A model generated the notes under the pieces. The model was not told where the DNA came from. It searched no databases and worked only from the letters and a program-made list of their open reading frames with translations. This document shows, piece by piece, positions 1 to 64,000 of a stretch of 64,000 bases of DNA. A program made the position numbers and the translations under genes. Each line of letters begins with the position of its first letter. Positions within the stretch are counted from its first letter, which is position 1. This DNA comes from Tubulanus polymorphus (lineage: Eukaryota; Nemertea; Palaeonemertea; Tubulaniformes; Tubulanidae). The stretch is taken from positions 992,001 to 1,056,000 of the forward strand of contig NC_134036.1 in the NCBI RefSeq assembly GCF_964204645.1, read 5' to 3'.

Positions 1-9
1 TTGGTATAA

Positions 10-195
10 GCCAATCCGATTATAAAAAGCTTACCACCAACGATTCGGTAACTAACTAATTCTGATGATGAGTGACTGTGTCTGTCACGGGGGTAGTTAG
101 TTACCTAATCGTTGGTGGTAAGCTTTTTATAATCGGATGGGCTTACCAACTTTGTGGTTTGTGAAAATATCCGATCGTGAAACTAAACCACAGAT
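10..195. repeat. Palindromic miniature inverted-repeat element
   Basis: Two arms, about 10-60 and 94-149, are near-perfect reverse complements (core AAGCTTACCACCAACGATT and its complement) around a 33-base loop. Bases 151-195 continue into sequence that recurs in inverted orientation at about 26085-26130, next to another copy of the arm at 26141-26200. This is therefore a dispersed element and not a chance hairpin. It sits in the intron upstream of the first visible cyclin H exon. No transposase is visible. Confidence 0.75.
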
Positions 196-290
196 GGGTT
201 ACTGACTATGACGGGGGTGGACTCTGTGGTGTATACTACTTCAGTCTGTGTGTTGCGGCAGTTCAACTGATTTCACTGTTTCTGTTTCAG

Positions 291-2548
291 GAGGAATCAT
301 TTTTAACGGTTGCGGAAGAGAGATCTTTACTGCGTCATTACGAGTATATACTGAAAGAATTCTGCGCGCGGTTTCAACCTCCCGTACCGAGATGTGTCGT
401 CGTAAGAGACATCCTTTTAATCCACCACTAATTATAAAATCAATTAGCCCTAGTTCGTTTAATAAATCTCGATAAATTAACATTAAGTGTTGTTTAAAAT
501 ATTAATCATCGTTATTATATTTTAGACAAGTGAAATCTAATTAACACTGAAGCCAATTGATAGATCATTTTAATTTAATTTAATTTAATTTAATAAATCT
601 CGATAAATGACAGTGTTTTTAAGATTAATTATCATAATATTTATTGTTATTATTATATTTTAGACAGTGAAATCTAATTAGAACTGAATTGAATTAATTG
701 ATTTTCACTAATTACAGTTATATATTTGGATTAATTATTTTCTGATTTTGTTTGATAGAATACGGCTATGATTTATATGAAACGTGTTTTCCTGCATCAC
801 TCGATAATGGACTATCATCCGAGAGAGATGATGTGAGTAACTGATTATTCTCTGAGGAAGGAGAGGAAGGAGAGGAGAGCTATGATTTCACACACACCTG
901 TTTTCTGTTTCTAGGTTGGCGTGTGTTTATTTGTCGTGTAAAGTAGAGGAGTTCAACGTTTCGATCACGCAATTCGTTTCTAATTTGAAAGGTGATCGCA
1001 ACAGTTTCGCCGATCTGATTCTCGGTTGCGAGTTGCTATTGATGCAGCTGTTACACTATCACCTGACTATACACAGTCCAAGTCGCCCTCTGGAGGGATT
1101 TATCATCGACGCTAAGGTATGTCCGGGTTACAGCATGTTCGTCACAACGATATGTTCTCATCACTGATTTATATCCGAAATCTGGTAAACATAAGACTTG
1201 GACCCATGGGCTGCAGTTGCTCAAATCTTGGTTATAGTTAACCAGTGGATAGTTGACATAGTGAGTGACAACTAAAAGTACATTGTAACTATAGTAATTA
1301 TCCACCCGTTATCTTTAACCAATGGTTGAGCACCTGCAGCCCCTGCAGTTTGGGAGTTTTAGACCAAGCAGGCTGTGGGGCTTACACCTAGCAGTTTTGG
1401 AGTTTAAGACCAATCACGGGCTGCGGCTTCTCAAAAGTTGTGTAGAGTTAGCCAGCGGATAGTTGACATAGTGACAATTAAAAGTTTATTGTAACTATGC
1501 TATTTATCCGCCGGGTAACTTAAACTGCAGTCCCTGAACGTCAAGATGGTTGACTGGCTGATTTCAATCCCTGTATTCATTTTTCCTTTCTCTGAAGATG
1601 GAGTTCAGTCAAAATGTCAACTGTCAGAAAATAAATTCTTAAATATCATCAACTGTGGATTTTGCCTATTAATATCAGATTCCAACTTATCCAGATATAA
1701 ACTGTAGATTTTGAGAATATTCATGATATTTCTTTCGCCTTTTTCAGACGCGTTGCCCAGAATTTGCCGACAAAATGGACTCGTTACGGAAAGGAGCCGA
1801 AAGTTTCATCGATCGTTCGTTGAACAGCGACGTCTGCCTGCTATTCTCACCGTCCCAGGTGGCGCTAGCCGGTCTGTTACACAGCGCTAAAAAAGCCAGT
1901 TTGAATTTAGATTCTTACGTCACTAAGATTCTCGTCGGCGACGACGACGACAAAAATAAACTACCTCGACTTATCGAGCAGATTAAAAGTAACTATCAAA
2001 ATATTTCTCGATGAAATCGTGAAATTTTCCGCTTTGTGTTTATAATCTATTTCTCGCATTTAGAAATACGCCATATGGTCGGCCATATTGAACCACTGGA
2101 TCGAGAGAATGTGCGTAAAATCGAACAGAAATTGGACAAATGTCGAAACGCTGAAAATAATCCGTCAAGCGAAGTGTAAGATTGTGTTAATCAAATTGGT
2201 TGTGGGTTGAAGACAATCTGGATTCTAGATTTGGGATGTTCCGGGATCTGGGATGATCAGAGATGACCTCTATTTTGGATCTGTGACGTTCTGAATGGGA
2301 TATTCTTGGATTTTCTGGATCTGCCTTTTCAATTTCAGATATAAACGAAAGATGGAAGAAAAACTGGAGGAAAGTGAAGAAAGACAAGCGAGAAAACGAC
2401 AGAGATTAGCCGAGGTAAATATATCGAACCGAACGATGATGACGTCATAGGGGGATTCACAGGGGCAGCCATTGTTTTGATAGGTTATTCGTTTGTGATT
2501 TTACAGCAGGACAAAGAGAAGGAAAGAGAAGTGTTGGGTTTATCGTGA
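291..2548 (+). CDS. CCNH: Cyclin H, 5' end missing
   Basis: Exons are 291-401, 759-832, 915-1116, 1748-1988, 2064-2175, 2339-2414 and 2507-2548 (stop TGA). All join in phase and give 285 residues. Cyclin H binds and activates CDK7 with MAT1, forming the CDK-activating kinase and the kinase module of TFIIH in the nucleus. Family signatures are the helix reading HYEYILKEFC, then TAMIYMKRVF, YHPREMML, YLSCKVEEFNVS, and in the second cyclin fold RKGAESFIDRSLNSDVCLLF and SPSQVALAGLLH. The C-terminus is a Lys/Arg/Glu-rich helix, as expected for cyclin H. The human protein has about 40 further residues before the first exon seen here, so the start codon lies upstream of the window. An AATAAA lies at about 2634. 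Introns carry small inverted-repeat elements at 1200-1350 and 1410-1535. Confidence 0.93.
1200..1535. repeat. Two adjacent CTGCAG-ended inverted-repeat elements
   Basis: About 1200-1350 and 1410-1535, inside a cyclin H intron. Each starts near GGGCTGCAGTTGCTCAAA (second copy GGGCTGCGGCTTCTCAAA), carries the internal phrase GGATAGTTGACATAGTGACA, and ends with the complementary AGCA..CTGCAGCCCCTG or a degraded form. The same family recurs at about 25975-26258, 43240-43384 and 53755-53890. Confidence 0.7.
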
Positions 2549-3264
2549 AACACCTCACGCGTGACCGGTCACGTGACTGACCGCGTATCTAAAGTGGATG
2601 CATTTAAAATTGTTAGCAAAATAATTTGACTGAAATAAATTTATTGTTTATATAGATAAATATTGATTGATTAATTATGTGTTTATGGAGATTGGAAATG
2701 TTTAATCATTAAACTGGTGTTAAATGGTAGACAGCAGAAAACCCGCCCTTGACGTAGTGAGGATATTGTGGACACCTGTGGAACAGACGTGGATTGTCTC
2801 ATTGCTGGTTGCTTTAACCTGCTGTGTGGGGAGCCTTCCCAACATTATCCTGATTTGGAAAGGTTATGGAAGTCAGAATACCAAATCCGGATACCCCAAA
2901 CATCTCGGAAACCGACAAGAATAAGATGATGTTTGATAGCGAATCGAGGATCCCAGATGCATTGAGGATTCTGTCCCAGAAGAATGCAGTGAAAATTCCC
3001 AGTTTCAGGACACGCTACAAGCCTGCGTAGAAAGTACAACCAGAACCAGGGAACACGAGAAGAGTTGAGATAATAATTCAATGTTTCCTGTTCGTGTTCA
3101 AAGATAAATGATTACAATTACATTAGGTTTAACAGACGCTTAAATTCACACGACACTCACTGACTGACCAACAGCACACGACACTCACTGACTGACCAAC
3201 AGCACCACCCAGTACCGTACTGGACTATACATAATCTACAAATACAGAACCACTGAAATCAGAT

Positions 3265-3303
3265 CCGGTCACTGTCACTGTCACTGTCACTGTCACTGTC
3301 ACT
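3265..3303. repeat. Hexanucleotide microsatellite (TCACTG)n
   Basis: About six uninterrupted TCACTG units between the cyclin H and protease genes. Confidence 0.85.
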
Positions 3304-3468
3304 GAGTAATCAGAAAGACCTTGATGTTCCAAATGTAAATAAATACTACTATACTATGCTATGTCCACTGAAGTTATTTCAAAAAGTTGTAAAATCGAAC
3401 CCGAATAATTGTCTCCTGATTCTATACTAAAGAATCGCGATACCTGGACGGCTGAATGAAGGTTTTCT

Positions 3469-3714
3469 AATGTCTATTTCAACCTGACTTGAGAGCATTC
3501 CGGGTGGCCTAGCTCGCTCATTTTGGTAGTACATACCTGATAAAGGTCTTAATAGGACCAAAAAGGACAGGCAGTCGACCTAAATCATCATTTTTAATCC
3601 ATTTGAACTGTATCAGGTATGTACTATATCAGGTATGTTATCAGGTATGTACTATAAAAAATGAGCGAGCTAGGCCACCCGGAATGCTATCAAGTCAGGT
3701 TGAAATAGACATTA
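3469..3714. repeat. Palindromic element with long inverted arms
   Basis: The left arm (about 3469-3542, containing GGGTGGCCTAGCTCGCTCAT) is the reverse complement of the right arm (about 3632-3714, containing ATGAGCGAGCTAGGCCACCC). The spacer contains a run of TATCAGGTATGT repeats. This is the typical build of a foldback or miniature inverted-repeat element. Confidence 0.8.
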
Positions 3715-4367
3715 GTTTAAATCGCTTTAGAAATGTCGAATTCAAGGGAAATTTTGAAGTGTTTTGTTTTAAATCTATAAATGTGCGGCTTATCGTTTAT
3801 CGAGATCAGTCCTGTGTACACGGTATATATTACCTCTCAGTACACTATTCGACATATCCAGTAAAACCTGATAATAACCGATACATACATTGTTTTCTTT
3901 ACATTGACTATTATGACAGTAAATCGTAGGTAGGCCTAATCTTGCATGGAAATTTTAAGTTTTGGACTAAAAGCAACACATTTGAGCCCATAAGAATTGT
4001 TAGTAGAACTGGTAGGAACATTTCGACTTAAATGCTTCGTGGATTTCAAATTTGCAATTGCAATTTTATGTTTGAAGAGCGAAATTAAAGTAGTCCAGAT
4101 ATTTTACACTAGACAGTAAATAAACCAAATCAAAATCCTGGGCAGAGATCCACGGTTGGGAATTGTAATACATTCTGAAAACATTTAGAAATGGACTATC
4201 AGTCATTACTGAACTTTATAATTAGGTTTAAACCATTGATCGATTCGAACACGACCGTGAACTGTGGAACTGGGTCCCGAAAATACCCGACAATTCAAAC
4301 TCAATGATTCTACGTATCGTAACGTAGTGTTTGGTGTATATGACCGGTTGGACACGTATCTATGTTA

Positions 4368-4392
4368 AGATAAGAGATTTACTATCTGATAA
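4368..4392 (+). promoter_or_regulatory. Clustered GATA-type motifs upstream of protease
   Basis: AGATAAG at 4368-4374, an inverted TATCT at 4384-4388 and TGATAA at 4387-4392 lie about 100-125 bases upstream of the protease start codon. GATA motifs commonly drive gut and blood-cell genes in invertebrates. Function here is inferred only from motif match and position. Confidence 0.35.
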
Positions 4393-4492
4393 AAAGCCGT
4401 TCCCAGCCCTCGCGCTACTGGTGATGTCTCACTTAAACTCGGACTGATTCGCACACGATTCAACTGACGACACTCGATCGTGCGGTCGGAAT

Positions 4493-7856
<3,364 letters not shown>

Positions 7857-7876
7857 ATTCGATAATTTGATAGACA

Positions 7877-7909
7877 TGAATACATATATATATATATATA
7901 TATATATAT
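7877..7909. repeat. (TA)n microsatellite between convergent genes
   Basis: An uninterrupted TA run in the roughly 100-base gap between the protease stop codon (7856) and the convergent transporter stop codon (7960). Confidence 0.9.
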
Positions 7910-7959
7910 TATCTATACATTTTCCATTTTGATTGTTAATTTATTTACTTCGTCGTTTT

Positions 7960-9522
7960 CTAATTTTGGTCGGGAAGTTTCCTGAGGTAGATCGCCGAGA
8001 AGGAATGAATCAGGTTCAGACCGGCCAAACCAAACGCTAGGTATCTGAACCCGACAAGGGGTAGCAGAACCGAGGCCGAGATCGATTCGCCGAATATCAG
8101 GCCGCAATGATGAATCACGTAGCTGATTGCTAGCACCGTTTCGTATCGGCTGTCGAATAGCGAATCGGCCACATCGGTTAACCAGGCCTCGAACAGCGCA
8201 GCGAACAGCCCTGTCGATATCAGCATCAGTAGCTCCGGACCCAGCGACTGCCAGACACCTCCCGAGAACGGGAACGCCGCGAACGCCGCTCCCTGCGCTA
8301 TCAACACGACCCACGCGTAAATCCAGCGGTATCGACGCGATTTAGCGATAGCCAAACCGCCTAATAGGGCGCTTACGGCGCACGTGACCAGCGAGGCGGT
8401 TTTTATGACGCCCAATTGCCACAGATGGGCTTCCAGCGTGCCCAATACCCATATGGGCGCGCACGCGACGAACGAGGCGTTCGAAATGGACCAGATACCG
8501 TCCAGCAATAACAAAACAATCACAGCCGGATTTGAAATTAACGATTTCATAACGATTGTCAATTTTTGAATCGATGATTTCTCCGCGTGCGCGGCTGTCG
8601 TGTCGTTTTCGTTCGTTTTCCCTTCGGGGGAATGGTCGACCACGCCGAACAGTCTCAACAAAAAATCGAAGGCCAGGAGCCCGAGAAGGGTCCAAAACGG
8701 GGCCTGTCGACCCGCCCAGTTGTAAATGAAAGCCCCTATCGAATAGCCCATTCCGTTACCGATCAGTCGAGCATTATAGGCGACCGCATAGGCGAAAATA
8801 CGTTTAGTCTTGTCCTGGAATACAATAGCTAACATCGTGTAGGCGGAGTTAGTCGTGATTGACGTGGCCGTGCCCAGAATCACATTAGCGATAATCAGCA
8901 TCCACCAGGCGTTAGCCAGGGCGTAGATAACAATACCACCGGCGCTTAGAAACAGACCTAGAATAAACGGACCAGAAAACCCGCATTTCAGGACCAGGGC
9001 ACCGGCGAAAAACTGAGCTACGATAGCGGTACCGTCGTGTACGGCCAGTATGACGCCGATCTGGCGTGAATTGTAATCTTTGGTCGCGTTCGACGCACAC
9101 TCCGTCGAGTTGGCGACGCCGGTGCAGTTAACAGCGCCCCCTAGCGATAGTACGGCGGAGTTGGTCATCGTTCGTAGGAATTCCGGTAAAATAACGAGCA
9201 GCGTCGATAAACACATCCGGTCAACAACCAACGCTATAGTAACGACTAACAATGATAAAACAGGTGCGCGTCGACACCTGAATAAACAGCTACCATCATC
9301 ATCATCATCAGCGCCCCCTAGCGCGATCAGGCTTATATGTTCTGGGTTCGAATTGGTGGTTTTTGAAGGGCGTGAATTTTTCGGTTTGGGGGCTGCCGAG
9401 GAGTCGTTGATGCGAGCGGCTCCGTACTGATTACCGGATTCGGGTCGGCTCCGATCTGCAGCTGCTGTATGATTTATGCTGCTGCAGCTGCTGTTGATGG
9501 TGCATGCGGACGGCTCCGCCAT
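7960..9522 (-). CDS. Intronless SLC18-like (vesicular amine transporter-like) MFS protein
   Basis: A single 520-residue open frame starting at ATG 9522, close to the roughly 510 residues of VMATs. Twelve hydrophobic segments are apparent. TM1 reads ALVVDRMCLSTLLVILPEFL, aligning with VMAT TM1 and keeping its Asp. It is followed by a luminal loop with NCT, NST and NAT glycosylation sequons, as in VMATs. Other family-like blocks are GRQAPFWTLLGLLAFDFLL and, near the end, EAWLTDVADSLFD. By hand alignment the TM2 Lys and the second TM11 Asp of VMATs are not conserved, so amine transport is uncertain and the substrate cannot be named. The long Ser/Asn-rich N-terminus is typical of the cytosolic tail. 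An AATAAA on this strand lies near 7940. The lack of introns beside intron-rich neighbours suggests an old retrocopy or a lineage-specific single-exon expansion. Confidence 0.8.
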   Translation of the reverse strand: MAEPSACTINSSCSSINHTAAADRSRPESGNQYGAARINDSSAAPKPKNSRPSKTTNSNPEHISLIALGGADDDDDGSCLFRCRRAPVLSLLVVTIALVVDRMCLSTLLVILPEFLRTMTNSAVLSLGGAVNCTGVANSTECASNATKDYNSRQIGVILAVHDGTAIVAQFFAGALVLKCGFSGPFILGLFLSAGGIVIYALANAWWMLIIANVILGTATSITTNSAYTMLAIVFQDKTKRIFAYAVAYNARLIGNGMGYSIGAFIYNWAGRQAPFWTLLGLLAFDFLLRLFGVVDHSPEGKTNENDTTAAHAEKSSIQKLTIVMKSLISNPAVIVLLLLDGIWSISNASFVACAPIWVLGTLEAHLWQLGVIKTASLVTCAVSALLGGLAIAKSRRYRWIYAWVVLIAQGAAFAAFPFSGGVWQSLGPELLMLISTGLFAALFEAWLTDVADSLFDSRYETVLAISYVIHHCGLIFGESISASVLLPLVGFRYLAFGLAGLNLIHSFSAIYLRKLPDQN

Positions 9523-9951
9523 AGTGTCCGTCAGTTAAATTCAGTCTTCGTCGACGGCCTGGAGGCAACGAAAACTTTATCCGTTATTTACCGTGAGCGG
9601 CGTCTGAAATGAAATGCGATGTAGATGTGCCGTGAATTGCGCCAGTAAATTACGATACCGAGAGATGTCGGGTCACAAGATTAGACTGAGAGTCTCGCTA
9701 AAGGTCATGATAATGATGATAGAAACCTTACCTTTGTTATGTGTAATTGTAAAACTAGAAAGAAACTTTTTAATTGGACGACGACGACGGAGACCTCGAA
9801 CTCGAGGGTGAAGACGAGTTGGTCGGATAAGGCTTACACACAGTAGCGCTGTTCAAACGCGTTTACAAGTCATGTCCAAGCGAAGTTCCTCCACTGTATT
9901 AGACAAAGAGTTGAGATAATAGCCAACATACAATGCAAGTTTAAGGTATTA

Positions 9952-10495
9952 CAGTCAACACCGCATAAGTCGTCATCGAATTAGTCGTATCATCACATAT
10001 CTCGTGTAATTAATTTTGTCACGATTTTCATCTTCGTAAAACCTCATGAAATTATGCTTATTTACTCCATAAGTCGTATTTTCACGTAAGTCGTGTCAAT
10101 TCTAGAAGCCAAATCTTCTGATTCCATTCAAAATACATCGCGTAAGTCGTAGCCCGATATGCCGTATAGCAGCAGATAAAAAATTCGCTACAATATTGTC
10201 GGTGTAAGTGTTCAGACAGTTACAATGTAATTTTTTTGTGACGTTGTCCCTGCGTGGTGGACGTGGCAGCTTTAATTGATTGATTGAGCGATATATGATC
10301 TGCTGATGATACGACGAACCATGCTGGAATCTGTGAACGTCGTATATCGTATTTTCACGGGTTATTCGCGGAATTCGTATAAAACCACGACTTATAGATA
10401 ACTCGTAAAAATACGACTTACACGTTACTCGTACATCTCGTAAGTCGTAGTAAAATCGTCGGTCCCTAGGACTACGACTTATGCGGGGTTGACTG
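9952..10495. mobile_element. Non-autonomous Tc1/pogo-like element with TA duplication
   Basis: Terminal repeats are CAGTCAACACCGCATAAGTC on the left and the complement of CAGTCAACCCCGCATAAGTC on the right, flanked by TA on both sides (9950-9951 and 10496-10497). The interior repeats TAAGTCGTA-type words on both strands. No transposase remains, and the 145-residue minus-strand frame inside is a by-product of the repeats. Confidence 0.82.
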
Positions 10496-10720
10496 TACAG
10501 AGATTTTAAGGCAAAACGGAGCAGTTGGCATCCCTGCAAGTTTGAAAACTAGAGGACCAAAAGGTCTTAAGGCTCGAAACATGTAAGCTCGATCAACAAA
10601 ATCGTCGTCGGTATGGATTGATATTGCCTTAGATACGATTAGAGGGGTTGAGAAACGAACGTATCTTTTTAGCCATCGGTGCATGTTTAATCCATATACT
10701 ATCAAGTTTTACTTACTTAC

Positions 10721-10927
10721 CATGACCACCGGATACAGTCTGCTCTCGACACAATCGCCAATAACCCATGACATAGACCAATGACCATGCAGTCCATGGG
10801 ATACAAGCTTCACATCCATGAAGCTGTTCTCAGACTGAACCAAAGGCCAACTGCTAGCTGTACCCTTAGGGCCTGGAGCTAGTCTAACGATCGACCAAGC
10901 GGCGAACAGAATGAAAATTTTTACCAT
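10721..10927 (-). CDS. Candidate first coding exon of an unrecognised secreted protein
   Basis: Starting at ATG 10927, the frame opens with MVKIFILFAAWSIVRLAPG, which resembles a signal peptide, and runs about 69 residues to CATG|GTAAGTAAG, a strong splice donor at about 10721-10720. No family is recognised and no convincing downstream exon was found before the transposon at 10495. It may be a real 5' exon, a gene fragment or chance. Confidence 0.22.
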
Positions 10928-11838
10928 TGAATCGTTGACAGATTCGAGATAACTGTCTCATCTGATGCAACCCACTTTTTCTAACCATTTGCAATTCTTC
11001 AATATCACAGTGTGGATTAAAAAAACGTTGTTGTTCAACTGCCCACCAGGGTCCACATCAGGGTATAATGTAATATGAACCTGTATTTACAAGAACTGAC
11101 CTCAAGGAAAGTTGAAATAGACGTCATAAGTCATTGAAGCAGTAAATATCCACAGCGATCTCCGTGTTCTGCTGTCGTGAGAAAGGTTTTGAGTGCGGGA
11201 ATGTTTGACCCCGGTCAACGCTCGAGTTCGGCGGTCTACTTTTAGTTTGATTACCGACGAAGTATTGATTTGTTGAGAACTGGTCAATCATTATCAGGAG
11301 TGGCCTCAATCCATTAGATTAGTATCACGAAGATTTATGGGTGAGCGGGCCCGGCGTCAGTCTAAACAGGCGTAGCTTGGAATCCACATTAGTAAATATC
11401 CGACATGCCAAAAAAACAATAAAGTTCCCCCAGAGAAGAAAGGTACAAGAAAATTATACAATGAATGTGGTCATAATTAGAGGATAAAATCGGAAATAAG
11501 GGGACGGCGGGCTAGTCGTGTCGGTGCGCCCGGGGCCACAGAGGCCGCTCCCAAAAACTACTAAGGTTCCGCACCGCTGCGCCAAGATGTTGTGTACTAC
11601 TGCTCACGAGTAGTAATGTGTTCTAGGAACTCAGATATTGGCGAGGGTAATACCAATTACGGAAAGATTTGGTTTTTTTATGATTGTTAGAAAATCGGGA
11701 TCAAATCCGTTTAGTAGCGAATAGTCCGCCACCCGATGAATAGTGGATTCTACTTCCTGCCGCGGGGTGGTGCACCGGTCGAAAACTGCGGTTTTATATA
11801 GTCATTATTGCGAATCGGTAAATCGATCTGAAGCCGCG

Positions 11839-14800
11839 ATGTCTGGTAATTTAAAAGTTTTAAACGATGATGCTGAATTTCAGACTGAACTGAACAGCGC
11901 TGGTTCAAAACTGGTCGTCGTAGATTTCTTCGCAACCTGGTAAGTTGCCCGACAGACCTGACCACCAACCAAGTCCAAAACAAACTAAAATCCATTCCGA
12001 TTTTTCCGTCAATCGGTTGATAAAGCCAAATTGATTGAGATGTCAAGAAAAACATATGCCGTATTTGCTATAACCTTAACCCTATCACTTAACCTCTGTG
12101 TACTAACGGATCTGTTTGTATTTGATTTATCTGTAGGTGCGGCCCTTGTCATCAAATCGCGCCCGTTTTTGAAGGATATGCCACCAAATATTCTAATGCC
12201 GTTTTTCTAAAAGTCGACGTCGATAAATTGACCGTAAGTCCATGAGAGACGGGTTCGACCGTACTTTAAGCGTCTAAAAAACCCGTCGAAATTTAATATT
12301 ATGATTTATTCGATGGTTTTTAGGTGGTGACGAATCGGTTCAATATCACAGCGATGCCGACCTTCACCTTCTTTAAAAACAAGGTCAAAGTCGACGAGAT
12401 AAAAGGCGCGGACCCCGTCGCACTGGAGGAAAAAATCAAAAAGCATTATCAAGAACCAGGAGAAAGTGATGAAACAGTCGAAGTTAAAGGACATGTAAGT
12501 TTGTGAAATACAATAGACTCTGGTCGATTATGAATATTAAAGATTAAACTCATGAATATTCAAACAGACCTCGTAAATATTGAAATGAACCTCATGAATA
12601 TTTACAGATTGATTTATCTAAGATGATACAGATGAATGGTTCGGAATGTTTAAACGAATCGGACGATCACACGTTGAAACACGCTCTCTCTCCTAAAGGC
12701 GGATATTTACAATCGGACTGCGACGAACAGTTGATTATTTCCCTCGAATTCTCACAACCTGTTAAACTACATTCGTTAAAGATGTACGCCCCAGACGGTA
12801 AGAGACTACAGGATCCCTACGACTCCTTGATTCCTTTAAACAGGGTCCCATGACTCCTAGACTCCTTCAAAACTCCTCCTAAACTGAAAAAGCTGTTGCT
12901 TGAAACTCCTTCCCCTTTGAGAATTAGGCATTTAGAAATTTGTGTAGTTGTACATTAAAACCATGCCTAAATCTGTAAAGTTGGGACCAGGATTTTTCAA
13001 TACCAAATTACTGGGTAGGCCAGATACTGAATTAGAAGCCAAGTTAAGGTAGTGCTGAGGATAAAACTTGCTTACAAAACACTGAATTAATGGTTTACTG
13101 AAATAAACAGTACCCATTTATGAGGAGTCTACAGTAATTGGGATAGTGATGCGGGCACTTGCTCACAATTTGAAAGTTTCTGCCTTAAAACTCCTAACAT
13201 TCAAACTCAAATTATTCAGCTGAATTTTTCAGACGGAACTGCACCAAAAACCATTAAACTTTTCACGAATCGACCGCAAACTTTAGACTTCGACTCGGCA
13301 GAGAGTATGGACGCAATTCAGAAAATACAGTAAGTTCTAAACGTTTGTCCCCTCCCCCAATCTCTCTCCCTGAGTCTCCCTATCTCTCTCTCTCTCTCTC
13401 CCTGAGTCTCCCCATCTCTCTCTCTTCCTGAGTCTATTTCATCTTGTTTCTTTTTGATCGCAGATTGACCCCGGACGATGTAAAAGAAGGAACTTTAATA
13501 CCGCTACGATACGTCAAATTCCAAAATGTTTCCAGCGTTTCGGTAGGAATGAAAATCATTTCATATTTCAACAGTGAAAACAGTTACGCTTCAAATTCGA
13601 ACACAGAAAAATGACACTAGTTTCAAAAAAGTTTGAAAAGAAACTGCCAAATTCAATGAATTTCTATAAGTCTTATTTAGTCGACTATTGGAAGTTAAAG
13701 ATTGATTCTCTAAGATTCTCTAAACATTGACTCTACCTAGAAAAGGCTGATTTCATTACGATCTAGTTTTTCACCTAAAGCACAGTCTACTTGTCGTTAA
13801 TTCAAAGATTTTTGGGGATTATTGGAAACATCGATTTTAAATAATTACGCATTATGTTAATTTTCCAGATATTCGTAAATGATAATCAAGGAGGTGAAGA
13901 GACGACCGTTATTAACTATTTAGGATTTATCGGTTCACCTGTGATGGCTACGAACATGTCCGATTTCAAACGAGTAAGTTTCAAATATCGACGAAGATGA
14001 TATTTTCGTTACCGGATGATGATTGTTATTTTCGCCGACCAGCGTTGATCAACTTTAAGATTGTTATTTTCAAGATCATTTCAAAAGATGATATTTTTTA
14101 TTTTCATCGACCAGCGTAGATCAATTTTAAGATGTTATTTTCAAGATGATTTCGTCAGATGTTATTTTCATTGGTGAAGATCTTTATTTTCGCGTTATTT
14201 AGATAAATGACGCTGACGATGCCGACGGTGGATGCGGTTGCTGCGGCAACGCAAATGATGATAACAATGATGATGATGATTATTTAACCGAGGAGGAAGA
14301 ACCTGAATTTATTTAAACGCGTTTTCAAATGATTTTAATGAGGTTTAATATTGAATTTAGACAACCGAATTTCTTAGGTCATTATTTCTCCCTGCCCTAG
14401 TAGAAATTATAAACAAATTTCCGAAAGGGTGATTTTTGAGGATATTTGGTGGATGTTAGGCTCCCCCTTCCTTCTCCATTCAGATTAGATATTTTTGAAA
14501 TTTACATTTTTCTAATGGACACTTACGTTTTGTAAAATTTGGTGATTGTTTATTTCGCGTATATTTAGATATTTTAGTCACGGATTTAATCGGAATTTGA
14601 ACCTGAATTGAGACAATGAATTCTGAGATATTTTCACCATCTGTAGAACTCTGTTTACAGTGGAACCTCGTTTTAACAATTTATCAGTTATTACAAAACT
14701 AGAATTTCATTCCAGATAAGACAATATCGATTATTTCCATACTTGATGTAACGAATTATAACTAACAGATTTTCCGGTGCCCTGAAGTTCGTTGCAATGA

Positions 14801-14928
14801 GGTTCCGCTGTATAATTTTCTAAATTCAAAGAATGTTTTAAAGACTTTTCGACATCAATAATTAACCACTAAGAAATACTTTCTTTTTATTATTTCAGGT
14901 GGCGGGAAAGAAAGGCGAGAGTCATTGA
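11839..14928 (+). CDS. TXNL1: Thioredoxin-like protein 1 (TRP32), canonical isoform
   Basis: Exons are 11839-11939, 12137-12233, 12324-12494, 12608-12797, 13233-13329, 13464-13542, 13869-13973 and 14899-14928. They give 289 residues, the same length as human TXNL1. Residues 1 to about 107 form a thioredoxin domain with active site [12 protein letters not shown] and the cis-Pro motif AMPTFTFF. The rest is a PITH domain ([34 protein letters not shown]) that docks TXNL1 to the 19S proteasome, where it acts as a redox partner. The last exon encodes VAGKKGESH, matching the VGKKGESH end of the human protein. Intron 7 contains an alternative terminal exon (14203-14316) and a pogo-like miniature element (14658-14810). 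An AATAAA lies at 15089. Confidence 0.96.
13365..13437. repeat. (TC)n-rich tract in TXNL1 intron
   Basis: CTCTCTCCCTGAGTCTCCC-type pyrimidine repeats just upstream of the acceptor of the exon at 13464. Confidence 0.8.
14203..14316 (+). CDS. TXNL1: Alternative last exon of TXNL1, Cys-rich acidic tail
   Basis: After the acceptor TTATTTAG|ATAAATGAC the frame continues in phase 0 from exon 7 (donor at 13974), the same phase used by the canonical last exon. It encodes 37 residues: [18 protein letters not shown], then an Asp/Asn run, then [11 protein letters not shown] and stop TAA. Use of this exon would give a 316-residue protein ending in a CxCC motif and acidic tail in place of GKKGESH. No counterpart in vertebrate TXNL1 is known to me. 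It could be an expressed mutually exclusive exon or a fortuitous open frame; transcript data are lacking. Confidence 0.5.
   Translation: MNDADDADGGCGCCGNANDDNNDDDDYLTEEEEPEFI
14658..14810. mobile_element. Pogo/Tigger-like miniature element in TXNL1 intron
   Basis: Ends CAGTGGAACCTCGTTTTAAC and the complement of CAGCGGAACCTCATTGCAAC, flanked by TA at 14656-14657 and 14811-14812. The same family is at about 25755-25935. Confidence 0.8.
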
Positions 14929-16166
14929 TGGCGAGGGTCAATATCGAACGTACATTATTTCACCAAGAAATGAAGATTAGGAACTTAAGGGATTAATTTC
15001 ACCAGAGAATTGTGACCACATTACAACAGCGAGCGTATGAATTTGCACGAGGCGAATCGAAAATTACCACTTTTATTGCATTGTGATTAATAAACTCAAT
15101 ATTATTATTATCATTTACTGAATGGTTTTTCTTTTGAGTTTATTTTTCTTCTATCAGAGGACCGGCATCAATGATGACATGATTTTTGTAGGCTTAAGCA
15201 AAATTTAACACTTAATGCAGAAAAAGTGGCAGATGGCACTTTTTCACTTAGTGAATTGCATCAATGCCTTATCATGACTTTTCTGACTTATCACAACTAG
15301 TATCCTCATGGACAGAATGACCCTGTACGCATGATTTGATACCGCCGTACTCTTAGACCAAACTCAAAAATGGGATAAGAGTAGATTGGAACAAGAAACG
15401 AAATTCTAATATGGACTTTCCTAAATTTACACGATGATGTACCGTTTAATTCAGTATCAAAATTAAAGAAAACAATTCGTTTTTTCCAAATTATGAGTGG
15501 TAATTAGCATGAAGTTTTGGCAGAATTTCAGAGGATCGGTGCTCCAAGTAATTAAAAAAGCCTGTCTCTCCTCAATTGAATCAAGGAGTTTTTATGAAAA
15601 TCTGTCTATTGACGGGATTCTGTGATAACAGCATGAATGATGATTAATCGTGAATACATCTTCGTATTAGTGGGTTTTCCCCAATGACTCAAATAGACCG
15701 CTTTCCTCGTGCATGCTGTAAGTTATCTCGGGGTGCATGAACTGTCCGTGACTAATAAACTAATTTCATTAGTAAATGTTTACGCGGTTTCTATGATATG
15801 AAGACCTGTGTTGGTGTGAGTCCTTATCTGAAGAGCTATCGGTCGGTATTATTTATAAATCATTCTAGAATTTAAGGAAAAAACAGGCGGCGGCTAATAA
15901 ATTCGGAAGTAGCTGTTGGGAATCAAGTAATTTATTTCATGGCCTTATTAAAGTTCCTCCACTATATTGTTCAGCTGACTACTGGCGTGTATTCAACCCG
16001 GCGGTGGAACCTTTCATAATGTAAACCCATTCAACGATAGAGACACAATTGCGGTTTTTCAGAGTTGTTGATATCATTCTGACACGCGCTATTGAATACG
16101 TCACCGGCTGACCACGGTGTACACAAGCATAGGCCTCATTCACCTCTGCACACTCACACTGTGAAC

Positions 16167-17263
16167 ATGCTACCGTGGATTCTCCTCCTGGCGATCTTCG
16201 CTGCGCTCCCGCTCCTGCTCCTGCTTCCTGAGGAACGACGTCTTTATGTTTTATGTGTTACTGTTCGTCTCTGTGCTGTCCTGTACTGTTCAGTGTTTAT
16301 TAAACCGTTCTATTTTTCAGGGTCTAATCCGTTTTATTTTTCAGGGCCGATTTCTCTGTCGAATTTCGATGTTTGCTGGAACAAAACTAATGTCCGAAAG
16401 CGTCGGCTCTCCTTCGCCGGTCACGTGTCGAGGATGTCAGACAAAGAGTCGGTCAGGAAATGGCTGCCCTCTACACGCCCTCATACGGAACACGAAAACA
16501 AGGATGACGAGGCCTCACTGCCCCCACCTATCTACAAAGTGTGCTGAGTGATGTCAATGACGGGCATATCTGTGGGATTGCGCGGGATACAAATGGAGCG
16601 GTTATACTGGATTGTCACGCTACTAGCATTCATTGTGTCCTTGTGACCACCCGGATGAGGGATGATTCTACTGTCACGCTCTTTGTTTCTGGTATTCTGA
16701 GTCGGCTGAGGGATGATTCTACTGTCACGCTCTTTGATTTCTAGTTTGAGTGCTAGTTTTCATTGTGTCCTTGTGATAACCTCGGTCAGTGGATGAAGTC
16801 TCTCGTCGGCTTGTGAGTGCTAGTTTCATTGTGTCCTTGCGACAACCTCGGTCAGTGGATGAAGTCTCTTGTCACGCTTTTGGGTGCTAGTTGAGATCCT
16901 GAATCTCAACCCGGTCAAGCTGGTTGTACTGCGCTATTTGTGTTTCGTGCAATTTTACAGGTGTGTCAGTTACTGACGTCGCCCAGTACATCCTGCAGTT
17001 AGATGGGGAATGTGAGGCGTCGTCATCCTGGTTTTCGCGTTCTGTGTGAGGGCGTGTAGAGGGCAGTATATTCCTGGCTGGCTCATTGTCTGGTGTTCTG
17101 GGCATGTGACCGGCGACGGAGAGCTGTAAAGCTTTCGAACATTAGTTTTGTTCCGTACCAGGTTTTCATCGCTCTTCTCTTTTTTTCATTTCAGGACTCC
17201 CAGGATGAAGAAGAAGATGCTGAAGGCGACTACAAAAGAACACTGGCGAAAAAAGAACACTGA
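16167..17263 (+). CDS. Candidate small single-pass membrane protein (two exons, speculative)
   Basis: An ATG at 16167 opens MLPWILLLAIFAALPLLLLLP, an almost purely hydrophobic leader, followed by EE and Arg residues. At 17195, after a strong acceptor (TTTTTTTCATTTCAG), a short exon encodes DSQDEEEDAEGDYKRTLAKK then EH and stop (17261-17263). If joined in phase 0 near GTTTTA at about 16246 they would make a roughly 49-residue membrane protein with an acidic tail. The donor is weak and the span includes retrotransposon debris, so the join is a guess. Confidence 0.2.
16375..16547 (+). pseudogene. Reverse transcriptase C-terminal fragment (non-LTR type)
   Basis: The frame encodes KRRLSFAGHVSRMSDKESVR, which matches the RRLxWxGHVxRM block found at the C-terminal end of many LINE-type reverse transcriptases. 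It continues KWLPSTRPHTEHENKDDEA. There is no catalytic domain nearby, so this is a dead fragment. Confidence 0.6.
16887..17150 (-). pseudogene. Inverted second copy of the reverse transcriptase fragment
   Basis: The minus strand encodes NILPSTRPHTERENQDDDAS, a diverged version of the block at 16375-16547, and its end (TGGTACGGAACAAAACTAAT) mirrors CTGGAACAAAACTAATGTCC at about 16376. The two copies form an inverted pair around a spacer with GTGCTAG..CATTGTGTCCTTG repeats. Confidence 0.6.
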
Positions 17264-17839
17264 ACTCAGCAATATTGAAAGTTAAGTTGATACACATGTA
17301 AATTACGATGTATGATACAGAAAGGATTGTGTAACTACAGAATATCGTTCTTTTACTCATTTCAGGTTAATCCAGAAAGGCCCATTTAAAATCTGCCCAC
17401 CAGAAGTGCCCACAAATGACTCCACGTTGAATGAACCAAACACCGAAAGTCCTGCCGCAACCGAACCTGGCAGTCTCATCCTGCATGGCAAAAGGAATGC
17501 ATACATACATAAAGCTAAGTTCATTTTTCATATCTGGGGTAGAATGCATAGGCACTGGTGAGGAGAGAGACGCTGGTCAAGCTCACCATCTCCGCACTAC
17601 TTTATTGAAGCTCTATGGCCGGTATATTGTTAAAAGTAAATTGAAATATAGCTAGGGCAATAATTGCATGAATATTTACAAGGCGAAATGATTGAGTGAG
17701 GTCCCTTCAATATTCTTTGGTCTGATAATTAAAATGTAGATTGGTCAGTTATTGATTAAAAGATTTTTTAAGTATGTACAATTAAGGTAAATTCAATATC
17801 TTATGAAATTTTCTGAATGTACCGTAGATATTTCAGGCC

Positions 17840-19700
17840 TCATATGACTATTGTTTAACTGACAATCAAGATATAGATAGGACAATTTACTAATTAACCA
17901 ATCGCTTAGATATTAGCAATCATTCAATATCTTATAATGTTTGACGAGAAACTCTTCTGGTATAGATATTTTAGGGCCCCGTATACATTTAGGCTGGCTT
18001 TACTTGTAAAGATATATATCAATCAAATTTATCGTCAGTTAATAGTTTTTTTTACAAATAGTATATTGATACATTTATAAACATTCAGGCACTTTACAGT
18101 ATATTTTATATGCTGCTTTACCCATTGCATTAATGAATTTCTCCACGGAAAGATGTTAGTGTCTAGGGCTCTATCGAGATCTGGTGTAATATATATGGGG
18201 AAAGCTATGGACTGCGCTTCTTTTAGAAACTGTGATTAGGTCTCAGCACTTTGACATATCTAGAATAGCCATACTCTGTGCCTTGTTTTGCGCTATGATT
18301 ATTGTTTAACTGATAATTATCATATATAGCTAGGAAAAATTGCTCATTAACCAATGGCTTCGATCCACAATTCAATATTTCCAAGATCAAAAACTGTTTA
18401 TACGGTATGTAATACAGGTCCATAATATAAATGTCGTAAAACTGAAAATTTAAATATAGCTGATATATGTATGAGCACATCTGAATTAGTCTCATGGACT
18501 GATCAGTTTTAACATCTCCAACTGCCGCGCTTACGATGACTAGCCATGCTTTTCAATAATGCCAAAATTAACCTAAACCTAACTGATTCATCTAAAAGCC
18601 ATACTGTGTGTCAAGTTACGCATAATAGATGTTGTTTAACTGACAATTAGAATCAAAGGTGAATAACTCATTAATGTATTACTATAAGATATCTACGATA
18701 AGGTAAATTCAATATGTTATGTGAAATTGTTTTTAATTCAGGTCCATGGACATTTAAAATATAGCTGATACATGTGTATCTGATCACATTGATTAATCTG
18801 TATCTAAGTGAACCTATTGTGTCTTCATACAGCTGTATTAGTTTTGATACATATTTCCAAAATCATTTCACGCAGATTTACTTCCGATCGAAGGGAGATA
18901 AAACAAATCTGTACGTGCACAAATACATTCCTGAATTTGGAAGGGAGAATATTAAAGTTCACTGTGTATGTCAGATTGAAAGCCTTAATGTGACAGGATA
19001 TCCTAAACTTAGGTCTTATTCCTCTTGCTAATAGCTCTCTTTTACTAACCCCTCTCCTTCAAACTATTTTCTAGCATCATGTCTTGCACCGCACCAGGGA
19101 GGTCCGGTCATAACAAGGTCTTTCGATCCTTATACACAGTGTACTGTAAAAGGGAAATAAAGATTATATAGCAATTCGGCTATAAGGGAATTTCTAATTT
19201 ACCACTAAAAATGTGCTTTTATCTTAATTTCTGATGAATTCAAATAGTGATGCATTCACCATATCTGAAATTCTACTCATGTAGATTTTCAGGCTCCATG
19301 TTCAACTGACAATTAAAATGTAGCTAGTATGATTACTAATTAACGGATCGCTTAGCTATCTAGAAAATTAGTTAAGATTAATTCAATGTAATGAATATAA
19401 GTGATAATTATTTGAAAAATAGTGCAGTGGATGAGACGACTGTATCGTGCAATGTCACCTGCGTCATAACTGGGCGACATGTGTGTGGGATCTGTTGAAT
19501 CGGTTAGGTTTTGGGGAATACTGTATTCGTCAAACTAGATATCAAAAGCTCTGATGCAAAATTAGCAGTTTGAAATAGTGATCAATCGAAATCAGATCTG
19601 AAATTCTTGTCATGTAGAAATATCAAGCCCCGTATAAAATATTGTCAGAGACAATTTCAATTATAGCTAGGAAATTAATTAAGTGATTAGGTATCTAAGA
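17840..19700. repeat. Degenerate dispersed repeats with TTTAACTGACAAT motif
   Basis: The phrase TGTTTAACTGACAATYAAGA, followed by TATAGNTAGG and ATTAACCAATCGCTTAG, recurs in diverged form near 17855, 18300, 18630, 19300 and 19650. This points to an old array or family with spacing of about 330-670 bases. No coding signal. Confidence 0.55.
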
Positions 19701-20214
19701 TGAAGATTAATTCAGCATCTTCATATAAGGTAAAAGTGCGCAAGTCTCAAAGCGCAAAGCGCAAATAAAAATCATTTAATAATTGACTATTTTCAAAATC
19801 TACATATCGGATATTCGAAAGGATTTTCTGCTCACAAGATTCTGCTCTTTTTTTTAGCTAAACTACTAATCAACTAGTCATCAACTAATCAATAAGATAA
19901 TTGCCGATAACGAACCAAGCAATCATAAAAGGTAACTTGACATACATGAAATTATTACTATTAATTCTTATTGAAATATTTTGTGATTACAGGATATCTT
20001 CTTTTAAATATTGCAGCTAAATTTCAACTATGAGAAAAACCCCAGCTTGAAATCAACTACTCATCAGAAAATCTACAAGTAGATGAATACTGATCGACCC
20101 ATTTGCTGATGAAAACTGCAGAAGCCCAGATGATAAGTTGAGGAGCCAGCAACGGATAAATCACCCAAGGATGGATTCTTCCACAATCGGTGGTTGATTT
20201 CTATAAGACATTTT

Positions 20215-20480
20215 ATCAGGAGCAGCAGAGACTATAGTGAATATTAAAAAACACTGATTCGAGCGACAAAGCTAATGATTATCTCATAAACACTTATTCA
20301 GCAGCAAAGACAATAGTGTATCTTATCCGGAGCAGCATAAACAATAGTGCATGTTATAAACACTGAGATCCAGGAGCGGCAAAGACAATAGTGTATCTTA
20401 TTAGGAGCAGCATAGATAATAGTGCATCTTATAAACACTGAGATCCACGAGCGGCGAAGACAATAGCGGACTTCTGTAGT
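20215..20480. repeat. Short tandem repeats, AGGAGCAGCA...CAATAGTG type
   Basis: Units of the form AGGAGCRGCAAAGACAATAG, then TGTATCTTAT, alternate with ATAAACACTGAGATCCAVGA. About four imperfect copies. Confidence 0.6.
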
Positions 20481-23039
20481 AAAGTATTGATTTTTTTACC
20501 CTTTTTCAAACCAGTCTGATGGATAGTATAGTGTTTTAAAGGAAATTATTTTATAATGTTTAATGGAATGTGAGAGTAATAAAAGCTAAGCTCCATTAAT
20601 TCACGACATTGGCCTTCGATCCTTGGTTGATAGATAAGTCAAGTTAAGTTAGTCACTAGGGGTAAATGGTCGTGTTGAGTGCCTAGTTTTGACTTGTAGG
20701 TCCTTTGAGTTAACTCCTAAACTGAGATATAGTTTCAACATGATATTGTAAGTTTAATCTTCAAACTTTACCATAGTTAAACATAGTCAACTATGGCTAT
20801 TTGTCCGTTTAGGTATCACATAGTTAGGAAAAATAGAACATAGCATAAGGACAGTGTTGATGTACAAATATTAAGTATTTGCTGAATTGTAGATGTACCA
20901 ATTTGAGGGATTGATATTTTCGAAGGCCCATGTAACTGATTTCACAATTGGATCGTTTGTCAATTTTCACATCGAGTTTTAACTTTGAGCCTCCATCAAT
21001 CTGTTAGATGATCATACCTACGTATTTGAAATCAAAAGCTTTATTTGAAAGGAGACCATTATTTACATTTGAGAGGTAAAGCTAGGAATAACAAGGCATT
21101 AAGTTATAGCTAGGACTAATTTTGAACGTTTTAACATAGTTTATAGCTGTTCGAACTTCCGTTATTGTAATGGGTAAATCCATATCACGAGATGGCTCTC
21201 GGGGATAATCACTTAGCTTCAAATCGAGTGGATAATGATTATTAAGGAGTGGCAGTGAATCGGTAGCGCTTTTTCAAAATGGGCCCAGAACTTTACAGTG
21301 AAAAAATGCCTGCAGTTGTAAATAGAGGAGTATAAATAATACATAATACAAACTACAAGTACTTAAATCAATAAAAAAATAAATAAAAAAAACCAATAAA
21401 TAATAAGTAGTAAATAATACAAAATACAAGTACATACATAAATAGATAATATTAAAAAATAGATAAAAATATAATAAACACCAAATTAATATTCTATTAC
21501 ATGAAAAGGCATTTTTTCAAATATCTATCAACAAGGTTCTTCATTGATCGAACAACCTTCCCTAAGTATAGCGAAAACCCGAGATCTTTTCTGTTGTTGT
21601 TTTAAGCATTCTATCAACTCAGTTATTGTAATGAACAAAACAAATAACCATAAACCTTAACTAAATCGAACACACTTAAAAAAGATAACTGATATGATAG
21701 AATGCTTTGAATAACTGTGATGAAAGATCTACCGTCCTATGAACTAGCCGCGCTCAATCACTGCTGTGACCGTTGATTGTTATACAGGGGTAGACTTACT
21801 ATCTAAAATCTGGTACATACATTTTACTTTTTAGAAAGAATGTCAAACAGCTATAAACTTAAGTTATTGATGTTATTGGTTAGTTAACCGATTGTATAAT
21901 TATGTTGATGTTTTTGAAGCTGCCAGAAAAAACATCAGAATACTAAGTATTTAATGTCAAGGTGCTTGGACATCTTTAAGACAAGGAAGTAGGCAAAATT
22001 CTAGTTTTCTAGTGAAAGTAATGACTAATTGATACTAAGAGTTCCAGAGTGAATCCATATGTTCCATCTCTAGTTTTAATGCTTTTATGTTGGAGGCTGT
22101 TATTGTAACACAGTTCACGTGTTTGTAAATTAGGAACTTGCCCGATGATTAAGATATTATTGTTGTGTGAATAAAACGATGTTCATTTTCATCATTCGTG
22201 TTGAAACATTTTAGTTGTTATAGCAACAATTCAACTGTGGTGCCCTTATGGAAAATAGAGTAGCGAAATAGAGGAGCAGTCTCTTGATAAATGAGGATAT
22301 ATGAACAGTATTAATCAGTAGATTATGCTAGCTATGGACTCTAAAACCATGGTTTAACAATGTCTATATGGGTTCTGAAATATCTGCACAAGAAGCACCT
22401 CAAAAACTTAACTTAATTGTAGCAAAGCCATTAGTTATTAGTAATTGCCCTAGCTATATTCAAATTGACAGTTGAACAATATTTATATACTTTCAGACTG
22501 GACTAAAGTTTATAATTCTGTGTGTATTTTTGTTATTTTCCTATTGATGCAAATTGTATTTAAATCAGCTGTAGTGGAAATGTATCATATATAAAGACTT
22601 AAAAATACCTTACATAATAGGTAATAGATAGTAATAGAAATAAAATTACTATTGAAATTTGAGAAAATAAGCTAAAAGTTAATAATTTGATATGTGAAAA
22701 TGAAATTATGTAAAGAATGTAAATCAGATTGATTACTTAATCCTACGCTTTCCAGAGTATTTGGCCAGGTTTATCTCTGGTTTTAGTGCGGGGAGCCATG
22801 GACTCTTACAGTTTAAGAGTCCAAGGTTGGGCCATAGACTTTTCTGTTTTAGAGTCTATGGTTGGACCACGGGCGTATAAACTCTCGTTTATACGCCCAT
22901 GGTGGTTGGACTAGTTGTTTTTGAAAGTCCACGTGTTTGAGGAGCTTACGTTATAATTCCTCGAGCACAAACCTGGCATTTTGTATAATTGTTGTATGAG
23001 AATAAATCATGGTTGATTTTGAAATTTGTCATTCGTTGT

Positions 23040-23236
23040 TACAAGTGTTACTAAAACAAAGCACTACTAAAAACGAAGACTATATGCACCCGAGAAAACC
23101 GACCATTTTACGTTTCATATGCGAATTGGTACAGAGCGCCCGTGATGATTTCGAGTAGGTCTTCGGACTTCTTTTTAGTCATGCATAGTTTAAATACATC
23201 TTCGTTTTAGTAGTGCATAGTTTTTAAGTAACACCC
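23040..23236. repeat. Inverted-repeat element, ACTACTAAAACGAAGA arms
   Basis: The arm near 23041-23090 (GCACTACTAAAAACGAAGAC) is the reverse complement of the arm near 23200-23222 (TCTTCGTTTTAGTAGTGC). Confidence 0.6.
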
Positions 23237-25107
23237 CCATTTCACTGCCCTGCTATAAAATTAACTGCTTTTCGCGGCCGGCCCGTGAACTATAGTCGAA
23301 CTAAACAAAACCGAATGTCCATTAGTCGGAACTATAATCCGGAAATAGTGCGAAAATCAAGCGCATTCGGTTATTAGTTCGATCACTAGTCGACTAGATA
23401 CGAAAACCGAATTTGGTCCTGGCAGTTGAATCAGTTGCAGTTCCCAGGCAACCTTTAACTAGGCCACACGACGCGACCAGAATATGCGTGAAAGCGCATT
23501 AACAAAATGCAGTTCCCACGACAAATAAATAACTGATAAATAAAAATAAGCGACGCATTCCGATGAGATTCAATAGGTTTAGAGATTTTATCACTGCATT
23601 TGTTTTGTACCAAAGGAAGAAAGTTTCATATGCGATAAAAAATGGACTTCGCTAAAGCGAAATTCCATAAAAAGTGACATAAGTCTATTCGCCGGCGGTA
23701 AATATGTGCTTACATCGTAGTTCACAGAATTTCCGCTATCGTTATTCATAGGGGCAGCACTGAACGGTTGAGATCTAACAGAGCCTCGCTATTCTACTGT
23801 GGCATGTGAGGAACACAGATATTTTTCAAAGTCAAATTTCATTCACCATTCAACACTCGCTGGATTTAAATATATATTTATATCGACGTAAAGGCTTTAT
23901 CTAAGGGACTTGCGCTTTTGCAAAGGAGTTAAAAACCATTTTCAAATGGAACTCTTTGCTGAGCGAATGTATTAGCATCCGGTAAAGCGGCAGATTCACA
24001 TGCCACAGGAAGAATTCAAAACAAATTAAACTTTATTCCTCAGATCTCACAGAACCAACAAATTTTACTAACGTTATTTACACGAGGACAAGTCAATTGC
24101 CCGAAAATGAAGTGTACTCGACTTCCAACACCAAGTATTCCGGTGAATACTATGACAAATTTTGGAAATTCTAATAGACTAAAATACTATTTGGGGCAGG
24201 GATGATTTCACAAAGAACATCAGTCCTAACCAATTGTTTTACACTTTCAGCACAGGAACAAGGAAAATTGATATGAGAGAAATATCTGTGACAACGCAGT
24301 TGTGAGATTGGAGATGCCATTTTTAGAAGTAAAGTACCAGATTATGATTCCTCAAACAACAGCAGCAAAATCCATGAAAAACTCCTTCACATGTAAAAGA
24401 ACTAATTCCTAAATTTAGCGATATGGCAAGGATGGACGACCTGGAACTTTGTGGATAGACAGAATCCTAGCTCGCCTAAAGCAGATAAAGAAATAAATCA
24501 AAACTCTGAATAAAAAAAACAACAAATTCTGCAATTCTCTCTATCATTTTCATGTGTTCTTTTTCTCTTTCTCTCTTTCTAACACAAAAAATCATTTCAT
24601 TCAGTTATCATTATATCATTTATTTACCGCGTGTACATTTAAACCGACTCAAACATATATAAATATCAACAACGGAAAATAGATAGCTGTCACGTTTAAT
24701 ATCGAGAGATGACATAAATCGTTCACGAAAAAAAGATTCGACCCGGTGTTTGTTACGAGCAGACGGCGTAATTCTCGAAGCTCTCTACCCTAGAAATGTT
24801 GCAATACGTTCTTACAAAAAATCGTCCCCCGCAAAAAAGAACCCAATTATTTTCAACGCAAAAACGTCCATAACAAACATCAAAAGATATAAACACACAA
24901 TACACAAGCTTTTCATTAATTTCATTCGATAATAAATAACTGCTGGGAGAGAGGGTTTAAGAGGTAGGGGGTGAAAGGTGGGGGGACAACCTGGGATAGC
25001 GGATATGAATCGACCGTTTGTTTAAAATGAACAGGTTTAAATTATTGCTTGCTTTGTATTCCTAAAACGCAGGAAATTAATTGGTCGATTTAGACGATTG
25101 TAGTTAA

Positions 25108-25272
25108 GGGATCATTCATTTATTACGTACGCATAAAATTTGAATTTATCAACCCCCCTCCCCCTCTGTACGCAAAATCGGCCATTTTTCATATACATTA
25201 AGCATTACAGTACGCAATTGCACTGACCCCTCCCCCCTCCCCTAATGCTTACGTAATAAATGAATGATCTCT
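25108..25272. repeat. Miniature inverted-repeat element, TTATTACGTA arms
   Basis: The left end GGGATCATTCATTTATTACG mirrors the right end CGTAATAAATGAATGATCTC. The interior is C-rich. A related end occurs near 47938 (GGGGTCATTCAAAGTACATC). Confidence 0.75.
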
Positions 25273-25754
25273 AATTCACTGCGTTGAGGGAGAACTTAAT
25301 AGCGTTGGAACAGGTTTAGATATTTCACACCGAGTTGAGAATCGCGAAATCGATCGTAAAATCGATATATCAACACATTTCGAAGATTTCGGTTTCGATC
25401 TCGCTCCGCGCTGTGCTATATAGAGTGAACACGTAAAAACAATCTCGACGACTTTAAAAACGATATAACGACGTTAGGAATGAGATCTGAGCGTAAAACC
25501 CCCCGCCCCCCCTGAGAGGGTTCTACTGTTCTACAGACCGGGTTCACGAGTGTCGGTTACCCTACTCAAGCCTAGCTAGAATAATACGAACGAAAAAAAC
25601 TGTGAAAATAATGATTGAAATGATGAGTGTGTGCGTGAAATGTTCCCTGATGCGGCAGCAGGGTCTAGTTTAAACCCGGTCTATAAAACAAGGGTCCAGC
25701 TGCTCAAAAAAGTCGGTTCAGTTATTCCCGGAATCAATATTAGGCAACGCGGCT

Positions 25755-25935
25755 ACAAAGTGGAACCTCGTTAAAATGATTTATCAGTAGCGACACACTT
25801 TGTACCAGAAAATCCATTTTATCTATTACCAGACGTAAAGAAATATCGGTTATGAAGCGTAAAACTATTGGTGGTTGGAACGAACAGATTTTCCGGTCTC
25901 CTGAAAGTTCGTTGCTACAAGGTTCAACTCGATTC
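25755..25935. repeat. Second copy of the pogo-like miniature element
   Basis: Begins AAAGTGGAACCTCGTTAAAA and ends AAGTTCGTTGCTACAAGGTT, matching the TXNL1 intron element (14658-14810) throughout; the termini are more degraded. Confidence 0.7.
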
Positions 25936-25974
25936 TAGTTAGAAACCGATAATTGCGTAAGAACTATCGGTTAT

Positions 25975-26258
25975 AATGAACATGGGCTGCAATTGCTGAA
26001 AAGTTGGAAAGCAGAGTTAACATTTAGATACCGGTAGTTGACATAGTGACAATAATTAAAAGTTCTTAGTTGCTTAGCCAGAACCCTGTCTATGGTTTAG
26101 TTTCACGATCGGATATTTTTACAAACCACATTAATTAGTGTAAGCCCATCCGATTATAAAAAGCTTACTACCAACGATTAGGTAACTAACTAATCATAAC
26201 TATGGTATCTATCCACCGGTTGTCTTTAACCAACCTTCGAGCAACTGCAGCCCCTGAT
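25975..26258. repeat. CTGCAG-ended element with another element nested inside
   Basis: The outer family runs from GGGCTGCAATTGCTGAAAAG to GAGCAACTGCAGCCCCTG. Its middle (about 26073-26205) is an insertion of the AAGCTTAC-family element also seen at the window start, so that family moved later than the outer one. Confidence 0.68.
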
Positions 26259-26521
26259 TTTCCGATGCCCTGAAGTAACAACGACGTTCAGCTGTCATGT
26301 AAACACTACTTACACAACAACCGAAAGCATCTCGACCCCGAACCCTCTCCGCGCTCTTATTACAGCTTTGTTCATTTGTAAATGATGATATCTAATTGGT
26401 CCGAGTTTCAGCCACGTCATTAAATATCGTATAAAATCAAAACTAACACACGCATACATACACAAATAGTCTCTCGTTCTCTTCGTAGTCAGACTCCCGA
26501 GGAGTCTCTAAATGATTGTCG

Positions 26522-29500
26522 CTATGACGACGCGCATTGTACTCGTTGACCGGCCCCGCCCATACCGCCTTCGTCGTCCGAGTCGTAAGCCTCTCTTTGA
26601 ACGCGACTTCGACGTTCGTCGTCGGCGTTGAAATCCTCCAGATTGTGTTCCTCGGCGTCGTCGGGGACGATCGTCTCCGTTCGGGCCGGCAGACACTTCT
26701 CTAGAGATTCGATTTGATCTTTCGATAGGAAATTCTTCTTCGGGAATTTCACGTCGAAATGGATGATAAGTTTGCCTTTCTCGAACGGACTCTTATAGAG
26801 CGGCATACCCTCGCCTCGGATCGCTTTGATTGTACCATGTTCTATCACTTCACCTATACGGAGACAGGAGAAAAATAAACACTTTTCAAATGCGTGAAAA
26901 CCTTTGATTCATTTCTAAATTACCAACAAAAATAATAAATTTTAACATTTTTTTTTCAAAAATGTTTAAGGAATGCCATCCAGTTTCTCCTCGTTGAGTT
27001 GGCCTTCGAGGTACAACACATATTCCATGGTAGTTGCAGCACGGATGGGTCATTTTTGCGTTGCATCATTTAGAAATATAGGTGATACAAAATGTGGCTT
27101 AAGACTTAAGACCATTTCGATACCTTCTTTGTTCCATCTCACATCTTAAAACCAGTCTTAAGATTTACGATCACCTTTGGACCGGCCTCGGATCTTGAAC
27201 GCTTGCCCGTTATTTGATATTTGTGTCCGGCTAAAGATTTAAAATCGGCCATTATTCGAGAGAAATTAAATCACACGTACCTGGAATAGTTTGTATGACT
27301 AGAACGCGTTCGTCGAGCGTCTCGATCGTTTTGTGGAACCCGCACAACGCTTCGACTAACTCGATCTCCATTTTCATCAGTAGATTATTGCCCTGGCGAG
27401 CGAGTTTCGGATGAGGTTTCTCGTCGAGTACGATCAGTATGTCGCCCGGTTCGAGTCCCGGCTCCTGGTCGCCCTCGCCCGCGAAACGTATCTGTTGACC
27501 GTCTTTCATACCTGCAATTTTTTATCGAAATAACGCGGGTTTACAAATTCTGTCAGGATGCGACGCGCGGCCGTCTGCGCAACTAGCGACCTCTAGTGAT
27601 GATTATTAGCGTTTATATTCTAACATGTATTACTATTAGAATTATCAGAATTCTCATTATCATCTTTTATCTTTGTTATTCTCATTATCATCGTTTATCT
27701 CATTATCATTTTTTATCTCTTTTTTATTCTCATCATTATCATCTTTTGTCTCATTTTTATTCTCATTATCATCTTTTATCTCTTTGTTATCCTCATTATC
27801 ATCTTTTATCTCTTTGTCATTCTCATTATTAGTTTTATTTTGAATTATTTATACATTTTACATTTTTGTACATTAACGATTGATTTAAATATTCATGTAT
27901 TCATTCTCTTTTGTAAGTTTATTTTGTGTCCAAATCAATTTCGAAAGTGACAGGTTAATGAACTGAACAAACAGTGACACCTAGTTACAGACGGATGAAC
28001 TAATAACAAACCCCTAATGAAAAACAGATGAACAACCTTAGATGACAGGTCAATGAACTAAACCAACAGCACCCTCAAGTGAAAAATTGATGAACTAACC
28101 AAACAATGACACCGAATAGTTACTGGCGGATGAACTAACAACGACCCCTAGTGAAATGATGATGAACTAATCGAACAGTGACAATTGGTGACGATGACTA
28201 GCTAACCAAACAGCACTCCCTAGTGATGAGTAAACGAACTAACCTTTATCGACATGCACTTCTAGAATCTTTCGTTCGCGTGTCACTTTGCGACCTTGAC
28301 ATTTCTTACAACGATTTTTCTCGCTGATGCACTCCCCGCGACCTTGACAATCGTGACATATCGATTGTATCTGTTGTACCATACCGGGTCCGATGTTCTG
28401 AATACGAACTCTGATTCCGGCGCCTTGACATTGAGGACAACTCTCCACGCAACCTTCTTTACCCCCGCGACCTGTAATATCATCAGAATACTAACAATTT
28501 ACTAGAAATTCAGGAAATGCAGAAATAAACCGTGACAGTAAAGATTGTCACTTAATTCAAAACGAACCGGGGTCACAAAAATCACTCAGACTTAAGATGA
28601 AAATCAGAATAGAAAATATTTGTTAAATTTGTCGAAGTACCAATTAGTATCATCACCACTAAGTTAGGCCAGCTGAAGTCCAATCTATATTAACCCTTGC
28701 CCAACTTGAACAAAATTGGGACCAGCAATATTGAACGGAGGTAAGATTAGAAGAAGTCAGAACTAAGGACAGGAAATTAAAACAGCGAATCAGGAACAAG
28801 TGATTTCGCTTTAGTCCAGGTCGACCATGTTCCGAATTAGGCTGCGAGGTATTCATCTTTAAGATCTTCAATTGATAATATCGAACTGATGTACAGAGAA
28901 GGCCGAGTTAAGGACAGGAAACAAAGACAGGGAATCAGAAACAAATTATTTTACTAAATTTCTGAATCAGGCAGCAAGATATCAACAATCTCGATTCTTA
29001 CCTTCGCATTGATCACAGATGATATTTTTCTGTAAAGCCAACCGTCGAACGGCTCCTTTATATAAATCTTCGAGCGACACTTTCAACTGATGAACGACGT
29101 CTTTACCCTTCGGTGGACCTCGATTACGACGACCACCGCCGCCGCCGAAAAACATGTCGAATATATCCATCGGATTGTGAAACGGTCCGCCGCCGTTTCC
29201 GCCCTCTTTTATCGCCTGCTCTCCGCCTTCGTCGTACAGTTTACGTTTTTTCGGGTCGGACAGAACTTCGTACGCCTGAGAGATGATCTTAAACTATAAA
29301 TAAAATAGGAAATATAACGGCTTTAAACGTTTTGTTTTGGCGCCTGTTTAAAATGGTTAATGGTTTCCTCCCCTCCACTCACTGGGCGCCATTCAAGTTA
29401 CCGTTTAAAGTGGAATTATCGTTTCCTCCCCCTCCACACACTGAGCGCCATTCAAGTTACCGTTTAAAGTGGAATTATGGTTTCTTAAAAACTACCCCTC

Positions 29501-30005
29501 AACTCACTGAGCGTCATTTAGGCTTTAGTGTTATCCAACACAGGTTTTTGAGGGGCAACTGCCCCTTTCATTTTTACATCCACCCCTCTAAAATTCAGCC
29601 ACCTTCATAAAAATATGCTGCCCAAACCAGATTGGATGTCAATATTCTATCAATGCTGATCAGTCCTTTGAAATATATCGATATGTGAAAAATAGAAGAT
29701 TATACCAAAATTAAGATTAAATGTTCATTCTTTTTGGGGTGATTGAAAACCTTGCTACAACAGCATGCGCAATCACGATGTTATCCACTTAACAATGAAT
29801 GCAGCCCCTTTTAAATTCCAGCATACGGAGAAGGCTAACCACTGACACTGTTAAATGATTTTAAACAAACCTTTTCTTGTCCATCGGGATTTTTATCGGG
29901 GTGATATTTCAACGCTAGTTTCCTGTAAGCTTTCTTCAGTTCCGAGTCCGATGCGTTCGGTTTTACTCCGAGTTCGTCGTAGTATTTCGTTTCTTTCACC
30001 GACAT
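26522..30005 (-). CDS. DNAJA1: DnaJ homolog subfamily A (DNAJA1-like Hsp40 co-chaperone)
   Basis: Coding exons in transcription order are 30005-29871, 29293-29002, 28471-28244, 27511-27281 and 26853-26522, giving 405 residues (human DNAJA1 has 397). It is a type I Hsp40 that delivers clients to Hsc70 and stimulates its ATPase. The J domain holds the HPD motif (KYHPDKNP, about residues 33-40). A Gly-rich linker contains [14 protein letters not shown]. Four zinc-binding CxxCxGxG-type repeats follow: [24 protein letters not shown] and CKKCQGRK. The client-binding C-terminal region includes [20 protein letters not shown]. The protein ends in CASS, a CaaX-like site compatible with the farnesylation known for DNAJA proteins. 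A noncoding first exon is likely, with a donor CAG|GTGAGA at about 30749 and an acceptor at about 30029. DNAJA4 cannot be excluded as the closest vertebrate relative. Confidence 0.94.
27640..27835. repeat. Pyrimidine-rich minisatellite in DNAJA intron
   Basis: Repeated TCTCATTATCATCTTTTATC units, irregular length, between the DNAJA exons ending 28244 and starting 27511. Confidence 0.8.
27950..28240. repeat. Degenerate tandem repeat, GATGAACTAAC type
   Basis: About five imperfect units containing GATGAACTAACNAACAGTGA and CCTAGTGAA, directly downstream of DNAJA exon 3. Confidence 0.6.
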
Positions 30006-32131
30006 TTTTTGCTTTTTTGTCGTTTGATCTTAGATTAAAAAATATTATCGATATCTGAAAAAGGAACGAGAAAATTTCAAACAGTTGAACCATACAGTAA
30101 CTCCTCCAGGCCTTATTATCAATTTACAAATTATTAGGAGTCTCTCTCAAATTACAGACCATTCAGAGAGTAGACAGACATTCCACCTGAAGTAAAGTAG
30201 GGCCTGCCCTAAGCTTAGTTTAAAATGCAGCCAACCAAGTCTGATATAGCCAACGTTGAAAATTACGAAGTTAATGCAATATCAAATGTGTGATAACTGC
30301 CAATTTTCTTATCACATGTTTCCCTGAAAGTATAAGGCCTTTCCATATATTTACTTATTTCGATGAGGCTGATGATTATGAATGAATTAACCTTATTAAC
30401 TTAAACTGAAGAAGTGTATGTATCATGAGCGAACTCAGTCGCTCAAATAAGTCAAATAAAGTTTTTAGGCCTAAGGCTAATAATAGTAGGCTACCGCGCA
30501 AAACATGTCTATCCAGAGTACAACAAACATTTACATGTTAGTGATAACTAGCATAGGCCTGAATTAACCTGCAATTAACAAACATCATCGTTCGTTGAAC
30601 CGAGAAAACATTATCAGACAAGTCCAGACAATAACCACGTTTTTCCCGGAGCCGGCAATGAGTTGTCAAAATTTTCAGAATAAAATTTTCGAACCGTTAT
30701 ATCTCGGAATACCTAACAGAAATTCGCGATTTAAAGTTGATATCTCACCTGTTACGGTTAAAACTGTAGTCTGGTTTAGTTTCGATGTGTTTTCGTTGTG
30801 TTTGCCGTGATATATCAGACGCGATTCGACGCCGAATTTCTGGATTTTTCTCGACCGACCCTCGTGAACCAGGAAGTGATGTCACTAACGGACGCTCGGC
30901 AAACATCGGAACGCTTTCGCGGAAACTACCGAGTCAGATCTCGGCGATGTTCGGAAATAGCCGAGGCTTCCCGATTGACAAGCGAATGCAGTGACGGTTC
31001 GAGTCCCAGTGAGGAGAGATTTAACCACCAAAATTAACAAAAAACACGCAATTTGGACCAGAATCTGTGCAAATATCAGATAAAAACGTGATAAAATCCG
31101 TAATCATAAATGTTTTTTTGAGAATCATAGCTTTGACACGCAATTTCAATCTTAAGTAAGATACTTCAGAGACATCTATCGTAGAAAGATAAAACTACCA
31201 GAGTAGAGTTAACCTATAATAAACATCAAAATCTAAATGAACAATTCACTTTTTTGCATTAGATATTGATCGAAATTATGAAAATAAAGCAATTATGCAA
31301 AAGGGGATATATTTATGATACGGAATGGGGTATCTACTACAAAAACTAGATATTTCAATACGGATTTGTGAACACCAGTGGTGCGGATACGCTATAATGT
31401 TATATGAAGGATCCAGTACGATTATAGGGTGATGAAAATGTGATTCTTTTCCGTATTCTCGTCGCCGACATCGCGCTTCATAGTCTAGAGGTAGAGTATA
31501 CCCGCATTCTCGCCCCGAGAGAATGTTTTTTAGGGTTTCTGGAGAAGGACCCTGTTGGCCTAGGGCACTAGGCTGATAGGGCCCACCTGCACCAACCCAC
31601 AGTAATCAACCTTACTGGAAGTATAGTACACTTGATGAGACTTATGTACATTAGCATCGAAAGCTCGTGCGTCGAATAAACCAGTTACACCGATTAGTAC
31701 TACTACTAGTCTCGTTAATTATTCCACGGAAGTGTCTGCACTTTCCCGTTTATTCTAAACCCGGTTAACACGGCTACTCAACGAATCTTCTTACAATCGT
31801 AGGTTAAAAGATCAAACCAATCATTCCCCTATTTTCCATTTCCTGCAGGTGTGAGTACAAGATATCGATGAATATTTCTGCGGAAAAGATCATCACAGAA
31901 ATCTTCATTTGAACTGAAAATAATCCACCAAATAGTCCATAGACTGACACAGCAAATAAATCAATCACAAACTCTGGTTATCTGAACACATTTTTTTATA
32001 TGTCTCATAAATTTGTTGCATACAAATAAATCTTAATGTTTTATTTAATAATTGCTGGATATATCTAATATTTACAAAGCCCTGTGCCACCCCCCCCCCT
32101 CATGTGACTTCAGCTGGCTGTTTCATTGATG
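30006..32131. other. Intergenic stretch, DNAJA to ZWILCH
   Basis: Bases 30006-31000 are the likely DNAJA promoter, 5' UTR exon and first intron. The rest is A/T-rich with no supportable gene. Near 31633-31770 is a diverged copy of a repeat tail (CATTAGCATCGAAAGC, GTTTATTCTAAACCCGGTTA) that is also present at 59650-61990. A C-tract lies at about 32090-32099, and a minus-strand AATAAA for ZWILCH near 32042-32047. Confidence 0.55.
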
Positions 32132-34314
32132 TTAAATTGGAAACGTGTTTCTAATTTCTGTGAGTTTGTAGTATTGATACGGCTGTACTGAGTCATCGGT
32201 ATCTGAAATTATGATTAATATATACATTAGATTTATAACCTGAAGCAATAGAACTAAAGGCATGTGCCCGCAAGGCCAGCTGAAGCAACACAATGCAGAG
32301 TTTGTGCCCGCAAGGCTGGCTGAAGCAACACAATGCAGAGCTTGTGCCCACAGGGCTGGCTGAAGCAACACAATGCAGAGCTTGTGCCCACAGGGCTGGC
32401 TGAAGCAACACAATGCAGAACTTGTGCCCACAGGGCTGGCTGAATCAAGCATTGGCCTGACTTATATATCAGCGCAGAATTCCATATATATCCATATTCT
32501 TAAATGGATCCAATTCAAAGGCTCTGGGGCTATTTGAAATCAAAGCTATCCTGCATGCACAACATTTCCAACGGATATGAGCAGGCCAAACTTAAGTTTC
32601 GGAATAACCTTCAGAAAAATAGGATCGGTAAAAACATTGGCCAGGCCAAAGCCGCGAGTGCTGGCCCTACAGTTACTGCTTGGATAAGTCGCCAACATAG
32701 TTACTGTCCAAACTACGACAATTTAACTGTAGTTTATTGATAACTGACCTGATGATGATGATGTGAAGTTGTTGTTCGGCAGATGAGGGAAGATTGTTTG
32801 ATTGTTATCAGCGAGCCACACGGTAGACAGCGGCTCACCCGTGTCTCTATGAGTACACGACACTTTCACCGACCATCTCATCGGCTGATAGCTGGAAAAT
32901 AAAAACAAACCGCATGAAGAACTCGGAGGAGGACAGGGCCCGGTTTCACGAAAAAGTTTAAGCCGAGATCAGTAAAGTCTGAATTGTTGTCCTCATTGAA
33001 AACATGAAGTAACCAATGGCAAGGACATCAAAAATTTGAATTAACTCTTTATGAAACTGAGCCCCGAGCGTCATCAGCTCACGCACGGAACAGACTCAAT
33101 ACGATCAGTCTTACATTGTACTCAGTATTTGCAGTAATTTTCCTTTAACCGGAATCACAAATTCATGGTTGGCGTCGAACGGATGTTTCTCGTAGTAACT
33201 CAAAATGTGCCTGCAGAGAAGGAGCGAGAGAGAGGAGAACAAGAATCAGATTTAGGTTTAAACACTCTAAATACTTAAACACCTCATCTAGACCCTGATA
33301 ATCTGTAGGAAGGAGAACAAATCAGATAAAGTTTTAACACTCTAAATGCTAAATTTAGAATCTAGTAGGAGATAAAGAAAGGGTTTTAGCATAAATTCCC
33401 TGCATTGATTATTGTTTCTAGGTTCAGGCATGGTTAAAGAGATTTCTAGTAAAATTCACTGAACACTTGAGTGGGTCAGCAGATACCTGGTAGTCAGTGT
33501 CAGGATACTATCCGGTAGACTGATGTATTGTTTAAGCATGCTGACAATCTCGACGCAATGATGCAGTTTTTCTGCTCTCGCGATGCGCTCTTCGAGATCG
33601 ACGTCTTTTTCGTCCGCCATGAAATACAACAAGTGATGATCATTCGCGAATCCATTCTCTACAACACAAATATCATAAATAGAAATTGTGAGTATTGGCG
33701 AGTAATGCAAGGGGTATGAGCAGGGTGGTGCCACTTTCCGCCCATTTACAAATACCCCGATTATTACACCAAAATTGAATGAATTGAATGAATCAGAGAT
33801 ATTTTTAAGTTTAAAATGTTACAGATTCATTTTTCATGGAATCACGTATTGATTAAGAAGGCATGGTCAATTCAATTATACAAATTCCTTGATTTCCCAG
33901 TTTCTTTGCAAAAATTGGTCAAATTACCCAGGTTTTCTTTTTCTTAATTTCTGAGTTTTCCAGGTCAATGGCAGCACCCATTATGGGTCGAGGTGGTTAT
34001 GTTAAGAGAATGGTAGGCCCTGCACAGGGCGTAGTCAGTCAGTCTGTTAAAACTCACCTATAAGAACTGTTTTATAGTCTTCACGTATTTTCAACAATCC
34101 CATCTCTAAGAGTATTTTAATCGGTTCTGGATCCGATTCCGTCAACAAGGGGGCGCTGTAGTTGTCCATCTTGATCAATTTTGCGATTGGCGTCGAATCA
34201 TTTGCGTTTAACTGCAATGAACGACAGAGATTATTAGAAAGGGGAGAGAGATTTATACAGGGGGAAAAGGGGAGGGAGAGAGGGAGTTGGGGAGGGGGAG
34301 AGTTGGACGAGAGA

Positions 34315-34413
<99 letters not shown>

Positions 34414-37400
34414 GGAAGAGGAAGTTAGAGGAAAGAGAGAGGAGAGGAATTTAGAGGAGGTGCAATCCGAGTACGCGTAAAATGTAATATGAAGAGAAGG
34501 TAAAATCAAAGTTTCATTAGAGTGGGGAGTTTTATTAGAACAAGGGAAGAGATAGAGACAGGAGATTTAGAGTAGGAGCCACCATCTACAAACTGACCAG
34601 CCATAAAGGGAGGGTAGAGTTAGAGTAGGAGCCACCATCTACAAACTGACCAGCCATAAAGGGAGGGTAGAGTTAGAGTAGGAGCCACCATCTACAAACT
34701 GACCAGCCATAAAGGGAGGGTAGAGTTAGAGTAGGAGTCACCATCTACAAACTGACCAGCCATAAAGGGAGGGCAGAGTTAGAGTAGGAGCCACCATCTA
34801 CAAACTGACCAGCCATAAAGGGAGGGTAGAGTTAGAGTAGGAGTCACCATCTACAAACTGACCAGCCATAAAGGGAGGGCAGAGTTAGAGTAGGAGCCAC
34901 CATCTACAAACTGACCAGCCATAAAGGGAGGGTAGAGTTAGAGTAGGAGCCACCATCTACAAACTGACCAGCCATAAAGGGAGGGTAGAGTTAGAGTAGG
35001 AGTCACCATCTACAAACTGACCAGCCATAAAGGGAGGGTAGAGTTAGAGTAGGAGCCACCATCTACAAACTGACCAGCCATAAAGGGAGGGTAGAGTTAG
35101 AGTAGGAGCCACCATCTACAAACTGACCAGCCATAAAGGGAGGGTAGAGTTAGAGTAGGAGCCACCATCTACAAACTGACCAGCCATAAAGGGAGGGTAG
35201 AGTTAGAGTAGGAGCCACCATCTACAAACTGACCAGCCATAAAGGGAGGGTAGAGTTAGAGTAGGAGCCACCATCTACAAACTGACCAGCCATAAAGGGA
35301 GGGCAGAGTTAGAGTAGGAGCCACCATCTACAAACTGACCAGCCATAAAGGGAGGGCAGAGTTAGAGTAGGAGCCACCACCTACAAACTGACCAGCCATA
35401 AAGGGAGGGCAGAGTTAGAGTAGGAGTCACCATCTACAAACTGACCAGCCATAAAGGGAGGGCAGAGTTAGAGTAGGAGCCACCATCTACTAACTGACCA
35501 GCCATAAAGGGAGGGTAGAGTTAGAGTAGGAGTCACCATCTACAAACTGACCAGCCATAAAGGGAGGGTAGAGTTAGAGTAGGAGCCACCACCTACAAAC
35601 TGACCAGCCATAAAGGGAGGGTAGAGTTAGAGTAGGAGTCACCATCTACAAACTGACCAGCCATAAAGGGAGGGCAGAGTTAGAGTAGGAGCCACCATCT
35701 ACAAACTGACCAGCCATAAAGGGAGGGTAGAGTTAGAGTAGGAGCCACCACCTACAAACTGACCAGCCATAAAGGGAGGGCAGAGTTAGAGTAGGAGCCA
35801 CCATCTAGTTGCCTATTTCTAGGAGGGAAATAGGGAAAGAGAGAGGGGAGTTAAAACTGTCCAGTAACAAAGAGAGAAGGGAGTTAAAACTGACCAATAA
35901 CAAAGAGAGAAGGGAGTTTAAACTGACCAATAGCAAAGAGAGAAGGGAGTTAAAACTGACCAATAACAAAGAGAGAAGGGAGTTTAAACTGACCAATAGC
36001 AAAGAGAGAAGGGAGTTAAAACTGACCAACAGCAAAGAGAGGGGAGTTAAAACTGACCAGTAACAAAGAGAGGGGGTTAAAACTGACCAGTAACAAAAAG
36101 AAGGGTGTTAAAACTGACCAATAGCAAAGAGAGAAGGGAGTTTAAACTGACCAATAGCAAAGAGAGAAGGGAGTTTAAACTGACCAATAGCAAAGAGAGA
36201 AGGGAGTTAAAACTGACCAACAGCAAAGAGAGGGGAGTTAAAACTGACCAGTAACAAAGAGAGGGGGTTAAAACTGACCAGTAACTAAGAGAAGGGCGTT
36301 AAAACTGACCAGTAACAAAGAGAGGGGGTTAAAACTGACCAGTAACAAAGAGAGGGGGTTAAAACTGACCAGTAACTAAGAGAAGGGCGTTAAAACTGAC
36401 CAGTAACAAAGAGAGGGGGTTAAAACTGACCAGTAACAAAGAGAGGGGGTTAAAACTGACCAGTAACTAAGAGAAGGGCGTTAAAACTGACCAGTAACAA
36501 AGAGAGGGAGTTAAAACTGACCAGTAACGTTAAATCTTTCGCCGATTCCGATTTCAACTCAGTGAAAATCAATTCCAAACACGAAACAAGTTCCGAAAAT
36601 GAGCAACAACCTGAAAATCATTTAGAAAAAAAACATCTCAATTCATTTCATATCCGTTAAAAAAAATCTCAGCCTAACCCCGCACGCTACCGTTACCTAG
36701 CAACAATGACCACAGTTTTTCGGTCAACGAAAATTCACGTTTTTTCAGGAATTTAAACAAACTGTTATCGGACGCAGCCTCGTTCGGATCGTCGTCGTTT
36801 TCCGTCTGCTGCTGGTCGGCGCGGTGAATTTTACTCGCCGCTCCCGACGTCGCCTCGGCAACCGATTCTATTATCCGAAAAGAAATAGAATGAAAATCGA
36901 GAATTAGATGAAGACGTGACAGCTTGAAAAGTTTGAGATATCGATATCCGTTTGGAATTTGATAATATCGAAATTTAACAACACTAGAATGTCCTGATAT
37001 TCGTCGATGAACTTTTCAGATTGAAATAATGTTTCTTCAAAAAAAAAACAACAAAAAAAAAACATTTACCTCGTAAAAGTTTTTTAATCTTCTTTAGAAG
37101 GAAGAGATCTTTAGAGTCGGTGAGTAAAAATAGTTTACGCGACTTCAAACCATCGACGGCTAACTGTGAAATATAAACACAAATTAATGATTAATCAACA
37201 CGACAATGGCCTCTTCCCAATGCAGAAATTCTTGAGTGAATCTGCAGAATCGAGAAATTTGATGGTTAGCAGTAACACTAGCCTCCCCCTCGCTGTCAAT
37301 CTCTGTCACAGAGGCCATTATGTGCAGTTACACTAACCAACATTATCTGAATTCCCGGAGTTTTTCCAGGTTAGCCAGAAATTGTGTCATTTTCCTTGAG

Positions 37401-40400
37401 TTTCAGATATGCCTCGTTAGAGGCCACCCTGCGCAGTTACACTAACCCCCACCTGTCAACCCTTGTTCCTATTTTACTAACCTTCAGATAAGTAATTTCT
37501 CTATACAGAAATCGACTGATATTTCTCTCGTCTCCCGGAACTGCCGTCACTTTCTGAAACGAGTTAAAAAAAAAAAAACGATCAGTTAAACATTCATCGC
37601 GTTGAATCATCGATTGTAAAATGTCATTTAATCGTCGTGGATACTAACAATGAAAGCGTTTGAATCGGGCGGAGGTTTCTCCATCAATTTACGACACGTT
37701 TTCCACTGAAACGATACGTTCATGTAACTAGGGCAACCGACGTTCCATTGTTGTTGTTGCGCGGGGTTCTGCTCTTCGAATGGCGGTTCATCGAATTGTG
37801 TTATAGGTGTCACCACTGCATACTCCGAGGTGCATAAAATTGACGCTTGTTTCAGCTGCGGAAAATATTTAAAACTGATTCATTTAAAATAAATATTTAA
37901 CATCTTTTTTTAATTTTGCGATGTTAGAATTTGTTAATTACGTTGTATTGGAAAATCCCACAATAGTCGAATGACTGAAATGTCAATTGAAATCTTAGGA
38001 ATATTACGGGTGACTCCTAGAAGGCTAGAACTAGAAGGTCGAAGGAAGCACCCAAAATACTTCTTATATTCAGATCGCTTAATCTTAAAGTGCTAGTGAC
38101 GTTAGTCTGCTTTTGCGTCTTTGGAACCTTGCTACAATGGGCTCGGTATCACAACTACATAGAACTTTGTCCCAAGTACCACCATTTAGTTCATTTCATA
38201 CTGAATAAACCCACTATCAGTTGTAACTACAACAACTAGTCCAGCTGACTTTACCACCACAAAGCTGCTACCCAACAATTTAAATTACTCCGCAATACAA
38301 TCCTCCATTTCTATTCTATTACTCCCACTAGGGAGCCCAAAAATCTTAATTCTATAATTCCCTTCATTTTCATTAGCAAAGTTATGACTTTCATCAGGTT
38401 GTTATCACTTAAATGACATCAGTCATGAACGGTGTTTTCACGATGTCAAAAACATCTGATAGACATATCCTCTGTTAGAAATGTAATTAGAAGAACACCT
38501 CTGTGAAAGTGCTCATCTTTTTAAAACGATTTAAATTGCGTTTTAAGCACCCTACCCAGTATAGCTACAATAGATAACTAGATCGAGAAAATGTTTAGTA
38601 CTTGTAGTCGTTGAAAGGTAGCGCTGTATATTTATAATATTGTTAATAACTTTTGTAATATCTAATAGACGCTTTTACGAAACTGAATCTTTGTAAAAAT
38701 CGATTTAAGTTACACGTTTATGGCACACGGTTTAGTGAATCTGTTTTGGTAAATCAACTCGTTTATGGACGCGGTTTAGTAAATTGATTTACAAAATCGC
38801 CACTAACTTGCTCGGCGAGCAAGTGAGTGGCGATTTAGTCAGCTAAATCCAACATGGCGTCCTCTTCGATCGCGGGCTGAAGACATCTATCGCAGACCAT
38901 CATCTATCGATAATTCGATCACCATTGACGCAAATTTTCTTTCGAATCGCGACCTTTAAATTGATTCGAATCATTTACGAAAAACGATTTCATTTACTAA
39001 ACCTTTTGTTTACCGACAGATTCGATTTTGTAAAAGCGTCTTATTGAAACGAGTTTATATTGTCTGTTTATTGTAAATATAGTATACTTTCTACAAATCT
39101 CCCTCCATACACAATAGAAATGGTTGGAATGTGATTAACAACTGAATACTAACAAGGCAAGGAAGGCCGCTGAACAACTGACCTAACGGGCAGCTTCAAT
39201 GTCATGATAGTAATGATCTTCACTTTTCTTTTCTTTAGCTCCAACTAGGGAGCCCAAAAATAAATTCTATAATAATATTAATTCTGTGGCGAGAATAAGT
39301 AAATCAGATACTTATAACATAAAATGACATCGATCAAGGCAAGGAAGGCCGCTGAACAACTGACCTAACGGGCAGCTTCAATGTCATGATAGTAATGATC
39401 TTCACTTTTCTTTTCTTTAGCTCCAACTAGGGAGCCCAAAAATAAATTCTATAATAATATTAATTCTGTGGCGAGAATAAGTAAATCAGATACTTATAAC
39501 ATAAAATGACATCGATCATGAACGGTGTTTTCACGATGATGTCTAAAATATCTGATAGACATATCGTCTGTTAGAAGTGTTATAGGAAGAACACCTCGGC
39601 GAAATAAATCATCTTTCAAAAAACGATTTAAATTGTGTTTTAAGCACCCTACCCGGTATAGCTACAATAGATAACTAGATCAAGAAATTGTTTAGTACCC
39701 GAATTCGTTGAAAGGTGGCGCTGCATATTTTCAGTGTTAAGCTAACAACTTTGACACAATTTCTAAAAACATTTTCAGCGGGTTTTTTTCTGTACGTACC
39801 GTAGTTTTGGATCTGAGGAACAATTCATCGACGATCTGTTGTAATTGTTTTTGTCGTTGATCGGGACAAGCGGTCGGTCCATCTGTAAAAAATACAATTA
39901 TCAAACACTAGCTAACTACACAACAGATCGAACCGCCGTTTGAAGCCTGCAATTTTCTGTACAAGTTCCCATAGCTACGACATCCATGCGGTGAAGCGAT
40001 CTCAACAAATTTCCACGACTTTTCCCCAATTTTTAGGTTTTTTTTAAACCAAATTCCCTGACTTTTTAAAGAAAAGAAAAATTCCCTGACTTCTTTTTAC
40101 AGGAAAAAAATGTCCCCGACTTTGTAAATCATGGAATCATGAAATTCTTTGCTTCATACTCAATCATGTCCATTCATATTTGAGAAAATAAATTCTTTCA
40201 TTATATACGGTTACAGCTAGTCGGTTGCCTTGACGACTCACCCCCCCTCCGATAACACCTACCTTCACAAGTAATATTCAAGGCGTCGACGTCAATGCGG
40301 GATGAATCCTCGTTTCGGCGCGATTTCGCGATTAAACACACCGTTTTATTCACGTCGTCACGGTTACTGAGTACGCATAGTGACGGACAGTCGTCGCATT

Positions 40401-41666
40401 GTTGTCGTCGTTCGCGAATCGTCAACATAAAACACGACAGAATACGCCTGAAAATTAAATACCGACGAAAATAAATTCCACTCGAAAGTAATCGTCCCGA
40501 ATCTCGTTCTTTCGAGAGATGGTTACCTAGCAACGTTAATATCGACCCCGCCGGTTAATACCGCGTCGTTACATTCGCTAGTTACGGAATACTGTCGATA
40601 GGGGGCGCTACGATCACCGCCTAATTCAACTAGATACTGCATTTTCAGCGGAGATCCACTGACATCGAGCTCCTGATCGGATGGACGTCGTCCGCCGATA
40701 GGTGGCGTCACTGTCGATGCAGAATTCGAGATCTTACGAGTTTTTCTAACTTTGTTGACCTGGAAATAATTCAAAGCACAAAGATGAGGATAAGGTATCC
40801 ACATGGTTCCACAGTTCAGAATTAAGTTCCACAGTTCAAGATCCAGTTCCTCACTTCAGAACCCAGAGTTCTACATTTCAAAACCCAGAGTTCCACATTT
40901 CAGAACCCAGAATTCCATAGTTCAGAACCCAGAGTTCCATAGTTCAGGACCCAGAGTTCCACAGTTCAGAACCCAGAGTTCCTCACTTCAGAACCCAGTT
41001 CCCTAGTTCAGAACCCAGAGTTCCACATTTCAGAACCCAGAATTCCATAGTTCAGAACCCAGAGTTCCACATTTCAGAACCCAGTTTTGCAGACCATTAT
41101 TTTCGTACCTGTAAGTTAGGAATCCCGTGAATGAAAATACAAGGTGTCTTAGCGTAATTTGGTAGAATTTCATTGATCACTGGTAGAGGGTACGAACAAT
41201 CAGCCGATACATAGTTCCATAATCCGTCCTGTTAACAGAAACATTCATTTCGTTGTTACAGTACTGTTTGCAGGATGACACGCACGCCTGTAACTCTTAT
41301 CTTGATTTATTTGTTTTTAGTCTATATCTCACACCTGACGATAATTTCTAGGGTGAGATCGAAACATCGTGTATTCTATAGGGCCTATATTTAGATCTTT
41401 CGAATAAGTAAATTCTTGGTTTTAGAATTCTTTTAATCTGTAGATAGTGGGTTTTTATCTTATTACTTACCCATTGGTTAACGGTATCTGCTGGTAGTGA
41501 TTTATCCTTCAGAAAACTGTCAAAAAGGGAGAAAGTGGTAGGGGGGTAAATAATTTCAACTGTTGTGAAGGAAGGATTTTTAGACCTAATAAATAAAATG
41601 GCTTCATTCTAAAACTTACTGATCGATGGTTTGTTTATAATCTGAGATTTGTTGATGTGATAACAT
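32132..41666 (-). CDS. ZWILCH: Zwilch kinetochore protein (RZZ complex)
   Basis: Sixteen exons (660 residues, human 591): 41666-41620, 41516-41471, 41228-41109, 40759-40527, 40447-40263, 39882-39800, 37855-37649, 37553-37482, 37163-37070, 36867-36697, 36610-36522, 34211-34058, 33658-33487, 33210-33115, 32891-32749 and 32202-32132. All junctions keep phase. Zwilch works with ROD and ZW10 at unattached kinetochores, recruiting dynein/Spindly and sustaining the mitotic checkpoint. Matching blocks are FLYREITYLKLAVDGLKS (human LYRELKFLLVLADGLR), TEKLWSLLLGCCSFSELVSC, IKILLEMGLLKIREDY (human MLLEIGLDKLKKDY), ARAEKLHHCVEIV, ILSYYEKHPFDANHEFVIPV and MRWSVKVSC. The N-terminus is less conserved (ILPNYAKTPCIFIHGIPNL). 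Intron 11 is packed with minisatellites that copy the exon 11 donor. Intron 6 holds segmental duplications, and intron 15 a transposase fragment. Confidence 0.93.
32245..32455. repeat. 40-bp minisatellite in last ZWILCH intron
   Basis: About 4.5 copies of a 40-bp unit containing GCTGGCTGAAGCAACACAAT. They give repeat-derived open frames on the minus strand. Confidence 0.9.
32504..32740 (+). pseudogene. Tc1/IS630-type transposase C-terminal remnant
   Basis: The frame begins MDPIQRLWGYLKSKL, resembling the NPIERLWxxLK block around the third catalytic acidic residue of Tc1/mariner/IS630 DDE transposases. The upstream domains are absent and the remnant lies inside a ZWILCH intron. Confidence 0.55.
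32936..33065. repeat. Miniature element with GGGCCCAGTTTCAC ends
   Basis: Left GGGCCCGGTTTCACGAAAAA and right TTTATGAAACTGAGCCCC are inverted. The family recurs at 44074-44186, 53655-53941, 55976-56075 and 62381-62512. Confidence 0.72.
34313..34410. repeat. (GA)n microsatellite in ZWILCH intron 11
   Basis: About 47 uninterrupted AG dinucleotides within a longer purine-rich tract (34230-34450). Confidence 0.95.
34572..35808. repeat. 53-bp minisatellite, about 23 copies, ZWILCH intron 11
   Basis: The unit is 53 bp and includes GGAGCCACCATCTACAAACT and GACCAGCCATAAAGGGAGGG. Copies differ at one or two sites (CC/TC, GGGTAG/GGGCAG). On the gene strand each unit contains CTGGTCAGTTT, the same core as the real donor of ZWILCH exon 11. 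Confidence 0.95.
35825..36530. repeat. Roughly 30-bp minisatellite made of splice-donor copies
   Basis: About two dozen units of 28-34 bp with AAACTGACCAGTAACAAAGA or variants. On the gene (minus) strand each reads TTACTGGTCAGTTTTAAC, identical at the core to the ZWILCH exon 11 donor, which is the last unit of the array (junction at 36522/36521). Confidence 0.93.
38215..39770. repeat. Duplicated segment in ZWILCH intron 6
   Basis: About 38330-38640 and 39480-39740 are diverged copies (shared ATGAACGGTGTTTTCACGAT and AAGCACCCTACCCRGTATAG). Within the second half, 39153-39334 is repeated head to tail as 39335-39516 (182-bp period), apparently without differences, so that duplication is recent. 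Confidence 0.85.
38665..39043. repeat. Inverted-repeat element with AGACGCTTTTAC ends
   Basis: The left end AGACGCTTTTACGAAACTGA and the right end CGATTTTGTAAAAGCGTCTT are complementary. The centre has the palindrome TTGCTCGGCGAGCAA. It lies between the two duplicated segments of ZWILCH intron 6. Confidence 0.78.
40803..41090. repeat. Roughly 22-bp minisatellite in ZWILCH intron 3
   Basis: About a dozen imperfect units of CAGAACCCAGAGTTCCACAT type, close to the donor side of exon 3. Confidence 0.88.
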
Positions 41667-42595
41667 GATGATATTCTGGTGAGGTGCCTGAATATGTTGA
41701 CGTTTTGCGTCTGCAGAAACGAGGATTTAATTAAATTAAGTCAAGATCAGTTGTTGTCAGTCACCAGTTTTTGTAGGCAAGCCCCTCAATCTAAAAGGCC
41801 GGGATGTTGGGGGTCCAAAAACACTGCCTCGATACTCTATAAAGACGATGACCAGTTTGCAATCATCAGAATCAAAGTGAGTGGGTAAAAAACTGGGATA
41901 AAGGACCGTACGATTTTTGACAGTTCAATTTTGGAGCCTTAACCATTAGAGCGTACTCCGATGGGTCCTCGACTTTTTTGACTCTCGCTTTACGTAAATG
42001 TCCGTCTCAATTCATCATGAGCTATTTCAAATTTAAAAGGAATGATTTAATATATTTATTTAAGTTATTCATCCGGCTGAATTAGTTTTCAAATGATGGA
42101 TGAAAAGCGATAGAAAAGCAAAGGTACGAAATCTAGTATCGGCAATCGAATAGACTCTGCCAATTCAATTCAAGTATAATCTATTTTCGATTTCAAATAC
42201 GTATCTATAATCGTTATTTTGTTAAAATGTGGGTGTTCTTGTTTAATACTTTGATGTTTATGTACAATAATAAATTATCAATAAATAATGAATTAAATTA
42301 AATTAATTGCTTTATTGTACGGTATGTCTTCGTCACCGCGTTCAAGGTCGTGGGCGATATTTTCTGATACTCGGATTGGAACTTGAACTTATAATATTCG
42401 ATATTTCTACAGACAGACACAAAATCCAGGTTATCGATAAAACCTAAAAAGTAAACCGGGTTAGAAGTCCATCAGGTTCGCGCATGTGCATTGAAGCATT
42501 GGGGCCGATCCGTCCAAGAGCAAACATCAAAGTCTGACAACTCAAAAAATCACTCCTATTAAATTTTCAATCTTCCACCGGCCCCGGCATCGAAA
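41667..42595. promoter_or_regulatory. Divergent promoter region between ZWILCH and DHFR
   Basis: The two start codons face away from each other across 929 bases. The interval is mostly A/T-rich, with the more GC-rich stretch at about 42450-42595 next to DHFR. No TATA or clear E2F site (TTTSGCGC) is visible; the nearest is TTCGCGC at about 42478. Shared regulation would suit two S/M-phase genes but is inference. Confidence 0.4.
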
Positions 42596-44411
<1,816 letters not shown>

Positions 44412-44606
44412 ACCATGGACCTTTAAGAGAAACTCTGTATACTTAAAACAGTGAGAAAGGATGCATTTTAAAACTTATAAAAAGATACTGTTGCTCAAAC
44501 TTGAAACGCATTTATTTTATAAACATTTCAGTAATAAAAACGAACAATTTGATTAAAAATAATTAGCTGCTTGTTTTCTTACGTATTTTTTTGTCGTTAG
44601 GGAAGT

Positions 44607-46711
44607 ATGAGAGATTTCTATTGCATGGCGGCGATGGACAACAACCGGGGTATTGGTTACGCTGACGGGTTACCGTGGCCGCAACTACGGTCTGTATTAC
44701 CGGTACACGCGCGATGACGATGAAGTTGAATCTTGAAAGCGATAAGATTTCGAGATTTACGATATTTTCTTTTTTTTTGACTGACAGGCAAGATTACGAG
44801 TATTACACACAATCTCAAGAGCATACGAACGACCCAGGTACAGTCAACTCCCGGTTATCTGCACTCCACCACGCTCCCACTCCCAGGATACCAACCACTC
44901 CCCCACCCCTGGTTATCTGCACTCCACCACCCCAGGATACCAACCACTCCCCACCCCCCTGGTCATCCACCCTTGGTAACCGCAAAGTAAAAGCTTAGTC
45001 CCTAATCTATTAATGCTTTTAGCTTTCAGTTTCTCACTAAATTCTATAATAACAACCCCCGATATACCGCCCTTCCATTTACCTCCACCCCGCCTACTGC
45101 CAGGTTTTCTTAATGTATATCTCAATACAAATACATAGTAAAACACACCCGATATACCGCCATACTCTCTATACCTCCAAAATCATTCTGCACCGATGTG
45201 GTGGTATATCAGGGGTTGACTGTCTTTAGTCCGGTTTTAGCGTGAAAGTTTGCACCACAGGAGGCGCTGTTTATCCAATTGTTTTATTATAGATAAAGTG
45301 AATATGGTAATTTACGGTCGCACGACTTGGTTGAGCGTCGCCGAGCGCGAATTAAAAGCCAGAAACATCAACGTCGTCGTCAGTAGATCTATCAAGTAAG
45401 AAGTATCCAAAAAATATCAGCGCCAGGTTTTATAGACCGGGTATTTAAGTTACCCCTAGGGATAAATCCTCAACCTGGACCCGGTTTTAGAGACCTGGAC
45501 TGGGTTTCATAGATGTAGAGGCAAAATCGTCCCTTGGAACATTTTGAAATTAGTCCGTTATAACCATGGTTTCTCATTGTTACTATGGTTGGTTGTCATC
45601 CAGATTGATGATTTAACCCTAGGGATAACTTTGATACTCAGTCTATGAAACCGGGCCCTGGTATCTAAGTTACTCTAAAACCTCGATCAGGTTTTATAGT
45701 CATACCGGGGTAAATCCATAACCTGGGCCCAATTTTATAGACTGATATTAAAGTTATCCGTAGGGATAAATCCTCAACACGGGACCGGATTCTTAGACTT
45801 TCAAGACACTGGGCCGGGTTTTAAAGACTTTAAAGGGTTGGTACTCTATCTTACTATGATTTGTATAATTTTTGTATTGTTTTGTAGGGAACTCCCGCCG
45901 TATGCAAATTACTTGGTCCCCGATCTGGACTCAGCGTTAACGCTCGCGGCACGGTTACCGGTTATAGAAACAGTTTGGGTGAATGGTGGTCAGATGCTTT
46001 ACGAAACCGCGATGAAGCATCCGAATTGTCGACGAGTCTATAGAACTCGAGTTTACGGCGCGTTCAAAGCCGACACGTTCCTGCCGCAGTTCGAACACAA
46101 TTTTACACAAATTCAGTAAGCGTAAAAAAATATACAAAGACCCCGTTCGTAGACAAGGTCCCGACAACTCATTGAGCCCTTAAAAACTCCTGCAAAACGG
46201 ATAAATTCTTTTGAATATGCTCGAAACTCCTTTAATTTGATCAGGGTGGCGCCACTAACCCGGAAATCAGGGAAAAGTCAGGGAATTTTCTTTTATTTAA
46301 TCAGGGAATTTTCGAAAAAACGCTAAAAATAAGGGAAAAGTCATGGAAATTTGTTGAGATTGCTAGATCGCGTGTAAAATCAAACAGTTTCCGTCTACCC
46401 GGTATGTCTTACGTATTTGACTGTGTTAATTGATTGCATTCTTAGCAAATCAAGTCAGAGAAAACAACGTGTGTCTCAGGAAATAGTCAATGGAAAAGAA
46501 CATCAAATAAAGAGTGACTACCCTGAAAACCGATTAAACAAATCATGCTATCATTTTGATCCCACTTAATGTTGCCTCCTCGATATAATATTTTGCTCTA
46601 ATAAATATATAATTTCGTATTTTTTTCTTCGTTAGACTGCCTGAAGTGGACGGAACGATGAAAGAGGACAACGGCGTCAAATATCAATTCGAAGTTTTTG
46701 AAAGAAAATGA
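44607..46711 (+). CDS. Divergent tandem DHFR-like protein
   Basis: Exons are 44607-44689, 44788-44837, 45293-45395, 45888-46115 and 46636-46711 (179 residues). It is clearly a DHFR fold: MAAMDNNRGIGYADGLPWPQ, LRQDYEYY, MVIYGRTTWLSV, INVVVSRSIKELPPYANYLV, VWVNGGQMLYE and EDNGVKYQFEVFERK. The acidic active-site residue (Asp in LRQDYEYY) and the Gly-Gly of the NADPH site are kept. Other usual residues differ: MGRKTW is YGRTTW and IGGSSVY is NGGQMLY. The spacing PWPQLRQD is like vertebrate DHFR, whereas the upstream gene has the shorter PWRIKGD. It may be an active second reductase or a neofunctionalised paralogue. An acceptor-like CGTTAG lies at 44600, just before the ATG, suggesting an upstream noncoding exon. 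The frame is intact throughout, so it is not an obvious pseudogene. Confidence 0.88.
44838..45223. mobile_element. CAGTCAAC-ended element at a splice donor
   Basis: The left end ACAGTCAACTCCCGGTTATC and the right end ATATCAGGGGTTGACTGT are inverted and resemble the ends of the 9952-10495 element. The left end begins within three bases of the donor of the DHFR-like exon ending 44837. The interior has C-rich CCACCCCTGG repeats. Confidence 0.65.
45424..45835. repeat. Degenerate CCGGTTTTATAGAC repeats in DHFR-like intron
   Basis: Phrases such as CCGGTTTTATAGAC, AAGTTACCCCTAGGGATAAA and TCCTCAACCTGGACC recur three to four times with drift. Confidence 0.6.
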
Positions 46712-47693
46712 TTCCCTCAGACTTCATTTATGAGAGAAAATCTGATGAATCATTTCATCAGTTTAACAGTAATCTGCGCTTGCTCAACTCCGTGATAAAC
46801 TAGTCCAATGCATATCATAAAAAGGCTAAAATGAAATGATACCTTGTTTCTCATTAATGGCCGGGTCATTTTTGTAAACCGCAATGAAATTTGGACCGGG
46901 TCAACTTTTAAGCCCGGCTGAAATGAGAAACAAGGTATCAACTGGTTTAGCTTAAATCATGATTTAATAACATAAGAGATTTATCCAGTATTAGTAACAC
47001 TTTGAAAAAGGTTTTTGTCTTTCAATGAAAAAAGATGTAATTTATTGAATATCGATTTTTGGTATATGAGGCTGTTTTGTATATTTTGTATGAGGCTGAA
47101 AAAATGATACCTTGTTTCTCCTAATCAACCAACTCAATTCTATACACTGCAACAAAATTTGTAATCAGTTCATTTCTGTAACTGGCAGGTCTGTTTTTTC
47201 ATTGTTAGCCTGATCATGATTTAAAACCAAAGCTATGTACTTGGTAGATAGGCGGCCGCGGCTGGGTCAGTCAGCAGAAATGAGGAGAAACAAGGAATCA
47301 ATTTCGTTTAAGCCTTAACCATGACTAATTAAGATGAGAGTTTTGACCAGTATTATCAATGCTGATCATAAACCATGATTTGATAAGATGAGATTTGTCC
47401 AGATTTGTCTAGTATTATGAACACTAAACCATGATTCCATTAAATTAGACAGATTTGACCAGTATTATGAACACTGAGTGTAAACCATGATTCCATTAAA
47501 TTTGAGATTTGACCATTATTATGAACACTGAGTGTAAACCATGATGATCATGAGTTAATTAATCTCATGATCATAATGATCATGAGATTTGTCCAGATTT
47601 GACCAGTATTATGAATGAACACTCCGAAAAAGCTTTTTGTCTTCCAAAACAAAAATAGATGTATTAATTCATTGAATACCGATTTTTACCGTA
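46712..47693. other. Gap between convergent DHFR-like and METTL25-like genes
   Basis: It contains two GATACCTTGTTTCTC-family elements (about 46836-46960, with facing GAAATGATACCTTGTTTCTC and GAGAAACAAGGTATC arms, and about 47098-47320). These are followed by three imperfect copies of GACCAGTATTATGAACACTG / TAAACCATGATTCCATTAAA near 47340-47560. No gene seen. Confidence 0.65.
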
Positions 47694-50600
47694 TTATCTC
47701 GAATCGGGATGAGATTTATAAGCGACGATAGCGAGATTTCGAGGCGAGATCATCTCGTCGAATATCGGAATCACGTCTGCCGTTATACCGGGGGTTTCCG
47801 CGAGCAACAGACGCCGATCGGTCGCTATTAGCGATTCAATCACCGGCTGCAGTAGAACTTGTAACAACTGTGAAAATTAGAAAATGCAAAATTTAGCAAA
47901 TTACGTAATAATCAAAATATTCGAAAAAATCATTGAGGGGTCATTCAAAGTACATCATTAAATTAGGTTGATTTTCAACCTCCTCTCCCTCTATATTGGA
48001 CTGGGCCAAAAATTGTCATTTGTAAAACAGATTTCAGCTTCTATGCTTATGTACTTCATGAATGAACCCGCAATAATTAAAGCAACAACAATACTGACCG
48101 TTATAATTTGAATATATTTGAAGTATTGTTCGTATTGTCGGTGTAAACGTTTCAGCTCGTGTCTCGAATTCGACCAATCGGGGCCGGACGATCGTTCGAA
48201 TACGGCGTCTAAATAACCGTCGAACGTTTGAAAATGCGATCGCCTGGCGACGCGTCGACGTAGTTTAACAATACTCGCGCCGTTGCTACCTGCGATACAG
48301 AAATAAATATCTCGATCGAATTTCGCTGCTTTAACTTCATCGGAATGATTGCGCTTAGTAAATACAGTAAACCTCGCCTTGCTCAGACTCTTTCTCGACA
48401 AAAACGAAATTATTTTTCTGACTTTGTTCAAAAACGTATTTTCCTATCCCTAGGACCTCGGACAAATTTTGCCAGTCCCAGCTTGTCGCAGAGTTAGGCG
48501 AGGTTGACTGTGGAAATGAAAACAGAACTATCGTGAAATTAAAGATGACAGTTTTCGTTTCTATGCCAGCGTTGCTAGTCAGAAATCATAGTTACATATA
48601 TTTTCAATATGGACGTACAAAATGATCTATAGTTACATTTCATATTGTTTCCAAAATGATCTCAAACATTCCATTTTCTATTGTAATAATTGTAATTAAT
48701 AACTTTTTGATTTAATTATTTTAATCGCTTGTTGATTTTGATAATAATAATATATACAATCTATGATACGAGAAATGTTTGTCTCTCAATTGTCGGGAGT
48801 TTGTGTTTTTATACCTGATGTTTTCGCGTAAAGTTCTATTAATCCTCGGTACGCGACGTTTTTCATGTGAAATTCGTGATCGGCTGCAGTTTGATTTCTC
48901 CATCGAACTCTGAAAACACAATTCATCAAACAGTTATCAATTTGACGATGAAAATTAGCAAAAATCTGAATTCGTTTTAGGGTCTTGAGTTGATGAAAGA
49001 GGGAGGGAGAGACAAGAGAAGAGAGAGGGAGGTTAGACAGAGGTAGAGAAAGGGGAAGGAGAGAGGGAGAGAGAAATGGAGAGATAGAGAGAGAAGAGAG
49101 GGAGAGGTAGAGAGGGAGAGAGAGAGAGAAAGATGGAGAGAGGGAGAGAGACAGAGAGAAAGAGATAGATGAAGAGGGAGAGATTGATGCAGAGGTAGAG
49201 AGAAGGGAGAGAGATGGAAGGTAAGAGGAGCTACTGCAATTGTGTATTAACCTTGTCTCCTGCGCGGCCAGTCTGAAACAATACACACTCGGTTTCCATG
49301 GTACCCGGTTTAATACGTCGCGTACAGCTCGACTCAACGGGAAGTTGTTGAATGATCCGGAATCCGGGTCGCGACTCATCCGGTGATAACAACAACTAAC
49401 GCAAACGAGTCGCCGTAACGACGAGCAATTAGAGAACAATCGTAACACGGTCGGCGTTAGATCGGCGCAACAATGTAAACCGACGATATTCCCGTTGACA
49501 CGACAACGCGATGAATCCTCATCGCATAAATCACATCGATTCATCTCATAATTATCAACGTTTTCACTCGTTTCAGTAAAATGTTTTAAATTTGATTCGA
49601 GTTTCTCCTCATTGTTCTGAGTTTGTCGCGTTTTTTCGAGATTTAATTCACATAAATTTTCAGCAAGGGGTCCTACTGTATTATTACACTCCTGAAGTCT
49701 AGCGTCAGCTGCACCTGTTGACCCGGCTGCCAGGTCACGCGCTGCACCTGTTGACCCTGCTGCCAGGTCGTGCGCTGCACCTGTTGACCTGGCTGCCAGG
49801 TCACGCGCTGCACCTGTTGACCCCGATGCTCCGTTTGAATCTCCTCCATTTTTTCGTCGTCGTTTTCTGTAGAAATCGTGAATCGTTCGTCGAAACGAAT
49901 CGAAACATTCTCGCGATTCGTTCAGTTCTAAAGTTTCTAATTGAATCCCGCAATCGCAATCAAAACCTGAAAAAACCGCAACATTTCAATATATAGAGGT
50001 CAAATTCAACAATAAATATATCAACTCTCTAAATCGATTAACTTGTCAAACACAGTGAAATATCAGTAACTAACGATACACCGCACTACAGTGTAGACAT
50101 GCCCATTATTCAACACACTGGAATCTTTTTAAATTTTAAAATTATCTCTTGAAGGGTGAACAAAAACTGGATCCAGTTCGAAGGTTTTAACATGTTTGTG
50201 AGGCAGGGCTCAAATCAGAGAGCCACAGTGGCCGAGTGGTTTAAGCCGCCGGTCACTGACTGGTCTCGTCAATCCAGGGTTTATGGGTTCAAACCATGGT
50301 GGTGACAGAGTTTCTTGGTCGAAGGTTCCACTGGTCTCTCCCCCATTGGGAAAAAGAAACATCGAACCCCCCGCTTATAATGCCCCACATGGCGCTTAGT
50401 GGGTTCAGGGCTCAAATTTAAAAACTGACCTCGTTTTTGCAGTTTTATTTTCGCCCCGTGCGTGAATTGATGTTTACTTTCCAATCCTAAAACGTCATGA
50501 CCGTATTTGGAATTCAATAATTTATCCAAATATCCCTGCAACGATAAATAGCAAGTAATAATGTAACCATTTACTACTACAGTTCTTTGAAAATCAGAGC

Positions 50601-52274
50601 TCGTTTAGGGTTGAGACATTATCAAAAACCAATTGAAAATCTGAATACTGGTCATAAGTTGTTAGATTAGCTATAGAACCAAAATAAGCTTAGACTGATC
50701 TTAAATGTGTTAGATTGTTGTTTATAGAACCAAAATGAGCTTAGACTAGTCCTAATTTGATAGATTGATTATAGAACCAAAATAAGCTAGCCTAGTCTAA
50801 AGTTGTTAAATTGGTTATAGAACTTAAATGAGCTTAGATTGGTCTTAAGTCATTGAATTGTTGTTTTTAGGACCAAAATGAGCTTAGACTAGTCTTAATT
50901 TGATTGATTGATTATAGAACCAAAATAAGCTAGACTAGTCTTAAGTTGTTAAATTGGTTATAGAACCAAAATGAGCTTAAACTGGTCTTAAATTGTTAGA
51001 TTGGTTATAGAATCAAAATCAGATTAGACTGGTCTTAAGTCATTGAATTGTTGTTTTTAGGACCAAAATGTGCGTAGACTGGTCTTGATTTGATTAATTG
51101 ATTATAGAACCAAAATGGTCTAAAGTTTAAATCTAAGCTATGTCTGATATTGGGCCCAGGGTGCGGAGAGGAGCTGCAAGGCTTACCATTCCAGCTCCTG
51201 CGTCCACTACTATATTACACGCTCCTTGACGACTGAATTCATCGACGAACGCCGCCATATTGTCGACTTCATGAATCTTCTTCGCAGTCATACCGACGTG
51301 TAGTCGTTTATCTTCGACGTCCCCGGCGACCGTTACCGGGTTAATCGCGATGCTGTGTTGTCGTGGTAACGATAAAGCGATTGTCTCATCGACGAGCGTC
51401 CGTAAATCAGGCGACCACGAATTCTAGAAAATAAATCAATTTTTTAAACGGTGATTTTAGAGACAACGAAAAGAGTATCTCGTCGTCATGGCGACGTACC
51501 TTCAGATACCCGTAAGGAATCTCACCGAGTTCGTCTGTCGTTAAACTGAACAGATCTTCACACCACTGAAAATAGAACATGTGAAACATTTGAATTCTGT
51601 TTTTTGTATCAATAGTTGCGAGTTTGTCCTGATGAGGCACTTGGCAACAGGGAGGAGAGTGTTGGGTTTTTATTCAGAGCGCAGACCGATCATACTACTC
51701 TGGAACTGATAGGCGGTTGGTGCCTGGATCATCTGTTCTTCCAGCTTGTTCCATCAGTCGAGGAAGGAACTCATGAAGAATGAGTTTCAGTATTAAGCCG
51801 TGTTTGACCTCGGGACGATGAAGGGTTTGCTCTTGTTTGATGTTGATCTCGCTGGACGTTGTCCGTATTGGTGGATTTTTAGGTTTTGGCTTGTATGACT
51901 CTTTCCTGATTTCGGAGCCTACAGAAATTGATCGATTCCGACAGCAGAGAGAGACCGAAGTTGTTGTCAATTGCAATGACAATTGTAGCGCTATCATATC
52001 ATCAAAATTGTCAATATAGGCAAAGCCTTGCTAGATTCAGTCAGGCAAAGGATGTTTGGTTGCAATTTTAGAACAAAAAATGTGCAATTCAATCTTTGAC
52101 TTTTCGTCTTTTGTTGAGGAAGGAAACTCGCTAGCTAGAGCTGACCTTTTCGGGAATTTTCTCCCAAATTCGCTCAATAAAAAACTGCGTCAATTGAAAA
52201 TCATAGATCCACGAATATTTCTGCAGCAAACTAATCGCTCTATGTAAACTGTCATCTGCGACACTGGCCGCCAT
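47694..52274 (-). CDS. METTL25B: METTL25/METTL25B (RRNAD1)-family methyltransferase-like protein
   Basis: Eight exons (570 residues): 52274-52146, 51565-51500, 51423-51187, 50535-50430, 49966-49252, 48909-48815, 48289-48099 and 47867-47694. The N-terminal helix (WIYDFQLTQFFIERIWEKIP) matches the start of this family. MTAKKIHEV precedes an AdoMet-type motif I, IVVDAGAGMGYLDKLL. Later blocks are IVGLHCCADLTPTVLRLF, VCVSCCYHRMS and NFPLSRAV. The C-terminus, LLQVLLQPVIESLIATDRRL then PIFDEMISPRNLAIVAYK, closely resembles METTL25B (LLAPLVETLILLDRLLYLQ, PIFSPELSPRNLVLVATK). METTL25 itself is the alternative. The substrate is not established. An in-frame 33-bp minisatellite and a basic stretch (FYRKRRRKNGG) make the middle longer than in METTL25B. 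Confidence 0.86.
48364..48511. repeat. Miniature CAGTCAACCTCGCC-ended element
   Basis: Left end CAGTAAACCTCGCCTTGCTC and right end GAGTTAGGCGAGGTTGACTG in a METTL25-like intron, probably the same terminal type as 9952-10495. Confidence 0.65.
48990..49225. repeat. GA-rich low-complexity tract
   Basis: Purine-only GAGAGAGGGAGAGA sequence in the intron next to the long METTL25-like exon. A long minus-strand open frame runs through it but is low complexity. Confidence 0.85.
49706..49825 (-). repeat. In-frame 33-bp coding minisatellite
   Basis: Three and a half 33-bp units encode GSTGAARDLAA with R/G and R/H variation, inside the METTL25-like exon 5. The unit length keeps the frame, so copy-number changes would be tolerated. 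Confidence 0.85.
50219..50425 (+). repeat. tRNA-derived SINE
   Basis: The head carries an A-box-like TGGCCGAGTGGTTTAAGCC and a B box GGGTTCAAACC with a pairing T arm (TATGG / CCATG), as in Leu/Ser tRNAs. The acceptor stem no longer pairs. The tail (GTTTCTTGGTCGAAGGTTCC, TAATGCCCCACATGGCG) is not tRNA-like. It lies in a METTL25-like intron. Confidence 0.65.
50640..51130. repeat. Tandem TTAGACTAGTCTTAA-type repeats
   Basis: About nine imperfect units of roughly 55 bp containing ATAGAACCAAAATGAGCTTA and GACTRGTCTTAAKTTGTTAG, in a METTL25-like intron. Confidence 0.8.
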
Positions 52275-54143
52275 TCTAATTAGTCAAATAATCAACGAAA
52301 TTAGGTAAATAAATATTAATTGGATTGAATTGGTTGCGCCACGACCTTGAGATAAGCCGGTAATTGATTTTACGAAGTGGCTATTCATACGGATTACTCC
52401 GAAGGCTATACGTACGGTTTACTCCGAAGAATATTCGTACGGAACCTTAGGCCAAATAGCCACTTTGAATAACAATTTGGGAAGCCAATAGTAGTGAATG
52501 AGCGAATAAACAAATAAACGAACGAACGAACAAAAAATTCACTTCTATTTTGAAAAATATTTGCATTCCATAACATAGCAATAACAGAAAATTTGAGAGC
52601 ATTTCAAATTCTGGCCTTCGGTCACAAAGTGAAAAGTCAATATTATTTATTCGAAGAAAACTCACGGTAGAAACAACGATTAAATAAACAAAGCAGGACC
52701 CAGTCCAAAGGGCTTCATTTGAATCAACCTTTGATTGTTGATAAAAACTTCATGAATCATATTTATTTGTACACAACAGAAAAATTGCACCAGTCATGAG
52801 GACACAACCCGCAATTCGGAAAATCGCGCAAATCTGAAGATAAAAAAAATAATTCGTTCGTTCCGAATTTCTGACCTAATGCGATATTTTTGTTATATCG
52901 TTTTAAAAAGAGTTCTGGGGGTGCAATTTTACGAGGTTGAATTCTGAGCAGGCAGAGTAGATGGCGCCATCAGACGGTGGTTTCAGATTGATGGCCGCGT
53001 TCCGGTTTTTCAAGATCAGCTGATTTTTTAGACCCGTAAAACTCGCAAATCAGAACTGAATCGAAGCCGGTGAGTAAATCTGAAATATGGAAATCATTGT
53101 CCAATTCGAATTGAATCATATAAACAATTCATCGGCGCTTTAAACCGATTCGCGATCTGGAATTGTGACAAATGTCACGATCATTTTTTTGACATTTCCC
53201 TTTTCCTAATCAAATACAAATTAATTAAATTCACTTCATCCAGTGAATGAGGAGAGAGAACCGCCGCCCGTATCAGAGTTTTATGCACTGTCAAAAACAA
53301 ACGATAATCCGTTAATCCTATGTCGACCGATTGACATATATCATAGACACTGGATTAGCAGATTATCTTTACAGCTTGCTTGTGTATCAAGAAACCCGGT
53401 ACTGGCAGAAACAGTACCGTCTCTTGATACACAAGCCCGTCCAAAGACAAAGTACCAGCAGAGAATAGACTAACTTATAACTATAAGCCCCTGTAATTGT
53501 GAATGAAAAGAGCATTCCTTATATAAATAACAGTAGATGATCTTTTCAATCTGATGTAGCCCAGTGTGAATGCTGGACTTGTCTTGGAAAATTCTAATCG
53601 TCAATAGTTTATTCATATTCTGGTTATGAAAGCTTGATTAACCAATTAACTTTACTGCCAGGGCCCAGTTCCACAGTTAATGTGAGTCAAGATTTGACTC
53701 TGCTAAGCTGACTCGTTGAAAATGAACTAACTTTAACTCAGAACTGGTTCTGGGCTGGGGCCAGTTGCTCAAAGCTTGGTAAGAGTTAACCAGTGGATAG
53801 TTGACATAGTGACAATTGAAAATTCATTGTTACTATGGTATCTATCCACTGGTTATCTTTAACCAACTTTTGAGCAACTGACCCCTGGGTCAATTCAAAC
53901 TTAACCGTTTTGGGCTTAAACTTTTTCGTGAAACTGGGCCCTGATTGTTAAACTCCCTGCCTGGCTTGAATTCGACAGTTTGATGATTAAGCTCCTATTA
54001 ATCATCAGATTTGTGGAAAAGGTTTTAGACTGCAGCGCCCTCCAGAGCCAACAAACTTTACTACCTTAAGTAACTCTGAGCGAAACAGAAATCAAATAAT
54101 ATTCCGAATATTTCTCATTTTTCAAGGTATTGTTGTTGTTGCT
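52275..54143. other. Divergent gap between METTL25-like and DPP8/9 genes
   Basis: It contains a palindromic element at about 52373-52464 (AAGTGGCTATT ... AATAGCCACTT), and a candidate noncoding first exon of the DPP8/9 gene ending at 53069 before GTGAGT. A hairpin follows at about 53377-53433 (CTTGTGTATCAAGA ... TCTTGATACACAAG). A GGGCCCAGTT-ended element (53655-53941) has a CTGCAG-family copy nested at 53755-53890. No other coding exon was recognised. Confidence 0.55.
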
Positions 54144-57111
54144 ATGGCATCGGACATCGTCGACGAACCTTTCACCGACTTGATGGAGACGAACTCGAAG
54201 ACGTCGGCGCCACCGCTGGCGAAACCGAGAACTACGCTATCGACTCAACAGAACGGCTGGCGACAAACGTGCGAGATGGTGAAACTAGCGAGTAAATCTC
54301 AATATCAAATATCGAACAGTTTGAAACAGGTTCCGTATCAGTTTACGTTCCGTATGTCGTACGCGGAGACGTCAACTCGTTTATACCTGCTCGGCGTAGC
54401 CGATAACTCACGCGAGACGACCTTGATGTACGTCGATATACCGCCGACGACGCCCGACTCGTCCGAGCCGCTGCGTCTGTCGCCGTGGATACCGTTACTA
54501 GACGCGTTTCACGCCAAACTCGAATTGTCGAAAGAGGAACAGTTGCTGCGCGAACGAAAACGTATGAGTCACTTCGGTATTACGTCGTACGACCTTGACC
54601 TCGATAGCGGGCAGTTCGTGTTCCCGGCGTCTGCTTCGCTTTATACGTTTACAGACTGTTCCGAATTAGTGAGTTTATTGAATACGAAATTTTTCAAATT
54701 TCAAACATTTCCCGAATGATAGGCCAAAATGAAATCGATACCTTGTTTCTCCTAAGTGTCCGGGTCCGTTTTGCAGCAAAACATTTGTAATCAGTTCATG
54801 ATTTTGAAAAAAGTAATGTACAGGGTAGATAGGCGACCAGCCCGGTCAACTTTTAACAATGATAATAATCAAATATTAGCAAACGCGGTATATTTCAGGA
54901 TTTCCGGGAGCTCTTTACACAATTGAGCGTGTGAAATTTCTCCTACCAAAGTTGTAAGCCTTGATGATCTTAAACTAGTCTTAAATCTAAGCCATGACTA
55001 CGATACTACTGCCCGGCCCTACTAGCTGTATCTAAACTGTTGAAATGACTTAGTTACCGCAGTACTCAATATTTGATTGTTGTTTTTTTCAGGGGTTCAT
55101 GTCGACGAAACCGATTTTACCGACGGAGGTGAAATCTACCGAAACAAGCGGACCGAGGATGGATCCGAAACTTTGTCCCTCGATGCCGACATTGATCGCG
55201 TTCGTTAACGAAGAAGACGTCTGGGTTACGAATCATCTCACCGGACTAGAAACTAAACTCACTAACTCGGGTAAGAGTTGAAATAAATCTAATCGGACTA
55301 GAAACTTAACTCACTAACTCAGGTAAGAGTTGAAATAAATCTGATCAGATTAGAAACTAAACTCACTAACTCGGGTAAGAGTTGAAATAAATCTCACCGG
55401 ACTAGAAACTGAACTCACTAACTCAGGTAAGAGTTGAAATAAATCTCACCAGACTAGAAACTAAACTCATTAACTCGGTAAGAGTTGAAATAAATCTCAT
55501 CGGACTAGAAACTGAACTCACTAACTCAGGTAAGAGTTGAAATAAATCTCATCGGACTAAAAACTAAACTCAGTTACTCGGGTAAGAGTTGAAATAAATC
55601 TCACCGGACTAGAAGTAAGATTCCAAATTGCTTAACGTGCTTACATGAAAAGAGAGTTAAGAGTTACCCAGTGACTCTGTGAGCAGATTAGCAGCGTAGC
55701 GCCACTGACGTGATCATCAGGGAAACCGGGAATCTAAAAATTGTTCCAAAAAACCTGGAAAACTTGTGGAATTTGGATAATGCTATTGCCCACGCATTTC
55801 TTTATCAAAACGTGATTCGATGAAAAATTGACGAATTGTAACATTTTGAATCTAGAAATTTCTCTGATTCACGCAAGAAATATTGTGTAATCGCATGGAA
55901 AAATTAGAGGGATTTGTAAATGGGTTGAAAGTGGCGCCACCCTGTCGAATAAGGGTCCAATCCTCTGGACCCAGTTTCACAAAAAGGATCAAAGCCTAAA
56001 TCGATTTAAGATAAACTGAATTAATGAAGAAATTAAATCAATTTAAGAATTAAACCTTTTTGTGAAACTCGGCCCTGATCGTGTTTTGAGATTTGCGTAG
56101 AATCTGATTGAGAATTACCGGTACTGTGTATTCTATTTAACAGATGATGAAGCCGGTTTAGTCGTAAGCGCCGGTGTTCCGTCGTTCGTCGTGCAGGAAG
56201 AATTCGATCGTTATACCGGTTACTGGTGGCAACCGCCGACCGATAATACCTACAGGATACTATACGAATGCGTCGATGAAACGGATGTCATGGTGATTCA
56301 AACGATGTCATCGTCTACGAGCGCGTGTGGATTCGACGAGTATCGATATCCAAGAGCTGGTAAAACACGGTCCTTACGACCCTCGGTTCCTTAACAACTC
56401 TGAGAGCCTGTTAAACTTGAGAATACGGTCCTTACGACTTAACGGTTCCTTAAACACTGCTTCGGAAAATGCTTTCAAAGATGCTTGAAACTCCTTTAAC
56501 TTTAGCAAAAAATTAGAAGCTCTTTCAATTTTGAGAAATAGGCAATTTGAAATTATTGTCTAGCTTGAGGTTGTTGATTAAACTACGCCTAAATCTGTAA
56601 AGTTGGGATCTGGATTTGTTTTTACCCAATTATTAAGCAGTTACTGAATGAGAAACCAAATTTTGTCGTGCAAAGGATAAAAACTTAAAAAACTTTAAAA
56701 ATTAGTAATTATCTCTCTTAAAAGATGGCAGCACTTGTCAGACAACTAACGATACACCGCGTCGTGGTGTAGACGCACTATAGTGCTATTCCCGTTATTC
56801 AACACACTAGGGTGGAATTTTTAAAAATTTTCAAATTATCTCCAACACTATAGGGTATTAACTAGTCAGCTCTGAAAGGGTTAAGTCTTAGTCTTAATTT
56901 ATTTTCCGAAGGGAAAATGAATACAATTTAGCGTTGATTAATTTTCAGGCACTACGAACGCGGAAAGCGTTTTACGAATCGTCGAGTTCAATTTGAACGA
57001 AGAATCGCAGGTCGTTAACGTGATCGAGAAGAGACTCCGCGTCGAGCTGAAAACACGGTTACCTTCGATGGAATATCTAGTACGAGCCGGTTGGACTCCG
57101 GATGGAAAATA
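54144..57111 (+). CDS. DPP9: Dipeptidyl peptidase 8/9, N-terminal part only
   Basis: Coding exons are 54144-54668, 55093-55270, 56144-56359 and 56949-57111 (360 codons plus two bases), all in phase. The start is chosen at MASDIVDEPF, 17 bases after an acceptor at 54126. DPP8/DPP9 are cytosolic serine peptidases that remove Xaa-Pro dipeptides. Matches are KEEQLLRERKRMSHFGITSY (human EEELLRERKRLGVFGITSY), SGPRMDPKLCP, FVVQEEFDRYTGYWW (holding the Glu-Glu pair that binds the substrate N-terminus), YRYPRA and RAGWTPDGKY. All belong to the beta-propeller. The hydrolase domain with the catalytic Ser (GWSYGG) is absent from the remaining 6.9 kb, so it lies beyond the window or has been lost. DPP8 and DPP9 usually form one gene in invertebrates, so the symbol stands for DPP8/9. 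Confidence 0.9.
54727..54850. repeat. GATACCTTGTTTCTC-family element in DPP8/9 intron
   Basis: AAATCGATACCTTGTTTCTC followed by TTTGTAATCAGTTCATGATT and GTAGATAGGCGACCAGCCC, matching the copies near 43941 and 47098. Confidence 0.7.
55235..55617. repeat. 52-bp tandem repeat spanning exon end and donor, DPP8/9
   Basis: The exon 2 end (GACTAGAAACTAAACTCACT, AACTCGG|GTAAGAGTTG) is repeated about six more times at 52-bp intervals. GTAAGAGTTG occurs near 55271, 55323, 55375, 55427, 55478, 55530 and 55582. Confidence 0.93.
55976..56075. repeat. GGGCCCAGTTTCAC-family element in DPP8/9 intron
   Basis: GACCCAGTTTCACAAAAAGG and CCTTTTTGTGAAACTCGGCC ends; the interior ATCGATTTAAGATAA matches the copy at 44074-44186. 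Confidence 0.75.
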
Positions 57112-57560
57112 GTGAGTACGACGGCCCGATACTAATCGGGGAACCCCCTGGAACGAGCTGCCTGAATTCTGGATACAGTGCCCCGATACTAATCGGGGAA
57201 CCCCCTGGTACGAGCTGCTTGAATTCTGGATACAGTGCCCCGATACTAATCGGGGAACCCCCTGGTACGAGCTGCTTGAATTCTGGATACAGTGCCCCGA
57301 TACTAATCGGGGGACCCCCTGGAACGAGCTGCTTGAATTCTGGATACAGTTCCCCGATACTAATCGGGGAACCCCCTGGTATGAGCTGCTTGAATTCTGG
57401 ATACAGTGCCCCGATACTAATCGGGGAACCCCCTGGTACGAGCTGCTTGAATTCTGGATACAGTGCCCCGATACTAATCGGGGAACCCCCTGGTACAAGC
57501 TGCTTGAATTCTGGATACAGTGCCCCGGTATTAATTGGGGGCCCTGGTACGAGCGGGTTG
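57084..57560. repeat. 57-bp minisatellite at the DPP8/9 exon 4 donor
   Basis: About eight units of 57 bp with GGTACGAGCTGCTTGAATTC and CCCGATACTAATCGGGG, the latter a perfect hairpin. The first, diverged unit is the exon end (TACGAGCCGGTTGGACTCCG) with its donor. 57 is a multiple of three, so long open frames on both strands are produced by the repeat. Confidence 0.92.
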
Positions 57561-58815
57561 GACTCAGGGACAGCCCAAGAAAAAATCATTAGTTAGAATA
57601 CCCTCCCCGCGGCAGAGACGAAAGTTTATTTCAACTTAAGAAATATTCGAAAAATTTATGAATGAATGTAGCCATATATGGGCGGGTTTGTTGATTGATC
57701 CGTGATATCAGTTTAATACACAACTGGGAGGTGACCGGTGAGGTCATTCTTCGCGAGTAAGCCTCTCCCACAGGTTGGGTAGAAATGATAATTCTTGGAA
57801 CCAGTATACTACGGCTGTTCTGGACATTATCTAGTGTATACCCTCCACGAGGGAGAGACAAAAATTCAATTCAATTCATTTTTTATTGTGCTGGGATTGA
57901 GAAAGTTGTACATTTATGATTTCAATGTAGTTGTATTTTGATCGGTGTTCCGGGGGGTTCTCACATATAACTGACTAGAATTCATCGATATCGATTTCAA
58001 ACATTTAAACGGTGCCCAAATTCCAGTTTAGTCGCCAATTTCAGAAGATGATTCAATGTTTTAAAGAAATGTTGCTGTAAACACCTACAAAGGATGTGAC
58101 AGAGATTGCTATAGTGTTATTATTTGCCACCAGATGTCTCCGTGTGTCATTTCTTTTATGTTTGACGAACTGATTGTTGGGAGCTCCCAAAATTGGAAAT
58201 CAAATGAATAGAACGAATCATTTAATGTTAAACAGGTGTCTAGAATTTATAGTAAAAAAATTACTCCTATTTTAAGGGGCATCCTCCCTCGGCAGGGATT
58301 CGAACCTCAATACCGGGGGCATCCCCTGGTACTCTGAATAGGAAGTCAGGTACCTGAGTAGAGAGCAATGACCCTTGCTGTTCTGTTATGCTAGTAGTTA
58401 ATTAGTTAGTTAGTTACTCATCATAATCAAATGACATGATCGTCATTGAACACCGAAACAGTAGAAAAAGAAAATAATATATACATACCAAGTTCAATAC
58501 CAGAATTACAAAAATATACCGAATTAGATTTCTTTCTAAGATTTAACTTTGCGTTAAGATGAAGTGCAGTTCATCTTCGACACAGTTACACGTATCACAA
58601 AGCCTGTTTCCTCTACTCAATCCCAGGTGACTTTTTCTATCATAACTCGTTGAGATGAGGTGCAGAGTTTGGCAATTGCACTTCTAGTACTGAAATCCTC
58701 TACAACCAATAAATAGTTTTCTAGCTGATAAGACTGTTTAATCGTATTATGTTAAAAGATAATTTGCTCGGTAGTATACATAGGATTGATATGTAGTATT
58801 GATAGTATTTGACAG

Positions 58816-59097
58816 CAGCGGCGGATCCAGGGGGGTGCACAGGAGGCATGTGCACCCCCCCTAAAGTCCTCGCTAATTTTTTTTAAGGACTGACCTTTTC
58901 GTGAGAACGAAGACAAGCATTTGAAAAATCCCTGAAAATACCTAAGCTCATGTCGTAGTTTGCGAACACTTTTTTACGGCAGATCTACGTCGTTTCATAC
59001 AGTCTGGTCGTGCCTTTACAATATTATCTGGGGGAGGACCCCCACACCCCTTATTTGGATGTGTGCCCCCCTCCATGGAATCCTGGATCTACCGCTG
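58816..59097. mobile_element. hAT-like miniature element
   Basis: Ends CAGCGGCGGATCCAGGGGGG and the complement of CAGCGGTAGATCCAGGATTC, a terminal type common among animal hAT-like nonautonomous elements. The inner arms (GTGCACCCCCC / GTGTGCCCCCC) are also related. No clear 8-bp target duplication. Confidence 0.65.
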
Positions 59098-60913
59098 GTA
59101 AGTATATATAGTTTGATAGCGTGTGATAGGAATATGGGTTACTCCCACGGTATGTTTCTATTTTCATCCTTAGTAAGCCTATTGAAGGCTCTCAAAAATA
59201 ACAGGAATAATTCTCTCTCGTGATTGTGAGAATTTTCAGTTTTTACGGACAGATTTACTGAAAGGAATATAATTAATACATAAGAATGGTGTTTATTTTA
59301 GTCGGTGTTCATTGTGGTTTGACACGTATCTGACTACAATTGTCCGATATCAATTTAATACGTTTTAATTGATAGCAAATCCTGTTTAGACACCAATTTT
59401 AGAAGACGTTTTTCATTGTTTTAAGATATTTTGCGATCAACAGGTGTAAAGGGTGTTTCAGCAATTGGTGCAGTGCCGCTGTCGATCACCAGATGTCTCC
59501 ATATGTGTCTTTTCCGTATCAACTTTCCACTGAGGGAATGAAATGCGATACCAGCTGTTGTCAATAGCTGTTGCACAATAGAGTTTCACATATTTCGTTT
59601 AAATTCTGTTGTTTTTCTATTGACTACACTCATTCACCCGATGAAGCTTCTACACATTAATAGCGAAAGCTTGCGCGTCAAATAGATATTTAACCTATAG
59701 ATAGTACTACTCATCTCATTTATTCTAAACTCGGTTAACACCAGGCTACTCTACAAAAATTCAATTTAATTCATTTGTAATTGTGCTGGAGTGGTGACAC
59801 TTGTGTTTGACTGGTATTCACTGGGGTTCTCACATATAACTGACTAGAATTCATCGATATCAATTTCAAACATTTAAACGGTGCCCAAATTCCAGTTTAG
59901 TCGCCAATTTCAGAAGATGTTTCAATTTCTTTTTAGAGATTTTGCAGTTAACACCTACAAAGGATGTGACAGAGATTGCTGTAGTATTATTACTTGCCAC
60001 CAGATGTCTCTTTGTGTCATTTCTTTAATGTTTGACAAACTGATTATTGGGAGCTCCCAAAATGGAAGTCAAATGAATAGAACGAATCATTTAATGTTAA
60101 ACAGTTGTCTAGAATTTATAGTAAAAAAGTTAGTCATATATTAAGGTGAATCCTCCCTTGGCAGGGATTCGAACCTCAATACCGGGGGCACCCCCTGGTA
60201 CCCTGAATAGGAAGTTTGGTGCCTGAGTATACATCGAGGAGCCTTATTGTACTGAGATGCTAGTCAGTGTAGTTCGATAGTATGTGACGGGTATTAGAGT
60301 TGCGTGTTCAGCATGGTTCTTTGTATAGCCTTAATCAGCCTTTTGAAGGCCCTCAAAAATTGTGAAAAAAATTTTTGTCTTTGAGTTTACAGGCAGTTAC
60401 GTTGGAAGGAATATTATTTATACATAAAATGGTGTTTATTTTTGTCGGTGTTCACCGGGGTTTGACACATATCCGACTAGAATTGTCTGATTTCAATTTG
60501 ATATGTATGAATTGATATCATATCCTGTTTAGACACCAATTTTAGAAGATGCTTTCCATTGTTTTTAGATATTTTGCGATAAACAGGTGTAAAGGGTGTT
60601 TCAGCAATTGGTGCAGTACCGCTGATCACCAGATGTCTCCACGTCTCTTTTTTCCATATCAATTTTCCACCGAGGGACAGCTCATTAAAAAATCAAATGC
60701 GATACCGACTGTTATCAATGACTGAGACAGAGGGTATTTCAGAGGTTATTTTCTAAGGGGTTTCACATATTTCGTTTAAATTCTCAGTAGCATAGAACTT
60801 AGTCACTCTGCCTATATAGCCTGTAGATACTGTTGTTTTTCTATTGACTTCACTCATTCACCCGATGAAGTTTCTATACATTAGTAGCGAAAGCTTGTGC
60901 GTCAAATAGATAG

Positions 60914-61990
60914 TTAACCTATAGATAGTACTACTCATCTCATCCATTCTAAACCCGGTTAACCTATAGATAGTACTACTCATCTAATTCATTCTAAACC
61001 CGGTTAACCTATAGATAGTACTACTCATCTCATCCATTCTAAACCCGGTTAACCTATAGATAGTACTACTCATCTCATCCATTCTAAACCCGGTTAACCT
61101 ATAGATAGTACTACTCATCTCATTTATTCTAAACCCGGTTAACCTATAGATAGTACTACTCATCTCATCCATTCTAAACCCGGTTAACCTATAGATAGTA
61201 CTACTCATCTAATTCATTCTAAACCCGGTTAACCTATAGATAGTACTACTCATCTCATTCATTCTAAACCCGGTTAACCTATAGATAGTACTACTCATCT
61301 AATTCATTCTAAACCCGGTTAACCTATAGATAGTACTACTCATCTCATCCATTCTAAACCCGGTTAACCTATAGATAGTACTACTCATCTCATCCATTCT
61401 AAACCCGGTTAACCTATAGATAGTACTACTCATCTCATTTATTCTAAACCCGGTTAACCTATAGATAGTACTACTCATCTCATCCATTCTAAACCCGGTT
61501 AACCTATAGATAGTACTACTCATCTCATTCATTCTAAACCCGGTTAACCTATAAATAGTACTACTCATCTCATTCATTCTAAACCCGGTTAACCTATAGA
61601 TAGTACTACTCATCTCATTCATTCTAAACCCGGTTAACCTATAGATAGTACTACTCATCTCATTCATTCTAAACCCGGTTAACCTATAGATAGTACTACT
61701 CATCTCATTCATTCTAAACCCGGTTAACCTATAGATAGTACTACTCATCTCATTCATTCTAAACCCGGTTAACCTATAGATAGTACTACTTATTCATTCT
61801 AAACCCTGTTAACCTATAGATAGTACTACTCATCTCATTCATTCTAAACCCGGTTAACCTATAAATAGTACTACTCATCTAGTTCATTCTAAACCCGGTT
61901 AACCTATAGATAGTACTACTCATCTCATTCATTCTAAACCCGGTTAACCTATAGATAGTACTACTCATCTCATTCATTCTAAACGCGGTT
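60914..61990. repeat. 45-bp satellite array, about 24 copies
   Basis: The unit begins TTAACCTATAGATAGTACTA and continues CTCATCTCATTCATTCTAAA, CCCGG. Copies vary mainly at CATCC/CATTC/AATTC/CATTT. The unit is a piece of the element tail found once at 59690-59740 (with TTAACAC) and in diverged form at 31690-31770. Minus-strand open frames of 15-residue repeats are by-products. Confidence 0.95.
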
Positions 61991-62380
61991 AACCCCCAGG
62001 CTACTGTACGAGTCTTAGGATAGAACTGTACAGTTCACGGAAACCAACATCGGAGTCAAACTAAATGATAAAGCGACTTAATGAATGGGTATTCCACAAA
62101 TCTGTAATTGTAATGGCGATTTTCAGGAAATGTATTTCAGTTCCTCTCTATAGATATTATGTTTTTGTAGATATTAGTTTAGAGTACCCTCCCCGCGGCA
62201 GAGACGGAGGTTTATTTCCAATGAAGAAATATTTTTAAATTGATAAAAGACTTAGCATTTATGAATAAATGTAGCGGTATTTGGGCTGGTGTTTTTTGGG
62301 GGTTTCACATATATCTGAGTTGAATTTTCTGAGGTCAGCTGAATACAGAACTGGGAGCTGACCGGTGAGGTCACTCATGG

Positions 62381-62512
62381 ACCCAGTTTCACGAAAAAGT
62401 TAAAGCCTATAACAGTTTTAAGTTTGAATTGTCCTCGTTGAAAACATGAAGTAACCAATAGAAATAACATCAAAAATTTGAGTTTACATTTTTTGTGAAA
62501 CTGGGCCCAGGC
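62381..62512. repeat. GGGCCCAGTTTCAC-family element
   Basis: GACCCAGTTTCACGAAAAAG and TTTTTTGTGAAACTGGGCCC ends; its interior (GAAAACATGAAGTAACCAAT) matches the copy at 32936-33065. Confidence 0.78.
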
Positions 62513-64000
62513 AGTATCCACTGAGCCTGCCTATAGGTATGGTTGACGTGGGTGGTGCGAGCAGATTTCCACTCAATGGCATCTCCTTTGCATGTTGGAA
62601 GCAATGCTGTTCTGAATATTGTATTTAGTGGTACCCTCCGCATGGGAGAGGCAAAAATTGATTTAAGAAGTTAATATTTTTATTGAGGTGACTGGGAGAC
62701 ACTTGTGTAGTTATCATTTCAATGTAGTTGTATTTTGACTGGTGTTTACTGGAGGTCTCACATATAACTGACTTGAATTCATCGATATCAATTTCAAACA
62801 TTTAAAGCATTCTCAAATTCCAGTTTAGTCGCCGATTTCAGAAGATGTTTCAAATTCTTTTTAGAAATTTTGCAGTTAACACCTACAAAGGATGATACAG
62901 AGATTGCTATAGTTTTATTATTTGCAACCAGATGTCTCTGTGTGTCATTTCTTTTATGTTCGACAAACTGATTGTTGGGAGCTCCCAAAATGGAAGTCAA
63001 ATGAATAGAACAAATCATTTAATGTTAAACAGTTGTCTAGAATTTATAGCGAAAAAATTAGTCCTTTTTTAAGGCGATATTTTCTAAGGGGAATTCATCA
63101 GAATTTGCTAAAACAGTTGTGCTTGTGTCAAACCAAAAATTCATATGAATTTTTAGTCATACTCAAATCTAGAATCTTCTGCTCGTGACACCTACCTCAA
63201 GTCTATTGATTTAGAGAATAATGGTTTGTTTATTGTTGTAGATATTAATCACGTCTTGTTTTACCCTCCTCTCGGGATTGACAAAAATTATTTCATTTTC
63301 GATATGAAGAAAGAAATCTTTGTTACACAAATAGAGTTGAGAATTTTATGAATAAATATAGCTGTATTTTGGCCGGTGTTTTGTGAGCAGTTCACATATA
63401 TCTAACTAGAATTCATTGATATAAATTCGATACATTTGAAGTGATATCAACTTCGGTATGTTTTGATTTCTTCAAAATACTTTGCGATAAACACGTGTTC
63501 AGGATGTTTCAGCGATCGATTCGGTACCGTAATTGATCACCAGATGTCTCCGCGTGTCTTTCCCTAGTAAATATTCATATATTCGTATTTGTGATTATAT
63601 CAAGATAATACGATTGAACCAATATCGACCGATTTCCCCTTTGTATCTTGGAACTGTTTTGATCGAATTCGACAAACATGTGCTTTTAGGTGTCATTACT
63701 ATTCCCATAGAGCGATTACTGAAATTAAGTTGGAATTATTTACGTGTGCGCCGATCTCTGAGACAGCCCGAAAATAAATCCTACTTGCAAAAATGATCTT
63801 TTCGATCTTAAGATAGGGATTGTCCCCATTATTTATTTTATTCAATATAACAGTTGATACCTAGAAATAAATCAGGAGAGTCTATATATGACCACCAGAT
63901 GTCTCTGCCTGTATGACTAAATGAGGATTCAATTCTCCAGTGTGGGCTTATCTTGTTTGTATATTATGAACTCTCCATTTTGCGGAGAGCTCAAAAATTC

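Follow-up and report, generated by a model that had tools for sequence, protein, structure and literature searches.

One intron of the ZWILCH gene of Tubulanus polymorphus opens with a long run of copies of a splice donor. This feature is probably a boundary-spanning minisatellite of the kind described in amphioxus as a "mirage", in which the working exon-intron junction lies in the first unit and the further units therefore carry donor copies. The analysed window (the whole stretch of 64,000 nucleotides, which is part of a 268 Mb genome in 77 contigs) also contains a DPP8/9-like gene with two boundary arrays of its own. The features of both genes are collected in Table 1, in which, as in the text, a slash marks the exon-intron boundary or its equivalent in a repeat unit.

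ZWILCH was identified on the minus strand (Pfam PF09817, E 3e-33; human ZWILCH 7qpg, E 4e-32), and its spliced model of 496 residues, which is without the first exons, was assembled from frames reading through. The 3' end of the exon at 36610-36522 reads AACGTTACTG/GTCAGTTTTAAC, giving the junction TTACTG/GTCAGT; the intron has a length of 2310 bp and ends with the acceptor G at position 34212, and both sides of the joint are in phase 0. When donor 1 is used, the protein aligns with human ZWILCH without gaps for 7 residues before the joint and about 16 after it, in an alignment that has few identities at the joint and a 3-residue gap just before the gapless stretch.

Table 1. Exons, splice sites and repeat arrays of the ZWILCH and DPP8/9-like genes in the window
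Feature	Position	Strand	Basis or remark
ZWILCH exon upstream of array	36522..36610	-	ends TTACTG; phase and homology to human ZWILCH
Donor GTCAGT, core copy 1	36516..36521	-	protein alignment over junction; open frame for donors 1 and 2 only of 45
Array 1, 22 units of 30-33 bp	35836..36528	-	GTCAGT in 21, GACAGT in 1; starts 7 nt inside exon
Array 2, 53-bp unit x 23.5	34563..35807	-	23 copies of CTG/GTCAGTT; related to array 1
(CT)50 tract, upstream of acceptor	34309..34410	-	Tandem Repeats Finder, GA x 50.5 on +
Next ZWILCH exon, acceptor TCATTGCAG/TTAAACG	34058..34211	-	homology to human ZWILCH
DPP8/9 exon ending AACTCGG/GTAAGAG	55093..55270	+	human DPP9 alignment
Boundary array, 52-bp unit x 7.3, 7 donors	55235..55614	+	last 36 nt of exon and first 16 nt of intron
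DPP8/9 exon ending GGAAAATA/GTGAGT	56949..57111	+	edges by eye
Boundary array, 57-bp unit x 7.6	57125..57554	+	diverged copies of exon end; donor context decayed

Tandem Repeats Finder reports array 1 as a period of 33 with 22 copies, or alternatively as higher-order periods of 61 and 191. Its 22 cores follow one another at 30, 31 or 33 bp and comprise 12 CTG/GTCAGT, 9 TTG/GTCAGT and 1 CTG/GACAGT. An earlier note on this DNA had described about two dozen donor copies in some 700 bases of tandem units of 28-34 bp, all with the same core; the number of copies and the extent agree with our counts, the tandem units were found with the narrower limits of 30-33 bp, and the identity of the core extends to 21 of the 22 units. 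Array 2, which was absent from that note, is the neighbour of array 1, and together they make up 84% of the intron and carry 45 cores, of which 35 read CTG/GTCAGT, 9 read TTG/GTCAGT and 1 is without its GT. The donor core, whose lack had been named beforehand as a possible refutation, keeps its GT in 44 of 45 copies. Aligned over 25 bp, units from array 1 and array 2 score 30, which none of 500 shuffles reached (shuffle maximum 26), and this speaks for a common origin. The repeat matches the ZWILCH junction from -7 to +8, and array 2 carries CTG/GTCAGTTT, whose similarity to the junction was matched by 3 of 500 shuffles.

In order to compare the donors, we scored them with a human-type frequency table, not with MaxEnt. 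On this scale, none of the 170 GT in the exon and intron (174 when counted through the next exon) scores above CTG/GTCAGT, which is weak (2.39 vs 8.63 for the consensus) and is tied in 35 copies, while the nine TTG/GTCAGT copies score 0.77; the many competing donors that had been foreseen are therefore 35 equal top-scoring ones. The reading frame remains open through the next exon for only the first donor (extension 0) and the second, which is identical to the first and extends the exon by 30 nt, inserting the ten residues VSFNSLSLLL in frame. Backed by the homology over the joint and by the frame, the exon is taken to be real and donor 1 is most likely the working donor, in line with the first unit having been taken as the true one.

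Donor 1 is also the sole core with an exon in front of it. Over -40 to -8 its purine fraction is 0.64, whereas the remaining 21 copies in array 1 average 0.27 and those in array 2 average 0.24. The words TCTT, TTCT and CTCTCT are absent from the 89-nt exon but number 53 across 686 nt of array 1. Between equal donors in cis, the intron-proximal one tends to win when SR proteins dominate, so if the cell relies on the core farthest towards the exon among the 45, something would have to favour it actively. One such reason may be exon definition, in which the first copy would be chosen as the only one that terminates a short exon whose end is rich in purines. The inner copies, lying in pyrimidine-rich surroundings similar to PTB sites, would be silenced, and the pyrimidine words of array 1 might be bound by PTB-like proteins. 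Splicing at any inner copy except the second would lead to frameshifts or stops. Slippage or unequal exchange would account for the growth and turnover of the array itself.

The unit can be read as an acceptor too, since its GTCAG comes after a pyrimidine tract, often with a branch-like YTNAY. A simple acceptor filter was passed by 39 of the 76 AG in the ZWILCH intron, 36 of which belong to array cores (n = 44 such cores), a proportion that is descriptive only as the filter was set after the unit had been seen. The real acceptor passes this filter as well, with values similar to those of the array cores.

The DPP8/9-like gene in the same window (human DPP9 match, E 2e-45) has its two arrays about 19 and 21 kb from the ZWILCH array. 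The first repeats 36 nt of coding sequence with GTAAGAG seven times; the later units match the exon over 34 nt, which none of 500 shuffles equalled, and the repeated coding part holds TGLETKLT, aligned with TGEERRLT of human DPP9 (5 of 8 identical). Because this repeated part aligns with human DPP9, the exon came first and the repeat second, and it is clear that the first array grew from the boundary. The second array begins at +14 of its intron, and its 27-nt match to the exon end was equalled in none of 500 shuffles, though narrowly so (24 vs 22), the exon stretch in this test including one intron base; at the far end of the array, 18 of 19 exon bases appear again (positions 57080 and 57547). 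The suggestion in the earlier note that a minisatellite had grown from an exon-intron boundary is thus borne out in this gene, whereas for ZWILCH, where it had been made, the exon alone (-60 to -1) is not significantly similar to the later units (153 of 500 shuffles did as well), the shared part being only the 7 nt GTTACTG.

With the same human-type table, the real DPP8/9 donor CGG/GTAAGA of the first array scores 4.91, and its six decoys score 7.01 (three copies of CAG/GTAAGA), 4.91 (two) and 3.18 (one); the three top decoys have an exon flank nearly the same as that of the real site, with 32 to 34 of 36 nt. Here the exonic flank is part of each unit, so the choice should depend on position or on what lies beyond -36, and not on the local context or the strength of the donor. 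Read-through past donor 1 gives TNSGKS and then a stop. About 14 kb separates the parts of ZWILCH and DPP8/9 that were seen (32725-57554); in human, ZWILCH and DPP8 likewise lie near each other, on chromosome 15.

We file the ZWILCH and DPP8/9 arrays with the mirages, which excerpts of PMC3087553 and PMC3902484 describe in cephalochordates as tandem repeats over exon-intron boundaries that leave regular splicing undisturbed, with Adh3, troponin C, the globins BflGb6 and BflGb9, and PGBD5 as examples. As in those excerpts, the repeats are minisatellite-like, include the boundary and carry AG/GT signals in many units. All four arrays have units of minisatellite size; the boundary is spanned by the first units of the ZWILCH array and of the first DPP8/9 array, and the second DPP8/9 array copies the exon end. 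Copied exon is found in both DPP8/9 arrays by the shuffle tests given above (narrowly in the second), while in ZWILCH the exonic part shared by the units is the 7 nt, which by themselves are not significant. Protein alignments with human ZWILCH and DPP9 lend indirect support to regular splicing in spite of the copies. What sets ZWILCH apart from the amphioxus cases is that two related arrays together hold 45 donor cores, with only 7 nt of exon per unit, and that the GTCAG can also be read as an acceptor, given the pyrimidine tract before it. Among the matches listed in the open-access literature searched, no minisatellite at a boundary had a comparable number of donors.

Other known systems resemble single aspects of the ZWILCH intron. 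In the repeat-expansion introns of Cryptococcus CNN00420 and in human variable internal tandem repeats, expansion around splice signals likewise alters intron structure, but according to excerpts of PMC2395259 and PMC2812944 the outcome there is the gain of a new intron, whereas the ZWILCH repeats sit in an intron that was already present, and the exon boundary is retained. Selection between neighbouring donors is shared with DOK7 intron 4, where an excerpt of PMC5585400 reports competing tandem 5' splice sites, namely two unlike sites 11 nt apart, in contrast to the 35 identical donors of ZWILCH; the same excerpt has SRSF1 activating intron-proximal and hnRNP A1 intron-distal donors. An intronic minisatellite is also on record for abalone, with no position relative to a boundary stated in the excerpt of PMC6905558.

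The ZWILCH donor could instead have been born from the repeat, which we hold to be possible but doubtful: a minisatellite with the core TGGTCAGTTT would have arisen within the intron and expanded to the exon edge, where its outermost unit became the donor and replaced the ancestral donor with the last two codons. The core CTGGTCAGTTT is also present in unrelated arrays, and because of this recurrence the ZWILCH locus by itself is compatible with either direction; the array, instead of being seeded from the donor, may have supplied it. The exact sequence CTGGTCAGTTTNAMC has at least two copies at four places, which are the ZWILCH array (12), an array at 242 kb on contig 2 (C2; 12), a NALCN-like intron (7) and a PLC intron (2), and it has 43 matches altogether, 10 of them single, against 12 for the reversed control, which is given as a total with its clustering unlisted. 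The 17-mer TACTGGTCAGTTTNAAC occurs in the ZWILCH array (12) and the NALCN-like array (7) only, with 1 match in the reversed control. A looser core search returned 427 matches vs 277 in the control, and among the matches listed it added one more array, on contig 1, in which no exon was recognised. Only for the exact 17-mer, with its two places, could a dispersed element be rejected as the source.

The NALCN-like gene (L002, contig C2, 31.62 Mb; E 2e-20 to a solved channel) has its array directly after the homology-supported donor AAG/GTCAGT, and this intron consists mostly of 31-bp units with two GTCAGT each. In the PLC gene (L050, contig C1, 1.484 Mb; Pfam PI-PLC-X, and of beta type by our reading), the donor is GTAAGT and the array starts about 25 nt after it, and no coding exon was recognised at the 12 core copies of the 242-kb array. 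These two cases count against growth from the boundary in ZWILCH, and the recurrence of the core at the four places favours a repeat-born donor, as do the weakness of CTG/GTCAGT on the human-type table and the exonic LL at the end of the ZWILCH exon, which stands opposite PW of human ZWILCH. However, the human alignment puts the joint at the same position, with the 7 residues before it gapless, as for a donor that has not moved, and the opposite direction is seen in DPP8/9. The boundary-spanning minisatellite with a functional first unit, for which the NALCN-like array with its start at the donor also speaks, is the reading that we prefer. An extension of the repeat-born origin seems to us unlikely, namely that the recurrent core is a portable splice site, that arrays built on it reach exon edges and donate a working donor to ZWILCH and NALCN, and that the identical donors, present by the dozen and in many cases overlapping a site that resembles an acceptor, are kept as a reserve from which slippage can renew the junction.

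It is quite improbable, in our estimate, that an ordinary intronic minisatellite merely came to lie with its edge at the ZWILCH donor by chance and that its inner copies are inert. The window is rich in minisatellites: 33 arrays pass a size filter in 264 kb, 17 of them in the 64-kb window and 16 in a 200-kb sample of contig 2 (the filter omits the array at 55235-55614, whose best-scoring row is 1.8 copies of a 207-bp period). Four other window arrays start about 9 to 70 nt past donors, and exon similarity is absent in them (403, 103, 342 and 431 of 500 shuffles). Against chance stand the match of the repeat to the ZWILCH junction, the sharing of CTG/GTCAGTTT by array 2 and the relation between the two arrays, the same pattern in the NALCN-like intron, and the copied coding sequence in the two DPP8/9 arrays. 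Very improbable, finally, is a functional alternative-splicing device, in which unit 2 would add its ten residues in frame and nonsense transcripts from the other units would tune the ZWILCH level, for although donor 2 has the same sequence as donor 1 and its frame reads through the next exon without a stop, and although the GT is kept in nearly all cores, arrays of this kind are expected to differ in copy number.

Several further arrays were recorded. We did not retain the idea of a general 5' bias among the window's intronic minisatellites, as the four donor-near arrays are without exon similarity and an array in a DnaJ-like gene adjoins an acceptor instead. By eye and without gene annotation, the 20 arrays of the 200-kb contig 2 sample included no evident boundary case. 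Within a ZWILCH intron, a 182-bp stretch at 39153-39518 is tandemly duplicated, and the duplication is probably very recent because the copies match at 100%. In an upstream ZWILCH intron, a 22-bp x 13 array at 40806-41084 starts about 24 nt past the donor, and a related motif (ACCCAGTTCCACAGTTCAGG) is found in tandem at L008:4257-4326. Two introns of a gene that looks serine-protease-like by eye are mostly minisatellite (5921-6330 and 6771-7222), the array at 5921-6330 starting about 9 nt past its donor without exon similarity, and at 60913-61994 there is a 45-bp x 24 array with 96% matches. Outside the window, the PLC intron is filled by an irregular array with units containing TGGTCAGTTTGAAC and TGGTCAGCTGA, and in the gene-like locus L003 an array whose unit contains GGTGAGTTAAAC on the antisense strand starts about 7 nt after the donor CAG/GTACGT and extends nearly to the acceptor.

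Donor choice among equal neighbours has mostly been studied with a few artificial copies. With 35 identical top-scoring donors in one intron, ZWILCH offers a natural test case for this choice, and DPP8/9, where three decoys with a nearly identical exon flank outscore the real donor, offers a second; both are short enough for minigenes. The most useful part is the contrast between them, as exon definition together with silenced inner copies fits ZWILCH but is insufficient in DPP8/9. Beyond donor choice, the arrays of the two genes are relevant to the lengthening of introns and to the origin of splice sites from repeats.
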